Source: an uncultured Erythrobacter sp.
GTDB lineage: Bacteria > Pseudomonadota > Alphaproteobacteria > Sphingomonadales > Sphingomonadaceae
DNA length: 64,000 nucleotides
Reading direction: 5' to 3'
Assembly (NCBI GenBank): GCA_947499095.1
Contig: CANMMR010000003.1
Location: forward strand, 1-64,000
The notes below the pieces were generated by a model. It did no database searches and was not told where the DNA came from. It was given only the letters and a program-made list of their open reading frames with translations. Positions 1 through 64,000 of the stretch are shown here, piece after piece. The position numbers were made by a program, and so were the translations under genes. The first letter of the stretch is position 1. Each line of letters begins with the position of its first letter.

Positions 1-73
1 TGACCCCTACGGGACTCGAACCCGTGTTTCAGCCGTGAAAGGGCCGCGTCCTAGACCGCTAGACGAAGGGGCC
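1..73 (-). tRNA. tRNA-Glu (anticodon TTC)
   Basis: A complete cloverleaf reads on the minus strand. The 7-bp acceptor stem pairs bases 67-73 with 2-8 (one G-T pair), the discriminator is A at base 1, and the T arm carries the GGTTCGAGTCC pattern. The anticodon loop is CTTTCAC, giving anticodon TTC (plus-strand bases 37-39). Any encoded CCA tail would lie outside the window. Confidence 0.96.
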
Positions 74-156
74 ACATCGGTGGCGTGGCGGCGCACTTAG
101 GCGGGGTGGAGCGGGGCGTCAACCCTCCAATGCGGTGCTTCCGGTCGATGCGCGTG

Positions 157-1941
157 TCAATCTGCCCAAGCGGCATCCTCGAGGTGCAATTCCGCTTGCG
201 GTCGGCTACCCCAATCATCGATCTTGGCGCGGCCGGCGAGCCAGAGCTTGCGCCCTTTCGAGCCGTGCAGCAGCGCCTGGCCCATGTCGCTATCCGCGGC
301 GCGAAAAGCGATGCCCTTGAAGCTGCGGCCATCGTCTCCGGAGGCGATGATCCGCACGTGGTCGGCACCGACGATATCGCATTTCACCAGCCGCACCGGC
401 CCCACGGCGACGCGCGGCCCGGGCCAGCCCACGCCGTAGGGTCCGCCTTCATCGAGCGAAGCTATGAGATCGGGCACCAGTCCGCCGGGAGCGACGGCGA
501 TGTCGAGCAGCATTTCCCGACTGGCCGACGCCCGCGAAACCTGTGCCTCCAGCGTCGCGTCGAGCCAGTCCGAGAGATCCTCGATCCGGGCTGCATCCAC
601 GGTCAGGCCGGCCGCCATGGCATGACCGCCGCCGGCGACCAGCAGACCTTCATGCTTCGCCCTGATGATGGCGGCACCGAGATCGACACCCGCGATCGAA
701 CGACCCGATCCCCTGCCCTGGCCCGTTTCCGCGTCGAGCGCGATGACGAGCGAGGGTTTCCCAGTTTTCTCCTTTATGCGCCCGGCGACGATGCCGATGA
801 CGCCCGGGTGCCACCCTTCGCCAGCGACCAGGTGAACGGCGCGATTGTGCTGGCCGGCTAGCTGTTGCTCGGCCTCTTCCTGCACGGCCGCCTCGATAGC
901 CCGACGTTCGTCGTTTAGCGCCGAAAGCTGGGCCGCGATGTCTCGCGCCTCGTCCGGATCTCGCGTCGTGAGCAAACGCACGCCGAGGGTCGATTCGCCG
1001 ACCCGTCCGCCGGCATTGATACGCGGGCCAAGTGCAAATCCGAGGTCTGAGCAGGCGGGGGCACGTTTCAGCCGGCTCGCATCGATCAGCGCCGACATGC
1101 CGATGTTCTCGCGCTTCGCCATCACCTTCAGGCCCTGCGACACGAACGCGCGATTGAGACCATGGAGCGCCGCGACATCGGCCACCGTGCCCAGCGCCAC
1201 GAGGTCCAGCAAGGCCAGTATATTGGGCTCGGGCCGCTCGGCGAAATAGTCCCGCTCGCGCAAAGTGCGGACGAGCGCGACCCCCAGCAGGAATGCAACG
1301 CCCACTGCTGCCAAGTGCCCGTGGCTCGCAGCATCGTCGGCTTCGTCCAGCCGGTTGGGGTTCACCAGCGCGACCGTCTTCGGCAGCTCGGCCGCGCATT
1401 TGTGATGATCGACGACGATCACATCCACGCCCGCGTCATGTGCCATGGCGAGCGCGTCGTGCGCCATCGCGCCGCAGTCGACCGTGACGACGAGGCTGCT
1501 GCCACTTTCGCCCAGTTTCACAAGAGCCTCGCCCGAAGGACCATATCCTTCCAGCAGCCGGTCGGGGATGTAATAGTCGGCCTCGATGCCGAGCTCGCGC
1601 AGTAGCAGGATCAGCAGTGCGGAACTGGTTGCGCCATCGACATCGTAGTCGCCGTAGATCGTTATCCGCTCCTGCGCCAGGACGGCCTGTGCGAGGCGGT
1701 CCGCCGCTGTTTCCATGTCTTGGAAGATGGAGGGATCCGGCAGGAAATTACGCAAGGTGGGTTGACGATGCCGTTCGATATCCTCGGGTGCCACGCCGCG
1801 CGCAATCATCAGCTGATCGATGATGTCGCGTCCGGAACCGAAGCCCGCGCAAAGCTCCATATTGCCGCCGCGCCAGCGCCAAGCGCGTCCGGTGAGGGAT
1901 TGCGAGACGCCAAATACATGTGAGAGAGCCTGCGATGCCAT
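157..1941 (-). CDS. recJ: single-stranded-DNA-specific exonuclease RecJ
   Basis: RecJ degrades single-stranded DNA 5' to 3' in RecF-pathway recombination and mismatch or base-excision repair. The 594-residue length is typical of the family. The DHH phosphoesterase core is visible: IYGDYDVDGATS near residues 95-106 and VDHH near 177-180, both metal ligands, followed by the DHHA1 domain with a GGGHAMAAGL motif in the C-terminal half and an OB-like end. It is divergent from the flavodoxin-like gene, and the two starts are about 80 bases apart. A shorter start at the internal Met near residue 28 is possible, because the first 27 residues are not obviously conserved. Confidence 0.95.
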   Translation of the reverse strand: MASQALSHVFGVSQSLTGRAWRWRGGNMELCAGFGSGRDIIDQLMIARGVAPEDIERHRQPTLRNFLPDPSIFQDMETAADRLAQAVLAQERITIYGDYDVDGATSSALLILLLRELGIEADYYIPDRLLEGYGPSGEALVKLGESGSSLVVTVDCGAMAHDALAMAHDAGVDVIVVDHHKCAAELPKTVALVNPNRLDEADDAASHGHLAAVGVAFLLGVALVRTLRERDYFAERPEPNILALLDLVALGTVADVAALHGLNRAFVSQGLKVMAKRENIGMSALIDASRLKRAPACSDLGFALGPRINAGGRVGESTLGVRLLTTRDPDEARDIAAQLSALNDERRAIEAAVQEEAEQQLAGQHNRAVHLVAGEGWHPGVIGIVAGRIKEKTGKPSLVIALDAETGQGRGSGRSIAGVDLGAAIIRAKHEGLLVAGGGHAMAAGLTVDAARIEDLSDWLDATLEAQVSRASASREMLLDIAVAPGGLVPDLIASLDEGGPYGVGWPGPRVAVGPVRLVKCDIVGADHVRIIASGDDGRSFKGIAFRAADSDMGQALLHGSKGRKLWLAGRAKIDDWGSRPQAELHLEDAAWAD

Positions 1942-2021
1942 CGCACCATCTTAGACGAGCGCGTCGCGGCAGGGAACGGGATATCGTTGACAATCGACAG
2001 CCGCCAGCGAAGGTGCGTGGC

Positions 2022-2507
2022 ATGTCGCCGTCACAAATTCTTATCGTCTGGCATAGCCGCACGGGCACGGCTGAGGCGCTTGCTGCCGCTGCCGCAAAGG
2101 GAGCAGGTGAAGCCGCGTTGCTTAAGCCTGCGTGCGATGTGCAACCGCAGGATCTATTGGATGCATCGGGCTATCTCTTCGCCTGCCCGGAAAATCTCGC
2201 GACGATGAGCGGGCAGATGAAAGAAATGTTCGATCGATGCTACTATCCGGTTCTCGGCAAGATCGAGGGGCGGCCCTATGCGAGCATCATCGCAGCAGGT
2301 AGCGATGGCGATGGCGCGCAGCGGCAGCTCGATCGCATCGCCAAGGGTTGGCGGCTGAAGCGGGTTGCCGATCCCTATATTGTCGTGACCAAGGCGCAAT
2401 CGCAGGCGGAAATCGAGGCACCCAAGGATATAAATCGAGGCGATATTGAGCAAGCGGGGGCGCTGGGCGAGGCTCTCGCGCAGGGTCTCGATCTCGGCAT
2501 CTTCTGA
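2022..2507 (+). CDS. flavodoxin/NADPH-dependent FMN reductase-like protein
   Basis: A 161-residue protein that opens with ILIVWHSRTGTAEALA, the phosphate-binding loop of flavodoxin-fold proteins, so it probably binds FMN and acts in electron transfer or quinone/flavin reduction in the cytoplasm. A second conserved stretch (SGYLFACPENLATMSGQMKEMFDR, split here over residues about 53-76) is typical of the flavodoxin-like NAD(P)H reductase family. I chose the ATG at 2022 because it directly precedes the fold; the frame is open back to 1920, but that part would overlap recJ and has no family resemblance. The substrate is unknown. Confidence 0.8.
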   Translation: MSPSQILIVWHSRTGTAEALAAAAAKGAGEAALLKPACDVQPQDLLDASGYLFACPENLATMSGQMKEMFDRCYYPVLGKIEGRPYASIIAAGSDGDGAQRQLDRIAKGWRLKRVADPYIVVTKAQSQAEIEAPKDINRGDIEQAGALGEALAQGLDLGIF

Positions 2508-3396
2508 ACGAAGCAACCGGATCGGACCTAATCGAACCTATCTGACTCGACAACGCCCGGCTAAATGGCAGAGTGGCCGCACGGGACTGGAGGGCGCGGC
2601 AATAGCTGGCAAAGACAAATCGATTGCGCGGCATGACGCGCAAGGGCGTGCTGGCGGTCTTGTTCTGCTAGTCGATGTCGGCGTTCGTCCCACCGCAGCG
2701 GACGTCCGGAATCTAATCGCCGAGTTTGACCGCACGTCGGTAAGTTTCGATCCCGAGAGAGAGGGCCGCGGCCCCGTCAAGGATGAAGAGGAGCACTGGC
2801 TCGAGTTACTTAGAGACGGCTTGACGTTCGACCTGCTCGGTTTGTCGCCGGGGCCGGGCGTGAACGCACCCGAGCCGCGCCACAGCTTCGGGTCGTCGAC
2901 CAATTTCGATGACACCGCGCTCGTAGCGATCGGTCTCTTCCCCGGACCCCATCTGGCGGAGGGCGCCCACACCCTCCCGGTCGTTCGCACATTGCTCGCA
3001 CTCGGTTCGCAACTGGCCCGCGCCCTTGAGGGCGTCCGGCAAGTCGTCTGGACACCGGCGGGCTGCGTTTTGGAGGCGAGCCTGTTCGAGCGACTGGTGA
3101 ACGCCTGGCTTGACGGTGGCGCATTTCCGGCGCCCGGCCTGGTCGGTTTCGAACTTTCGGGCGATGGTTCGCTGAAGACCGACGGGCTGGCCTTTTTTCT
3201 GCAGCGCGAGCTTCTACTTGACCCGCAATGCTGCACTGACGAAGTCGCAGCGTCGCGCCTTGCGTCCCGGATAATTCACGAAGTCATCGGTCTTGCGGTG
3301 GCGGACATGCCGGAGGTGCTTGAAATACCCGGCGGTCCGGACGTCTCCCTTAAGGAGCAACCCGAGAGGGGTGTAATCTTAGCCGGTCCGGCCTAG
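2446..3396 (+). CDS. uncharacterised protein next to an AHH nuclease gene; start unclear
   Basis: A well-coded frame I cannot assign to a family with confidence. The protein core runs from about LLVDVGVRPTAAD to the C-terminal LKEQPERGVILAGPA and contains a HWLELLRDGLTFDLLGL segment. The start is a problem: in this frame the only early start codon is TTG at 2446, inside the preceding gene, and no ATG or GTG occurs until close to the end. In the next frame an ATG at 2633 begins MTRKGVLAVLFC and hits TAG exactly where the core begins in this frame. Loss of one base near 2665 would explain this. The gene may therefore be frameshifted at its 5' end or use a rare start. The AHH gene follows within 11-32 bases. 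Confidence 0.6.
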   Translation: MSKRGRWARLSRRVSISASSERSNRIGPNRTYLTRQRPAKWQSGRTGLEGAAIAGKDKSIARHDAQGRAGGLVLLVDVGVRPTAADVRNLIAEFDRTSVSFDPEREGRGPVKDEEEHWLELLRDGLTFDLLGLSPGPGVNAPEPRHSFGSSTNFDDTALVAIGLFPGPHLAEGAHTLPVVRTLLALGSQLARALEGVRQVVWTPAGCVLEASLFERLVNAWLDGGAFPAPGLVGFELSGDGSLKTDGLAFFLQRELLLDPQCCTDEVAASRLASRIIHEVIGLAVADMPEVLEIPGGPDVSLKEQPERGVILAGPA

Positions 3397-3407
3397 GTGG
3401 CGATGAC

Positions 3408-3926
3408 TTGGCCGTCCCCGACACAGCTATGGGAGAAGCGTCCCCGCTTGCCGTTTCGGGCAATCGCAGAGGCACACCGACTTACGATCCGGCGTTGCAG
3501 CGACATCATCTCTTGCCGTGCCAGTTACTGAGCTTCCCCTGCTTCACCCGGCTTTTCGATGCGCTCGGGCTCCGGCGGGTCGGCTTCGACGATTTCCGCC
3601 GCAACGGGCTCCTGCTGCCGGCCCGAGAGGAGGCGGCGGTGCGCTTGGGTATGCCGCTCCATCGGGGCCCGCATCGTGACTACAACGAGATGGTCATAGA
3701 GGAGGTCGGCCGGATAGAACAGCTCTGGTCCGGACGTCGACGCCGGAGCGACGATGCGCGCAACATCGACGCCCTCCACCGGCTTGCGCGCCTGCAGGAC
3801 AGGTTGCGCCTCAACCTGCTCGACCAGCGCCGCGCGCCCCGTCACAGCAGCAAGAATCCCCGCAGCTCGGCTCCCGATTTCGCCAATCTCGATGCCTTGG
3901 CCGAGGATCTCTGGCGCGAAGCCTAG
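3408..3926 (+). CDS. AHH-family (HNH/Endo VII fold) nuclease domain protein
   Basis: A small stand-alone protein whose central part matches the AHH nuclease pattern: a paired histidine in RHHLLPCQLL near residue 31, then an NGLLLP block near 67-72, then HRGPHRDYNEMV near 87-98. In the family these are the metal-binding and catalytic positions of a His-Me finger (Endo VII-like) nuclease. AHH domains are usually toxin tips of polymorphic or type VI toxins; here there is no delivery module and the whole protein is about 170 residues. The start is TTG at 3408 or, more likely, ATG at 3429. It runs directly after the unassigned gene and its end overlaps the convergent gene by 4 bases. The target is unknown. 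Confidence 0.75.
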   Translation: MAVPDTAMGEASPLAVSGNRRGTPTYDPALQRHHLLPCQLLSFPCFTRLFDALGLRRVGFDDFRRNGLLLPAREEAAVRLGMPLHRGPHRDYNEMVIEEVGRIEQLWSGRRRRSDDARNIDALHRLARLQDRLRLNLLDQRRAPRHSSKNPRSSAPDFANLDALAEDLWREA

Positions 3927-4891
3927 GCCGTCGCTTCGGCAAGCGCGCTCTTTGCAGCATCGTACTCGCGCTCCAGCCGCGCAACCGTGGCTTCCACCGG
4001 TGCGCTTTCCCTGACCGTACCGATGCCCTGGCCCGATCCCCAGATGTCCTTCCACGCTTTGGCCTTGGTATTGCCCCCACTGCCGAAGTTCATCTTGCTG
4101 GGGTCGCTTTCCGGCAAATTGTCCGGATCGAGGCCTGAGGCTTCGATGCTCGAACGCAGGTAGTTGCCGTGCACGCCGGTGAACAGGTTGGTATAGACGA
4201 TCCCGCTCGCATCGCCCTCGACGATGCCCTTCTTGTAATTCTCGTCCGCATTGGCTTCGGTCGCGGCGATCCACGGCGAGCCGATATAGGCGAAGTCCGC
4301 GCCCAGTGCCTGCGCGGCCAGAATCGAGCGGCCGTGAGCGATCGAGCCGGAGAGCGCGACCAGCCCGTCGAACCAGCTGCGGATTTCCTGCATCAGCGCA
4401 AAGGGGCTGAGCGTGCCCGCATGGCCGCCCGCACCGGCAGCGACCGGTATCAGGCCGCTCGCGCCCTTTTCGATCGCCTTTCTCGCAAAGCGATCGTTGA
4501 TGACATCGTGCATCGTGATGCCACCCCATTTGTCGACCGCCTGGAAGACCTCTTCGCGCGCGCCGAGCGAGGTGATGACCATGGGCACCTGCCATTTGGC
4601 GCAGGTCTGCATGTCGGCATCGAGCCGGTCGTTCGACTTGTGGACGATCTGATTGACCGCATAGGGCGCAGCCGGGTGGTCCGGATTGTCGCGATTATGC
4701 GCGGCGAGTTCCTCGGTGATCTGGTGCAGCCATTCGTCGACCTGGCTCTGCGGCCGCGCGTTCAGCGCCGGGAATGCGCCGACGATTCCCGCCTTGCATT
4801 GCGCGATGACCAGTTCCGGCCCCGAGACGATGAACAGCGGCGAGCCGATGACGGGGATGCGGAGCTTGTCGAACGGGGCGGGCAGGGGCAT
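3923..4891 (-). CDS. NAD(P)H-dependent flavin oxidoreductase / nitronate monooxygenase family
   Basis: A 322-residue FMN-dependent TIM-barrel enzyme of the 2-nitropropane dioxygenase/nitronate monooxygenase family, which oxidises alkyl nitronates or reduces quinones. The N-terminal IPVIGSPLFIVSGPELVIA block, the central GAGGHAGTLSPF phosphate/FMN loop (near residues 154-165) and the GADFAYIGSPW block (near 200-210) are all present. Members vary in substrate and the physiological one cannot be read from sequence. It is convergent with the AHH gene (4-base overlap) and lies 80 bases downstream of the amidohydrolase on the same strand, so co-transcription is possible. Confidence 0.88.
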   Translation of the reverse strand: MPLPAPFDKLRIPVIGSPLFIVSGPELVIAQCKAGIVGAFPALNARPQSQVDEWLHQITEELAAHNRDNPDHPAAPYAVNQIVHKSNDRLDADMQTCAKWQVPMVITSLGAREEVFQAVDKWGGITMHDVINDRFARKAIEKGASGLIPVAAGAGGHAGTLSPFALMQEIRSWFDGLVALSGSIAHGRSILAAQALGADFAYIGSPWIAATEANADENYKKGIVEGDASGIVYTNLFTGVHGNYLRSSIEASGLDPDNLPESDPSKMNFGSGGNTKAKAWKDIWGSGQGIGTVRESAPVEATVARLEREYDAAKSALAEATA

Positions 4892-4972
4892 GCGGCAGGT
4901 CCTCTCAGGTCAGTTGCAGGTTGCGACCTATGGCGCGCAAGGAAGCTTGTCGAGATTGACGTTACGTAAGGA

Positions 4973-6028
4973 TCAGGCGGCGGGCAGCACGTCCTCGATG
5001 CCGTAGATCCGCGCGGCGGTACCTGCGAACAGTGCATGCTTCTCGTCCGCGCTGTGGCCCTGTGCCAACCGTTTGAAAGCGTTCCACAGCACCGGATAGC
5101 TCGCGCCCCAGCGGTCGACGGGATAGTTGCTCTCGAACATAGCGCGATCCGGCCCGAACGCCTCGATGCAAGTCTCGATATAGGGTCGCCAGACGGCGGC
5201 CAGATGCTCCGATCCGTGCCCCTTGGCCGGGCCGTCTTCGGGCAGACCGCAGAATGCCATCGCGAGGCCTCCCAGTTTTACTGCGACATTCGGGCACTCG
5301 GCCAGCGCGTGGATGGAGTTGCGCCAGATGTCGAAGCGCTCGTGCAGCTTGCCACGATAGCACGCGATGTTGAGCGGCGTGCCGCAGTGGTCGAGCACGA
5401 TCTGCTGGTCGGGAAACGCCTTCGCCAGTTCCAGCGCATCGCCCAGTTGCGGCTCCAGCAGCCAGGCATCGAAGGTCAGGCCGTAGTCGGCATAGGCTGC
5501 GAAACCAGCGCGGAAGGAGTCCGAACCGTAGAGCCCTTCCGGCGCATGGAAGGGCGGGCCGAGCACTTCGGGATCGGCATCCCAGGCGGCCGCATGGCGG
5601 ATCCCGCGAAAGCGCCCGTTGCCTGCCGCGATCAATGCCTCGATTACCGGCTTCACCGCATCGCCCCGCGTCAAATCCGCATGACCGACGATCGCCGCGC
5701 ACGGGCGGTAAGCGCCATAAAGCCCGCTCGCCCCCTGTGCGGCGACGCCGTTGACGAACTCGACCTCGCCGACCGGCTTCATCGCTTCGTCCCGGCTCAC
5801 GTCGTAGAACGCGCCGCACTCCATGAAGACCGTGCCGACTACGTTGTGGCCCGAATGCGTGTCCGCGAAAAGCTCGTCGAAGGTGTAGTAACCCGCGCCT
5901 GCGATCGCCTCGATGAAGTCGTGCCGCGGTTCGGGAAATGACGGCACCAACGGTCGCAAATCCCAGAGGTGATGGTGCGGGTCGATGATCGGCAGATCGG
6001 GTTCGAGGATCTCTTCGGTCGCGGTCAT
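4973..6028 (-). CDS. amidohydrolase family protein (COG3618-like TIM barrel)
   Basis: A 351-residue metal-dependent hydrolase. The N-terminal LPIIDPHHHLWD (residues about 13-24) is the HxH metal-binding strand of the amidohydrolase 2 family, and DHCGTPLN in the middle and FESNYPVDRWG near the C-terminus are further barrel-strand motifs. Relatives hydrolyse lactones or decarboxylate cyclic acids (for example 2-pyrone-4,6-dicarboxylate lactonase), so a role in breakdown of aromatic or cyclic compounds is plausible but not proven. The upstream region holds a run of ten G. Confidence 0.88.
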   Translation of the reverse strand: MTATEEILEPDLPIIDPHHHLWDLRPLVPSFPEPRHDFIEAIAGAGYYTFDELFADTHSGHNVVGTVFMECGAFYDVSRDEAMKPVGEVEFVNGVAAQGASGLYGAYRPCAAIVGHADLTRGDAVKPVIEALIAAGNGRFRGIRHAAAWDADPEVLGPPFHAPEGLYGSDSFRAGFAAYADYGLTFDAWLLEPQLGDALELAKAFPDQQIVLDHCGTPLNIACYRGKLHERFDIWRNSIHALAECPNVAVKLGGLAMAFCGLPEDGPAKGHGSEHLAAVWRPYIETCIEAFGPDRAMFESNYPVDRWGASYPVLWNAFKRLAQGHSADEKHALFAGTAARIYGIEDVLPAA

Positions 6029-6283
6029 ATCATGCTCTCTCCTCTACGCGCCGGCGCTGTAGGACCCATGTTGGATAGCCCCCGTGCCAGTCCCATCACA
6101 TGGACCACATGGACCACAGTCCTGGCAAGGAAAAGGGGGGGGGGCGCGCAGTGGGGGCTGGATAAGGCGTCGACGGAAGAAGTTCTGACGATCTGCATGG
6201 CGCCGCTCTAGGTCTTGCTAATCGAGTAGGAAAATCGACCTCCAAAAGTAGCCATAGACGCCATCTTCACGGTGCGTGTCGAA
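6029..6283. other. gene-free stretch with a G10 run and a short tandem repeat
   Basis: No convincing gene is seen in these 255 bases. The stretch contains a nine-base unit repeated twice in tandem (CACATGGAC, about 6097-6118) and a run of ten G at 6136-6145, both upstream of the amidohydrolase. One short open frame crosses the G run but has no recognisable content. Confidence 0.6.
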
Positions 6284-6802
6284 TTATCGAAGACTTACCT
6301 CGTTGCGGATATGCTCGAGTATGGAGGGATAAAGCGGACTTTCGAATTTCAGGCCGACCATGTCGTCGGTTCGTCATCTGATCACCGCTCCGAGCGGGCC
6401 GATTGAGCCGATCTTGATAGTGACGCGCGAACCGGGCCTCGCAAGACTTCGATCCTCAACCCGGCACCCGTGGGCGGACAGGTCGAAGATCGTCGCCTCG
6501 CGGCTGCCGCCGTGGCCATAGACCCGGCCCACGATCGTCACCTCGTGTCTGGCCTCGATGCGCTCCGCTTGCTTGCGGGTTTCCGCCGGCGGAAGGGAGG
6601 GGCGATCATCGATTTGCGGCGCAGTTGCCATCGCTGTATCGGGTCGTTCCGGGGTTTCGGGATGCAGCTCGTCGTAAAGGTTTGCCGCCGCCGCCCAGAA
6701 GGCTTCCTCGTTGCCGAGATTGATTGCACCTCTCCCATCGGGCCAAAGGGCCCAGATGTCGCCATCCTTCGCGGACAGCGTAGGAGTGTTGGTGCCGGTC
6801 AT
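6284..6802 (-). pseudogene. PilZ-domain protein truncated by an in-frame TGA
   Basis: The first 142 codons give a protein with an N-terminal acidic part and a PilZ domain (VGRVYGHGGSREATIFDLSAHG near residues 94-115), a fold that usually binds cyclic di-GMP. The frame stops at TGA 6374-6376 straight after GPLGAVIR, then continues in the same frame for 29 codons as RTDDMVGLKFESPLYPSILE and a short tail to TAA at 6284. That continuation is the expected last strand of a PilZ domain (VG-x-F pattern), and the residue expected at the stop is tryptophan, so TGG to TGA is the simplest history. The shortened product would lack the last strand of the barrel. The arginine-rich ligand motif near residues 74-84 is weak, so c-di-GMP binding is uncertain even in the ancestor. 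Confidence 0.8.
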
Positions 6803-6896
6803 CGATATGCGTACCCGAGCGGGCTCTTTGGCCCGTCGAGAATGTTAATAGCCGGAAAACCTTACTCTTTCATTTCGATTTTGCTGGGAAATCGCC

Positions 6897-8573
6897 TTAA
6901 TCGATAGCCGAATTCGCTGCGCTCAACACCGCCCTCACGCTCGCGGTCGCGACGTCTTCGTCGATCCCGCAGCCCCAGATAGTGCGGCCGTCCGCGTCGC
7001 GGCATTCGAGGTAGGCGGCTGCGCGGCTGTCGCGGCCGGTGGTGAGGGCATGTTCGGTGTAGTCGACCACTTCCAGTGACAGGCCGAAGGCGTCCTCGAT
7101 GGTCGAGAGAACGCTGGAGATCAGACCGTTGCCCCGGCCCGAGACGGATTGCTCCGCACCTTCGACGGCGATGGTGCCGCTGAACAGGCGCGTGCCGTCC
7201 GTCGCACGACGTTCTTCGTAATCGACCAGCTGGAAGTGCTTGTCCTCGGTCTGAACGTGATAGGCTTGCTGGAAAGCGCGCCAGATGTCGGCAGCGTTGA
7301 GCTCGCGGCCCAATTCGTCGGCCATGCGCTGAACATGCGGGCTGAAGTCGGCTTGCATTTTCTTTGGCAGTTTGAGGCCTTGGTGCTGCTCAAGCACCCA
7401 GGCGAACCCGCCCTTGCCGCTCTGCGAATTGACGCGGATCACTGCTTCGTAACTGCGGCCGAGGTCGGCGGGGTCGATGGGCAAATAGGGGACGCGCCAT
7501 TGCGGTGAGTTCTGATTCTCGTGCGCAGCGAAACCCTTCTTGATCGCATCCTGGTGGCTGCCGGAAAAAGCGGTGTAGACCAGCTCGCCGCCATAGGGAT
7601 GGCGCTGGTGGACGGGTAGTTCGTTGCAATACTCGACCGTCTCGATCACCCGGTCGATGTCGGAGAAATCGATCTGTGGATCGATGCCTTGCGTGTACAT
7701 GTTGAGCGCCATGGTCACGAGGCAGCAATTGCCGGTGCGCTCGCCATTGCCGAACAGGCAGCCTTCCACCCGGTCCGCGCCCGCCATCAGCGCAAGCTCC
7801 GCCGCCGCGACCCCAGTGCCGCGATCGTTATGCGTGTGGAGGCTGATCACCGCGCTGTCGCGGTTCGGCAGATTGCGAATGAAATACTCGACCTGGTCGG
7901 CATAGATGTTCGGTGTCGCCGCCTCGACCGTGGCGGGCAGGTTGAGGATGATCGGATGCTCAGGCGTGGGTGCCAAGACTTTCATCACGGCCTCGCAAAC
8001 TTCCAGGCTGAAATCGAGCTCGGCGGTGGAGAAGGTTTCGGGCGAGTACTGGAAATGCCAGTCGGTATCGGGCTGCTTGCCCGCCTCGTCGCGCATGACC
8101 TTGGCGCCGTGCACGGCGATGTCGCGCACCTGATCCATGCTCATGCCGAACACCAACTCGCGCCAGGCGGGGCTGATGGCGTTGTAGAGGTGGACGATGG
8201 CCTGGTTCGCCCCGGTCAGACTGGCGAAGCTCGTACGGATCAAATCCTCGCGGCTTTGCGTGAGGACCTGCACGATCACATCGTCTGGCACGCGGCCCGA
8301 TTGCACGAGGCCGGAGATGAAGTCGAACTCGGTCGCGCCTGCGCTGGGAAAGCCGACCTCGATTTCCTTCACACCGATCTCGACCAGCAGGTCGAAGAAA
8401 CGGTTCTTCTTGTGCGCATCCATCGGATCGACGATCGCCTGATTGCCATCGCGCAAATCGGTGCTGAGCCAGCGGGGCGGGGCGGTGATCCTGCGGCTCG
8501 GCCACTGGCGGTCGGCCAGCGGAACCTGCGGAAAAGCGGCATATTTGGCGCTCGGGTCTGAGAGCATGGGCAT
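6897..8573 (-). CDS. leuA: 2-isopropylmalate synthase (LeuA2 type)
   Basis: Catalyses the first committed step of leucine synthesis, condensing acetyl-CoA with 2-oxoisovalerate. The 558-residue protein shows STDLRDGNQAIVDPMD near residues 38-53 (catalytic Arg and metal-binding Asp), HTHNDRGTG (metal-binding HxH) and GCLFGNGERTGN in the barrel, then a C-terminal leucine-binding regulatory domain ending near AVLSAANSAID. The RDGNQ form and the length mark the longer fungal/actinobacterial-like LeuA2 class. It stands alone, and expression is probably controlled by the leucine-rich leader peptide at 8658-8708. Confidence 0.96.
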   Translation of the reverse strand: MPMLSDPSAKYAAFPQVPLADRQWPSRRITAPPRWLSTDLRDGNQAIVDPMDAHKKNRFFDLLVEIGVKEIEVGFPSAGATEFDFISGLVQSGRVPDDVIVQVLTQSREDLIRTSFASLTGANQAIVHLYNAISPAWRELVFGMSMDQVRDIAVHGAKVMRDEAGKQPDTDWHFQYSPETFSTAELDFSLEVCEAVMKVLAPTPEHPIILNLPATVEAATPNIYADQVEYFIRNLPNRDSAVISLHTHNDRGTGVAAAELALMAGADRVEGCLFGNGERTGNCCLVTMALNMYTQGIDPQIDFSDIDRVIETVEYCNELPVHQRHPYGGELVYTAFSGSHQDAIKKGFAAHENQNSPQWRVPYLPIDPADLGRSYEAVIRVNSQSGKGGFAWVLEQHQGLKLPKKMQADFSPHVQRMADELGRELNAADIWRAFQQAYHVQTEDKHFQLVDYEERRATDGTRLFSGTIAVEGAEQSVSGRGNGLISSVLSTIEDAFGLSLEVVDYTEHALTTGRDSRAAAYLECRDADGRTIWGCGIDEDVATASVRAVLSAANSAID

Positions 8574-8617
8574 CGGGAAAGTCTCGGATTGTGCGAAGCG
8601 GGAAGTGGTCGGTCGGT

Positions 8618-8672
8618 CCCTTGGGCGCTCAGCGCACCCGGTCCGGCACGCCAGCTATCACGCCCAAGGGCG
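8618..8672 (-). promoter_or_regulatory. leuA leader: competing hairpins (attenuator)
   Basis: A perfect 10-base inverted repeat (CGCCCAAGGG at 8661-8670 and CCCTTGGGCG at 8618-8627 on the plus strand) flanks a 33-base loop in the leuA leader RNA. The arm nearer the leader peptide can also fold on itself (CGCCC-TT-GGGCG, over the last codons of the peptide), and the arm nearer leuA can pair with GGGTGCGC just before it. These mutually exclusive pairings resemble an attenuator. No T run follows, so termination may be Rho-dependent or control may act on translation. A TATAAT hexamer on the minus strand at 8772-8777 is a candidate -10 element. Confidence 0.6.
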
Positions 8673-8708
8673 CGTAAGTCGCAGAAGCAGGCCGAGTGCA
8701 GTTTGCAT
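8658..8708 (-). CDS. leuL: leucine-rich leader peptide of leuA
   Basis: A 16-codon frame on the leuA strand reads MQTALGLLLRLTRPWA and stops at TGA. Five of 16 codons are leucine (CTC, CTG, CTT, CTG, CTT), four of them within five positions or next to them, and the peptide ends inside the first arm of the leader inverted repeat. This is the arrangement of amino-acid attenuators: stalling at leucine codons when charged tRNA-Leu is scarce would change which hairpin forms upstream of leuA. The ribosome-binding site is weak. Function is inferred from sequence only. Confidence 0.75.
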   Translation of the reverse strand: MQTALGLLLRLTRPWA

Positions 8709-8801
8709 GCGCCAAGCTATGCTGGGGTGGAACGGGGTTGTAAAGCAAAACAGTCTTGGGCATCCCATGAAATTATATTTCACGGTTGGGAGAACTGGGG
8801 C

Positions 8802-9230
8802 ATGACCGAAGGGCATTCGCTATACGAGACGATGGGATTGGTCCGGATCGTCTCCACCGATCCGGAGGGCCGCGCGAGCCTCGAGTACATGGCGAAAGCG
8901 GAGCAGTGCCATTCGGGCGGGGTGGTGCAGGGCGGCTTCATCAGCGGGTGGATCGATGCCGCTATGGCCCATGCGGCGATGGCGAAGAACGGCAGCGGCA
9001 TCGTGCCGATGACGCTGGAGCTCAAGGTCAGCTATTTTGCCCCGACGCGGCCCGGCCTGGTGGTCGCGGAGGCCTGGGTCGAGCGGCATGGTCGGCAGAC
9101 CAGTTTCTACGAAGGTCACCTGCTCGACGGTAAAGGCACTGTGCTGGCCAAGGCGACGAGCACCATCCTGCTGGCCGATGTCGAACGCGTGATGGCGGCA
9201 TCGAAGAAAGCTCGGGAGAGCGGGGGATGA
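8802..9230 (+). CDS. PaaI-family hotdog thioesterase
   Basis: A 142-residue hotdog-fold protein with the family signature HSGGVVQGGFISGWIDAAMA near residues 38-57, where the conserved Gly-rich turn and Asp lie at the acyl-CoA site. It probably hydrolyses acyl- or aryl-CoA thioesters in the cytoplasm. The ATG at 8802 follows a GGGG-rich site and directly precedes the conserved domain; the frame is open upstream to 8589, but that part overlaps the leuA leader region. Its stop overlaps the epoxide hydrolase start by 4 bases (ATGA), so the two are translationally coupled and probably act in the same catabolic route. Confidence 0.88.
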   Translation: MTEGHSLYETMGLVRIVSTDPEGRASLEYMAKAEQCHSGGVVQGGFISGWIDAAMAHAAMAKNGSGIVPMTLELKVSYFAPTRPGLVVAEAWVERHGRQTSFYEGHLLDGKGTVLAKATSTILLADVERVMAASKKARESGG

Positions 9231-10354
9231 GCGCGATCGAACCCTTCCTGCTCGACATCGCCGAAAATACGCTGGTGGATCTGGCGGATCGGCTCGACCG
9301 GACGCGCTGGCCGGAGGAAGAGACGGTCGATGACTGGTCGCAAGGGACAAAGCTGGCGGCACTCAGGGAGCTCGTTGCGTACTGGCGGATCGAATATGAT
9401 TGGCGGCGCTGTGAGGGGCGGCTCAATTCCATCGGGCAGTTCACGACCGAGATCGACGGGCTGTCGATCCACTTCCTCCATCGCCGCAGTTCGCGCGAGG
9501 ATGCACTCCCGCTCATCATTACGCATGGCTGGCCGGGATCGGTGGTCGAAGTCCTCGGTGTGATCGACGAGCTGGCGGAGCCTACGGACCCCGACCAACC
9601 GGCCTTTCACGTCGTCGCGCCGTCGCTGCCGGGCTACGGTTTCTCCGGCAAACCGACGGCTACGGGGTGGGGCGTCGAAAGAATCGCGCGCGCCTGGGCC
9701 GAGCTGATGCAGAGGCTAGGCTACACCGGATGGGTCGCGCAGGGTGGGGACTGGGGCGCAGCGGTAACGACCGCGATCGGCCAGCTTGCGCCGGAAGGGT
9801 GCAGGGGCATCCATCTCAACATGCCGATCGGGCGGCCCGGTCCGGAGGATATGCAGAGCAGCGATCCGAAGGTGAAGCGTGCGCTGCTGAAGCTCGGCTT
9901 CTACCGCGACTGGGACTCCGGCTATTCCAAACAGCAGAGCACGCGGCCGCAGACGATCGGCTATTCGCTGGTCGATTCTCCGGTCGGGCTTGCGGCATGG
10001 GTTCTCGAGAAAGTGTTCTACTGGACCGATAACGGCGGTTCGCCCTGGGATGCGCTGTCGATGGACCAGGTGCTCGACGACATTATGCTCTACTGGCTAC
10101 CCGCGACGGGCGCGTCGGCGGCGCGACTTTATTGGGAGAGCTTCGGGTCGTTCGGGGAAGGGACGGTCGCAATACCAGCGGGTGCGAGCGCTTTTCCGGA
10201 GGAAATCCTGCCGGCCCCGCGCGAATGGGTGGAGCGCAGCCTGACCAGCCTCGTCTATTGGAACGAACTCGAAAAGGGCGGCCACTTTGCGGCGTGGGAG
10301 CAACCGGAGCTGTTCGTCGGCGAACTGCGGAACTGTTTCGGCCAGATGCTCTAG
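9227..10354 (+). CDS. epoxide hydrolase (EHN plus alpha/beta-hydrolase)
   Basis: A 375-residue microsomal-type epoxide hydrolase. The N-terminal EHN domain (about residues 1-110, with WPEEETVDDWSQG) precedes an alpha/beta-hydrolase core: the oxyanion-hole motif HGWPGS near 101-106, the nucleophile elbow GGDWGAAV (Asp) near 180, and the catalytic His in KGGHFAAWEQP near the end. It opens epoxides to diols. It is coupled to the upstream thioesterase, and its stop overlaps the stop region of the convergent 2-hydroxyacid dehydrogenase by 4 bases. The natural substrate is unknown. Confidence 0.93.
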   Translation: MSAIEPFLLDIAENTLVDLADRLDRTRWPEEETVDDWSQGTKLAALRELVAYWRIEYDWRRCEGRLNSIGQFTTEIDGLSIHFLHRRSSREDALPLIITHGWPGSVVEVLGVIDELAEPTDPDQPAFHVVAPSLPGYGFSGKPTATGWGVERIARAWAELMQRLGYTGWVAQGGDWGAAVTTAIGQLAPEGCRGIHLNMPIGRPGPEDMQSSDPKVKRALLKLGFYRDWDSGYSKQQSTRPQTIGYSLVDSPVGLAAWVLEKVFYWTDNGGSPWDALSMDQVLDDIMLYWLPATGASAARLYWESFGSFGEGTVAIPAGASAFPEEILPAPREWVERSLTSLVYWNELEKGGHFAAWEQPELFVGELRNCFGQML

Positions 10355-11499
10355 CGCCAGCGCAACCGGTTCGGGGTCAATTGGTCCACTGATGTTACGC
10401 CCATCAGCCGCATGCCGCGCTCGATCTCTTCCTTGAGAATCAGCAGCGCGCGTTCGACGCCCTCCTGTCCGGCAGCTGCCAGAGCATAGAGATAGAGCCG
10501 TCCACCGCTCGCCGCCGTGGCTCCGGCGGCAACGCTCTTCAGCGCATGTGTTCCCCGCCGGACGCCGCCGTCGAGGATGATCTCGATCTCGCCGCCGACC
10601 GCATCGACGATCTCCCGCAGCTGGTCGAACGGGGCGCGGCTGCCGTCGAGCTGGCGGCCACCGTGGTTCGATATCCAGATCGCATCCGCGCCGATCTCCA
10701 CCGCGCGGCGGGCATCGGAGGCGCTCATCACGCCCTTGAGCGCTAACGTCCCGCCCCAGTCCTGCCGGATGCGCGCGGCGGTGTCCCAGTCCATGCCGGT
10801 GTCGAGCATGGTGTTGAAATAGTCCTGGATGCTGACCGCCTTGCCGCTGCCCTCCTGCACATGCCCATCGAGATTGGGCAGGCGGAATTCCGGTCCGAAA
10901 ACGTAGTCCAGCGTCCAGCGCGGACGCGTCGCATAGCTCCATAGCGCGGACGGGGTGAAGCGCGGAGGTGTGGTGAAGCCCGAGCGAAGGCATCGCTCGC
11001 GCTTGCCGGAGACGATCGTATCGACTGTCAGAGCCAGCGCATCGAAGCCGGCCTGCTGGCAGCGTTCGATCATGCTGGCATTCAGGCCCTTGTCCTTGTG
11101 GACGTAGAGCTGGAACAGCTTCGGGCCTTCGGTAAGCTCGGCGATCTCCTCGATCGAATGTGTGGCGAGGCTGGATATCCCGAACCACACGCCGAACTTG
11201 TCCGCGGCCTTAGCCACGGCCCGCTCGCCATCGCGGTGGAAGGCGCGTTGCAGCGCAGTGGGGCTGAGCATGAGGGGGAGCGCGCTTTTGCGGCCCATGA
11301 TGGTGCAACCGGTGTCGATCTCGCCTACGCCGGCCAGAACGTCGGGCACAAGGTCGACATCGTCGAAGGCGCTGGTGTTGCGCGCCTTGGTCAGCTCGTC
11401 GTCGGCCGCACCGTCGATATAGTCGAAAACCGGCCACGGCAGCCGCGCCTTGGCCAGTTTCCGGAAATCGTCGATATTATGGCAGTCGGACAAGCGCAT
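10351..11499 (-). CDS. FMN-dependent alpha-hydroxy-acid dehydrogenase (L-lactate dehydrogenase-like)
   Basis: A 382-residue FMN enzyme of the LldD/glycolate oxidase/mandelate dehydrogenase family, oxidising L-2-hydroxyacids to 2-oxoacids and probably feeding the respiratory chain. The N-terminal PVFDYIDGAADDE block, LQLYVHKD-like strand (FQLYVHKDKG), SNHGGRQLDG with the catalytic His, and the LDGGVRRGTHALK phosphate-binding loop are all present. The start at 11499 gives MRLSDCHNIDDF, the usual N-terminus; the frame is open upstream to 11619 without family similarity. Lactate is the likeliest substrate, but mandelate-like acids cannot be excluded. Confidence 0.9.
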   Translation of the reverse strand: MRLSDCHNIDDFRKLAKARLPWPVFDYIDGAADDELTKARNTSAFDDVDLVPDVLAGVGEIDTGCTIMGRKSALPLMLSPTALQRAFHRDGERAVAKAADKFGVWFGISSLATHSIEEIAELTEGPKLFQLYVHKDKGLNASMIERCQQAGFDALALTVDTIVSGKRERCLRSGFTTPPRFTPSALWSYATRPRWTLDYVFGPEFRLPNLDGHVQEGSGKAVSIQDYFNTMLDTGMDWDTAARIRQDWGGTLALKGVMSASDARRAVEIGADAIWISNHGGRQLDGSRAPFDQLREIVDAVGGEIEIILDGGVRRGTHALKSVAAGATAASGGRLYLYALAAAGQEGVERALLILKEEIERGMRLMGVTSVDQLTPNRLRWR

Positions 11500-11540
11500 C
11501 GCCTGCTTCGTGGCGTCTCGCGATGCGCTTGTCGAGTGGT

Positions 11541-12185
11541 TTACTGCAGCTCGAAGGCCGCGCTGATATCGAGGTCGACTTCGCTGCCGACCATCGGAGC
11601 CGCGTAATCGATGTCCCATTGCGTGCGGTCGATAGTGGCGCGGCCATGAAAGCCGACCGTCTGCGCCCCGCTCATCGGGTTCTGGCCCGCTCCGGTGAAT
11701 TCGACCGCCATCGTCACGGGGCCGGTATTGCCATTCATCGTCAGCTGACCGGTCACTACGGCAGTCGTATCGCTCGTTTGCCGCACTGATGTAGAAACGA
11801 AACGCGCTGCATCCGGCTCAGGGCCAAAAAAGTCTGGCTCTGCACCATCCTTGCCGGGGCGGAGCAGGTGATCGCGCAGCCCTTCGCTTGGCACGGCCAC
11901 GCTGGTGATGGGGATGGTGATGTCGAACTCGGTCGAGGCGATGTCGGCCGGATCGAGCGTCATGGTGCCTTCGATATCGCCGAACAGTCCGAAATAGTCG
12001 TTGAAGCCGAAATGGCTGACGCCCCATTGCACCAAGGTGTGCGCCGGATCGGTCTTGTAAGTGCCAGCTTCGACCTGGTTTACGTCCATCGTACCCGGGA
12101 TTTGCGGGCTTTCTTGGGCAGAAATCGAGGTTACGGCAAGAGTTGCTCCCGCAGTCAGGGCTAGGGCTAAGATCGGTTTCTTCAC
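11541..12185 (-). CDS. YceI-family periplasmic lipid-binding protein
   Basis: A 214-residue secreted protein. A signal peptide (KKPILALALTAGATLAVTSISA, residues about 2-23) precedes a YceI lipocalin-like barrel with YKTDPAHTLVQWGVSHFG near the start and TQWDIDYAAPMVGSEVDLDI near the end, as in proteins that bind polyisoprenoid lipids such as ubiquinone precursors. The GTG start at 12185 is chosen because it puts GGAG at the right distance and begins the signal peptide; the upstream open part is not needed. The exact ligand is unknown. Confidence 0.88.
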   Translation of the reverse strand: MKKPILALALTAGATLAVTSISAQESPQIPGTMDVNQVEAGTYKTDPAHTLVQWGVSHFGFNDYFGLFGDIEGTMTLDPADIASTEFDITIPITSVAVPSEGLRDHLLRPGKDGAEPDFFGPEPDAARFVSTSVRQTSDTTAVVTGQLTMNGNTGPVTMAVEFTGAGQNPMSGAQTVGFHGRATIDRTQWDIDYAAPMVGSEVDLDISAAFELQ

Positions 12186-12245
12186 GTTTGGTCTCCGGGT
12201 TGCTCTTACAAGGAAACCGCGAGCCAAGCTGACGTTCCGAGAGGC

Positions 12246-12810
12246 TTATGTGTCCAGTTGCGCGCGCTCTTCGCTGGTCAGCCGTCGCGGCGTGGCGATC
12301 GGTTGCAGCGTCGACGGATCGAATAGCGGGTTGCGCCGCCGGTCGCCGGAAAAAACGTCCTTCACCAGCCGCTTGAAGAAGCTGCGCAGCAGGGCGGCCA
12401 TCGACATGGGTTTCAGCCCATCCGTATCGCCCGGCGCGTCGGCAAGGTGCAGGTGACCGCGTGGCTCGCCTAGCGTGGCGCGCTCGTGAGCGTCGCAATT
12501 TGCCGTTGGCCTAGGTGTTGGACAGCGGGGTGTCGCAGCAGCTCGCATACCAGCGCAATGTCGGCTTGTCGGTCATGTGCACGCCGGCCAGCCGGTCCTT
12601 GCCAGATTGGAACGACACGCGTGCGCAGCGGGTCTGATAGAGCGCAGTGCCGCCTGCCTGCTCGAGAATGCGCTGCTCCGCGCCAAGCAGTTTCGGAACC
12701 GCCTGGCACTCGGTACAGTGGCAATAGACATAGTCGCCATGGCTTGACCCGACATCGGCAATCGTGCCGGTGACGGTTCCGGAGGCGCAGGAGAAGGTCA
12801 TGTCGGTCAT
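12246..12810 (-). pseudogene. broken DUF6151/GFA-like gene (stop codon plus frameshift)
   Basis: The first 99 codons (12810 to 12511) encode MTDMTFSCASGTVTGTIADV and a YCHCTECQA cysteine motif, then KPTLRWYASCCDTPLSNT followed by TAG. This is the N-terminal half of a zinc-binding GFA-like/DUF6151 family protein, which is normally near 190-200 residues. The remainder appears in another frame between about 12500 and 12246: GEPRGHLHLADAPG, then LKPMSMAALLRSFFKRLV and a tail ending EERAQLDT. Reading through TAG gives ANGKLRR, so TTG to TAG is plausible, followed by a frameshift and probably loss of some 20 codons. Function is presumably lost. The family assignment rests on remembered motifs. Confidence 0.7.
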
Positions 12811-12856
12811 GCGACGTTTCTTCTCCTGCTTCCGGCGAAGGTCATAGGTTTTTCGA

Positions 12857-13984
<1,128 letters not shown>

Positions 13985-13985
13985 A

Positions 13986-14501
13986 TTAGATTTTCTCCGC
14001 CCCGCGCATCATACCGACGATCCCCGAGCGGCCGACCTCGACCAGGCCGAGTTCGCGCATCAGGGCGATGAAGCTGTCGATCTTGTCCGGCGCGCCGGTC
14101 AGCTCGAAAACGAAACTGCTGGTAGTGGTGTCGACGACATTGGCTCGAAACAATTCGGCAATGCGCAGCGCCTCGACCCGGTTATCGCCCTTACCGGCGA
14201 CCTTAACCAGCGCGAGTTCGCGCTCTACATGAGCGCCTTCCTCGGTCAAATCGATGACCTTGTGCACCGGGACCAGCCGCTCCAGCTGCGCGCGGATCTG
14301 GTCGATCACCGGTTCCGGGCCGCGCGTGACGATGGTGATGCGGCTGATCGCGTGGTCTTCCGAAATATCCGCCACGGTCAGGCTGTCGATATTATACCCG
14401 CGCGCGGTAAACATACCGGTGATCTTCGCGAGGATACCGGGCTCGTTGTCGACGATCACGTTGAGGACATGCCGCTCGGAGGCTTGCTCTGCGATCTTCA
14501 T
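13986..14501 (-). CDS. ilvN: acetolactate synthase small (regulatory) subunit
   Basis: The regulatory subunit of acetohydroxyacid synthase, which confers valine feedback inhibition on IlvB. The 171-residue protein starts MKIAEQASERHVLNVIVDNE and has an N-terminal ACT domain (VDNEPGILAKITGMFTARGYNIDSL near residues 16-40, a valine-site pattern) and the usual C-terminal domain ending LVEVGRSGIVGMMRG. The chosen Met makes a 4-base ATGA overlap with the upstream 99-residue orphan; six residues upstream another Met exists but is less likely. Confidence 0.96.
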   Translation of the reverse strand: MKIAEQASERHVLNVIVDNEPGILAKITGMFTARGYNIDSLTVADISEDHAISRITIVTRGPEPVIDQIRAQLERLVPVHKVIDLTEEGAHVERELALVKVAGKGDNRVEALRIAELFRANVVDTTTSSFVFELTGAPDKIDSFIALMRELGLVEVGRSGIVGMMRGAEKI

Positions 14502-14797
14502 GTGCTGCGGCCTTCCCAAAAGGGTTCGAACATCCGCCCCGCGCCATCATACTCACGGAGAAAATCCCGACCGCGCCGAATGGCTTCGAAATTGTCGGTC
14601 TGGCGGCTGAGGTCCAAAGTCTCCAGCAAGAGCACCCAATTGCCGTCGTCCTGCTTTTGCGCGAGATCCATACCAAGGAAACGCTGCCCGCTATCCTCGA
14701 TCCAGTCGAGCATTTGTTCGGCGTGCTGACGATCGAACCAGACGCGGCGCTCGGCTTGCTGTGCGAACTCCGATGGTATTTTTGCGTGCATACCCAT
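14498..14797 (-). CDS. orphan protein between ilvB and ilvN
   Basis: A 99-residue protein of unknown function, charged and without a signal peptide or membrane segment, so probably cytoplasmic. It has aromatic-rich stretches (RRVWFDRQHAEQMLDWIED near residues 17-35 and GAGRMFEPFWEG near the end). Its start overlaps the ilvB stop by one base (TGATG) and its stop overlaps the ilvN start by 4 bases, so it is translated as part of the operon. This tight insertion between the two acetolactate synthase subunits suggests co-production with them, but no enzyme motif is visible. MHAKIPSEF two codons on is an alternative start. Confidence 0.8.
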   Translation of the reverse strand: MGMHAKIPSEFAQQAERRVWFDRQHAEQMLDWIEDSGQRFLGMDLAQKQDDGNWVLLLETLDLSRQTDNFEAIRRGRDFLREYDGAGRMFEPFWEGRST

Positions 14798-16548
14798 CAG
14801 ACCAGCGCCTTCGCTTCATCGTCCATAGTGCCGCCGACCTGGTCGCCATGGAGGAGCATGTCGGTATGCGCCGCGCCGCTGGGGATCATCGGGAAGCAGT
14901 TTGCTTCCTTGGCCACCATGCAATCCACAATCACCGGCCCATCATGCGCGAGCATGGCTTCGATGCCGTCGTCGAGCTGGCTCTCGTCCTCGATACGGAT
15001 GCCTTTCCAGCCATAGGCTTCGGCCAGCTTCACGAAGTCCGGCAGGCTGTCGGAATAGCTGTTCGAATAGCGGCTTTCGTAGGTCAGTTCCTGCCATTGG
15101 CGGACCATGCCCATATATTCGTTGTTGAGGATGAACACCTTGACCGGTAGGCGATACTGGCTCGCCGTGCCGAGTTCCTGAATGTTCATCTGGATGCTGG
15201 CCTCACCCGCGATATCGATCACCAGCCTGTCCGGATTGCCGAGCTGCGCGCCGATCGCCGCGGGCAGGCCATAGCCCATCGTGCCGAGACCGCCGCTGGT
15301 CAGCCACTTGTTCGGACCCATGAAACCAAAATACTGCGCCGCCCACATCTGGTGCTGGCCGACTTCGGTGGTGATGATCGGGTCGCGGTCCTTCGTTAGC
15401 GCGAACAGGCGCTCCACGCTCCTTTGCGGCATGATGAGGTCGCCGCCCTTGTCGGGATAAGCGAGGCAGTCGCGTGCCTTCCAGCCGAGAATGCGCGCTT
15501 TCCACTCGCTCAGGTCGCGAGTCTTGCGGCCTTTCAGTCCTTCGAGCAGCTGCTCGAGCACATGGCCGCAGTCGCCGACGATGCCGAGATCGACGGGCAC
15601 GATCTTGTTGATCTGCGCGCGGTCGATGTCGATGTGGATCTTCTTCGCTTGCGGTGCGAAGGCGTCGAGCCGCCCGGTCACGCGGTCATCGAAACGCGCG
15701 CCGACTGCGATGATCAGGTCCGCCTTGTTCATCGCCATATTGGCTTCGTAGGTGCCGTGCATACCCAGCATGCCGAGCCAGTCGGGATGATCAGCGGGAA
15801 AGGCGCCGAGACCCATCAGAGTGCTGGTCACAGGTGCGTTGGTGGCGGACTGCAGCTGGCGAAGCGTTTCAGACGCCTGCGGCCCGGCATTGATCACCCC
15901 GCCGCCGGTATAGAACACCGGGCGCTCTGCCTTGGCGATCATCTCGACCGCTTCGGCGATCTCGTCCGCCGCGCCGACCATGCGGGGCTGGTAGCGGTGC
16001 GAGGGCAGGGGCGTCTCGTCCTGCGCGCTCGCATCGGCCAGCGCGATCTGCACGTCCTTGGGAATGTCGACCACGACCGGGCCGGGGCGACCCGTAGTGG
16101 CGATGCGGAACGCTTCGTCGATAGTGGCGCGCAGCCGCTCTGGGTCTTTCACGAGATAGTTGTGCTTGGTGCAGTGACGCGTAAGCCCGACTGTGTCGGC
16201 TTCCTGAAAGGCGTCGGTGCCGATCAGCGCGGTGGGCACCTGGCCCGTGATCACTACCATCGGAATCGAGTCCATATAGGCATCGGCAATGCCGGTCACC
16301 GCATTGGTCGCGCCAGGTCCGCTGGTGACGAGGACCACGCCGGGTTTGCCGGTCGAGCGGGCATAACCTTCCGCCGCATGCGCCGCGCCAGCTTCGTGCC
16401 GCACGAGGATGTGACGGATATCCTCGTCCGCAAAAAGCTCGTCATAGATCGGCAGCACCGCACCGCCGGGATAGCCAAACACGAATTCGACTCCCTGCCG
16501 CTTGAGGCATTCGATCAATATGGCAGCACCGCTGCGCTCGTCCGTCAC
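14797..16548 (-). CDS. ilvB: acetolactate synthase large (catalytic) subunit
   Basis: The catalytic subunit of acetohydroxyacid synthase: thiamine-diphosphate-dependent condensation of pyruvate with pyruvate or 2-oxobutyrate. The 583-residue protein has the N-terminal [19 protein letters not shown] with the essential Glu near 47 ([16 protein letters not shown]), a central FAD-type domain, and the C-terminal ThDP motif, [27 protein letters not shown]. The start is GTG at 16548, five bases after GGAGG. It heads the ilvB-orf-ilvN-ilvC group, giving the shared first two enzymes of the branched-chain pathway. Confidence 0.96.
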
Positions 16549-16588
16549 GTCATCCTCCGGGCCATATGGCTAGGTCCTAGGCACAAAT

Positions 16589-16621
16589 CGGCCCGGTGCT
16601 GGGGTCTGAAGCACCGGGCCG
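16589..16621. terminator. strong hairpin between miaA and ilvB
   Basis: An 11-bp perfect stem, CGGCCCGGTGC with GCACCGGGCCG, separated by 11 bases, lies 36 bases past the miaA stop and about 40 before the ilvB start. It is not followed by a T run on either strand, so it may be a weak or factor-assisted terminator of miaA or a folded leader for ilvB. I found no leader peptide rich in Ile, Leu or Val here. Confidence 0.5.
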
Positions 16622-16656
16622 ACTGGAATCCTGTTACGCCCTTTGGCATTACGCGG

Positions 16657-17610
16657 TCAACCGCCTTCTTGAAATAAAGAAACAAAAAAATCGTATTCAG
16701 CGATAGTTTTGTTATCAGCGCGGGGCCAGTCCGGCGGTGGCTGATTGCGGAACCACGTGTACTGCCGCTTGGCATACTGGCGTGTGGCGGTCTGCCCAGC
16801 GGCGATAGCTTGGTCGCGCGATAGTTCGCCTTCGAGCATGGCCGCGATCTCCGGAACACCGATGGCGCGCATAACCGGGAGCGCCGGATCGAGCTTGCGG
16901 GCGAGAAGCGCTTCCACCTCTGCCAGCGCGCCGCCATCGAGCATGCGTTCGAACCGCAAATCGCAGCGGGGGTAGAGCCAATCGCGATCGGGCAGTAGCA
17001 CCAGCGGATGCAGCGCGATTTCGGTGCCGATCCCGCCGGTCGGGCGATCCTGCCAATAGACCATCGGATGCCCGGTCGAGCGGACGACCTCCAACGCACG
17101 CGCCATGCGTTGCACGTCTCGTGGGCCGAGCCGGCCGGCCGCTTCGGGGTCTTCCTCTACCAACGCCTCCCGCAACTCATTGACCGGAAGCGCCCTCACA
17201 GCTTCGCGAATGCTCGGGTCGATAGCGGGAATTGGGGAGATGCCGTCAAGCAGCGTGCGCATGTAAAGACCCGTCCCGCCGCAAAGGATCGGGACGCCGC
17301 CATCGGCGTGGACCTGTTCGATCTCCTGCTTGGCGGCGGCGGCCCAGTCGGCTGCCGAACAGGCCTCTGCCCCGTCCCAGGTACCGAAGAGGCGATGATC
17401 GATGCCGCCCATCTCGTCCTCGGTCGGTCTTGCGGAGAGGATATGCAGGTCGCGATAGACTTGCTGGCTGTCGGCATTGATCACCGCGCTGCGCCGCCCG
17501 CTTGCCTTCAGCCGCTGCGCCAACCGCACCGCGAGATCGCTCTTGCCGCTCGCAGTCGGCCCTGCAATGAGCGCGACCGACGGTTTTTCAGGAGATTGCG
17601 CAGTGCTCAT
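16657..17610 (-). CDS. miaA: tRNA dimethylallyltransferase
   Basis: Adds a dimethylallyl group to A37 of tRNAs that read codons starting with U. The 317-residue protein has the P-loop [15 protein letters not shown] near residues 14-28, [17 protein letters not shown] (acceptor and isopentenyl-diphosphate site), [16 protein letters not shown], and a C-terminal [10 protein letters not shown] motif. The start [10 protein letters not shown] at 17610 is the usual distance before the P-loop. It runs divergently from serB with overlapping starts, so both promoters must lie inside the neighbouring gene. Confidence 0.95.
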
Positions 17611-18487
17611 CGCCCGGCTGATAGCAGACCAGCAAGGCATCGAAACCCGTGTCGATGCGGCAACGAAAGCGCTCGCCGGTGCGGACATGCCGGTCGCGAT
17701 GGCGGGCATGCTCGATTTCTGCGGCGATGTGCTGCAATTCGCGCTGCCGCACGGCGATCCCGCGCAGCTGACTGCACTGCTGGTCGAGCATTTCGGCGAT
17801 GCCGACCTGCTCGTCGCGGATCACGAAATCGAAGTGCCACGCCTGTTCGTGTCGGACATGGATTCGACGATGATCGGGCAGGAATGCATCGACGAGCTGG
17901 CGGATTTCGCCGATTTGAAAGAGCGGGTCGCTGCCATCACCGAGCGTGCCATGCGCGGCGAACTCGACTTCGCCGACGCGCTGACCGAGCGAGTCAGCCT
18001 GCTCGAGGGGCTGGAGGAAACAGCCATCGACCGATGCTTGACCGAACGGATCGTGCCTGTCCCTGGCGCGCGGACGCTGGTGGCGACGCTGGCCGAGAAA
18101 GGATGCCGCACCGTCCTGGTCACCGGAGGCTTTCATCACTTCGCCGACCCGGTCGCGGAGCGATTGGGCTTCGAACGAGTCGTCGGCAATCGCCTTGGTG
18201 TGCACGACGGGAAGCTCACCGGTGAACTGGCCGGGCCGATCAGCGATGCCTCGACCAAGCTCGCAACGCTCGAGGAAGAGCGAGACCAGCTGGGCGAAGG
18301 GGCGAGGGTGCTGGCAACCGGCGACGGTGCGAACGATATCCCGATGATCGAGGCGGCAGATTATGGCATTGCCTATCGCGCCAAGCCCAAGGCGCGCGAT
18401 GCGGCAAATGGCAGGATTGCGAGCGAGAACCTGACGTCTATCCTGAAATTGCTGGGCATCCCGCAATCCGAATGGGTCGAAGGTTAA
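17603..18487 (+). CDS. serB: phosphoserine phosphatase
   Basis: Performs the last step of serine synthesis, removing phosphate from phosphoserine. The 294-residue HAD enzyme has an N-terminal ACT-like part (first ~75 residues), then the nucleophile loop [19 protein letters not shown] near 88-106, [10 protein letters not shown] (motif II) and [10 protein letters not shown] (motif IV). The GTG at 17603 gives [11 protein letters not shown], the normal family N-terminus, and overlaps the miaA start codon on the other strand; ATG at 17567 would extend 36 bases into miaA. Confidence 0.93.
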
Positions 18488-18559
18488 TATCCCGATGGCG
18501 CGCATTTCCAATCATGCGCCGCGGCTCTCAAATATGTAAGCCGGATAGAGGTTTGCATA

Positions 18560-19393
18560 ATGAATGAACACATCAGCTTTACTGCCGCGAGGGACGCAGC
18601 CTCGGATGGCACGCCGCTGCGGCACCCGGATCGTCCCCAGCCGAAATACCGGCCGCTTGCCGCCATCAGGGGCTTTCGCGAGTTGTTAAAGGACAAGGAA
18701 AACACGGCGATCGTCTTCCAGATCTACGACGCGCTACCGTCGAAAAGCTTTGTGCCGCGGGTGCGCGATCTTACGCTTAGCCCGCGCGGCGAGGAATTGC
18801 GCGAGCGTGAGCCGTTTCTTCCTACATTACTCGACGATCACGACATGCTGCGAAAATACCCGCAAGGCAGCGTCGCGCATGCCTATTGCGATTTTATGGA
18901 GAGTGAGGGGCTGACGGCTGCGGGCCTGGTGGAAGAATCCGAGAAGGCCGGTCGTCCGACCTATCCAGATCTGGTCCAGTGGTTCGGCTTTCGCCAGCGC
19001 GACACGCATGATCTGATGCATGTCTTGACCGGATACGGCCGCGATGCGCTCGGCGAGCAGTGCGTGTTGCTGTTCACGCACGGCCAATCGCCGAGCCAGG
19101 GGCACTTGCTGCTCGGCTATGCGGGATCGCTCCATATCAAGAAGGTGCGGAGGGGCAGCCAAGCTCCCGTACTCAAGGCAACGCGCGAGGCGCATCGTAC
19201 GGGCAAGGCCTGCCCGCCACTGGTCGGTCTGTCGATCAGGGATTTACTGGCGAGGGACCTCGGTGAAGCGCGGGCCGAGCTCGATATTCCCGAACCACGC
19301 TGGTATCGCGAATGCCACCGTATCTGGCGCGAGGAAGGGATCGATCCCTACGATCTGCTCGCCGCACCAAAAATGGACAACGCCACTGCCTGA
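18560..19393 (+). CDS. COQ4-family ubiquinone biosynthesis protein
   Basis: A 277-residue protein of the COQ4 family, recognised by the zinc-ligand motif HDLMHVLTGYGRDALGE (HDxxH and a Glu about 11 residues on) near residues 150-166. COQ4 in eukaryotes organises the ubiquinone complex and has been linked to C1 decarboxylation/hydroxylation of the ring; alphaproteobacteria commonly carry homologues. It also has WYRECHRIWREEGIDPYDLL near the C-terminus. It stands alone downstream of serB with a 72-base gap and an A/T-rich stretch before the start. Confidence 0.88.
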   Translation: MNEHISFTAARDAASDGTPLRHPDRPQPKYRPLAAIRGFRELLKDKENTAIVFQIYDALPSKSFVPRVRDLTLSPRGEELREREPFLPTLLDDHDMLRKYPQGSVAHAYCDFMESEGLTAAGLVEESEKAGRPTYPDLVQWFGFRQRDTHDLMHVLTGYGRDALGEQCVLLFTHGQSPSQGHLLLGYAGSLHIKKVRRGSQAPVLKATREAHRTGKACPPLVGLSIRDLLARDLGEARAELDIPEPRWYRECHRIWREEGIDPYDLLAAPKMDNATA

Positions 19394-19396
19394 CGG

Positions 19397-20059
19397 TCAG
19401 AGCCAGCTGGCGATTTGCGACAGCGGCTTCTTCTCGGTCGCTTTCTTCGGGACGGTCGCATAGTCCGACGGCAAGCCTGCAACGACGATCATCAGCGGCT
19501 TTTCGTAGTCGGGCCGCCCGCAGATTTCGCGCAGGAAGCCCATCGGCGAGGGCATGTGGGTCAGGGTCGATAGCCCGGCCTCGTGCAAGGTCGCGATCAG
19601 CATGCCGCAAGCGATGCCGACGCTTTCGTTGACATAGTAATTCTGTGTCTGCCCGTCCTCCCCGATCCCGCCCTTGCCCTGTGCGAAGACCACGATCAGC
19701 CACGGAGCGGTCTCCAGAAAAGGCTTGTCAGCATCGGTACCGAGGGGGCCGAGCGCTTCCAGCCATTCGTCGCTCGCCTTGCCGCTGTAGAAGGCGCGCT
19801 CTTCCGCCTCGCGAATGACGCGCTTGGTTTCGGGTGATTAGACGACGGTGAAATGCCAGGGCTGGTGGTTTGCGCCATTGGGCGCGCTGCCTGCTGCCTC
19901 GATAGCCGCCTCGATCGCCTCGCGCGCGACCGGCGCGTCGGAAAAGTAGCGGCAACTGCGCCGTTCTTTCAGCCGGTCGCGCATGTTCCGCGCGCGGGCG
20001 ATCCGCTCCTCATCGGAGAGGGCAGGCATGGAGTAAGGCAGACTATCGTGATCGCGCAT
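19397..20059 (-). pseudogene. nitroreductase-family gene broken by an in-frame TAA
   Basis: A 220-codon frame of the nitroreductase (FMN) family, related to the iodotyrosine-deiodinase-like group. The N-terminal part has [20 protein letters not shown] and [16 protein letters not shown], then TAA at 19838-19840 (codon 74). The same frame continues without other stops as SPETKRVIREAEERAFYSG, then ASDEWLEALGPLGTDADKPF and TAPWLIVVFAQGKGG, to YYVNESVGIACGMLIA (FMN-binding region) and KKPLSQIASWL. Total length fits the family, so a single substitution explains the break. A restart at GTG 19693 would give only a 98-residue C-terminal piece lacking the N-terminal FMN-phosphate site. Probably non-functional unless read through. 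Confidence 0.85.
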
Positions 20060-20082
20060 GTCGAAGTTTTCAAGCTGGCAAT

Positions 20083-20490
20083 TCAGCGCAGGTCCTTACG
20101 GATGACGAGTTTGAGGCCCGACCAGATCTCGTCCACCGCGCATTTCTTCGTGTCGACGAAGCCGATAGCAAGACCCGATTCGCGGACGACATGTTCGTCG
20201 ATTTCGGTCTCGACACCGGCGCCCTGTTTGGGCCAGCTGACCCAGACCTGCCCGTCGGGCACGATGCTGTGGCGCAGTTCTGCGAGTTTCCGTTCGAGCA
20301 GGGCCTTTTCGGTCACGAAAATATGGGCGGCATCGGGCCGCTCGTCCAGGCTGGCGACAAAGGTAAGATCGAGAGCGTATTCGCCGATCTCGTCCTGCAC
20401 GCTTTCCGGCATTTCGTAGAACCAGACTCGCTGGCCATCACGCAGCGAGAGCTTCTTGACAAGCGGGGTGTCGGAAGAGCCTGCGGTCAT
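20083..20490 (-). CDS. DUF3052-family protein
   Basis: A 135-residue cytoplasmic protein of the DUF3052 family, of unknown function. Visible features are [18 protein letters not shown] near residues 15-32, [18 protein letters not shown], and WVSWPKQG near residue 84-91, followed by [21 protein letters not shown]. It lies between purL (47 bases upstream on the same strand) and the broken nitroreductase, and could be carried on the purL transcript. Confidence 0.8.
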
Positions 20491-20536
20491 GTCAACTTCG
20501 TTCCATCGCCAGTTCGAACACCTGTAGCCGCTAGGC

Positions 20537-22783
20537 TTAGGCGTCCATCCACTCGCTGAAGAAGCTGCGATGGGCCGCGCGCATCTCGCCGATCGATTTG
20601 CCGAAGAGCGTGCTGCCGCTGGTCTTGCCGATGCGACGGAAGCCGATTGCGGCGGTCTCGTCGTTCTCCGTGCCCTTGGCGAGTGCTTCGTTAAGCGCCT
20701 GCGTATCGGGAACGGTCACCACGTAGCGGCCCTGGTCTTCGCCGAACCACCACGCGGCCTGGCTGTATTCCTCGTTCCACTCGACTTCGGCGCCGATACC
20801 GCCCGCCATCGCCATTTCGGCAAGAGCGACTGCAAGACCGCCGTCGGAGACGTCATGCACGGCGCTCACCAGACCGTCGGCAATCAGCTGGAGAATAATC
20901 TTGCCCGCGTTTTTCTCGACTGTGAGGTCGGTCGGCGGGGTGCGGCCTTCGTCGCGGCCGTGGATTTCCGAAAGCCACAGCGACTTGCCGAGGTGCGAGC
21001 GTTCGGGGTCGGCGGTCGCCCATTCCTCGGCGTGGATGAGATAGATCGCCTCGCCCTCGGCCTTGAAGGGCATTGTCATCATGCGGTCGTAATCGTCGAT
21101 CAGGCCGACACCGCCGATGGCCGGGGTGGGCAGGATGGCGCTGCCGCCGCCGGTCGCCTTGCTCTCGTTGTAGAGGCTGACATTGCCGCTGACGATCGGG
21201 AAATCGAGCACGCGGCAGGCGCGGCCCATGCCTTCGAGCGCGTGGACAAACTGGCTCATGATTTCGGGGCGCTGCGGGTTGGCGAAGTTGAGGCAGTTGG
21301 TCACCGCCAGCGGACGCGCGCCCACTGCGCAGAGGTTGCGATAAGCCTCGGCAATCGCCTGCTTGCCGCCTTCATAGGGATCGGCATGGACATAGCGCGG
21401 CGTGCAGTCGGTGCTGATCGCCAGTGCCTTCTTCGTGCCGTGGACGCGGACCACGCCGGCATCGCCGCCGGTCTGCAGCGTGTCTGCACCGACCTGGCTG
21501 TCGTACTGCTCGGAGATCCACTTGCGCGAAGACAGGTTGGGCGAGGCAAGCAGCTTCATCAGGTCGCCGCCGACATCGTCCGTATCCGGGCGCTCGGTCA
21601 TCGGCTTGATGCCGGCCCAGGCCGTGTAGTCTTCCTTCGAGAGGTAAGGGCGGTCGTATTCGGGCGCGTCGGCAGCAAGCGGCCCGAGGGGAATGTCGCA
21701 CACCACTTCGCCACCGAATTCGAGCACCATGTGCTGCGTATCGGTGACTTCGCCGATGACGGCGAAATCGAGCTCCCACTTCTCGAAGATGGCTGCCGCC
21801 ATCGCTTCCTTGCCCGGCTTCAGCACCATGAGCATGCGCTCCTGGCTTTCGCTCAGCATCATCTCGTAGGGGGTCATGCCCTCTTCACGGCAGGGCACCT
21901 TGTCCATGTCGAGCCGGATGCCGGCCTTGCCGTTAGTTGCCATTTCGACGCTGGAGGACGTGAGGCCGGCTGCCCCCATGTCCTGGATTGCGACGATCGC
22001 GTCGGTCGCCATCAGTTCGAGGCAGGCTTCGATCAGCAGCTTCTCGGTGAAGGGGTCGCCCACCTGAACGGTGGGGCGCTTGGCGTCGGCGTCTTCCTCG
22101 AAATCCGCGCTGGCCATGGTCGCACCGTGAATGCCGTCGCGGCCGGTCTTCGAGCCGACATAGACGATCGGATTGCCCACGCCGGTCGCGGCCGAATAGA
22201 AGATCTTGTCCGCATCGGCGACGCCCACCGTCATCGCGTTGACGAGGATGTTCCCGTCATAGGCAGGGTGGAAATTGGTCTCGCCGCACACGGTCGGCAC
22301 GCCCACGCAATTGCCATAACCGCCGATGCCCGCGACCACGCCTTGCACGAGGTGCTTCATCTTCGGATGGTCGGGCCGTCCGAAACGCAGAGCGTTGGCA
22401 TTCGCCACTGGGCGTGCGCCCATGGTGAACACGTCGCGCAGGATGCCGCCGACGCCGGTCGCTGCACCTTGGTAGGGCTCGATGTAGCTGGGGTGGTTGT
22501 GGCTCTCCATCTTGAAGATCGCCGCCTGCCCATCACCGATATCGATCACGCCCGCATTCTCGCCCGGGCCGCAGATTACCCATGGCGCCTCGGTCGGCAG
22601 CTTCTTCAGGTGCAGGCGGCTGCTCTTGTAGGAGCAATGCTCGCTCCACATCACCGAGAAGATGCCGAGCTCCACAAGGTTCGGCTCGCGGCCTAGCGCG
22701 TGCAATACGCGATCGTATTCTTCCTCGCTCAGCCCGTGCTGTGCGACGACGTCGGGGGTGATAGCGGACTCGGGTGTGCTCAT
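20537..22783 (-). CDS. purL: phosphoribosylformylglycinamidine synthase subunit PurL
   Basis: The ATP-dependent synthase subunit for step 4 of purine synthesis, acting with PurQ and PurS, which are not in this window. The 748-residue length is that of the small, multi-subunit form. It has the substrate loop [23 protein letters not shown] near residues 91-113, [13 protein letters not shown], and a repeated C-terminal half with [13 protein letters not shown] near 650. The C-terminus ends [10 protein letters not shown]. The next gene, the membrane hydrolase, is 11 bases upstream on the same strand. Confidence 0.97.
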
Positions 22784-22794
22784 GGCCCGCGCCC

Positions 22795-23475
22795 TTAGCG
22801 GGGCGGGGTCGCGACCGCTAGTCCCACCTCGCTCTTATGCCACCGTGTAAGGCTGACCCAATAGGCCAGCGCGGTCAGCAGAGCGAACGCGAACAGCCCG
22901 GTCGCAAGGAAGGTAAAATCGGCAGCTTGTGGCTCCGGCCCGAACCAGTTGATGGCTTGCAATGCGAGCAAAGCGAAGAGCAATACCAGCGGCGGCACGA
23001 TCGGGCCCTTGGTCCGCCGCATGTACCACCAGAAAGCGAGGCCGATAAGCCCGAGCTCCAGAGGCATTTCGATCAAGGGCTTGTTCCACAGCCCGAGGCC
23101 CAGTTTCGTCTCGCCGCCCGCAATGGTCAGGTCCGGGCGGTGCACCAGCAAGTCGAGCAGCCAATGCGAAATAACGACGATGCCCGCCCATGTGGCTGCG
23201 ACGGCATTGCGAGACAGAAGGTAGATTAGAGCGGCGAAGCCGATCGCAAACCCGCTCGTGCCCACCAGGCTATGCGTGATCGGCATGTGGTAGAAATCCA
23301 TCGGGTTCATTTCGGTGATGCCCGGTACCACGCGCATCTTCTCGATCCCGACCATGGCGAAGAGGAAGAAGGCCCAGTCCACCAGCTGGGCGGCGATGAA
23401 CAACGTGCCGAGACGCGGTGCGTCCTTGGTGATCGCTTTCGCGGCTAGCGCAGGTGCAAAGTGGCCGATGAACAC
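22795..23475 (-). CDS. membrane-bound metal-dependent hydrolase-like protein
   Basis: An integral membrane protein of about 226 residues with six or more hydrophobic segments. The N-terminal [15 protein letters not shown] in [23 protein letters not shown] and [15 protein letters not shown] are the His/Asp pattern of the YdjM-like membrane metal-dependent hydrolase family, though members are mostly uncharacterised. The GTG at 23475 is chosen as it begins FIGHF directly; the upstream frame overlaps the DUF2177 gene. It is 7 bases after the DUF2177 stop, so the pair is probably co-transcribed. Confidence 0.78.
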
Positions 23476-23482
23476 GTTTGGC

Positions 23483-23880
23483 TCAGACCAGCTTCGTCGC
23501 CGCGAATGTCGCGACACTCGCCGCGACCGCTGTTGCGAAGGCGCCCCAGCAGATGTCGGCGATGGTCACCGTCGTGGACCACTTCCGCAGCGTCGCCTGA
23601 TTGGTGAGATCGTAAGTCGCGTAACACAGCGCCCCCAGCAGCGCGCCGTTCATTGCGGCCGTCCCGACTCCGCCAGTCAAACCGGGCCGCACCGCGAACC
23701 ACACGATCCCGGCGATATAGGCGACGTAGAAGACCAGTGCCGGAGCCATGCGGAAACTGTCCGCCAGCATGTCGCCGAGGCGTGGGCGGTAGAAATTGTC
23801 GCCGGCCCAGCCGAGCCAGAGGGGGCGTCGAGCACGCCAAACGCGATGGCGACGACGACAAAGGCGACAATCCACGTCAT
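23483..23880 (-). pseudogene. DUF2177 membrane protein gene with a frameshift at a C run
   Basis: The start at 23880 gives MTWIVAFVVVAIAFGVLDA, the first membrane segment of a DUF2177-family protein. The family then continues LWLGWAGDNFYRPRLGDML, which here is found in another frame, running on to ATKLV at 23483 with three more hydrophobic segments. The switch lies at a run of five C (plus-strand GGGGG near 23820-23825): two extra C, or one missing base, accounts for it. The total of 398 bases is not a multiple of three. Either a real frameshift, a slippery tract that varies, or a read error. Confidence 0.75.
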
Positions 23881-23944
23881 ATCGGCTCCCCGTTGTTTGG
23901 GTTTACTTGACCGCCCACGCCCGCGCGGTCAATGCTCCGCCGCG

Positions 23945-24202
23945 ATGACAGAGCAAGACACTCCGATTGCAGATATGAGTTTCGAAGAGGCCCTGCGTGC
24001 GCTGGAAGGCGTGGTCCGAAGGCTAGAGAGCGGCGATGTACCCCTCGACGAGAGCATCGACCTCTACGAACGCGGCGAGGCGCTGCGCAAGGCGTGCCAG
24101 GCGCGGCTCGATGCAGCGCAGGCGCGGATCGAGAAGATCGTGCAGGGCGCCGACGGCAAGCCCGCCGGGACCGAACCGTTCGACGCAGGCAGCCCCGCGT
24201 GA
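23945..24202 (+). CDS. xseB: exodeoxyribonuclease VII small subunit
   Basis: The small subunit of ExoVII, which binds XseA for single-strand DNA degradation. The 85-residue protein has the family core SFEEALRALEGVVRRLESGD near residues 12-31 and LDESIDLYERGEALRKAC near 34-51, forming a coiled hairpin. The ATG at 23945 is right for the family; the frame is open far upstream but overlaps the opposite gene. Its stop overlaps the ispA GTG start, so xseB-ispA-coaD are translated as a coupled unit; xseB beside ispA is a common arrangement. Confidence 0.93.
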   Translation: MTEQDTPIADMSFEEALRALEGVVRRLESGDVPLDESIDLYERGEALRKACQARLDAAQARIEKIVQGADGKPAGTEPFDAGSPA

Positions 24203-25107
24203 ACGCGATGACGGCCATGCCCGACATTCTAGCGACCGCATTCGAGCGCATCCAGGGCGAGATCGATAGCGCATTCGACGCCTTCCTGCCCGTCCCGGAC
24301 GACAGCCGCGCGCCGCTGATCGAGGCGATGCGCTATGCCGCAATCGGTGGTGGCAAGCGCGTGCGCCCGCTCCTGCTGGCGGCAACAGCGGACCTCTATG
24401 GCGTCAATCGCAGCGCGGCGGTAAACGCTGGCTGTGCGGTCGAAGCGATCCACGCCTATTCGCTGATCCATGACGATCTGCCTTGCATGGACGACGACGA
24501 TTTGCGGCATGGCAAGCCGACGCTGCATAAAGCGTTCGACGAGGCGACGGCGGTGCTGGCGGGCGATTGCCTCCACGCGCTCGCCTTCGACATCCTGACC
24601 CAGCCCGACACCAGCACCGATCCCTTCGTCCGCGCCGAACTCGTCGCGACGCTTTCGCGCGCCAGCGGACACGACGGCATGGCCGGCGGGCAGATGATGG
24701 ATATCGCCTCCGAACAGCAGCAATACGATCTGCGCCAGATCACCCGGCTGCAACAGCTCAAGACCGGCGCGCTGCTGGCCGCGAGCGTCGAAATGGGCGC
24801 CGTGCTCGGTCGGGTTCCGCCGGAAGGACGCACGCACTTGCGCGCCTATGCCCGCGACATCGGCCTCGCCTTCCAGATCGCGGACGACCTGCTTGACGTC
24901 GAAGGCGACGAGGACAAGGCCGGCAAGGCCCTGCGCAAGGACGAAGGGCAGGGCAAGCAGACCTTCGTCACGCTGATGGGCGTGGACCAGGCCCGCGCGC
25001 AGGCGGAAATGCTGGTCGAGCAAGCGGGCAAGCATCTTAGCAGCCATGGCGAGGACGCGCGGCTGCTGGTCGAACTGGCACGCTTTATCGTGAAGAGGGA
25101 TCATTGA
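24199..25107 (+). CDS. ispA: farnesyl diphosphate synthase (polyprenyl synthase)
   Basis: Condenses dimethylallyl and isopentenyl diphosphates to geranyl and farnesyl diphosphate, precursors of quinones, carotenoids and bactoprenol. The protein of about 302 residues has GGGKRVRPLLL near residues 51-61, the first Asp-rich motif DDLPCMDDDDLRHG near 93-106, and the second, IADDLLDVEGDE, near 232-243. GTG at 24199 overlaps the xseB stop; ATG at 24208 is the alternative. Its stop overlaps the coaD ATG by one base (TGATG). Confidence 0.95.
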   Translation: MNAMTAMPDILATAFERIQGEIDSAFDAFLPVPDDSRAPLIEAMRYAAIGGGKRVRPLLLAATADLYGVNRSAAVNAGCAVEAIHAYSLIHDDLPCMDDDDLRHGKPTLHKAFDEATAVLAGDCLHALAFDILTQPDTSTDPFVRAELVATLSRASGHDGMAGGQMMDIASEQQQYDLRQITRLQQLKTGALLAASVEMGAVLGRVPPEGRTHLRAYARDIGLAFQIADDLLDVEGDEDKAGKALRKDEGQGKQTFVTLMGVDQARAQAEMLVEQAGKHLSSHGEDARLLVELARFIVKRDH

Positions 25108-25619
25108 TGGCAGAGCGCATCGGCATCTACCCCGGTACATTCGATCCCATCACGCTGGGCCATGCGGATATTCTCCGGCGCGGTTCGAAGCTGGTCGACA
25201 AGCTCATCATCGGTGTGACGACCAACCCCTCCAAGAACCCGATGTTCTCGACCGAGGAACGCTTCGCCATGGTCGAGCGAGAGATTGCCGACATGGGGCT
25301 GACCAATGTCGAGGTGGTCGGTTTCAATGCCCTGCTGGTGAAATTCGCGCAGAAGATGGGCGCCAACGTGATCATCCGCGGCCTGCGCGCCGTGGCGGAC
25401 TTCGAATACGAGTACCAGATGGCCGGCATGAACCAGCAGCTCGACGACGATGTCGAGACCGTATTCCTCATGGCCGATGTCTCGCTCCAGCCGATCGCCT
25501 CGCGGCTCGTCAAGGAAATCGCGATGTTCGGCGGCGACATCAGCCCCTTCGTCAGCAAAGCCGTATGCGACGAAGTGGTCGCGCGGGTTAAGCAAACCGG
25601 TCTCCGCGGCGATTATTGA
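25107..25619 (+). CDS. coaD: phosphopantetheine adenylyltransferase
   Basis: The fourth step of coenzyme A synthesis: ATP plus 4'-phosphopantetheine gives dephospho-CoA. The 170-residue protein has the nucleotidyltransferase motif YPGTFDPITLGHADIL near residues 8-23 (T-x-x-H/G-H), KNPMFSTEERFAMV, IIRGLRAVADFEYEYQMAGMN and a C-terminal ISPFVSKAVCDEV-type end. The ATG at 25107 is preferred over the TTG one codon before it. It is the last gene of the xseB-ispA-coaD set. Confidence 0.96.
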   Translation: MAERIGIYPGTFDPITLGHADILRRGSKLVDKLIIGVTTNPSKNPMFSTEERFAMVEREIADMGLTNVEVVGFNALLVKFAQKMGANVIIRGLRAVADFEYEYQMAGMNQQLDDDVETVFLMADVSLQPIASRLVKEIAMFGGDISPFVSKAVCDEVVARVKQTGLRGDY

Positions 25620-25699
25620 GACACACCAATGCTATTCATTGAATGGACAGACCGCGCTCGTTAGACGGGCGGCAATCCAGACACATCGACGGGATACCC

Positions 25700-26380
25700 A
25701 TGTTCAAGACTTCGCTTGCCCTTGCCGCCGCTGCACTCGCCGCGACCATGCCGATCGGTGCTATTGCGCAGGAGGCCGAAACGCCGGCTGCGGCGCAGGA
25801 CACGCGCACATATGACCCGGTCAGCTTCGACATGGCGGTGGAGCCCGAGAATATCCTCCTGCTCGACCTTTCGAATGGCGAGCGTGTCGCGATCCGCCTG
25901 ATGCCGGGCTGGGCACCGAACCATGTGGAGCGGATCAAGACGCTCACTCGCCAGGGTTTCTACGATGGTGTGATCTTCCATCGCGTGATCGACGGATTCA
26001 TGGCACAGACTGGCGATCCGACCGGCACGGGGACTGGAGCATCGCAGCTGCCGGACATCAACGAGGAATTCAATCCGATGCCGCATGTCCGCGGCACGGT
26101 GGCCATGGCTCGTGCGGCGGACGAGAATAGCGCGAACAGCCAGTTCTTCATCGTCTTCTACCCGCGCTTCAGTCTCGACCAGAAATACACCAATTTCGGC
26201 CGCGTGATTTCGAACATGGCTGCAGTCGACGCGATCCAGCGCGGCGAGCCCCCGCAGAACCCGACGCGGATCCTGCAGGCTTCGATCGCCACCGATGGCA
26301 AGCCCGTGCCGGTCAACACCGCGCCGCGCGCTGCCGACGAAATCAGCGTCGACGACCTCAACGCGCCGATCCAGGAATAG
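25700..26380 (+). CDS. periplasmic cyclophilin-type peptidylprolyl isomerase
   Basis: Speeds proline cis-trans isomerisation during folding, probably in the periplasm. The 226-residue protein has a signal peptide (KTSLALAAAALAATMPIGAI, cleaved near AIAQEAE at about 21) and a cyclophilin domain with FYDGVIFHRVIDGFMAQTGDPTGTGTG around residues 90-116 and RGTVAMARAADENSANSQFFI around 134-154, carrying the catalytic Arg and Phe positions. ATG 25700 opens the signal peptide; the frame upstream has no merit. 80 bases separate it from coaD. Confidence 0.93.
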   Translation: MFKTSLALAAAALAATMPIGAIAQEAETPAAAQDTRTYDPVSFDMAVEPENILLLDLSNGERVAIRLMPGWAPNHVERIKTLTRQGFYDGVIFHRVIDGFMAQTGDPTGTGTGASQLPDINEEFNPMPHVRGTVAMARAADENSANSQFFIVFYPRFSLDQKYTNFGRVISNMAAVDAIQRGEPPQNPTRILQASIATDGKPVPVNTAPRAADEISVDDLNAPIQE

Positions 26381-26464
26381 CGTTTGCGCCTTCGGTGACG
26401 CGCGCCTAATCGGCGGCCGTTATGCAGGCCTTTCGACAAGTTCAGAACGATCGGAATCGACGCC

Positions 26465-27493
26465 GTGCGCGTTGACCTGTTCGATTTCGACCTTCCGCAA
26501 GAACTGATCGCGCTGCGTCCGGCGCGGCCGCGGGATGCTGCGCGCATGCTTGTCGTCCGCGGAGAAGAGCCTTTCGAAGATGCGGGCGTGAGCGATTTGC
26601 CGGGTCTGCTGAAGCGCGGCGATGTGCTGGTGTTCAATGACACCCGCGTCATTCCCGCTCAACTCGAGGGCCGGCGCGGCGAAGCGAAAATCGGTGCGAC
26701 GCTGCACAAGAGGATCGACCTCAGGCGCTGGCAAGCCTTCATCCGCAATGCCAAGCGATTGCGTCCGGGCGAGCCAGTCGCGTTCGGCGGAGGCGTTTCG
26801 GCGACAGCGGAAGAGCGCCTTGCCGATGGGAGCTTCGTCCTCGTTTTTCACGGAGAAGAACCGGTCGAAGTCCTGCTCGAACGGGCAGGGCGCATGCCGT
26901 TACCACCCTATATCGCGGGCAAGCGTGCGACGGATGCGCAGGATCGCGAGGACTACCAGACCATGTTCGCGCGGGAGGACGGAGCCGTCGCCGCGCCGAC
27001 TGCTGCGCTGCATTTTACGCCTCGCCTGATGGACGCGCTGGATGCGGTGGGTGTCACGCGCGAGACGCTGACGCTGCATGTCGGAGCGGGGACTTTCCTG
27101 CCGGTCAAGGCCGACGATACCGACGACCATGCGATGCATTCCGAATGGGGTCGGATCGAGCCCGAGACGGCCGAGCGCCTCAATGCGGCGCGTGCAGCTG
27201 GCGGGCGGGTCATCGCCGTCGGCACTACCAGTCTGCGCCTGCTCGAAAGCGCCACGCGCGAAGATGGCGTAATCCAAGCCTTCGCCGGTGATACCGACAT
27301 TTTCATCACCCCGGGATATCGCTTCCGCGCGGTGGATGGGCTGATGACCAATTTCCACCTGCCTAAATCGACTCTGGTGATGCTAGTCAGCGCCCTGATG
27401 GGGCGGGAGCGGATGATGGCGGCTTACGATCATGCGATAGCGAACGACTACCGCTTCTACAGCTACGGGGACTCATCGCTGCTCTTGCCCTGA
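26465..27493 (+). CDS. queA: S-adenosylmethionine:tRNA ribosyltransferase-isomerase
   Basis: Transfers the ribosyl part of SAM to preQ1 in tRNA to make epoxyqueuosine. The 342-residue protein starts [20 protein letters not shown] and contains [18 protein letters not shown] near 55-72, [15 protein letters not shown] near 202-216 and [20 protein letters not shown] near 292-311, all conserved. GTG at 26465 is the start. tgt, the other queuosine enzyme, lies 5.5 kb away. The 3' end overlaps the convergent TetR gene by 31 bases. Confidence 0.96.
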
Positions 27494-28062
27494 ACCGGGA
27501 ACAGGCTGCCGGTGTCGAGCAGGCGGTCGATCAGCGCGTCGTCTGCTGGAATCCGGCCATCAAGCATAAGCATAGCGATACCATGCGCGATCGACCAGGC
27601 TTGCAGGGCAAGGCGCTCCGCCTCCTCGCGTGTGGCTGACAATTTGCACGTAATGTCGGTCAGCAATTCGCGTGCGGGATCCGGGTCCTCATCGCCAAGC
27701 TCGACCGGCTCCCCCTGCGTAAACATCAGGCGAAACAGCACAGGGTGAGCGAGCGCGAAGCGGACGTAAGCTCGTCCCGTCAGAGCAAATTTGGTCGATA
27801 GATCGTGAGACGTGTCCGCGGCCTCTTTCTGAGCAATTCCAAGCAATTTGGAGCCCTCTCGGGCGAGAGCCCGGTTCAGGGCCTGCTTGTCCGGAAAATG
27901 ACGATAGACGGCAGTGGCGGACACTCCCACTCGGCGGGCCAGTTCGCGCAACGACGGCTCCTTGCCCCCGTCGCCTTCCAGCGCTGCAATTCCCTCCGTC
28001 AAGAGCGCATCGCGCAAGCTGCCGTGGTGGTAAGTCTCAGCCGATGTTGACACTGTTATCAT
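27463..28062 (-). CDS. TetR/AcrR-family transcriptional regulator
   Basis: A 199-residue repressor-type regulator. The N-terminal DNA-binding domain ([19 protein letters not shown] near residues 11-29, then [20 protein letters not shown] near 37-56 as the helix-turn-helix) is followed by a WHG-type ligand domain. It is divergent from the carotenoid oxygenase with only 45 bases between starts, so it probably controls that gene, the ABC exporter genes behind it, and itself. Two direct repeats overlap its start codon region. The ligand is unknown; a carotenoid or apocarotenoid is a guess. Confidence 0.9.
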
Positions 28063-28087
28063 TGCCTCTATGTTGACGGTGTTCACT
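28045..28087. promoter_or_regulatory. candidate TetR operator: two direct repeats
   Basis: TGTTGACACTGTTATCA (28045-28061) and TGTTGACGGTGTTCACT (28071-28087) match at about 12 of 17 positions and are 26 bases apart, one covering the TetR start codon and the other the short intergenic gap before the carotenoid oxygenase. They are plausible paired binding sites for the divergent TetR protein; no binding evidence exists in the sequence itself. Confidence 0.45.
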
Positions 28088-28107
28088 TTAGACAAGGCGA
28101 TTCGCAC

Positions 28108-29535
28108 ATGGCAAGCGTCATTGAGAAAACCATCCGCAAGGCCGTTACCCCGGCAATACAGGCTGTGGCGGCCATCAATCGCACGCGTCTCTCCGAACCG
28201 TCGGAAAATCCGTTTCTCAAGGGCGTCCACACGCCGATGACGGAAGAGAAGACAATCGAGAACTTGGCGGTGACCGGCACGATCCCCGCCGAACTCGATG
28301 GTCGCTATGTACGGGTCGGCCCCAATCCATTTGGTGATGCGGGCAAGGGGCATCACTGGTTCATCGGCGATGGCATGGTCCACGGCGTGCGGCTGAAGGG
28401 TGGCAAGGCCGAATGGTACCGCAACCGGTTCATCCGCTCGCACGAGCTTCAAGCGAAAGGTGGCCCGAAAGGCGTCGGCGGTCCGCGTCGTGGGTATAGC
28501 GATACCGTCAATACCAATGTCATGGGAATCGGCGGTACGATCATGGCGCTGGTCGAAGCGAATTCCTATCCCGTCCAGCTGGACGAAAATCTAGAAAGCG
28601 TGGCTTACAGCGATTTCGGGGGAGGTCTTGCGGGATCCTTTACTGCCCATCCGCATCAGTGTCCGGTGACCGGAGAGCATCACGCAATTTGTTATCAGGC
28701 GGACAAGCCCAACCGGATCTGGCACGTCGCATTGAACGAGCAAGGCGGAGTTCTGCGCGAAATAGCAATTCCGGTCGTCAACGGCCCCTCCATCCATGAT
28801 TGCGCTTTGACTGAGAACTACGTTGTCATCCTCGACCTGCCGGTGACCTTTTCGATGCGGGCACTCCTCGCAGGCCAGCGTTTTCCCTATCGCTGGAATC
28901 GCGGGCATCGGGCGCGCGTCGGACTGCTGCCGCGCAAGGGCGGCGCAGATGACATCGTGTGGTGCGATGTCGATCCCTGCTACGTGTTCCATGTCGGCAA
29001 CAGTTTCGAGGCCGAGGGCAAGGTCGTGATCGACCTGTGCGCCTACGAGACCATTTTCGACGGTGAGATGCCGGGCCCTTATGGCAAGCCGCTAGGTCTA
29101 GAGCGCTGGACTGTCGATCCCGCGACACAATCGGTCGAGCGTGTGACGCTCGATGCCGCAGGGCAGGAGTTCCCCCGACCCGACGAACGCTATTTCACCA
29201 AGCCCTATCGCTATCTGTGGTCGGACGGGCTCGAAGGCGATCTCGATTTCGTCTCCGCCCTACCGATCTATCGCCACGACCTGCAGACCGGCGAGAAGAT
29301 CGAACACGATTTCGGCGAAGGCCGTATCCCGGGCGAGTTCGTATTCGTGCCGCGCAGCGAGGATGCACCCGAGGGCGATGGCTGGATCATGGGCTATGTC
29401 ATCCATCGCAACGAGGCCACCAGCACGCTCGAAATCCTCGAGGCCGTCACGCTCGAGCCGGTCGCGTCCGTGCATATTCCGCACCTTATCCCGTCGGGCT
29501 TTCACGGGAACTGGATTGCCGCTAGCCACGGCTGA
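28108..29535 (+). CDS. carotenoid oxygenase (RPE65/CCD family)
   Basis: A 475-residue non-haem iron dioxygenase of the carotenoid/stilbene cleavage family. Conserved stretches are [11 protein letters not shown] near residues 66-76, [15 protein letters not shown] near 82-96, [18 protein letters not shown] near 176-193 (His ligand), [21 protein letters not shown] near 229-249 (His ligand) and [10 protein letters not shown] near the C-terminus (His ligand, here [10 protein letters not shown]). It may cleave a carotenoid or a lignin-type stilbene. It is divergent from TetR, and the ABC exporter genes follow with no gap, which suggests the product is exported or that the three work in one response. 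Confidence 0.92.
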
Positions 29536-30471
29536 GTGGAGCCGATTCTCGAACTCAGCGGCCTGACCAAGGTCTATCCCGGCGGGCTCAAGGCGCTCGA
29601 CGATGTTGATCTCACCATCCGCAAGGGCGAGATTTTCGCGCTGCTCGGGCCAAACGGGGCGGGCAAGACCACGCTGATCGGCGCGGTTTGTGGACTGGTG
29701 CGGCCGAGCGGCGGCACGATCCGCGCCTTCGGCCACGATCTCGCGTCCGACTGGCGCAAGGCGCGCGCCCGTATCGGGCTCGTACCGCAGGAACTCAGCA
29801 CAGACATGTTCGAGCCGGTGAAGCGGGCGGTCAGCTATTCGCGCGGTCTCTTCGGTCTCCCGCCCGATCCGGCTCGGATCGAGGAAATCCTGCGTAGCCT
29901 GAGCCTATGGGAAAAGCGCGACGAGCGGATCATGGCGCTGTCGGGCGGGATGAAGCGCCGCGTCCTTATCGCCAAGGCACTGGCGCACGAACCCGACCTG
30001 CTATTCCTGGACGAGCCCACGGCGGGCGTCGACGTCGAGCTGCGGAAGGGCATGTGGGCGATTATCGACCAGATGCGCGCGCGCGGCGTCACGATAATTC
30101 TCACGACCCACTATATCGAGGAAGCCGAGGAAATGGCGGACCGCGTCGGCGTGATCCGCAACGGCCAGATCATCGCGGTGGACGAGAAGGACGCTCTGAT
30201 GGCAAAGCTGGGCCGCACCGAAGCGCATATCGCACTGGCCGAGTCGATGCAGACATTGCCACCAGCGATTGCGCAATTCCCGGTTGAGATAGAACAAGAC
30301 GGTATGTCGCTCTGCTACCGCGGCGGAGACGGCACCGGCCGCGGCAAGGCCGAGGTTGCGGACCTCACCAAGGCGCTCACCCACGCCGGCATCGATTACG
30401 TCGGCATCGAAACGCGCGAGAGTAGTCTCGAGGATATCTTCGTTTCGCTGCTCGGGGAGGAGGCGCAATGA
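29536..30471 (+). CDS. ABC-2 type exporter, ATP-binding protein
   Basis: A 311-residue ABC ATPase with Walker A LLGPNGAGKTT near residues 36-46, the LSGGMKRRVLIAKALA signature near 134-149 and Walker B LLFLDEPTAGVD near 155-166, followed by a C-terminal extension of about 90 residues. It starts with GTG directly after the carotenoid oxygenase stop, with no spacer. Its stop overlaps the permease start by 4 bases, so the pair forms one exporter. The cargo is unknown; the family includes drug and polysaccharide exporters. Confidence 0.92.
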   Translation: MEPILELSGLTKVYPGGLKALDDVDLTIRKGEIFALLGPNGAGKTTLIGAVCGLVRPSGGTIRAFGHDLASDWRKARARIGLVPQELSTDMFEPVKRAVSYSRGLFGLPPDPARIEEILRSLSLWEKRDERIMALSGGMKRRVLIAKALAHEPDLLFLDEPTAGVDVELRKGMWAIIDQMRARGVTIILTTHYIEEAEEMADRVGVIRNGQIIAVDEKDALMAKLGRTEAHIALAESMQTLPPAIAQFPVEIEQDGMSLCYRGGDGTGRGKAEVADLTKALTHAGIDYVGIETRESSLEDIFVSLLGEEAQ

Positions 30472-31232
30472 TCGCGTGGCGCTCCACCTGGTCGATCTAC
30501 AAGCGCGAATTGCTGCGTTTCCTGCGGACAGCCTTCCAGTCCGTCCTTGCCCCCGTGCTGACGACCACGCTTTATTTCATCGTCTTCGGCGCGGCCATCG
30601 GCGGGCGCATGCCCGACCTTGGCGGCGTGGGTTACGGAGCTTTCATCATCCCCGGCTTGCTGATGCTCACACTCTTGGGTGAAACAACCAGCAATTCTAG
30701 CTTCGGCATCTACATGCCGCGCTTCACCGGCACGATCTACGAATTGCTGAGCGCGCCCGTCGGTGTGGCCGAAACGCTGATCGGCTTCGTCGGGGCGGCG
30801 ATGACCAAGAGCCTGATCCTTGCCGCCATCATCCTGGCGACCGCGCGTTTCTTCGTCGACTACAGCATCGCCTATCCGCTGCTCGCCGTGCTCTACATCA
30901 TGCTGGTCGCGGCAGCTTTCAGCCTGTTCGGCTTCATCCTCGGCATATGGGCGGACAATTTCGAGAAGCTCGGCATCATCCCGATGCTGTTCCTCACCCC
31001 GCTCACCTTCCTCGGCGGCACATTCTACTCGATCGACATGCTCCCTGCGCCGTGGGACATGATCGCGCTGGCCAATCCCATCGTCTATCTCGTCAGCGGG
31101 TTGCGCTGGACCTTTTATGGCAGCAGCGACGTGGACATCTGGGTCAGCTTCGGCATCACGCTTGCGTTTCTCGCCGCATGCATTGCGGTGATCGCCTACA
31201 TCTTCAAGACGGGTTGGCGCCTGCGGGCGTGA
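30468..31232 (+). CDS. ABC-2 type exporter, permease
   Basis: A 254-residue inner-membrane permease with six hydrophobic segments, of the ABC2_membrane type; the LLSAPVGVAETLIGFVG and ILGIWADNFEKLGIIPMLFLTPLTFLGG stretches match the conserved ABC-2 motif region. Coupled to the ATP-binding gene by a 4-base overlap. Probably the end of the operon, since the next gene follows a 111-base gap with a palindrome. Confidence 0.9.
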   Translation: MIAWRSTWSIYKRELLRFLRTAFQSVLAPVLTTTLYFIVFGAAIGGRMPDLGGVGYGAFIIPGLLMLTLLGETTSNSSFGIYMPRFTGTIYELLSAPVGVAETLIGFVGAAMTKSLILAAIILATARFFVDYSIAYPLLAVLYIMLVAAAFSLFGFILGIWADNFEKLGIIPMLFLTPLTFLGGTFYSIDMLPAPWDMIALANPIVYLVSGLRWTFYGSSDVDIWVSFGITLAFLAACIAVIAYIFKTGWRLRA

Positions 31233-31287
31233 TCTCCAAACCTTTCTGACAGGCTCTTTCCGCGTTCAGAATCCGGACAGCCGGTCG

Positions 31288-31301
31288 GGCGCAATTGCGC
31301 C
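31288..31301. promoter_or_regulatory. 14-bp perfect palindrome upstream of the barrel gene
   Basis: GGCGCAATTGCGCC lies 43 bases before the 31344 start in the gap after the ABC permease. It is a perfect palindrome with an A/T core, unlike the surrounding sequence, and may be an operator. No terminator is evident in this gap. Confidence 0.35.
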
Positions 31302-31343
31302 GCTGCGCCACGGGAAACGGCGCTACAGATTCAAGGATAGAAC

Positions 31344-31901
31344 ATGAAGAAAATCGCATTCACCGCCGCCGCCGCCGCAGCAGCAGCCATCGCGCTGCCG
31401 AGCGCTGCGCAGGCGCAGGACGTGGTGCCGGGTAACGGCTTCATCGGCGTCCAGGCCGGTGTCCACGACCTCGGCCTCGACGACGAGTTGGAAGACATCG
31501 GCCCGGGCCTCGAACTCGACGATTCGAGCCCGATCTTCGGCGTCTTCGCCGGCTACGACGTCCCCGTCGGCCCCGCGCTCTTTATCGGCGCGGAAGCCAA
31601 CTACAATTTCGGCACCGACGCGCTGGACGGCGATTACGGCGCGAATGCCCGTCTCGGCTTCAGCGTGCCGGGGGGCGCGAAGATCTATGGCCGTGCCGGC
31701 ATTCAGGCGATCAAGGTCGATTACAGCGAGATCGTCAACGACGATTCGATCGATTTCGACGGCATCGACGATACCGAGAGTGATTATCTTGTCGGCATCG
31801 GCGCGGATGTTCCGGTCGGTCGGGCTTTCGTGCGCGGCAATCTCGACACGATCAGCTTCGACACGATGCGCGCAACGGTCGGCCTCGGCCTGCGCTTTTA
31901 A
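31344..31901 (+). CDS. outer-membrane beta-barrel protein (porin/opacity-like)
   Basis: A 185-residue secreted protein. The signal peptide (KKIAFTAAAAAAAAIALPSA, cleaved after AQA near 24) precedes an alternating-hydrophobic barrel rich in Gly and Asp with EANYNFGTDALDGDYGANARLG and a final strand ending LGLGLRF, with the terminal aromatic residue typical of outer-membrane insertion. It resembles the OmpA-like/outer-membrane barrel 13 proteins; its role is unknown. Gly- and Asp-rich loops may bind ions. Confidence 0.85.
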   Translation: MKKIAFTAAAAAAAAIALPSAAQAQDVVPGNGFIGVQAGVHDLGLDDELEDIGPGLELDDSSPIFGVFAGYDVPVGPALFIGAEANYNFGTDALDGDYGANARLGFSVPGGAKIYGRAGIQAIKVDYSEIVNDDSIDFDGIDDTESDYLVGIGADVPVGRAFVRGNLDTISFDTMRATVGLGLRF

Positions 31902-32006
31902 TTGTACTTCTACCAAAGTCTTCGATGAGGCCGGTTTCCGCAAGGGAGCCGGCCTTGTTCCTATACAGGGTGGCGAGGTCGCGCCGAGCACGCTAGGCGC
32001 TCGCTC

Positions 32007-32960
32007 ATGCCACGAATTCGCCTTTCCACCCTTGCCATCCTGACGGCGCTCGCCGCCGCGACACCAGTGAGCGCACAGCTGCCGGACGGCGCGCGCCAGA
32101 TGATCGATGCCGCTCTTGCCAGCGGCGACGACGCCAAGATCGCTACCGTGCTCGAACTTGCCCGGACCACATGGCCCGACGAGGCTGACGACATCTCTGA
32201 AATCGAGAGCGAATGGCAGGCGGCCAGGACTGAACGTGCCGCTGCCGCCGCCAAGGCGGAAGAGGAAGCCATTCGCTCCGCAGGCTTGTTCGATCGCTGG
32301 AGCGGCGAGGGCGAGCTGGGCGGCTTCCAGTCGAGCGGCAATAGCGACACCGTCGGCCTGTCCGCCGGGTTGAAGCTCAAGCGCGAAGGGATCGACTGGT
32401 CGCATCGCCTGCGGGCACGTTTCGATTACCAGCGCCAGAACGGTGTCACCAGTCGCGAGCAATTGCTGGCAGCATACGAGCCGCGCTGGCAGTTCGGCGA
32501 GAACGTCTTCGCCTATGGACTCGCCCAATACGAACGCGACCAGATCCAGGGGGTCGATGCGCGCTATGCGCTCTCCGGGGGTCTTGGTTACAAGGTGGTC
32601 GACCGCGAGGGGCTCAGCCTGGCAATCAAGGCCGGGCCGGCCTATCGCGTGACGGAATACACTGATGGGCGTAGCGAAAGCCGCGTGGCGGGCCTCGCCG
32701 GCTTCGATTTCGATTGGCAGATATTCGAGCGCCTCACGCTGACGCAGGATGCGAATGCCGTGGCCGAAACCGGCGGCGAGGCGCTGGTCATAGTCGACGG
32801 ATCTAACACCACGCTCAATCTGCTCACCGGGCTGGATGTCAAAGTCAGCGACAGCTTGCGCGCGCGGATGTCCTACCAGCTCGATTACGACAGCAATCCG
32901 CCAGTCGGGAAAGTGTCGACCGACACGCTGACCCGCGCCACGCTGATCTACGGTTTCTGA
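32007..32960 (+). CDS. DUF481-family outer-membrane protein (YdiY-like)
   Basis: A 317-residue protein with a signal peptide (residues about 1-24, ending VSAQL), a helical charged section (about 60-95, with repeated Ala/Glu/Lys) and a DUF481 barrel: [22 protein letters not shown] near 104-125 and repeated strands to the C-terminal LIYGF. DUF481 proteins (YdiY) appear on salt stress or metal limitation. It sits 3 bases before tgt. Confidence 0.88.
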
Positions 32961-32962
32961 TC

Positions 32963-34096
32963 ATGTCCGAGCGGTTTGCCTTCACGATCCATGCGACCGA
33001 CGGAGCGGCACGCACGGGTGTTATCGCGATGCAGCGCGGCGAAATCCGTACGCCGGCCTTCATGCCCGTGGGTACCGCAGCAACGGTCAAGGCAATGAAA
33101 CCCGAGACGGTCCGCAAGACCGGGGCGGATATCATTCTCGGAAATACTTATCACCTGATGCTGCGGCCGGGTGCGGAGCGGGTCGCACGGCTCGGCGGGC
33201 TGCACAAGTTCATGAACTGGGAGCGCCCGATCCTGACCGACAGCGGCGGATATCAGGTTATGAGCCTGTCCGACCTGCGCAAGCTGACCGAAGAGGGCGT
33301 CGAATTTCGCAGTCATCTCGACGGGTCCAGACACATGCTGACGCCCGAGCGGTCGATGGAGATCCAGCGCCTGCTCGGAAGCGATATCGTCATGGCCTTC
33401 GACGAATGCCCGCGCGCCGATCGCCCGCGCGACGAGATTGCGGCGAGCATGGAAATGTCGATGCGCTGGGCGGGACGCAGTCGCGACGGCTTCGATGCTG
33501 GCGGCGAGCACGCCGCCCGCTCGGCCCTCTTCGGCATCCAGCAGGGCGCGCTGGACGAGGATTTGCGCAAAATAAGCGCGGAGAAACTCATCGAGATCGG
33601 CTTCGACGGGTATGCCATCGGCGGGCTCGCCGTGGGCGAGGGGCAGGAGGCGATGTTCGCAACGCTCGATTTCGCGCCGGGCCAGTTGCCGCCTGATCGC
33701 CCGCGCTACCTAATGGGCGTAGGCAAGCCCGACGACCTCGTCGGTGCGGTAGAGCGCGGCGTCGACATGTTCGATTGCGTGCTGCCGAGCCGGTCGGGCC
33801 GCAACGGGCAGGCCTTCACCTGGAACGGCCCGATCAACCTGCGCAACGCGCGCTTTGCGGAAGACCAGGGGCCGCTCGATGCTCGCTGCTCCTGCGACAC
33901 CTGCGGTACGTATTCGCGGGCCTATATTCACCATCTCGTCCGCTCGCAGGAAATCCTCGGCGCGATGCTGATGACCGAGCATAATATCGCCTTTTACCAA
34001 CAGCTGATGCAGGCGATGCGCGATGCCATCGGGCAAGGGCGCTTCGCTGCGTTCGCCAGCGACTTCCGGCGTGACTATCTGGTCGGCAATTCCTAG
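32963..34096 (+). CDS. tgt: tRNA-guanine transglycosylase
   Basis: Exchanges guanine 34 of Asp, Asn, His and Tyr tRNAs for preQ1. The 377-residue protein has [21 protein letters not shown] near residues 92-112 (catalytic Asp in the first motif, with the second, [17 protein letters not shown], near 268-284) and the zinc site [16 protein letters not shown] near 308-323. It starts 2 bases after the DUF481 stop, so is probably co-transcribed with it, and works with queA in this window. Confidence 0.96.
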
Positions 34097-34105
34097 CTAG
34101 GCGGG

Positions 34106-34870
34106 ATGGCCCTGTTCTCCCGGCGAAAACGACAATCGGCTCTTCCATCTGCGACGTGGTCGCTGCCACCAGCTAGAGTCGCTCCCCGGCAGGAGAGCTA
34201 CTTGCTCGTGATCGCAATTATCACGGTGTTGTTGTGGCAGATGCCTTTCGGCCAACTGGTGCTCTACCCGTTCTCGCTGCTGGCCACCTGGTTTCACGAG
34301 ATGGGCCATGGCCTGACCTCGATGGCACTGGGTGCGCGGTTCGACGAGCTGGTGATCTTCCCGAACGGGTCGGGCTATGCGCTGTCGTCCTGGCCGGGCG
34401 AGCCTTCGCGGCTGTCACGCGCGCTTACTGCAGCTGTCGGCCTGCTTGGGCCCTCGATTGCAGGATCGCTGCTAATTGTCGGTTCGCGCAGTCCCGCCGC
34501 TACTCGCTTTTTGCTCGCGGCGCTTGGACTAATCCTCGCCCTATCGACAATCATTTGGGTGAGATCGCTCGCCGGATGGATCGTTCTCCCAGCCTTCGCT
34601 GCGATTTGCGTCGGAGTCACCATCTGGGGTAGTCGAAAGTCCCAGCGCTTCGCGATCGAATTGCTGGGTGTGCAGGCGGCGATCAGCCTCTGGCGTGATC
34701 TGGGTTATCTGTTCAGCGACGGTGGATACGTCGGAGGCGAGTTTATCACCTCCGACACCGGCGCGATCGAGGAAGCGTTGCTTCTGCCCTATTGGGTGTG
34801 GGGCGGTCTGATTACAGCCTCCGCCATAGCAATCATCGTTGGTGCACTCCGGGTCGCGTCTCGCCGATGA
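34106..34870 (+). CDS. M50-like membrane metallopeptidase
   Basis: A 254-residue integral membrane protein with about six hydrophobic segments and the zinc-binding motif HEMGH at about residues 64-68 in the second segment, followed by TSMALGARFDELVIFPNGSG, as in the M50B-like family whose substrates are mostly unknown. No second clear Asp ligand motif is visible. It begins 9 bases after tgt and may share its transcript. Confidence 0.78.
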   Translation: MALFSRRKRQSALPSATWSLPPARVAPRQESYLLVIAIITVLLWQMPFGQLVLYPFSLLATWFHEMGHGLTSMALGARFDELVIFPNGSGYALSSWPGEPSRLSRALTAAVGLLGPSIAGSLLIVGSRSPAATRFLLAALGLILALSTIIWVRSLAGWIVLPAFAAICVGVTIWGSRKSQRFAIELLGVQAAISLWRDLGYLFSDGGYVGGEFITSDTGAIEEALLLPYWVWGGLITASAIAIIVGALRVASRR

Positions 34871-34874
34871 TCCC

Positions 34875-35045
34875 TCAAGCCGCAGACTTTTCGCGCATCT
34901 CGAGGATCGTGCCGCGATAGGGCACGAAACGGCCCGCCGCATCGAGAAAGCCGGCACCGATCGCATTGGCGAAAGACTGGGCGTCGCGCAGGCTATCGTA
35001 CCATTTCCCACGCCGGTTCGGCGTCACGAAGCGATATTGTGTCAT
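34875..35045 (-). CDS. small orphan protein
   Basis: A 56-residue frame starting MTQYRFVTPNRRGKWYDSLRD, with a compact hydrophilic sequence ending EMREKSAA. It is placed beside rpsD on the same strand, past the rpsD terminator hairpin. The regular amino-acid composition suggests a real gene, but I do not recognise a family; the frame continues upstream to 35228, where it overlaps the terminator and rpsD and has poor content. Confidence 0.55.
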   Translation of the reverse strand: MTQYRFVTPNRRGKWYDSLRDAQSFANAIGAGFLDAAGRFVPYRGTILEMREKSAA

Positions 35046-35115
35046 AGTATCATCGAAATTCGCACAGGGCAGGCCGTATCCGGCCAACCCTCTGAAAACG
35101 CGACGAATTGAAACG

Positions 35116-35143
35116 AAAAAGGGCGGCCCCGCAGGACCGCCCC
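35116..35143 (-). terminator. intrinsic terminator of rpsD
   Basis: A GC-rich hairpin (GGGCGGTCCTGCGGGGCCGCCC on the minus strand) followed by TTTTT lies about 24 bases past the rpsD stop. Its stem-loop and T tract fit a Rho-independent terminator for rpsD. Confidence 0.85.
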
Positions 35144-35166
35144 ATTCGTGACCAAACCGTCGTTTC

Positions 35167-35781
35167 TTAGCGCGAGTAGAACTCGACCACGAGGTTCGGT
35201 TCCATGGTGACCGGGTAGGGCACTTCATCGAGCTTCGGCACGCGGGTGAAGGTCACCTTGTCGGTGCCATCGGGCGCGACGTAGTCGGGAATTTCACGCT
35301 CGGGCAGGCTCTGCGCTTCGATCACCAGCGCCATGTCCTGAGCTTTTTTGCCGAGGCTGACGACGTCGCCGACCTTTACGCGGGCCGAGGCGACGTTGGT
35401 CTTCACGCCGTTCAGATAGATGTGGCCGTGGCTCACGATCTGGCGGGCAGCGAAGATGGTGGGCGCGAACTTGGCACGATAGACGACCATGTCGAGGCGC
35501 TGTTCGAGCAGGCCGATCAGGTTCTGACCGGTGTCGCCCTTCATCTTGGACGCTTCGGTGTAAGTGCGCTTGAACTGCTTCTCGGTCACGTCGCCGTAAT
35601 AGCCCTTCAGCTTCTGCTTGGCGCGCAGCTGCAGGCCGAAATCGGACATCTTGCCCTTGCGGCGCTGGCCGTGCTGGCCGGGACCGTAGGAACGCTTGTT
35701 GACCGGAGAATTAGGGCGACCCCAGATGTTTTCACCCATCCGGCGGTCGAGTTTGTACTTGGCGCTCTTGCGCTTCGACAT
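35167..35781 (-). CDS. rpsD: 30S ribosomal protein S4
   Basis: Binds 16S rRNA early in small-subunit assembly. The 204-residue protein starts [20 protein letters not shown] and has an S4 RNA-binding domain near residues 94-155 with [27 protein letters not shown] and a C-terminal VVEFYSR end. The 35781 ATG is the normal start. It ends at an intrinsic terminator. Confidence 0.97.
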
Positions 35782-35989
35782 AAGTCTTTCCTTCGATTTG
35801 CTGAGCCATGCGTTTGATGGCCATCCAACCCGGCATCGCACCGTCGGACCACATGGGTCCGGCGCGGCCACCGCTTCACCGGGGTGCGGGGCCAATTAGC
35901 GAGGCGCGCGAATAGCAGTTTTGCGCCATTCGTCAAGCGGCGAGATAGGCGCTCGACAAAGCGCCGCGGGGAGGGCATCGCGCACCGCC

Positions 35990-36301
35990 ATGGACGACAC
36001 ATTCAAGCTCCCCGAAGACTGCATCGACATGAGCGAAGTGCGGGTCGGGGTCGATACGACCGACCGGCAACTGATGGAGCTGCTCGACCGCCGCTTCGGT
36101 TATATGCGCGCTGCGGCCCGCATCAAGACCGACCGCAATATTGTGCGCGACGAAGCGAGAAAGGCGCAAGTCATTGGCAATGCTGTTACGGACGCCGAGG
36201 CACGCGGGCTTCCATCCGAGAAGATTGGCGAAATCTGGGAACTTCTGGTCGAAACCTCGATCGCTTACGAACTCGAGGAATGGGACCGGATCAGGGCTTA
36301 G
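35990..36301 (+). CDS. chorismate mutase (AroQ type)
   Basis: Rearranges chorismate to prephenate for phenylalanine and tyrosine. The 103-residue single-domain protein has the AroQ helices with VDTTDRQLMELLDRRFGYM near residues 18-36 (catalytic Arg), IKTDRNIVRDEARKAQVIGN near 42-61 and the C-terminal ELEEWDR end. It is a monofunctional form. Its 3' end overlaps the convergent trmJ by 11 bases. Confidence 0.9.
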   Translation: MDDTFKLPEDCIDMSEVRVGVDTTDRQLMELLDRRFGYMRAAARIKTDRNIVRDEARKAQVIGNAVTDAEARGLPSEKIGEIWELLVETSIAYELEEWDRIRA

Positions 36302-37019
36302 GCTCGCGCTGGAGCGATGACAGCACACCGCGCAGGGTGCGAACCTCGAGGTGGTTCCAACCCGGCTTCGTGAGTACCCCGCGCAAGGTCCGCCGCGTGG
36401 CTTCCGCCCGGCTTTCGGGCAGGAAATAGCCCTTCGGTTCGAGCATACGGTCGAGATGGTCGATCAGACCTTCGAGATCGTCCTGCGGCGCGGGCGGGAG
36501 CAGAGCTTCCTGCGTCGGTTGCACCAGCGTTTCGTGTTTCGACCATTCGTAAGCGCACAGGATCACTGCTTGCGCAAGGTTCAGTGAGCCGAAATCGGGA
36601 TTTATCGGCACGGTAAGGATCGCGCGGGCGAGGGCGACGTCGTCCGTTTCGAGGCCCGAGCGTTCGGGGCCGAACAGGAAGGCGCTGCGGCCGACATTTG
36701 CGGCCATCTCGCGCGCGGCTTCTTCCGGCGTTACGACCGGTTTGGTGACGCCGCGCTTGCGGACGGTGGTGGCGTAGACATGCGCACAATCGGCCACGGC
36801 TTCCGCTGTGGTAGCATAGACTTGCGCTCGTTCGAGCACGATATCGGCACCCGCAGCGGCCGGACCTGCCGAAGGATTCGGCCAACCATCGCGGGGCTCG
36901 ACCAGACGTAGCTCCGTCAGCCCGAAGTTGAGCATCGCCCGCGCCGCCTTACCGATATTCTCGCCAAGCTGCGGCCGGACGAGCACGACCACCGGCTTGC
37001 GCGTGTCAGCTTCGCTCAT
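36291..37019 (-). CDS. trmJ: tRNA/rRNA methyltransferase of the SPOUT (TrmJ) family
   Basis: A 242-residue SPOUT methyltransferase with [33 protein letters not shown] near residues 10-42 (RNA-binding loop), [20 protein letters not shown] near 115-134 (SAM knot) and [24 protein letters not shown] near 140-163. These match TrmJ, which methylates the 2'-OH at position 32 of tRNA; other SPOUT enzymes look similar, so the exact target is less certain. It starts 14 bases within the nrdR 3' end. Confidence 0.85.
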
Positions 37020-37473
37020 TCGCCGCGTCCTGCACCGTGCTGGCAAACTCTTCGAAATCGCGGGCTTCGCTGAAGTCGCGATAGACGCTGGCGAAGCGGA
37101 TATAGGCGACGCTGTCGATCTGGCGCAGGCCATCCATTACCATCTCGCCGATCCGCTGCGAGGCGATCTCGGCTTCGCCTGCGGTTTCGACCTGCCGCTG
37201 GATCCCGCTCGCCAACTGGTCGATGCGCTCCTGCGGAACATCGCGCTTGCGGCAGGCGAGGGTGATCGACTGCTCCAGCTTGGCGCGGTCGAAGGGCTGG
37301 CGGCGATCGCCTGATTTGACGACGGTCACTTCGCGCAACTGCACCCGCTCGAACGTGGTGAAGCGCGCGCCGCAGCTCGAACACTGGCGGCGACGGCGGA
37401 TCGAGGTAGAATCCTCGGTCGGACGACTGTCCTTTACCTGGCTGTCGTCATGGGCACAGAAAGGGCAGCGCAT
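37006..37473 (-). CDS. nrdR: transcriptional regulator NrdR
   Basis: Represses ribonucleotide reductase genes depending on dATP/ATP. The 155-residue protein has the zinc ribbon [18 protein letters not shown] and [19 protein letters not shown] (four Cys) near residues 1-45 and an ATP-cone with [20 protein letters not shown] near 51-70. It lies between trmJ (14-base overlap) and the 73-residue membrane orphan, the common glyA-nrdR neighbourhood of alphaproteobacteria. Confidence 0.95.
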
Positions 37474-37481
37474 TCAGGTGG

Positions 37482-37703
37482 TTACTTCTTGATCCTGTTG
37501 TAGAATGCGTATCCCGCTCCGGCTGCCAGGCCGATCGGCCAAGTGACCACCGGCAGCAGCGCCGCAGCGACGACGCCGACGGCCGCCCCGGTCAGGACCG
37601 GCTTGGTAGAAGGGTGGCTCATGCCTTCCTTGGCCATGGCCTTCGCCTCGATCCGGGCGCGCTCGCCCAGATCGTAACCCTTATCGTAATCGTCCTGGCT
37701 CAT
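37482..37703 (-). CDS. small membrane protein of unknown function
   Basis: A 73-residue protein with an N-terminal charged half (KGYDLGERARIEAKAMAKEG) and a hydrophobic segment, GAAVGVVAAALLPVVTWPIG, near residues 39-58, so one or two membrane passes. It sits 4 bases after glyA and 8 bases before nrdR on the same strand, so is in the glyA-nrdR-trmJ operon. Confidence 0.75.
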   Translation of the reverse strand: MSQDDYDKGYDLGERARIEAKAMAKEGMSHPSTKPVLTGAAVGVVAAALLPVVTWPIGLAAGAGYAFYNRIKK

Positions 37704-37707
37704 CGGT

Positions 37708-39021
37708 TTACCTTCCGGGATAGACGGGGAACTTAGCGCACAGCTCGCTCACGCGATTCCGCACGCTTTCTTCCACCTGCGCGTCGCCTTCGGGACCGTT
37801 ATTCGACAAGCCGTCGACGACTTCCGTTATAAGCTTGCCGATCTGCTCGAATTCCGTCGGCCCGAAACCGCGCGTGGTCCCCGCCGGCGTGCCGAGGCGG
37901 ACGCCACTTGTGACGAAGGGGCTACGCGTGTCGAACGGGATGCCGTTCTTGTTACAGGTCAGCCAGGCACGGTCGAGCCCGGCTTCAGCAGCCTTGCCGG
38001 TCACGTCCTTGGCGGTGAGGTCGACCAGCATGGAGTGGTTGTCCGTGCCGCCGGAAACTACCCGCAGGCCGTTCGCCTCGATACTCTTGGCCAGCGCGCG
38101 GGCGTTGTCGACCACGCGCTGGGCATAGTCCTTGAAGTCGGGCCGCAGCGCTTCGCCGAAAGCCACGGCTTTCGCAGCGACGACATGCATCAGCGGGCCG
38201 CCCTGCATGCCGGGAAAAACGGCCATGTTGATCGGCTTGGTATATTTCTCGTCATTCCACAGGATGACACCGGACCGCGGACCGCGCAGGCTCTTGTGCG
38301 TCGTCGTGGTCACGATATCGGCATGCGGGAAGGGCGAAGGGTGTGCGCCGCCCGCCACGAGGCCGGAGATATGGCTCATGTCCACCATCAGGTAGGCGCC
38401 GACTTCGTCCGCGACCTTGCGGAAGGCCTCCCAATCCCACACCCGCGAATATGCGGTGCCGCCGGCGATGATCAGTTTTGGCTTGTGCTCTTTCGCGGTG
38501 GCCATCACAGCATCCATGTCGATCAGCTCGTCGTCCTGCCGCACGCCATAGCTGACCGGATTGAACCACTTGCCGCTCATGTTGACCGGCGAACCATGGG
38601 TCAGGTGGCCGCCCGAGTTGAGGTCGAGCCCCATGAAGGTATCGCCCGGTTGCAGCAGGGCGAGGAAGACCGCCTGGTTCATCTGGCTGCCCGAATTGGG
38701 CTGCACATTGGCGAAATTGCAGCCGAACAGCTCTTTTGCACGCTCGATTGCTAGCTTCTCGACCACATCGGCATAGTCGCAGCCGCCGTAGTATCGCTTA
38801 CCCGGATACCCCTCGGCGTATTTGTTGGTGAACACGCTGCCCGTCGCTTCGAGCACGGCACTCGAGGCGATGTTTTCGCTCGCGATCAGCTCGATCTTGT
38901 CCTGCTGTCGCGCCAGCTCCTTGCGGATCGCGCCGTAAATCTCGGGATCGGCTTCGGCGAGGCTGTCATGCCAGAAGCGGTCCATCGGGTCGCGGGAGGT
39001 GTCCTTGGGAAGAGTGGCCAT
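37708..39021 (-). CDS. glyA: serine hydroxymethyltransferase
   Basis: Interconverts serine and glycine with tetrahydrofolate using PLP. The 437-residue protein has [18 protein letters not shown] near residues 42-59, [15 protein letters not shown] and the Schiff-base lysine in [13 protein letters not shown] near 240-252. ATG at 39021 starts MATLPKDTS; some annotation may start at the Met 12 residues on (MDRFWHDSL). rpiB precedes it by 2 bases. Confidence 0.96.
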
Positions 39022-39023
39022 GA

Positions 39024-39461
39024 TCAGAATTCCGGGTTTGAGAGCTTGTCGATGCGGCGCTGGTGGCGGCCACCGCCAAACTCGGTTTCGAGGAAGGCGG
39101 TAAGGCACGCCTTGGCCATGTCGCTGCCGGTCAAGCGCGCGCCCATGGCGATGCAGTTCGCATCATTATGCTCGCGGGATAGGCTGGCAGAAAGCGGCTC
39201 CGCCACGAGCGCGCACCGTGCAGCGGGATTGCGGTTAACGCTCATCGAAATGCCGATACCCGATCCGCATAACGCTACACCGCGCTCCGCCGTGCCATCG
39301 GCGATCACGCTGGCGAGCTTGTAGCCGAAATCGGGATAATCGACGCTGTCGTTGGTGTCCGGGCCGAGGTCGGCGACCTCATGGCCCTGCTCGATCAACC
39401 AGTCGCGCAGTTCGGCCTTGAGGTCGATGGCGGCATGGTCGGAGGCAATGGCGATACGCAT
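39024..39461 (-). CDS. rpiB: ribose-5-phosphate isomerase B
   Basis: Interconverts ribose-5- and ribulose-5-phosphate. The 145-residue protein begins [20 protein letters not shown] and has [11 protein letters not shown], the [20 protein letters not shown] catalytic Cys loop near 65-84 and a [15 protein letters not shown] motif near 93-107. It directly precedes glyA. Confidence 0.95.
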
Positions 39462-39530
39462 GTGGCGCACATAGGGAAGGAGGACGATTCGCGCGACCCC
39501 GATGGCGAAAGATTTCGCCGCAAACAGGAA

Positions 39531-39558
39531 AGCCCCGGCATCCGAAGATGTCGGGGCT
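39531..39558 (-). terminator. likely rpoD terminator hairpin
   Basis: A 12-bp arm AGCCCCGGCATC pairs with GATGTCGGGGCT (one mismatch) around a CGAA loop, about 110 bases past the rpoD stop. On the minus strand it is followed by TTCCTG, a weak T-containing tail, so it could stop rpoD transcription. Confidence 0.55.
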
Positions 39559-39667
39559 CCTGAGGGTCGCTCCACGCGGAAGCGACATCATAATCAGATG
39601 ACTTTTACATCCTCTGATATCTAACTTACGATCAAACCCAAGTCTGGTTCCCGCCCGGCGCGGTAAT

Positions 39668-41698
<2,031 letters not shown>

Positions 41699-41753
41699 AA
41701 GGTACGTCAACCCAATCTATCGTTACGCGCGGTGTGCACTTCCGCGGCACTTA

Positions 41754-43607
41754 TTAATCCGAATCGTCCGGTCCCGCCGCTTTCCTGCGCCCGAACTGCT
41801 TCAATCGCTCGTTAAGGGCCAGCAAGCGCTCGCGCAATCGGGCCTGTTCGGCGATAGAACCTTCCGGGTCGCGTTCGAAACGCGCTGTTGCCTCCGCCAG
41901 AGCGGATTCCAGCGCCGGCCTTTCGACCAGCAGCGACACGGCCTCGGCCAGATCCTCGCGCGCTTCATCCGGATCGGTGCCCTCATCGAGGAAGGCGAAA
42001 TTGGGTTTAGCCGGCAGGGCGGGAAGGCCTCGTTCGAGCGATATGGGCGATCCGCCCTGCAAATCAAGCGTTTCGGCAGTATCGAGCAGCAAATCGATCG
42101 CGGGGCCGACATTTTGGTCACGCCTGGCGAAAGTGGCCAGGGTTTCCTCGTGCCGAAAGATCTGGTCGGGAAAGCGCACCAGCCCGGCAATGACAGCGCG
42201 CGAGAAGAGATCGCGTGAGCCGCCCGCGATGGCGCGTTTAAGCTTGTCGGCGGTCTCGAGCGAGAGAGCGGGGACGGGTGCCTTCCAGCCCCCCTTTTTC
42301 CTTTCGCTCCGCGGTGTGAATTGGCGTTGCGGGCGCGGGGGAAAGGCAAAGGCGGAGAAACGCTCCAGCAGCTCGCGCTTGTAGAGGGCGCGGATGTCGG
42401 GATGCTGGATGGCCTCGACATGGTCGAGCAGACGCGCCTTGAGCCCCGCCTTGTCTTCGGGCGAAGCGAGGGGTGCCGCGGCCTTCTCGAACTCCCACAG
42501 CGTGTCGAGCAGGCTGGCGGGCTTTTCGAGCAAAGCTTCGATCGCGCCGACGCCTTTTTCGCGAATAAGATCGTCGGGGTCCATCCCGGCGGGCAGTCGC
42601 ACGATCGACAGCGAGTGACCCGGGCGCAGCATGGGCAAGGCGCGAGAGATGGCCCGCATCGCGGCGCGCTGACCGGCATTGTCACCATCGAAACACAGGA
42701 TCGGCCGCTCGACCTGCCGCCAAAGCAGTTCGATCTGGTTTTCTGTAAGCGCCGTTCCGAGCGGAGCTACTGCCTCGCGGATTCCCGCATTGGCTAGTGC
42801 AATGGCATCCATATAGCCTTCGACCACGATCATCCGCCCGCTCTGCCGCGCGGCGGGGGCGGCGCGGTGGAGGTTGTAAAGCGTGCGGCCCTTTTCGAAG
42901 AGCGGGGTATCCGGACTGTTGAGGTATTTCGGCGCCTTGAGATTGGCCTCGGCATCGAGGATGCGGCCACCGAAGGCGATGACCCGGCCGCGGTTATCGT
43001 GGATTGGCAGCATCAATCGGTCGCGGAACCGGTCGTACGGCTCCTTGTCCTCCACCGTGATACGCATGCCCGCGTCGATCAGCATGTCCTCGTCGAACTT
43101 GCCGAGCGCGCGCTTGAGCGCTTGCCGGTCCTCCGGCGCGTACCCGAAGCCGAATTCGCGCATGGTCGCTTCGGAGAAGCCACGCCTGCCGAGATCGCCG
43201 CGCGCCGCAGCCCCTTCGCTGCCGCGCAGATTGCTTTCGAACCACTCCTGCGCCGCCGCAGTCACATCATGCAGGCTGGCGCGCTTCTCGGCCCGTTTGG
43301 CGGCCTGCGGGTCGGGCGCGGGGACCTCCATCCCGGCCTCGGCCGCCAGCTCCTTCACCGCATCCATGAACGGCATGCCGCGCTGGTCGGTCAGCCAGCG
43401 GATCGCGTCGCCATGCGCTTCGCAGCCGAAGCAGTGGTAGAAGCCCTTCTCGTCATTCACGTAGAAGCTGGGCGTCTTCTCGTTGTGGAACGGGCAGCAC
43501 GCCTTGAATTCGCGCCCGGCCTTGGTCAGCCGCGTGGTACGACCGATCACCGCGGACAGCGTGGTCCGCGCGCGCAATTCGTCGAGCCATTGGGGTGACA
43601 GGGCCAT
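41754..43607 (-). CDS. dnaG: DNA primase
   Basis: Makes RNA primers for replication. The 617-residue protein has the CHC2 zinc finger ([20 protein letters not shown] then [11 protein letters not shown]) near residues 37-67, the TOPRIM domain with [11 protein letters not shown] near 259-269 and [16 protein letters not shown] near 303-318, and a C-terminal helical part that would bind DnaB. It ends near [18 protein letters not shown]. It lies upstream of rpoD on the same strand. Confidence 0.96.
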
Positions 43608-43643
43608 AGGGCGAAAATCCCTACAGCCGCGCCCGCCGAATCG

Positions 43644-44342
43644 CTAGTTGCTAGCGGCCCCGTCTGCCGGATTTTCCGGCTCGGAGGGGAACGGCCCGGT
43701 AGCACTCGCCTGGTTGCCGTCGACTTCGAGCAGGTAAGCGTCTGCCGGGCCTGCCGGGGGCAGGGTGGACTGCCACCAGAAGGTCAGCGTGGTGCCGGGC
43801 TGCCAGCCGGACCCGGCGACCACGCGCCAGATCAGGCTGCCGTTGTCGATGCTGATCGCGATCGCATCGGGATCGCCGAGGGCTTCCTCGACCTGTGCCA
43901 GGGCATAGCCGACCGACTGGTTGAAGCCGTGCGCCCGCTGGGTCATGCGAAACAGGGTGGGCGGCGTCTCGCGGACTTCCGGGCCTTCGGTGGGCTGGGC
44001 GTCCGCTGCATCCTCATCCGCCTCGGCCAGCGTGACCTGATGGACATAGGTGTAGACCGTGTCCTGCGGCATCTGGCCCGGCACGCATTCCTCGACACCC
44101 TCGGGACAAGCCACGTAGCTGACCATCGTGCCAAGCTGGCGACCGCCGGCGCTGAGCGTGGTTTCGACCTCAGGACCCTGCGGACCGACGATCTTCGCGC
44201 CCAGCGTCGTAAGGTCGAGATCGGCGCCGACCAGCGTGCGCGGTGCCGCGACGGTGGGCGTGGGGGTGGGCTCCGGCTCGGGAGCAGCCTCGCTGCAGGC
44301 GACCAGCGCGAACGGCAGCGCGATGAGTGCGAGCGACCTCAC
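43644..44342 (-). CDS. secreted lipoprotein of unknown function
   Basis: A 232-residue protein with a lipoprotein signal (RSLALIALPFALVAC, lipobox with Cys at about residue 16) and a Pro/Thr/Glu-rich linker (EPEPTPTPTVAAP near 22-34). The remainder is unlike families I recognise but contains paired Cys (YVACPEGVEEC near 77-87) and an acid-rich stretch (EADEDAADAQPTEGPE near 106-121). Probably in the inner leaflet of the outer membrane or at the periplasm face. Its start overlaps the yqeY stop by 4 bases. Confidence 0.75.
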   Translation of the reverse strand: MRSLALIALPFALVACSEAAPEPEPTPTPTVAAPRTLVGADLDLTTLGAKIVGPQGPEVETTLSAGGRQLGTMVSYVACPEGVEECVPGQMPQDTVYTYVHQVTLAEADEDAADAQPTEGPEVRETPPTLFRMTQRAHGFNQSVGYALAQVEEALGDPDAIAISIDNGSLIWRVVAGSGWQPGTTLTFWWQSTLPPAGPADAYLLEVDGNQASATGPFPSEPENPADGAASN

Positions 44343-44791
44343 GAGAGCGATTCCTTCACCAGTCTGCTGGCGCGGCTCATGTCGAGCGAAGCGCCGTGGC
44401 GGGCCTTCAGTTCGCCCATCACGCGACCCATATCCTTCATGCCATCGGCACCCAGGTCCGCCTTGATTTGCGCGATGGCGGCGCGGGTTTCGTCCTCGCT
44501 CATCTGCTGGGGCAGGAATTCCTCGATCACGGCGAGTTCGGCCTTTTCCTTATCGGCCAGTTCCTGTCGGCCGCCGTCTTCGTACATCGCGATCGATTCG
44601 CGGCGCTGCTTGGCCATCTTCATCAGCACGTCTGTGACCAGTTCGTCGTCCCCGGGCTTCTTGTCGGTGGTCCGCAGCTCGATATCGCGATCCTTGATCT
44701 TGGCGCCGATCAGGCGCAGCGCGGCGGTGCGCTCCTTGTCCTTGGCCTTCATGGCGGTGACGGTTTCGGTCTGGATCGTGTCGCGGAGCAT
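44339..44791 (-). CDS. GatB/YqeY domain protein
   Basis: A 150-residue YqeY-family protein, whose C-terminal half matches the GatB tail domain that binds tRNA; stand-alone function is unclear, possibly aiding tRNA handling. The core, KDKERTAALRLIGAKIKDRDI near 18-38 and VIEEFLPQQMSEDETRAAIAQ, is well conserved. ATG at 44791 begins MLRDTIQTETVTAMK. It lies divergent from carA and overlaps the lipoprotein start by 4 bases. Confidence 0.88.
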   Translation of the reverse strand: MLRDTIQTETVTAMKAKDKERTAALRLIGAKIKDRDIELRTTDKKPGDDELVTDVLMKMAKQRRESIAMYEDGGRQELADKEKAELAVIEEFLPQQMSEDETRAAIAQIKADLGADGMKDMGRVMGELKARHGASLDMSRASRLVKESLS

Positions 44792-44941
44792 TGATGGTCC
44801 CGTTCGGTATCTGTGGATGATTGGCGCTTCATTTAGAACAAGCTGGCGCAAAGCCAAGTGTTCCGCTTGACGAGGGTCGCAACCGGCCTTAGCGGGTGGG
44901 GCTTAGCGACATCGCCGGAAAACCCCTGACTCGGAGAGCCC

Positions 44942-46120
44942 ATGGCCCTGCCCGTATTTTCGCACGCGCAACCCAAAGATGCGACGGGCGTGCTCGTTCT
45001 CGCGGACGGCACCTGTATCTGGGGGAAGGGCTTCGGCGCGACCGGCTCGTCGGTCGGCGAGGTGTGCTTCAACACCGCCATGACCGGCTATCAGGAGGTG
45101 ATGACCGATCCCTCTTACGACAGCCAGATCGTCACCTTCACCTTCCCGCATATCGGCAATGTCGGCGCGAACGAGGAAGACGTGGAGAGCCGCGGCCTCG
45201 GCGCGGTCGGGCTGGTGGTGCGGCAGGCGGTGACCCCGCATTCGAATTTCCGCGCGCAGAACGAGTTCGTCGAATGGTGCGTGAGCCACGGCAAGATCGG
45301 CCTGTCGGGCGTGGATACCCGCGCGCTGACCCGCCGCATCCGCCTGTCGGGCGCGCCCAACGCAGTGATCGCGCATAGCCCGCGCGGACAATTCGATGTG
45401 AAGGCACTGAAGCGCCAAGTGGCGGAATGGAGCGGGCTGGAAGGGCTCGATCTCGTGCCCGGCGTGACGCGCGGCGTGCTGGAGGACTGGCGCGGCGGAT
45501 ACTGGCAGCTTGGGACCGGCTATGGCGCGGCAGACAATGCGAAGCCGCATGTGGTCGCCATCGATTACGGCGCGAAGGACAATATCTTCCGCAATCTCGT
45601 GAAGGCGGGCGCGAAAGTGACGGTGGTGCCGGCGCGCACCTCGCTGGACGAGATCATGCGGCTGAAGCCCGATGGCGTGTTCCTCTCTAATGGTCCGGGC
45701 GATCCGGCGGCGACGGGTGAATATGCCGTGCCGGTGATCAAGGGGTTGCTGGATGCGGACGTGCCGCTGTTCGGCATTTGCCTCGGCCACCAGATGCTCG
45801 GGCTCGCGGCAGGGGCGAAGACCGCCAAGATGTTCCAGGGGCATCGCGGCGCCAACCACCCCGTCCAGCGCGTCGGTGATGGCTGGGGGACAAGCGAGGG
45901 CCTCGTCGAGATCACCAGCATGAACCACGGTTTCGCAGTCGATGGCGAGACGCTGCCGCCCGAGGTGGAGCAGACCCACGTCTCGCTGTTCGACGGCACC
46001 AATTGCGGGATCAGCATCAAGGGCAAGAAGGCGTTCGGCGTGCAATACCACCCCGAGGCAAGCCCCGGCCCGCAGGACAGCTTCTACCTGTTCGAGAAAT
46101 TCGTGGGGATGTTGGGGTGA
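44942..46120 (+). CDS. carA: carbamoyl-phosphate synthase small subunit
   Basis: The glutaminase subunit: splits glutamine to feed ammonia to CarB for arginine and pyrimidine synthesis. The 392-residue protein has FNTAMTGYQEVMTDPSYDSQIV near residues 42-63, the class I glutamine amidotransferase Cys in FGICLGHQMLGLAAGA near 277-292, and His/Glu in FGVQYHPEASPGP near 366-378. Its stop overlaps the GTG start of the inserted orphan gene. Upstream, a TTGACG at 44867-44872 could be part of its promoter. Confidence 0.96.
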   Translation: MALPVFSHAQPKDATGVLVLADGTCIWGKGFGATGSSVGEVCFNTAMTGYQEVMTDPSYDSQIVTFTFPHIGNVGANEEDVESRGLGAVGLVVRQAVTPHSNFRAQNEFVEWCVSHGKIGLSGVDTRALTRRIRLSGAPNAVIAHSPRGQFDVKALKRQVAEWSGLEGLDLVPGVTRGVLEDWRGGYWQLGTGYGAADNAKPHVVAIDYGAKDNIFRNLVKAGAKVTVVPARTSLDEIMRLKPDGVFLSNGPGDPAATGEYAVPVIKGLLDADVPLFGICLGHQMLGLAAGAKTAKMFQGHRGANHPVQRVGDGWGTSEGLVEITSMNHGFAVDGETLPPEVEQTHVSLFDGTNCGISIKGKKAFGVQYHPEASPGPQDSFYLFEKFVGMLG

Positions 46121-46611
46121 AGGGCGTCCTTGCGATTCTTGCTGCACTCGGTCTTTTTACGACTGCATCAGTAGCATCAGCCCAATCCGATGAGTGGTTC
46201 GTAGGAACACATCCGGAGTATCACGCTGCCTTAGTGCGAGATGTCGACGATGTGTTCGTTGCGATATTCGTTCCTAAAGAGCCTTCGATTTACGCGAGCC
46301 CGCTTCTCATGGAAACGATGGCACCGGCATGCGATACCAAACAGCCGGTAGGGCTTCATGCCACGATGGCGATCATGGCCTTCGGAGATTCCGCGGAGGA
46401 ACGGCTCGCGGAAGTGCGCAGAACAGTCCAAGATTTCTATGATCGCAGCGTGAGGTCTTGTCCGCCTTCGGATGACTTCGAAGTCCGGTTCTTTCATCGT
46501 TTCGACGATGCCTACCTCGCTACTGACAAACTACTTGTTGAAGCCGGGATTTTCCCGCTCGATCCGATCGAGGGACTTGGTCGTGACGAGCAAGAGGACG
46601 TTTCTAACTAA
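46117..46611 (+). CDS. secreted orphan protein between carA and carB
   Basis: A 164-residue protein with a signal peptide ([20 protein letters not shown], cleaved near ASAQS at about 23) and no recognised domain. Two Cys (APACDTKQ near 70 and RSCPPSDDF near 116) could form a disulphide in the periplasm. The GTG start overlaps the carA stop by 3 bases and the stop overlaps the carB ATG by one (TAATG), so it must be translated with the car genes. Its base composition is visibly more A/T-rich than carA or carB, hinting at later arrival. A secreted protein has no obvious part in carbamoyl phosphate synthesis. Confidence 0.78.
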
Positions 46612-49600
46612 TGCCCAAACGCACTGACATCTCCTCGATCCTCGTCATTGGCGCCGGCCCGATCATCATCGGCCAGGCCTGCGAGTTCGACTATTCCGGC
46701 ACGCAGGCGATCAAGGCGCTGAAGGAGGAGGGCTACCGGGTCATTCTGGTCAACTCCAACCCCGCCACGATCATGACCGATCCGGAACTGGTCGCGGGCG
46801 AAGGCGGAGGTCCGGACGGGGCGACCTATATCGAGCCGATCACGCCCGAGGTCGTTGCCAAGATCATCGAGAAGGAGCGGCCCGATGCGGTGCTGCCCAC
46901 GATGGGCGGGCAGACGGCGCTGAACTGCGCGCTCAAGCTCGACGAGATGGGCGTCCTGGAGAAATACGGCGTCGAGATGATCGGGGCCAAGGCCGACGCC
47001 ATCGACAAGGCCGAGAACCGCCAGCGCTTCCGCGAGGCGATGGACAAGATCGGCCTCGAAAGCGCGCGTAGTGGCGTGGCGCATACGGTGGACGAGGCCT
47101 ATGCCGTGCTCGAACGCACCGGTCTGCCAGCCATCATCCGCCCCAGCTTCACGCTGGGCGGCACCGGCGGCGGCATCGCCTACAACAAGGCCGAGTTCGA
47201 GAAGATCGTGCGCGACGGCCTCGACGCATCGCCCACCACCGAAGTCCTGATCGAGGAATCGCTCCTCGGGTGGAAGGAATTCGAGATGGAGGTGGTGCGC
47301 GATGCCAAGGACAATTGCATCATCATCTGCGCGATCGAAAATATCGATCCGATGGGTGTGCATACAGGCGATTCCATCACCGTTGCCCCGGCGCTGACGC
47401 TGACCGACAAGGAATACCAGATCATGCGCACCGCCAGCATTAACGTGCTGCGCGAAATCGGAGTGGAAACAGGCGGTTCGAACGTCCAGTTCGCAGTCAA
47501 TCCGAAGGACGGCCGCCTGATCGTGATCGAGATGAACCCGCGCGTCTCGCGCTCCTCGGCGCTGGCCTCCAAGGCCACCGGCTTCCCCATCGCGCGCGTT
47601 GCGGCGAAGCTGGCCGTGGGCTACACGCTGGACGAGATCCAGAACGAGATTACCGGCGCGACCCCGGCGTCGTTCGAGCCGACCATCGACTATGTCGTGA
47701 CCAAGATCCCGCGCTTCGCTTTCGAGAAGTTCAAGGGATCGAAGCCCGACCTCTCGACCGCAATGAAGTCCGTCGGTGAGGTCATGGCCATCGGGCGCTG
47801 CTTTGCGGAATCGATGCAGAAGGCGCTGCGCGGCCTCGAAACCGGGCTCGACGGGTTCAATCGCATGCCCGAGCTGGAAGGCGTTTCGAAAGAGAAAATC
47901 ACTGCCGCGCTCAGCCAGCGCCGCCCCGACCGCATCCTCAAGATCGCGCAGGCGTTCCGCGAAGAATTCACGGTCGAGGAAATCGCCCAGATCACCGGTT
48001 TCGACCCGTGGTTTCTGCGCCAGATCGAAGCAATCATCTACGAAGAGAAGATGATCGGCCACAACGGCCTGCCGAATGATGCGGCCGAATTGCGCCGCCT
48101 GAAAGCGATGGGCTTTTCGGACAAACGCCTCGCCACGCTGGCCGTGCGCTCGGTCGGCGTTGCCGGCGGGCTCGGAGAGACGCGGGCGAAGAGTTCGGGC
48201 CTGCTCCACGATGCCCTGCGCGCCATGGCTGGTGCCACGAGCGAGCAGGAGGTGCGCAAGCTGCGCGACAAGCTCGGCGTGCATCCCGTCTTCAAACGCA
48301 TCGACAGCTGCGCCGCCGAGTTCGAGGCGGTGACGCCCTATATGTACTCGACCTACGAAGCGCCCACATTCGGGGAGCCGGAGGATGAGGCGGAGCCGAG
48401 CGACCGCAAGAAGATCATCATCCTTGGCGGCGGCCCGAACCGGATCGGGCAGGGCATCGAATTCGACTATTGCTGCGTCCACGCCTGCTTCGCGCTCGCC
48501 GAAGCCGGGTTCGAGACCATCATGGTCAACTGCAACCCCGAAACCGTCTCCACCGATTACGACACCTCCGACCGGTTGTATTTCGAGCCGCTGACGGAGG
48601 AAGACGTGCTCGAAATCCTCCGCGTCGAGATGTCGCGCGGCGAAGTCGTCGGCGTAATCGTGCAGTTCGGCGGGCAGACCCCGCTCAAGCTCGCCAATGC
48701 GCTGGAGCGGGAGGGCATCCCCATTCTCGGCACCAGCCCCGACGCGATCGACCTGGCCGAGGACCGCGAGCGGTTCGCCAAGCTGGTCAACAAGCTCAAG
48801 CTGATGCAGCCCGACAACGGCATCGCCCGCAGCCGGGACGAAGCCGCTGCCGTCGCCGCCCGCATCGGCTACCCGGTGCTGCTGCGCCCCAGCTATGTGC
48901 TCGGTGGCCGCGCGATGGAGATCGTGGACAGCGAAGCGCAGCTCGACGACTATATTGCCACGGCGGTGAACGTCAGTGGCGACAGCCCCGTGCTGGTCGA
49001 TCAGTACCTGCGCGATGCGATCGAATGCGATGTCGATGTAGTTGCCGATGGCTTCGAAGTCCGCATTGCGGGCGTGATGCAGCATATCGAGGAGGCCGGC
49101 GTCCATTCGGGCGACAGCGCCTGCACCATCCCGCCCTACAGCCTGCCCGACGATATCATCGCCGAAATGGAGCGACAGGCCGAAGCGCTGGCCAAGGCGC
49201 TGCAGGTGCGCGGACTGATGAACGTCCAGTTCGCGGTGAAGGACGGTGAGGTCTACCTTATAGAGGTGAATCCGCGTGCGAGCCGCACGGTGCCCTTCGT
49301 CGCCAAGGCCATCGGCCGCCCGATCGCCAAGATCGCCGCGCGCGTTATGGCGGGCGAGAGGCTGCACGAATTCGAGCCTTTCGATATCCGCCCAAAGCAT
49401 ATGGCGGTGAAGGAAGCCGTCTTCCCCTTCGCGCGCTTTCCGGGCGCCGACCCTGTGCTCAGCCCGGAAATGAAGTCGACCGGCGAAGTGATGGGCATCG
49501 ACACAGACTTCCCCGCGGCCTTCCTCAAATCGCAGCTGGGCGCAGGCATGATCCCGCCGCGCGAGGGCACGCTGTTCGTCTCGGTCAAGGATAGCGACAA

Positions 49601-49958
49601 GGAAGTGATCCTGCCCGCGGTGAAGACGCTGCTCGACCAGGGCTTCCGCGTGATCGCCACGGGCGGCACGCATCGCTTCCTTGCCGATAAAGGACTGGAC
49701 GTCGAGCAGGTCAACAAAGTCGCAGAAGGGCGTCCGCATATCGTCGATGCGATCATCGACGGCGAAGTGGCGCTGATCTTCAACACCACCGAAGGCTGGC
49801 AATCGCTGCTCGACAGCCAGTCGATCCGCGAAGCCGCGCTGGAAAAGAAGCTGCCGTATTACACCACCGCCGCCGCCAGCCTCGCCGCTGCGCGCGCGAT
49901 TGCGGAGGTTTCGCCGGAGCAGCTTGAAGTGCGTTCGCTGCAAGACTATTATAGCTGA
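46611..49958 (+). CDS. carB: carbamoyl-phosphate synthase large subunit
   Basis: Makes carbamoyl phosphate from bicarbonate, ATP and ammonia. The 1115-residue protein has two homologous ATP-grasp halves: the first with [21 protein letters not shown] near 12-32 and [21 protein letters not shown] near 298-318, the second with [21 protein letters not shown] near 602-622 and [22 protein letters not shown] near 869-890, plus a C-terminal MGS-like allosteric domain that starts near residue 970. It is the last car gene, followed by a hairpin and greA. Confidence 0.97.
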
Positions 49959-49983
49959 CAGATTAACGCGATTTCCTCCCGAC

Positions 49984-50028
49984 ATTCGAACCCGCTCGGC
50001 CCCGCAGAACGGCGGGCCGGGTTCGAAT
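49984..50028. terminator. long hairpin between carB and greA
   Basis: A 10-bp perfect arm, ATTCGAACCC with GGGTTCGAAT, embraces a GC-rich inner stem (CGGCCCCG and CGGCGGGCC-like), 25 bases past carB. No T run follows on the plus strand. It may be a terminator-like or processing hairpin, and it contains the palindrome TTCGAA in both arms. Confidence 0.4.
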
Positions 50029-50068
50029 TGTCCGAACAGGGGAGGGGAGAACAGGAAGGACGCGCGCC

Positions 50069-50536
50069 ATGGAAAAGGTGCCGATGCTGGCCGAAGGCTA
50101 CGAAAAGATCACTGCCGATCTAAAGACGCTGCGTGCGGAACGCCCGCTGATCGTGGACGCGATCGAGGAAGCGCGCGCGCATGGTGATCTGTCGGAAAAC
50201 GCGGAATACCACGCTGCCAAGGAACGACAGGGCCAGGTCGAGGCGCAGATCGCCGAGCTAGAAGACAAGGCCAGCCGCGCGCAGATCATCGATCCCTCGA
50301 CTCTGTCGGGCGACAAGGTGATCTTTGGCGCGACCGTGACCCTGCTCGACGAGGACGACAAGCCGATCAAGTATCAGATCGTCGGCCAGACCGAAGCCGA
50401 TGCCGCGAAGGGCCGGATCAGCTACAATTCGCCGATCGCCCGCGCGCTGATCGGCAAGCAGGTCGACGACGAGGTCGAGGTGACCGTGCCTTCTGGCGAC
50501 AAGTTCTACCTGATCGAGAAGATCGAGTTCATCTGA
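50069..50536 (+). CDS. greA: transcription elongation factor GreA
   Basis: Rescues backtracked RNA polymerase by promoting cleavage of the transcript. The 155-residue protein has the N-terminal coiled coil (about residues 8-75, [20 protein letters not shown] then [19 protein letters not shown] with the acidic tip) and the C-terminal FKBP-like domain with [24 protein letters not shown] near 116-139. ATG at 50069 follows a purine-rich stretch (GGGGAGAACAGGAAGGA) suitable as ribosome-binding site. Confidence 0.95.
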
Positions 50537-50555
50537 TCGACGCGTAAAGGCGTTG

Positions 50556-51032
50556 TCAGACCAGCGTTTTTTCCGTCACCCAGTTGTCGATCGGCACACC
50601 GTCGATTTCGAACTCCCGTTTGTGCGTGACTTCATAGCCGACCCGTTTGAAGGCGGGTCGGGCAAGGTCGCTCGCTTCCGTGTGTAGCCGCTTTATGTCC
50701 CAGTGGCGCGCAATTACTTCCGCTTCCTCGAGGAGCAGATCCGCGAGGCCGAGACGAGTGTGGTCGGGATGGCAGTAGGGGTGGTCCACGTGGCCGTCAC
50801 GCTCCAGCAGGGCGTAGGCGACGGGCCGATTGTCCTCGTCGGCTGCAACCACGATCTGCGCACCGTTCGCGACGACATCACGATAGCGTTGCGGCCCGGG
50901 ATGGCGCGCACACCATGCGGCAACCTGCTCGGCGGATTAGGCGCGCGGGCCGATCGCCTCTATGGCTGCAGCGCAGATTGCGGCGACTGCGTCGGCATCC
51001 TCGTTGCGGTAGGGGCGGATCGCATAGGCCAT
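50556..51032 (-). pseudogene. GNAT acetyltransferase gene broken by an in-frame TAA
   Basis: A 158-codon frame of the GNAT family: MAYAIRPYRNEDADAVAAIC and AIGPRA, then TAA at 50937-50939 (codon 32), then in the same frame SAEQVAAWCARHPGPQRYRD, VVAADEDNRPVAYALLERDG, HVDHPYCHPDHTRLGLADLL (acetyl-CoA loop region, R-x-x-G-L-A type) and EASDLARPAFKRVGYEVTHKR. Related proteins commonly have Tyr between the A and S, so TAC or TAT to TAA is the simplest event. A restart at 50852 would produce only 98 residues and lack the first strand and helices. Ten bases separate it from the DUF4170 gene upstream on the strand. Confidence 0.85.
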
Positions 51033-51042
51033 CCGCTGCTGT

Positions 51043-51273
51043 TCAGGCGCCGGGGTCGAGCAGCTTGTGGAGGTGGACCACAACGTATTTCATCTCGGCA
51101 TCGTCGACTGTGCGCTGTGCATTGGCGCGCCACGCATCGACTGCCGCGTCGTAATTGCTGAACACACCGGCGACATGGATGCTCTCAGGATCGGCAAAGG
51201 TCTCGGAGCGCGGGTCGGTGACGCGACCGCCCATGACGAGGTAGAGCGTTTGCTTGGCTTCGGTTTCTTCCAC
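51043..51273 (-). CDS. DUF4170-family small protein
   Basis: A 76-residue cytoplasmic protein of the DUF4170 family: TLYLVMGGRVTDPRSETFAD near residues 9-28, IHVAGVFSNYDAAVDAWRAN near 32-51 and AQRTVDDAEMKYVVVHLHKL near the end. Function is unknown; homologues are widespread in alphaproteobacteria, often beside housekeeping genes. It precedes the broken GNAT gene by 10 bases. Confidence 0.85.
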   Translation of the reverse strand: MEETEAKQTLYLVMGGRVTDPRSETFADPESIHVAGVFSNYDAAVDAWRANAQRTVDDAEMKYVVVHLHKLLDPGA

Positions 51274-51323
51274 GGGATGGCTTTCTCGATTGGGGAGGGA
51301 GAGTGCCCCGGCCCAATAACGAA

Positions 51324-51355
51324 AGCGGCGCGACAGGCAAGCCCGTCGCGCCGCT
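51324..51355 (-). terminator. terminator-type hairpin of the envelope cluster
   Basis: An 11-bp perfect stem (AGCGGCGCGAC with GTCGCGCCGCT) around a 10-base loop lies 20 bases past the stop of the last envelope-cluster gene. On the minus strand it is followed by TTCGTTAT, a modest T-rich tail, so it probably ends that operon before DUF4170. Confidence 0.7.
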
Positions 51356-51375
51356 TCTGTTAGCTACGAATAATA

Positions 51376-51909
51376 TCAGTAACCGAAACGGGTCTTCAGC
51401 GAGCGGGCACCACGCGATCCGGCGCGCTTCGCCTTGCGCGAGTTGGCGCGTAGGGCATCGCTGGCTACATCCATGCGATAAGCTGCATCGCGGCGCAGGC
51501 CGCGTGCAGTGGTAGCGGCGCTGTCACCGAAGTCTTCGAAGCGGTCGCCGGCGTATTCCGCGGCATTCGCTGCACCGTCGATTGCACGCGCGCCATAGGC
51601 CAGAACGCTATCCAGTGCGAGAGTGGCGAGCGCACCTCCGCGGCGACCGAGCCTGCGGCCAGGGCGAGTCATCGCGCCGATTGCGAGACCGACAGCGATT
51701 GCACCACCGACAACAGCAAACGGATGCTTCTTGGTGAATTCGACCGCGCTATCCGCGACATCCTTCGCCTGGTCGGCGAAGCTGCGCTCGGCATTGCGCT
51801 TCTCACCTGCTTCGATCTTCGCACGCAGTTGCTCGCGCTTCTGTTCGTCGGTCAGCTTGCTGTCCGCGCTGATAGGGGTGACGTTGTTGGTTTCTGCTGT
51901 CTCAGCCAT
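51376..51909 (-). CDS. YqjD/DUF883-like membrane-anchored protein
   Basis: A 177-residue protein, the last of a four-gene cluster. An N-terminal charged helix (SKLTDEQKREQLRAKIEAGEKRN, residues about 17-39, with an extended Ala/Glu/Lys pattern) precedes a short hydrophobic segment, HPFAVVGGAIAVGLAIGAM, near 62-80, and a C-terminal Arg/Ala-rich region ending SLKTRFGY. The layout is that of YqjD/ElaB-like DUF883 proteins, which in enterics anchor to the inner membrane and associate with ribosomes in stationary phase; that role is not shown here. Start ATG 51909. Confidence 0.65.
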   Translation of the reverse strand: MAETAETNNVTPISADSKLTDEQKREQLRAKIEAGEKRNAERSFADQAKDVADSAVEFTKKHPFAVVGGAIAVGLAIGAMTRPGRRLGRRGGALATLALDSVLAYGARAIDGAANAAEYAGDRFEDFGDSAATTARGLRRDAAYRMDVASDALRANSRKAKRAGSRGARSLKTRFGY

Positions 51910-51955
51910 GAAAATCTCCGAATGTGTGTTCGGATCTACAACGGCTGTGCGGGGC

Positions 51956-52273
51956 TTATCGTTCCGCCGGTCCAGCGTCATCCTCGCTCGCGTCGTCTTC
52001 CTCGCCGAGGCCGAACAGGTCGAGCAGAGGATTGCGGGCAAACCAAACGACGACCGCAGCAATCAGTGCAGCAAGCGCTCCCTTGTTATCTTTGGCAACG
52101 TCAATCGCTTCCTCGTAGAGATCGACGGCGCCATCCTTGACCGTGTCGAATGTGCGGGCGGCCAGACCTTTGCGTGCCAGGTCGGTTTTCACATGCTCGA
52201 CATCGGCTTCAACCAAGGCTCTGGCCGAATCGCGGAGATAGCGATCTTCGAGCATTCGTTCACGGCGGGTCAT
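51956..52273 (-). CDS. small YqjK-like/DUF-type envelope protein
   Basis: A 105-residue protein with a charged N-terminal helix (MTRRERMLEDRYLRDSARAL then ADVEHVKTDLARKGLA) and one hydrophobic segment, GALAALIAAVVVWFARNPL near residues 65-83, then an acidic tail GEEDDASEDDAG. It is coupled to the upstream holin-like gene by a 4-base ATGA overlap. The position and layout recall YqjK, but similarity is structural only. Confidence 0.65.
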   Translation of the reverse strand: MTRRERMLEDRYLRDSARALVEADVEHVKTDLARKGLAARTFDTVKDGAVDLYEEAIDVAKDNKGALAALIAAVVVWFARNPLLDLFGLGEEDDASEDDAGPAER

Positions 52274-52704
52274 TCTTCTACGCCCTCCGAAAAGGCATCG
52301 CGAATATCGTCAATACGACCTTTGAGCATACGCAGAAGCACGATGCCGACCACGATAAGGGCGAGCGTCACGACGGCTGTTGCGCCCCACGGGCCGATGA
52401 GCGGGACGAGGGCAATGACGAGACCCACGGCCCCCGCGATGAGGGCGAGGTGGAACACGCCGAACGCAGCGAGGCCAAAGGCGACTGCGCCCTTGACCCT
52501 GTTAGCTGTGTAGCCTGCGCGGCTTTTCTGAAAAGCGAGCTCGGCTTCGGCGTAGGTCTTGCCGTCCGACAATAGCGCGACGACATCGTCGACCAGCGAA
52601 GCTTCGCTGGATCCCTGCTTTTCATCGGCAGGTTCGTAATCGTCCGGTGCGTCGAGAGGACCGAGATAACTCTCGGTCCCGCGCTCAACTTCGTCATCCC
52701 TCAT
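52270..52704 (-). CDS. YqjE-like (phage-holin superfamily III) membrane protein
   Basis: A 144-residue protein with an acidic N-terminus (EVERGTESYLGPLDAPDDYE near 5-24), an amphipathic helix (LVDDVVALLSDGKTYAEAEL near 37-56) and two strong membrane segments, FGLAAFGVFHLALIAGAVGLVIALVPLIG and AVVTLALIVVGIVLLRML, near 75-128, of the type annotated as phage holin family or YqjE. There are no phage genes nearby, so the name refers only to the membrane fold. ATG 52704; ATGA overlap with the next gene. Confidence 0.7.
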   Translation of the reverse strand: MRDDEVERGTESYLGPLDAPDDYEPADEKQGSSEASLVDDVVALLSDGKTYAEAELAFQKSRAGYTANRVKGAVAFGLAAFGVFHLALIAGAVGLVIALVPLIGPWGATAVVTLALIVVGIVLLRMLKGRIDDIRDAFSEGVEE

Positions 52705-52726
52705 CGCAGACCCCCTGTCGCGTCGA

Positions 52727-53368
52727 TCAACGGCGACCGCCCAACAGACGCGAAAGGAAGAAGCCGGCAACTGCGGCGATGCCAAGTGCCTTGCCGGGGC
52801 TGCGGCGAACGAATTCGCGGCCGTCGTCGACGAGGTCGTCGACGCTCTTCTGGTCGAGTTTGGCGGCATAGTCGTCGAGCGACTTCGATACGGTGCGGGC
52901 ATAATCGCCGTATTTCGCGCCGAGCTTCTCATCGACCTGATAGGCGTTGTCGTTCACCATCCGGCTGAGCGAGCGCATACCTTCGCTGGCCTTCACCTTG
53001 CCTTCGGTGGCGAGCTCGCGGCCCTTGACCTTGGCATCGTCGCCATAAGCCTTGGCTTCGGCCACCCAATCGTCACCCTTGCCCTTGGCCTGAGTGCGAT
53101 ACGCCGCCGCGCGATCCTTGCCTTCCGCCTTCAGCGCGGCAGCGCCAGCCTTGGCTTCCTCGAGAGCGGCATTGAAGCGCGACTTGGCTTCGGTGCGGTT
53201 GTCGGTGGTGGTCGGTTCGACGGTGTTGATGGCAGTATTGGTCACGGGGGTGGTCTCCTTGGCTGCGGGCGTCTTCGCCACGGTTTTGCGCGGCTTGGCG
53301 GCAGTGGATTTCGTCTTGGCGGGTGTCTTGCGCTTTTTCGGTGCGCTGGGTCCGTCGGTGTCGGCCAT
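52727..53368 (-). CDS. Lys/Ala-rich envelope protein (DUF883-like), first of cluster
   Basis: A 213-residue protein with an N-terminal histone-H1-like stretch rich in Lys, Ala, Pro and Thr (residues about 9-45, e.g. KKRKTPAKTKSTAAKPRKTV), a long Ala/Glu/Lys helix with repeated AKAYG- and AKGKG-type segments (about 60-150), and a final hydrophobic segment, KALGIAAVAGFFLSRLLGG, near residues 192-211. This is the DUF883 pattern with a basic, possibly nucleic-acid or surface-binding tail. First gene of the 53368-51376 minus-strand cluster. Confidence 0.65.
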   Translation of the reverse strand: MADTDGPSAPKKRKTPAKTKSTAAKPRKTVAKTPAAKETTPVTNTAINTVEPTTTDNRTEAKSRFNAALEEAKAGAAALKAEGKDRAAAYRTQAKGKGDDWVAEAKAYGDDAKVKGRELATEGKVKASEGMRSLSRMVNDNAYQVDEKLGAKYGDYARTVSKSLDDYAAKLDQKSVDDLVDDGREFVRRSPGKALGIAAVAGFFLSRLLGGRR

Positions 53369-53416
53369 TGCAGTCGTCCTTGCCCTCAATTGTTTTCATG
53401 CCCCCAACGCTTCTGA

Positions 53417-54829
<1,413 letters not shown>

Positions 54830-54906
54830 CGCGCCATCCGGCGAAACGATTGCCAGCCTAGGTCCTCTCGGTTAGCGTCGCCCCTTGCTCTTTGTGGGAG
54901 AGGAGC

Positions 54907-55956
54907 TTGGGACAATTTCCGGTCCATCCGGACGAGGTGACGGCCAGCTGGCTCGGCGGCGTGCTCGGTGCGCGGGTCGACAACGTGCGCTGGGAAGCCA
55001 TCGGCACCGGCCAGGTCGGCGACAGTGTGCGATTCCATTGCGAGGGGCAGCGCGGCGCTTTCACGCTGGCCGGAAAGTTCAGCGCGGAAGACGAGGCCAG
55101 CAAGGCAACGGCCACATCCTTCGGCCTCTATCGCAAAGAGGTCGAGTTCTATCGCAGCACCGCACCGCATCTCGCCGTGCGCGTGCCAAAAGTGCATTTT
55201 GCCGAGGTCAATGATGAGGGCAGCGAATTTCTCCTCCTGTTCGAGGATCTCGGCCCGGCCGAGCAGGGCAACCAGATCGTCGGCTGCGGAATAGACAGGG
55301 CACGCGACGCGATCGTCCAGGCCGCAGCGATTCACGCGCCGAGCTGGAACAATACCCAGCTTCTCGAAGCGGAATGGATCCAGCCTCCACCGGAGCTCGG
55401 TGCGACCGTCGCCGCGATGTATCCGCAGGCCCAGGCCGTTTTCCGTGAGCGATACGCCGACCAGCTCGAGCCGGACTTCATGACATTGTGTGAGGTATTG
55501 GCGGAGCAGGCACCGGTCTACTTCCGGAGCGATCCCGACCGGCAATGCATCGTCCACGGCGATTTCCGCCTCGACAACATGCTGTTCGACATCAAGGGCG
55601 GGGCGGAGCCCGTCGCCATTCTGGACTGGCAGACCGTCACCGTCGGCAAGGCCATGACAGACGTCGGCTATTTCATGGGCTGCGGCATCGGCGAGGCGCT
55701 GTGGCGCGAGCACGAAGACGATTTGCTCGACGTCTGGCTGGAGGAGATGGCGAGACGCGGCGTCAGGCTGAGTCGTGATGATACCGAGAACGATTACCGG
55801 CGGGGTATCCTGCACGGCGTCTCCACCGCCGTTTTCAGCGCCGCTTTCGTCAAGCGCACCGAGCGGGGCGACGCGAATTTCCTGTCCATGGCGCGCGGCG
55901 CCTGCTCGCTGGCGCTGGCCCGCGACAGCCTTGCCGCTTTGAAAGAGGTAAGTTGA
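54907..55956 (+). CDS. phosphotransferase-like protein (APH/EcKinase-type)
   Basis: A 349-residue protein of the aminoglycoside-phosphotransferase/ecdysteroid-kinase-like superfamily: LLLFEDLG near residues 107-114 (hinge), IVHGDFRLDNMLFD near 214-227 (the catalytic H-G-D-x-x-x-x-N loop) and VAILDWQTVTVGKAMTDVGYF near 235-255 (the DxD-type metal motif). The TTG start at 54907 follows GGGAGAGGAG; an earlier TTG at 54892 is possible. The substrate is unknown, and a role in handling a small alcohol or sterol-like compound is speculative. Its stop overlaps the next gene by 4 bases. Confidence 0.8.
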   Translation: MGQFPVHPDEVTASWLGGVLGARVDNVRWEAIGTGQVGDSVRFHCEGQRGAFTLAGKFSAEDEASKATATSFGLYRKEVEFYRSTAPHLAVRVPKVHFAEVNDEGSEFLLLFEDLGPAEQGNQIVGCGIDRARDAIVQAAAIHAPSWNNTQLLEAEWIQPPPELGATVAAMYPQAQAVFRERYADQLEPDFMTLCEVLAEQAPVYFRSDPDRQCIVHGDFRLDNMLFDIKGGAEPVAILDWQTVTVGKAMTDVGYFMGCGIGEALWREHEDDLLDVWLEEMARRGVRLSRDDTENDYRRGILHGVSTAVFSAAFVKRTERGDANFLSMARGACSLALARDSLAALKEVS

Positions 55957-57047
55957 TGGTCCTGTCCCGCGGCGATGAATATCCGATCCACCAGACGCCC
56001 GAGCCGGTCGCCTATTCCGGCACCGATCGCAATTTCTACGACCGCTATTTCTTCAACGGCTATGCCCCCGACGGCAGCGGTTTCTTCGCTCTGGCGCTGG
56101 GCGTCTATCCGCATCTCGACGTGATGGATGCGCATTTCAATGTGGTGCGCGACGGAGTGCAGCATTGTATCCACGCGAGCCGCGAGTTGAAGATGGAGCG
56201 CATGGACCTGATCGTCGGGCCGATCCGCATCGAGGTGATCGAACCGCTCCACAAGCTGCGCCTGATCGTGGACGAATGCGAGGGCGTTTCGGCAGACCTC
56301 ACCTTCACCAGCCGCGCCTTCGCGATCGAGGAACCGCGCTTCACGCATCGCATCGGCCCGCGTGCATTCATGGACTACACGCGCATGACGCAGAACGGGC
56401 ACTACGAAGGCTGGATTTCGGCCGATGGTGACCGGCGCGAGCTGGCGGCGGGCACAGCCGGCACGCGCGATCGCAGCTGGGGTGTGCGGCCCATCGGCGC
56501 CCGCGATCCGCAGCCCATGCCCGGTGCCCCGCTGCCCGGCTTCTTCTGGCAATGGACACCGATCAATTTTGCGGGCGGCAGCCTGTTCTTCCACGTCAAC
56601 AATGACGAGCACGGCCGCGCCTGGAATACGCGCGCCGCCTGGGCACCCGACAATGCAGAGGCCAGCGACATCCGCGAAGGGCACGGCAGCATGCGGACGC
56701 GGCTCGCGCCCGGCACCCGCTGGCCGACCGGCGGAACGCTGTCGCTGGCCGTGCCCGGCGCGCCGGAGCAGGTGACGCTCGAACCGCTGTCACGCTTCCA
56801 GATGCGAGGGCTGGGGTACACCGATCCAGATTGGGGGCACGGGCTCCACCACGGGCCGCTCAAGGTGGCGCGCGAGGATATCGAGCTGGATCAGCTCGAT
56901 CCGCTAGAGCCCCAGAACCTCCATGTGCAAATGCCGATGCGCGTTACCGGCAGCGCGGGCGAAGAGGGTATTGGCGTGTTCGAGCAGCTCATCATCGGGC
57001 CGTTCTCACCGCTCGGCCTGGGAGAATTCCTCGACGGTGCCAGCTAG
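55953..57047 (+). CDS. uncharacterised protein paired with the kinase-like gene
   Basis: A 364-residue protein without signal peptide. It looks like two beta-rich halves: an N-terminal YPIHQTPEPVAYSGTDRNFYDRYFFN block near residues 10-35 and SWGVRPIGARDPQPMPGAPLPGFFWQW near 173-199 in the centre, a pattern I associate with the AttH/DUF7064-type lipocalin-like proteins, but I am not sure. It is translationally coupled to the kinase-like gene (ATGA) and its stop overlaps the convergent transporter gene by 4 bases. Probably part of the same catabolic route. Confidence 0.6.
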   Translation: MMVLSRGDEYPIHQTPEPVAYSGTDRNFYDRYFFNGYAPDGSGFFALALGVYPHLDVMDAHFNVVRDGVQHCIHASRELKMERMDLIVGPIRIEVIEPLHKLRLIVDECEGVSADLTFTSRAFAIEEPRFTHRIGPRAFMDYTRMTQNGHYEGWISADGDRRELAAGTAGTRDRSWGVRPIGARDPQPMPGAPLPGFFWQWTPINFAGGSLFFHVNNDEHGRAWNTRAAWAPDNAEASDIREGHGSMRTRLAPGTRWPTGGTLSLAVPGAPEQVTLEPLSRFQMRGLGYTDPDWGHGLHHGPLKVAREDIELDQLDPLEPQNLHVQMPMRVTGSAGEEGIGVFEQLIIGPFSPLGLGEFLDGAS

Positions 57048-57874
57048 CGCGAGAGCAACAGCACCGCCACGCCGCCGAAGATCACGATGCCGCCGCCGAT
57101 CTTCAGCCGGTCGGGGCGTTCGCCGAGAAACAGCGTCGCGATCAGCAGCGCAAACAGGATCGAGCTCTCACGCAAGGGAGCGAGACGTGGCAATTCACCG
57201 ACCGAATAGGCAAGCATTGCAAGGCCATAGCTGACCACGCCCGCCGCTCCGGCTGCGACGCAGCTCTTCCAGTTGCGGCGTGTGTAGTCGATGAAGGCGC
57301 GGCCACGCCAAGCTCCAAACGCCCCGCCGATCACAGCTCCCAGCACGAAGAAAGCCCATGCGATGTAGGAAAAGGGCGTAGGAGCGTTCCGGACGCCGCC
57401 CGCATCGAGTACGGTGTAGGTTGCAACGGCAAGGCCGGTAAGCAGCGAATAGCCCAGCGCCTCCCGCGTCAAGTTGCGCCCTATCGCGCTGAGAAGGATC
57501 CCGCTCGTGACCAGTCCCATACCGATTGCGACCGGGAGAGTAATCGCGTCGCCCAGGAACACTACTGCACCGAAGGCCGCGAAAACCGGCGCAGTGCCCC
57601 GCATGACGGGATAGGTCGCGCTCATGTCGGCAACCTCGAACGCCCGCACCAGCGCGAGGAAATAGACGGCATGGACGACCAGCGATCCGAGCAGCCAGCC
57701 CCAAGCGCCATGCGGCGGCGGGAACAAGAAGATCGCCGGCAGCACCAGCAAGCCACCACTCAGATCGATGAGCGCCCGGCTTGCGAGTTTGTCTTCGCCC
57801 GATTTGAGGACGGCGTTCACCACCGCATGGATCGCGCCGGACGCGATCATCATCAGGGCGGCGATTTCGAGCAT
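57044..57874 (-). CDS. EamA/DMT-family transporter
   Basis: A 276-residue inner-membrane protein with about ten hydrophobic segments in two halves, of the drug/metabolite transporter family: FEVADMSATYPVMRGTAPVF near residues 84-103 and a mirrored C-terminal half ending RLKIGGGIVIFGGVAVLLLSR. It lies 4 bases after ribH on the same strand, so it is in the ribB-ribH operon. That position suggests flavin or a precursor as cargo (RibN is an EamA-type flavin transporter), though most EamA proteins carry other compounds. Confidence 0.85.
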   Translation of the reverse strand: MLEIAALMMIASGAIHAVVNAVLKSGEDKLASRALIDLSGGLLVLPAIFLFPPPHGAWGWLLGSLVVHAVYFLALVRAFEVADMSATYPVMRGTAPVFAAFGAVVFLGDAITLPVAIGMGLVTSGILLSAIGRNLTREALGYSLLTGLAVATYTVLDAGGVRNAPTPFSYIAWAFFVLGAVIGGAFGAWRGRAFIDYTRRNWKSCVAAGAAGVVSYGLAMLAYSVGELPRLAPLRESSILFALLIATLFLGERPDRLKIGGGIVIFGGVAVLLLSR

Positions 57875-57878
57875 TTAC

Positions 57879-58301
57879 TCAGCGGGCGAAGCGCCCCTGC
57901 AGTTCGAGCAGCGCCAATGCAGCCTGCGCCGCCTCGCCGCCCTTGTTCTTCTGCTTCGGATCGGCGCGGACCAGCGCCTGGTCCTCGTTCTCGACCGTCA
58001 GGATTCCGTTGCCGATCGCGATGCCATCCATGGTCAGCGCCATGATCCCGCGCGCGCTTTCGCCCGCGACGATCTCGAAATGATAGGTCTCGCCGCGGAT
58101 CACGACGCCGATGGCGACGAAGCCGTCGTACTGCCCGCTGTCGGCGGCCATCGAGATTGCACCGGGCACTTCCAGCGCGCCGGGCACGGTGAGCACTTCG
58201 GCCTCGTGACCCTGCGCTGCCAAAGCCTCGCGCGCGCCGTCGATCAGCATGTCGTTGAGGTGGTCGTAGAAACGCGCTTCGACGATCAGGAACTTGGCCA
58301 T
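57879..58301 (-). CDS. ribH: 6,7-dimethyl-8-ribityllumazine synthase
   Basis: Condenses the pyrimidine intermediate with 3,4-dihydroxybutanone phosphate to lumazine, the step before riboflavin. The 140-residue protein has [20 protein letters not shown] near residues 4-23, [16 protein letters not shown] near 39-54, [19 protein letters not shown] near 65-83 (His base) and [15 protein letters not shown] 58301 starts MAKFLIVEA. It follows ribB by 4 bases. Confidence 0.95.
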
Positions 58302-58305
58302 GGAA

Positions 58306-59544
58306 TCACTCCGGAATGGGACGGTGGTCGACGATGTTGAGGCCATAGCCTTCGATCGCCACAACGTTGGGTTGCGAATTGCTGAGCAGGATCATGTCCT
58401 CGATGCCGAGGTCGGCGAGGATCTGGGAGCCGATACCGACATTGCGCTCGGCCTCGCTCTCGCCATAGCCGCTCGCCGGACGGCCGGTGATGATCACGAT
58501 CACGCCCGAGCCATGATCTCCGACTGCCTGCATCGCCCGTTGCAAGGTGCGCTTGCGGCCACCCGGTTTGCCGAGCACGTCGTCGAAGATCGAGATCGGA
58601 TGGACGCGGGCGAGGGTGGGTTCGCCGGGCCTCACCTCACCCTTCTGGAGCACATAGCTCTCGCTGCCGTCGACCGTGTTGCGATAGGTCATCATGCGCC
58701 ATGCGCCGCCATAGTCGGACTCGAAATTGTCCTCGGCCACACGTTCGACGAGATGGTCGTTGCGCATGCGATATTCGATGAGATCGCGGATCGTGCCGAT
58801 CTTCATCTCGTGCTTGCGTGCGAACGTGACGAGGTCGTCGAGGCGGGCCATGGTGCCGTCCTCGTTCATGATCTCGCAGATTACGCCAGCAGGATTGAGA
58901 CCTGCGAGGCGCGAAATGTCGACTGCCGCTTCGGTATGACCGGCGCGCACGAGGACCCCGCCGTCACGCGCAGCCAGCGGGAAGACGTGGCCAGGAGTGA
59001 CGATATCGTCCGGGCCCTTGCTGGCATCGATCGCCACTGACACGGTACGCGCGCGGTCTGCGGCGCTGATGCCGGTGGTGACTCCGGTCTTGGCCTCGAT
59101 CGAGGTGGTGAAGGCTGTTTGCATGCTTTCACGATTGTCGCGGCTCATCGGTTCGAGACCGAGCGCCTCGACCCGCTTGCGGTCGAGCGAAAGGCAGATG
59201 AGCCCGCGGCCGTGGGTAGCCATGAAATTGATCGCATCGGGCGTTGCCATCTGAGCGGGGATGATGAGATCGCCCTCGTTCTCGCGATCCTCGTCGTCGA
59301 CGAGAATGTACATCCGGCCATTACGGGCTTCGTTGATGATCTCCTCGGCACCGACGATCACAGGCGTTTCGTCGTTCGCTTCAAGGAACGCCTCGAGCTT
59401 TGCCAGCGTATCGGCAGTCGGGTTCCAGCCGTCCTCGGCGCAATCGCGCAGGGTATTGGCATGCAACCCGGCTGCGCGGGCGAGGCCAGCGCGGGTCATC
59501 AGACCCTGCGAGACGAGCGAGCGAACTTTGTCGATAGTGTTCAT
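58306..59544 (-). CDS. ribB: HTH-RibB: 3,4-dihydroxy-2-butanone-4-phosphate synthase with DNA-binding N-terminus
   Basis: The 412-residue protein has three parts. Residues about 1-55 form a Cro/C1-type helix-turn-helix ([20 protein letters not shown] then [14 protein letters not shown]). Residues about 60-260 are the RibB domain ([55 protein letters not shown]) that makes 3,4-dihydroxybutanone phosphate from ribulose-5-phosphate. The rest resembles GTP cyclohydrolase II ([25 protein letters not shown]) but lacks its three zinc-binding cysteines, so that activity is unlikely. The family usually has no HTH. The start at 59544 makes the complete HTH; a palindrome covers the promoter. Confidence 0.9.
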
Positions 59545-59552
59545 GGCCCGAC

Positions 59553-59595
59553 CGACTATCACATCGAAATGTGATGTCAATCAACGCAATCACAT
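59553..59595 (-). promoter_or_regulatory. ribB promoter with palindromic operator
   Basis: A perfect TTGACA (-35 type) lies on the minus strand at 59575-59580, and directly after it is an 18-base palindrome, ATCACATTTCGATGTGAT (59558-59575), filling the spacer to a possible -10 (TAGTCG or TGATAG). The half site ATCACAT recurs on the plus strand at 59589-59595, 31 bases from the first, about three helical turns. This is the layout of a repressor operator. No FMN-riboswitch-like sequence is evident in the 116 bases between ribB and tRNA-Lys. Confidence 0.65.
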
Positions 59596-59660
59596 TGCGT
59601 GTTGGGCGTGGTACATCCCGCCTGTGCCAGCGAAAATCGCGCAATGAAATTAAAGAGAAA

Positions 59661-59736
<76 letters not shown>

Positions 59737-59767
59737 ACACTGCGGCTTGCCGCTCGCCCATGGATGG

Positions 59768-59789
59768 GCGCCCCGAATCGGGGAGGCGC
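59768..59789. terminator. hairpin between rodA and tRNA-Lys
   Basis: GCGCCCC and GGGG(A)GGCGC form a stem with one bulged A around GAATC, about 58 bases past the rodA stop on the minus strand. No T run follows, so termination of the mre/rod operon here is only a possibility. Confidence 0.35.
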
Positions 59790-59846
59790 TCATATAGCTG
59801 GCTTGCTCGCGATTGAAAGGGGTTTTTCCGGTCGCTTGAGGTGCGT

Positions 59847-60965
59847 TCAGGAGATGAGGCCGGTGCGAGGGGCACGGCGGTTCCACCGCGCGACCATCAT
59901 TAGCGATCCGATGCAGATCATGTTCGTCATCATCGAGCTGCCGCCATGGCTCATAAAGGGGAGGGGAATACCCACCACAGGCGCGAGCCCCATGACCATC
60001 ATGAGATTGATCGCGACGTAGAAGAAGATCGTTGCCGTCATACCTGTGGCCAGCAATTTTCCGAAGCGGTCCTGACTTTCGCGCGCGGTTTTAAGGCCCC
60101 AGCCCAGTATCATCGCAAAGGCGCCGATCACGACTAGACCGCCGATGAAACCCCATTCTTCGGCCATGGTCGAGAAGATGAAGTCGGTCTGGGGTTCGGG
60201 CAAGTAGTTGAGGTGGCTCTGCGAGCCTTCGTTGAAGCCCTTGCCGCTCAGCCCGCCCGAACCGATGGCGATCTTGGACTGGGTGATGTGATAACCATCG
60301 CCCAGCGGATCGCTTTCCGGATCGAGGAAAGTAAAGACGCGGCGCTGTTGATAGGGCTGGAGGCCGAAGAAGAAGGCGATCGGTGCGAGGACAGCCGCTG
60401 CCGCTCCGGCAGCTAGGAACCAGCGTAGCGGCAGGCCTGCAACGAACATTACGACTGCACCGCCGAAAGCCAAGGCGAGAGATGTACCGAGGTCGGGCTG
60501 CAGCAGGACCAGTGCTACCGGAGCGCCGATCAGGGCGGCGGCGGGAACGACCGATCGCCAGGTCGGGATCAGCCCGATCGGAAGATTGGCGTAAAACCGC
60601 GCGAGGACGAGGACGAGCGCCGGTTTCATCAACTCCGATGGCTGCAATTGCATGAAGCCGAGATCGAGCCAGCGCTGGCTGCCTCCGCCCACGAAGCCGA
60701 TCGCCTCGACCGCCATCAGCATGAGGATAATCACGATGTAGATGGGAAAGGCGAAGAATTGCGCCAACTCGCGGCTGAACATGCTGATGACGAAGGCCAT
60801 CGGCAGGAAGACCAAAAAGCGGATCACGTGCGAGGAGGCATAGGGGTCCCACGACCCTCCTGCCGCCGAAAACAGAACGAGCGCGCCGAAGCCGATCAGG
60901 ACAAACAGGGGGAAGAGCATCCGCCAGGGCTGGCGGGCTATCGGATCGGGTACAATTCCGCTCAC
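59847..60965 (-). CDS. rodA: rod-shape peptidoglycan polymerase RodA
   Basis: A SEDS-family glycosyltransferase that polymerises lipid II for side-wall growth with PBP2. The 372-residue protein has about ten hydrophobic segments and conserved loops: GSQRWLDLGFMQLQPSELMKPALVL near residues 92-116, LLQPDLGTSLALAFGG near 154-169 (catalytic Asp), and GIPLPFMSHGGSSMMTNMICIG near 329-350. The GTG start at 60965 overlaps the mrdA stop (GTGA). Confidence 0.95.
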   Translation of the reverse strand: MSGIVPDPIARQPWRMLFPLFVLIGFGALVLFSAAGGSWDPYASSHVIRFLVFLPMAFVISMFSRELAQFFAFPIYIVIILMLMAVEAIGFVGGGSQRWLDLGFMQLQPSELMKPALVLVLARFYANLPIGLIPTWRSVVPAAALIGAPVALVLLQPDLGTSLALAFGGAVVMFVAGLPLRWFLAAGAAAAVLAPIAFFFGLQPYQQRRVFTFLDPESDPLGDGYHITQSKIAIGSGGLSGKGFNEGSQSHLNYLPEPQTDFIFSTMAEEWGFIGGLVVIGAFAMILGWGLKTARESQDRFGKLLATGMTATIFFYVAINLMMVMGLAPVVGIPLPFMSHGGSSMMTNMICIGSLMMVARWNRRAPRTGLIS

Positions 60966-63079
60966 TCGGGATCGTCCGCCGGGGTCGGCTGTGTGGTCGA
61001 TCCGGGCGAAGTCGGCCTCGCCGAGCTGGTGTCTTCGGACACCTCTTCGGCAGAGCGGGTATCGACGCGGGACGGGCTGGCTTCTTCGGCAATGGCTTCG
61101 GGCTGCCGTGCGGCGACGCGCGCTTCGGCCTCCACTTGGTCGAAGATATCCTCGTCGCGCTCGGGCACGGGGGGCACCGCTTCTCCAGCCGCCGCCGCGT
61201 AGGCGCGGTATTTTTGATTGAGACGCTGTTGTGCGGTTCCGCCCCATTGCTCCTCGAGCGGGCGCAAAGCTTCCATGCCCTTTGCCGGATCGAACATGAA
61301 GGTCATCACGTCACGCGCAATGGGATAGGCCGAACCCGAGCCGCCACCGTGCTCGATCACCACGGCGCCGGCGTATTTCGGCTTGTCGAATGGGGCGAAG
61401 AACACGAACAGGCCGTGGTCGCGATACTTCCACGGACCGGTCCTGCCATCCGAAATGCTCAGCGAAACGACCTGAGCGGTGCCGGTCTTTCCGGCCATCA
61501 GGATGTCGTCGAACGGCAGGCGGGCGCGGCCGGCCGTGCCGGGACCGTTGACGGTGTCGCTCATCGCTTGGCGGACGTAACCGATCTCTTCAGGGCTGAA
61601 GTCGAAGTGCTCGAATCGGGGCTTGTCATCGGTCAGGCGCAGACGCGGCATTACCCGGTTGCCGGTCGCAAGACGCGCGCTCATCACCGCGAGCTGCAGC
61701 GGACTGGTGAGATAGTAGCCCTGCCCGATCGAGGAGTTGACCGTATCGTAGGGCTGCCAGTCCTGATCGAACTTCTTTTTCTTCCACGCCGGGTCGGGCA
61801 CGGTGCCGTAGAATTGGCTGGTGACGGGAAGGGGGAATTCTTCGCCCAGACCCATCTTGTGCGCCCATTTCGCCACATGGTCGAAACCGACCTGCTGGGC
61901 GAAGTGGTAGAAGTAGCTGTCACAGCTCTGGTAAATCGCCTTGGCCATGTCCACCGAGCCGTGGTTGCTCCAGCAGTTGAAGAAGCGGTTGCCGATGCGC
62001 CGGCCGCCGCCACAGATAATCGTCTCTTCCGGCTTAACGCCCGCGTCGAGGAACGCCATGCAATGCATCGGCTTGACCGTCGAGCCTGGCGGATAAAGGC
62101 CCTTGAGCACCTTGTTGCGCAGCGGCACGCGCTCGTCATCGCGCAGCATGGCATATTCCACACGGCCGATGCCTTGCGAGAAACTGTTCGGATCGAAGCT
62201 CGGCATGGAGGACATGCAGAGGACGTCGCCGGTCTCGCAATCCATGACCACGCAGGACCCGCTTTCGAGGCCGATGCGCCGCGCGGCGTAGTCTTGCAAA
62301 GGGCCGTCGATGGTCAGGCGAACGGGATCGCCCTGGACGTCTTCGCGCGTTTCGAGGTCGCGAACGATCCGGCCCGATGCGGTCACCTCGACACGCCGCG
62401 CTCCGGGAATGCCCCGCAAATCAAGCTCGAACTGCTGCTCTAGCGCGTCCTTGCCGATCTTGTAGCCGGGGGTGATGAGCAGCGGGTTGCGGTCCTGCTC
62501 CTCGTACTCTTCGGCGTTGGCCGGACCGACATAGCCGATCAGGTGCCCGACCGATGGGCCGGTCGGATAGAACCGGGAGAAGCCGCGTTGCGGCACGACG
62601 CCGGGCAGGTCGGGCAGGCGCACGCTGACAGCGGCAAACTGATCGTACTTGAGGCCGGAAGCCACTTCGACGGGCTGGAAGCCGGGCGAGTCCTCGATCC
62701 GTTTCAGGACGTCGGCGGATTGGTTCTCGTCGAGCTCGAGAATGTCGGTGAGAACCGCGACCGTCCGGTCCGGATCGGGCGTGCGCTCCGGTATGATATC
62801 GACGCGGAAATCGGCCCGGTTGGAGGCCAGAGGGGCCCCATTGCGGTCGAGCAGCCAGCCACGCCGCGGCGGGATCAGCGACAGGTTGACGCGGTTGCTC
62901 TCGCTTTCGAGTTCGTACTTCTCGTTCTCGGCGATCGCGATATAGCCCATCCGTGCAGCGAGCAGCACGCCGAGCCCGCCCATCGCGGTGCCGATGGCGA
63001 AGGTACGGCGGTCGAAAGCGTTGTCGAGCGTCGTCTGGCTAACGATATCGCGGCGCTTATTCCGGTTGCGCAGACCCAT
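60962..63079 (-). CDS. mrdA: penicillin-binding protein 2 (PBP2)
   Basis: The transpeptidase of cell elongation, partner of RodA. The 705-residue protein has a short cytoplasmic tail, one membrane anchor near residues 27-50, a pedestal domain and the transpeptidase domain with the active Ser in PGSTVKPMHCMAF (S-x-x-K), the SxN-like motif and the KTGTAQ triad. A Glu/Ser/Pro-rich tail of about 90 residues past the domain ends the protein. ATG 63079 overlaps the mreD stop by one base. Confidence 0.96.
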   Translation of the reverse strand: MGLRNRNKRRDIVSQTTLDNAFDRRTFAIGTAMGGLGVLLAARMGYIAIAENEKYELESESNRVNLSLIPPRRGWLLDRNGAPLASNRADFRVDIIPERTPDPDRTVAVLTDILELDENQSADVLKRIEDSPGFQPVEVASGLKYDQFAAVSVRLPDLPGVVPQRGFSRFYPTGPSVGHLIGYVGPANAEEYEEQDRNPLLITPGYKIGKDALEQQFELDLRGIPGARRVEVTASGRIVRDLETREDVQGDPVRLTIDGPLQDYAARRIGLESGSCVVMDCETGDVLCMSSMPSFDPNSFSQGIGRVEYAMLRDDERVPLRNKVLKGLYPPGSTVKPMHCMAFLDAGVKPEETIICGGGRRIGNRFFNCWSNHGSVDMAKAIYQSCDSYFYHFAQQVGFDHVAKWAHKMGLGEEFPLPVTSQFYGTVPDPAWKKKKFDQDWQPYDTVNSSIGQGYYLTSPLQLAVMSARLATGNRVMPRLRLTDDKPRFEHFDFSPEEIGYVRQAMSDTVNGPGTAGRARLPFDDILMAGKTGTAQVVSLSISDGRTGPWKYRDHGLFVFFAPFDKPKYAGAVVIEHGGGSGSAYPIARDVMTFMFDPAKGMEALRPLEEQWGGTAQQRLNQKYRAYAAAAGEAVPPVPERDEDIFDQVEAEARVAARQPEAIAEEASPSRVDTRSAEEVSEDTSSARPTSPGSTTQPTPADDPE

Positions 63080-63630
63080 CAGATCGTCCTCCAGCGATGC
63101 AGGCGGAAGCGATCGAGCCGAGCGATAATGCGCGAGAGGATGGGGAAGAGCAGGATGGAAAGCACAAGTTGCGGCACGAGGGCGATGAGCGAATGGATGT
63201 TCGGCGTGGCGCCGGAGAGCAGCCAGCCAACAATCAGATACACGCTTACGACTATACCAGCGGTGAACCAGTCCTGCCAGAAAGCGCGCCACGGCAACCT
63301 ACCTTCGAGGATCTCGATCCCGATAAGTGCGAGCGACCAGGTCAGGATCGCAAAACCGAAGGGTTGTCCGCTGAACAGATCGTCGAAAAGGCCAAGCGGG
63401 ATGCCTGCCCACACGGGCAGAAGGCCGGGGCGGACGAGCCGCCACCCAAGCAGCATGAGAAAGCCCAGCGGTGGCAGGAGCGGCAGTGCGGAAGCTATCG
63501 GGAACAGCGGCAGGATCGAGGCGAGGAGGATCGATCCCCACGGCACGACCGTCGCGAGGAAAGTCGAATGCGAGCGATTGATGCGATTGCCGTAAGCGTC
63601 GCTGCGAGCACGCGGGTCGATCCGCTCCAT
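63079..63630 (-). CDS. mreD: rod-shape-determining protein MreD
   Basis: A 183-residue inner-membrane protein with five or six hydrophobic segments, linking MreC to the elongation machinery. The N-terminal INRSHSTFLATVVPWGSILL and VWAGIPLGLFDDLFSGQPFG stretches are typical. Start and stop overlap neighbours by one base (TGATG) on both sides, so mreC, mreD and mrdA are coupled. Confidence 0.9.
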   Translation of the reverse strand: MERIDPRARSDAYGNRINRSHSTFLATVVPWGSILLASILPLFPIASALPLLPPLGFLMLLGWRLVRPGLLPVWAGIPLGLFDDLFSGQPFGFAILTWSLALIGIEILEGRLPWRAFWQDWFTAGIVVSVYLIVGWLLSGATPNIHSLIALVPQLVLSILLFPILSRIIARLDRFRLHRWRTI

Positions 63631-64000
63631 CAGTCGGACAGCTCGGTTTCGGTAGGTGTCTCGACTGCCAGGGCGGCTTGAGGCTCGAAGATCGGGTCGA
63701 TGGACACGAAGTCGGTCGCCGCGGGATCGCTGACCATGCGGGCGAGACCGCCATCGTCGGTCTTTTCGACCAGGATCGCGACGGCAGCACCCGGGCGATA
63801 ATATCCGCCTGCACCGCTCGTCACGAACAAATCGCCCTTTTCGAGCGGGTTGATGCCGAGATTGATGAGCCGGATCCGCAGCAGTCCGTCGCCGCGCCCC
63901 TCGGCGAACGCCACGACCTCATCGCTCGCGCGGCGGACAGGCAGGACGCTTTCGGTGTCCGTCAGCAACAGGATGCGGGCGCTATCGCTGCCTGTTTCGA
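63630..64000 (-). CDS. mreC: rod-shape-determining protein MreC (C-terminal part; gene runs off window)
   Basis: Only the last 123 codons are in the window. The fragment has the MreC barrel pattern, SVLPVRRASDEVVAFAEG, GLLRIRLINLGINPLEKGDLFVTSG, then an acidic tail ending VETPTETELSD. MreC is a membrane-anchored periplasmic scaffold that activates PBP2-RodA. The true 5' end lies beyond base 64000. Confidence 0.9.
   Translation of the reverse strand, partial: ETGSDSARILLLTDTESVLPVRRASDEVVAFAEGRGDGLLRIRLINLGINPLEKGDLFVTSGAGGYYRPGAAVAILVEKTDDGGLARMVSDPAATDFVSIDPIFEPQAALAVETPTETELSD

Follow-up and report, generated by a model that had tools for sequence, protein, structure and literature searches.

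Enzymes that also control the genes of their own pathway are known from several systems. BirA, NadR and PutA combine an enzyme and a DNA-binding repressor in one ligand-sensing protein that acts on its own pathway. The protein described here, HTH-RibB, is encoded in a window of 64,000 nucleotides (the whole stretch of DNA analysed, from an uncultured marine Erythrobacter sp. with Qipengyuania as its nearest named relatives) and by its sequence resembles them in that a helix-turn-helix (HTH) is fused to an enzyme with conserved motifs and a putative operator lies in a promoter of its own pathway; they sense a ligand, whereas HTH-RibB has no known ligand and a single promoter as its only apparent target. 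It also shares with the Cro/C1 (XRE) proteins a palindromic, operator-like sequence at its own gene, and the proposed circuit would have in common with the FMN riboswitch (RF00050) the feedback control of riboflavin genes, the riboswitch differing in being an RNA element. In archaea, the gene regulator RbkR consists of an N-terminal HTH fused to a riboflavin kinase (PMC8305020). RbkR is like HTH-RibB, here proposed as a regulator, in being a riboflavin-pathway enzyme with an N-terminal HTH, but HTH-RibB is bacterial, is composed of a DHBP synthase and a degenerate GTP cyclohydrolase II (GCHII), with riboflavin kinase not among the domains found, and has a phage-Cro-like operator at its own promoter. 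The sequence points to a RibB that regulates itself through a phage-type switch and is common in the family; no description of it was present among the matches listed in open-licence papers. The preferred reading, to which a probability of roughly 0.87 is assigned, is that RibB, by capture of a phage Cro module, would have become a repressor of the operon to which it belongs, ribB-ribH.

The reading frame of the window that contains the gene (58306-59580, minus strand) begins with TTG; the relatives conserve an ATG at 59544-59542, which gives a protein of 412 residues (Table 1). An earlier note on this DNA had read residues 1–55 as a Cro/C1-type HTH, and this assignment is kept, with a Pfam signal that is weak in the window and better in the relatives. 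The window's own HTH matches HTH_31 (E 0.018) and HTH_3 (E 0.067), both below the gathering score, and in the relatives the best match is HTH_26 (E 4.9e-4), with E ≤ 0.01 in 4 of 12 members. A profile of the head that included the phage relatives found an XRE regulator as its best PDB match (E 0.0034), and the PHROG comparison pointed to phrog_8, a transcriptional regulator (best E 3e-4, 5/11). The head is a member of a family of small Cro-like proteins, and the alignment places its recognition helix at about residues 28–34 (HANTLRD). The AF2 model of the HTH is of fair quality (mean pLDDT 82.5), without a regularly formed third helix, and its Foldseek matches are weak and mostly to XRE-type repressors.

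The three RibB motifs are present in 138, 137 and 139, respectively, of the 139 HTH-bearing entries, a set in which the window's own protein appears twice (P0001 and L003). The GCHII domain is devoid of three motifs that mark the live enzyme in all 139 HTH-bearing entries and in 46 of the 47 HTH-less ones (L304 and L305, both HTH-bearing, being left out of the latter), so its degeneracy is not special to the HTH form. Across the family and order, almost every RibB protein examined has the domain in this degenerate state and nevertheless keeps it. Another locus of the genome encodes a further GCHII domain, which covers profile positions 5–165 of 165 and is nearly complete.

Table 1. Features of the HTH-ribB locus, in window coordinates.
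Feature	Position	Strand	Remarks
HTH-RibB, 412 aa	58306..59544	(-)	ATG start at 59544, stop included
Cro/C1-type HTH, residues 1-57	59374..59544	(-)	
DHBP synthase (RibB) domain, residues 67-258	58771..59346	(-)	PF00926 E 9e-84, motifs conserved
GTP cyclohydrolase II domain, degenerate, residues 267-412	58309..58746	(-)	without cysteine motifs
Candidate operator O1, TCACAT-TTCG-ATGTGA	59559..59574	(-)	18-mer 59558-59575, sequence match
Upstream half site ATGTGAT (remnant O2)	59589..59595	(-)	31 bp from the same half of O1
-35 element TTGACA	59575..59580	(-)	abuts the palindrome
-10 element TAGTCG (TANNNN)	59553..59558	(-)	rule from PMC7566282; 16-bp spacer = O1
Predicted transcript start	59546	(-)	inferred, 6-bp discriminator; 2-nt leader
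ribH (lumazine synthase)	57879..58301	(-)	usual downstream partner
EamA-family transporter	57044..57874	(-)	local companion only

A closer inspection of the region upstream of ribB showed the palindrome ATCACATTTCGATGTGAT at 59558-59575, with no mismatches and adjoining the TTGACA read from 59580 to 59575, just as had been noted before; the third half site reported 31 bases away is likewise present, as ATGTGAT read from 59595 to 59589. Within the window O1 is the single TCACAT-N4-ATGTGA site at up to 3 mismatches, a count that is meaningless by itself since shuffled sequences average 1.36 such sites. In the 2.96-Mb genome, two places match at up to 2 mismatches (O1 with none and the other with 2) and the reversed control pattern gives one, O1 being the sole perfect copy.

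Zymomonas mobilis is a sphingomonad. Its mapped promoters combine a TTGNNN -35 element with a TANNNN -10 element that lacks a T at -7; the spacer is most often 17 and the discriminator most often 6 bp long, and some transcripts are leaderless (PMC7566282). A scan with the sigma-70 consensus found no promoter, because that consensus demands a T at -7, in contrast to this mapped rule. Among the 122 loci whose site is close to the start codon, 99 have TTG at a spacing of 16 or 17 bp and 102 have TA directly after the palindrome, so that the stretch between -35 and -10 is taken up by O1. If the discriminator is 6 bp long, the predicted transcript start coincides with the ATG in 63 of these 102 loci and lies within 2 nt of it in 101. 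Further upstream, 66 of the 122 loci have TGTGA at an offset between -21 and -19, and 47 have a recognisable second site, 35 of these at a distance of 30–32 bp (about three helix turns). This is the arrangement of a repressor, and the location of O1 inside the promoter spacer agrees with the previous suggestion of direct repression of ribB, which the geometry makes probable.

Some XRE proteins are activators, and HTH-RibB might act on its own promoter in that manner instead of repressing it. Such a role is very improbable, given that O1 is placed between the -35 and -10 elements with a normal spacer of 16–17 bp (PMC7566282), where a bound protein should exclude the polymerase. Still less credible is that the inverted repeat acts as an RNA hairpin in the 5' leader, as the 7-bp stem that ATCACAU-UUCG-AUGUGAU could form would allow: the predicted transcript begins downstream of the palindrome, Rfam has no entry there at the gathering score and, at the variable positions, non-pairing combinations are about as frequent as independence expects. 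The hairpin was rejected on this lack of covariation, and the palindrome is taken as a DNA site for a repressor.

The loci carrying HTH-ribB were gathered from genomes of the family and from named genome records. Removal of rows identical in both site and head reduced 156 rows to 140 distinct upstream regions, in which the best match within 200 bp has 0, 1, 2 and 3 mismatches in 78, 47, 13 and 2 cases, respectively. Thus, 125 of the 140 carry the site at up to one mismatch and 138 at up to two; the one-mismatch threshold was reached by 6 of 3249 same-locus control windows and 2 of 2800 shuffled upstream regions. The filter behind this set missed heads with an HSN helix and loci collected later, and 38 of the remainder (duplicates, other helix spellings and later additions) were examined separately, giving 0, 1 and 2 mismatches in 22, 13 and 3 loci. 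The site is thereby found at up to 2 mismatches in 176 of 178 HTH-ribB upstream regions, some of them duplicates, and in none of the 47 HTH-less ribB loci (40 from the family and 7 from the order), in which the best match has 3–6 mismatches; the co-occurrence of HTH and palindrome, on which the earlier note had staked its proposal beforehand, is therefore borne out. Where the site is close to the start codon (122 loci), the CACA/TGTG bases are invariant except for one base in one locus, and most bases outside the promoter elements vary freely.

At the level of whole genomes, the exact TCACAT-N4-ATGTGA occurs in 104 of the 249 family genomes sampled (one copy in 98 and two in 6), and the exact reversed control pattern in none. 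The exact site is present in 103 of 196 HTH-bearing genomes, 1 of 43 HTH-less and 0 of 10 unclear ones (Fisher p 5.6e-11, ignoring kinship), every genome outside the author's HTH-less and unclear lists being counted as HTH-bearing. There are about 110 exact places in the 249 genomes and, among the 75 listed, 70 lie within 150 bp upstream of an HTH-ribB. The sole HTH-less genome with an exact site (G057, Tardibacter chloracetimidivorans by protein identity) has it at a distance of 2.8 kb from a Cro-like protein gene of a putative prophage, whose product is a free-standing relative of the head.

The best tree of 109 RibB cores requires 7 changes of the HTH state, of which strongly supported branches impose 3. 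In each of the three well-supported independent pairs on this tree the site accompanies the HTH; with only three pairs on strong branches, the phylogenetic sign test is underpowered and alone proves nothing. HTH-bearing proteins account for 63 of the 109 rows (35 taken at random from the lower-numbered loci, plus the higher-numbered ones), L303 was left out as a divergent RibBA, and for the pair comparison the HTH-less rows, L304 and L305 were scored for the site by hand. In a sample of 385 genomes of the class, the head was detected at E ≤ 1e-6 in the RibB of 4 family members and as small free ORFs in two other genomes, with no HTH-RibB fusion seen outside the family.

A wider regulon was considered and rejected. 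The extra exact sites in G141, G144, G205, G237, G242 and G252, as well as the off-promoter exact sites in G143, G192 and G057, show no consistent target. As read from the ORFs, the neighbours of all these sites include an enolase together with an FtsB-like gene (L248), an aldo/keto reductase (L157), a terminase-like gene (L254) and a prophage-like region (L250), among others. Most of these sites are taken as chance occurrences, although the reversed control gave none in the 249 genomes. The copy in G141, an HTH-RibB genome, is a perfect operator placed about 130 bp before the terminase-like gene (L254, 1501-1516).

Free-standing small relatives of the head were found in phages and putative prophages (L206, L207, L217, L218, L225 and L257-L263, and L219 from Pseudanabaena phage Pan3). 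They belong to the same HTH family and, as at HTH-ribB, 16-bp palindromes with an N4 centre precede their genes, several of which end 13–14 bp ahead of the start codon and recur at intervals of about 16 and 30–32 bp; they differ from the RibB head in being free-standing proteins of about 60–90 residues, most of those examined with a DT helix and a CGCAT half site. The Cro-like genes of L206, L207, L218 and L225 lie beside or opposite genes read as C1-like. In G057, the Cro-like gene is preceded by ATGTGAT-N13-ATCACAT-N4-ATGTG, which repeats the two-part layout of the window together with its spacing. At a distance of 2.8 kb from this gene there are two sites separated by 31 bp. Around the phage Cro-like genes of L261, L262 and L263 there are about three palindromes, spaced by about 16 and 30–32 bp in the manner of a compact immunity region.

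The residues of the recognition helix and the bases of the palindrome vary together. In all nine loci of free-standing proteins with an xDT[TV]LR helix, the site is within 2 mismatches of TCGCAT-N4-ATGCGA, and the best site is nearer to this sequence than to the TCACAT type (L264, the same as L218, and L216, the same as L217, were not counted). The RibB heads display A-N or P-N at the recognition-helix positions in 140 of 140 cases, with S-N in a few others; among the free-standing heads with H[A/P]N, L206 and L217 are nearer to the TCACAT type and L265 gives a tie. The best sites of L257, L261, L262 and L263 end 13–14 bp before the start, like that of ribB, and L259 (helix INITTLR) has ATGCAC-N4-GTGCAT ending 13 bp before it. 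No such palindrome was seen before the gene in L224 and L266, and only poor ones in L267. The Pan3 gene (L219, 2001-2189) is an unannotated ORF of 62 residues opposite annotated genes, with the helix IHRNTLN and a perfect GCATAT-N4-ATATGC whose end lies 13 bp from the ATG. This covariation of helix and operator, together with the co-occurrence described above, is the strongest indication that the site is read by the head, and the diversity of the free-standing set suggests that the module passed from phage to host.

The same observations bear on whether the palindrome might be read by a separate regulator, of CRP/FNR or XRE type, with the HTH of RibB a relic or in another role. The TGTGA half sites do resemble those of CRP, whose consensus is TGTGA-N6-TCACA, but here they face the opposite way, TCACA-N6-TGTGA, and a CRP-type site was rejected on this reversed order. 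Moreover, site and HTH are gained and lost together, and sites of this kind precede the genes of the free-standing proteins related to the HTH, all of which leaves a separate regulator little chance.

In the mechanism favoured here, HTH-RibB would be a bifunctional protein, enzyme and repressor at once. The Cro-like N-terminal domain would bind O1 in the spacer of its own promoter, probably within the RibB dimer (RibB forms dimers), with a second site, O2, some 31 bp upstream, often assisting. The bound protein would block RNA polymerase and hold down ribB-ribH transcription once enough enzyme is present, RibB thus probably switching off its own production. Domain and operator would have been taken over together from a small Cro-type regulator of a phage or prophage.

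HTH-RibB may in addition sense a metabolite, ribulose 5-phosphate, the product or a flavin at the RibB or the dead GCHII domain tuning its DNA binding in a protein-based flavin circuit, which would add to autorepression rather than exclude it. The union of enzyme and DNA-binding head in one chain, the conserved RibB motifs and the precedents of BirA, NadR and PutA speak for such sensing, which is viewed as possible but somewhat doubtful; plain concentration-dependent autorepression explains the same anatomy. RbkR is a further precedent (PMC8305020). Against it, the target appears to be one promoter, and the GCHII domain is equally degenerate in the HTH-less proteins, so that its origin does not lie in a partnership with the HTH. 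A more elaborate version, in which the captured Cro and operator yield a ligand-responsive RibB repressor that cross-regulates with phages through the shared TCACAT-N4-ATGTGA, seems unlikely. It would have the enzyme repress phage promoters or a phage Cro repress host riboflavin synthesis, and cross-regulation between the enzyme and incoming phages is conceived because phages still use the same operator.

A protein-based flavin circuit had been conceived as standing in place of a riboswitch, which is too strong. No FMN riboswitch (RF00050) was found in the window or in the whole genome, with 7 of 14 control genomes positive. The search of 80 family genomes (35 HTH-bearing, 43 HTH-less and 2 unclear), with stricter filters that can lose weak matches, did not find it in 79. 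By class, it was found in none of the 35 HTH-bearing genomes, where its presence had been named as an argument against the proposal, and was found in 1 of the 43 HTH-less ones (G204). Since 42 of 43 HTH-less genomes are also without it, the HTH is not a simple replacement for the riboswitch within the family. In G204 (L303, 551-3501) the riboswitch heads a ribD-ribE-RibBA operon whose protein has no HTH and whose GCHII domain keeps its motifs, and the genus mates G048 and G142 have the HTH and an exact operator; this operon was possibly acquired, its GCHII motifs being kept, unlike those of the genus mates.

The unit thought to be regulated, ribB-ribH-EamA, is upheld for ribH, which is near HTH-ribB in 154 of 170 loci, but not for the EamA transporter, near it in only 12 of 168 (both sets include some duplicates). 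HTH-less ribB directly follows ribE in 11 of 11 loci (L240, which is HTH-bearing, and L175, which begins at a contig edge, are left out) and has ribH after it; in L028 an ORF read as ribD-like precedes ribE, the gene order of a ribD-ribE-ribB-ribH operon. For HTH-ribB the position after ribE is seen in 26 of 164 loci, and otherwise the gene stands apart. It is plausible that the head and its own promoter turned ribB-ribH into an independent unit.

If correct, self-repression by HTH-RibB would explain riboflavin control without an FMN riboswitch in many Sphingomonadaceae and would show clearly how a phage switch can be domesticated to head a metabolic enzyme; it also offers a connection of helix residues to operator bases that can be tested. 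A further suggestion is that certain small Cro-like proteins are misnamed in databases: P0156, P0192, P0236 and P0240, Cro-like proteins of 65–83 residues, bear the source name 'DHBP synthase / GTP cyclohydrolase II', apparently transferred from HTH-RibB.
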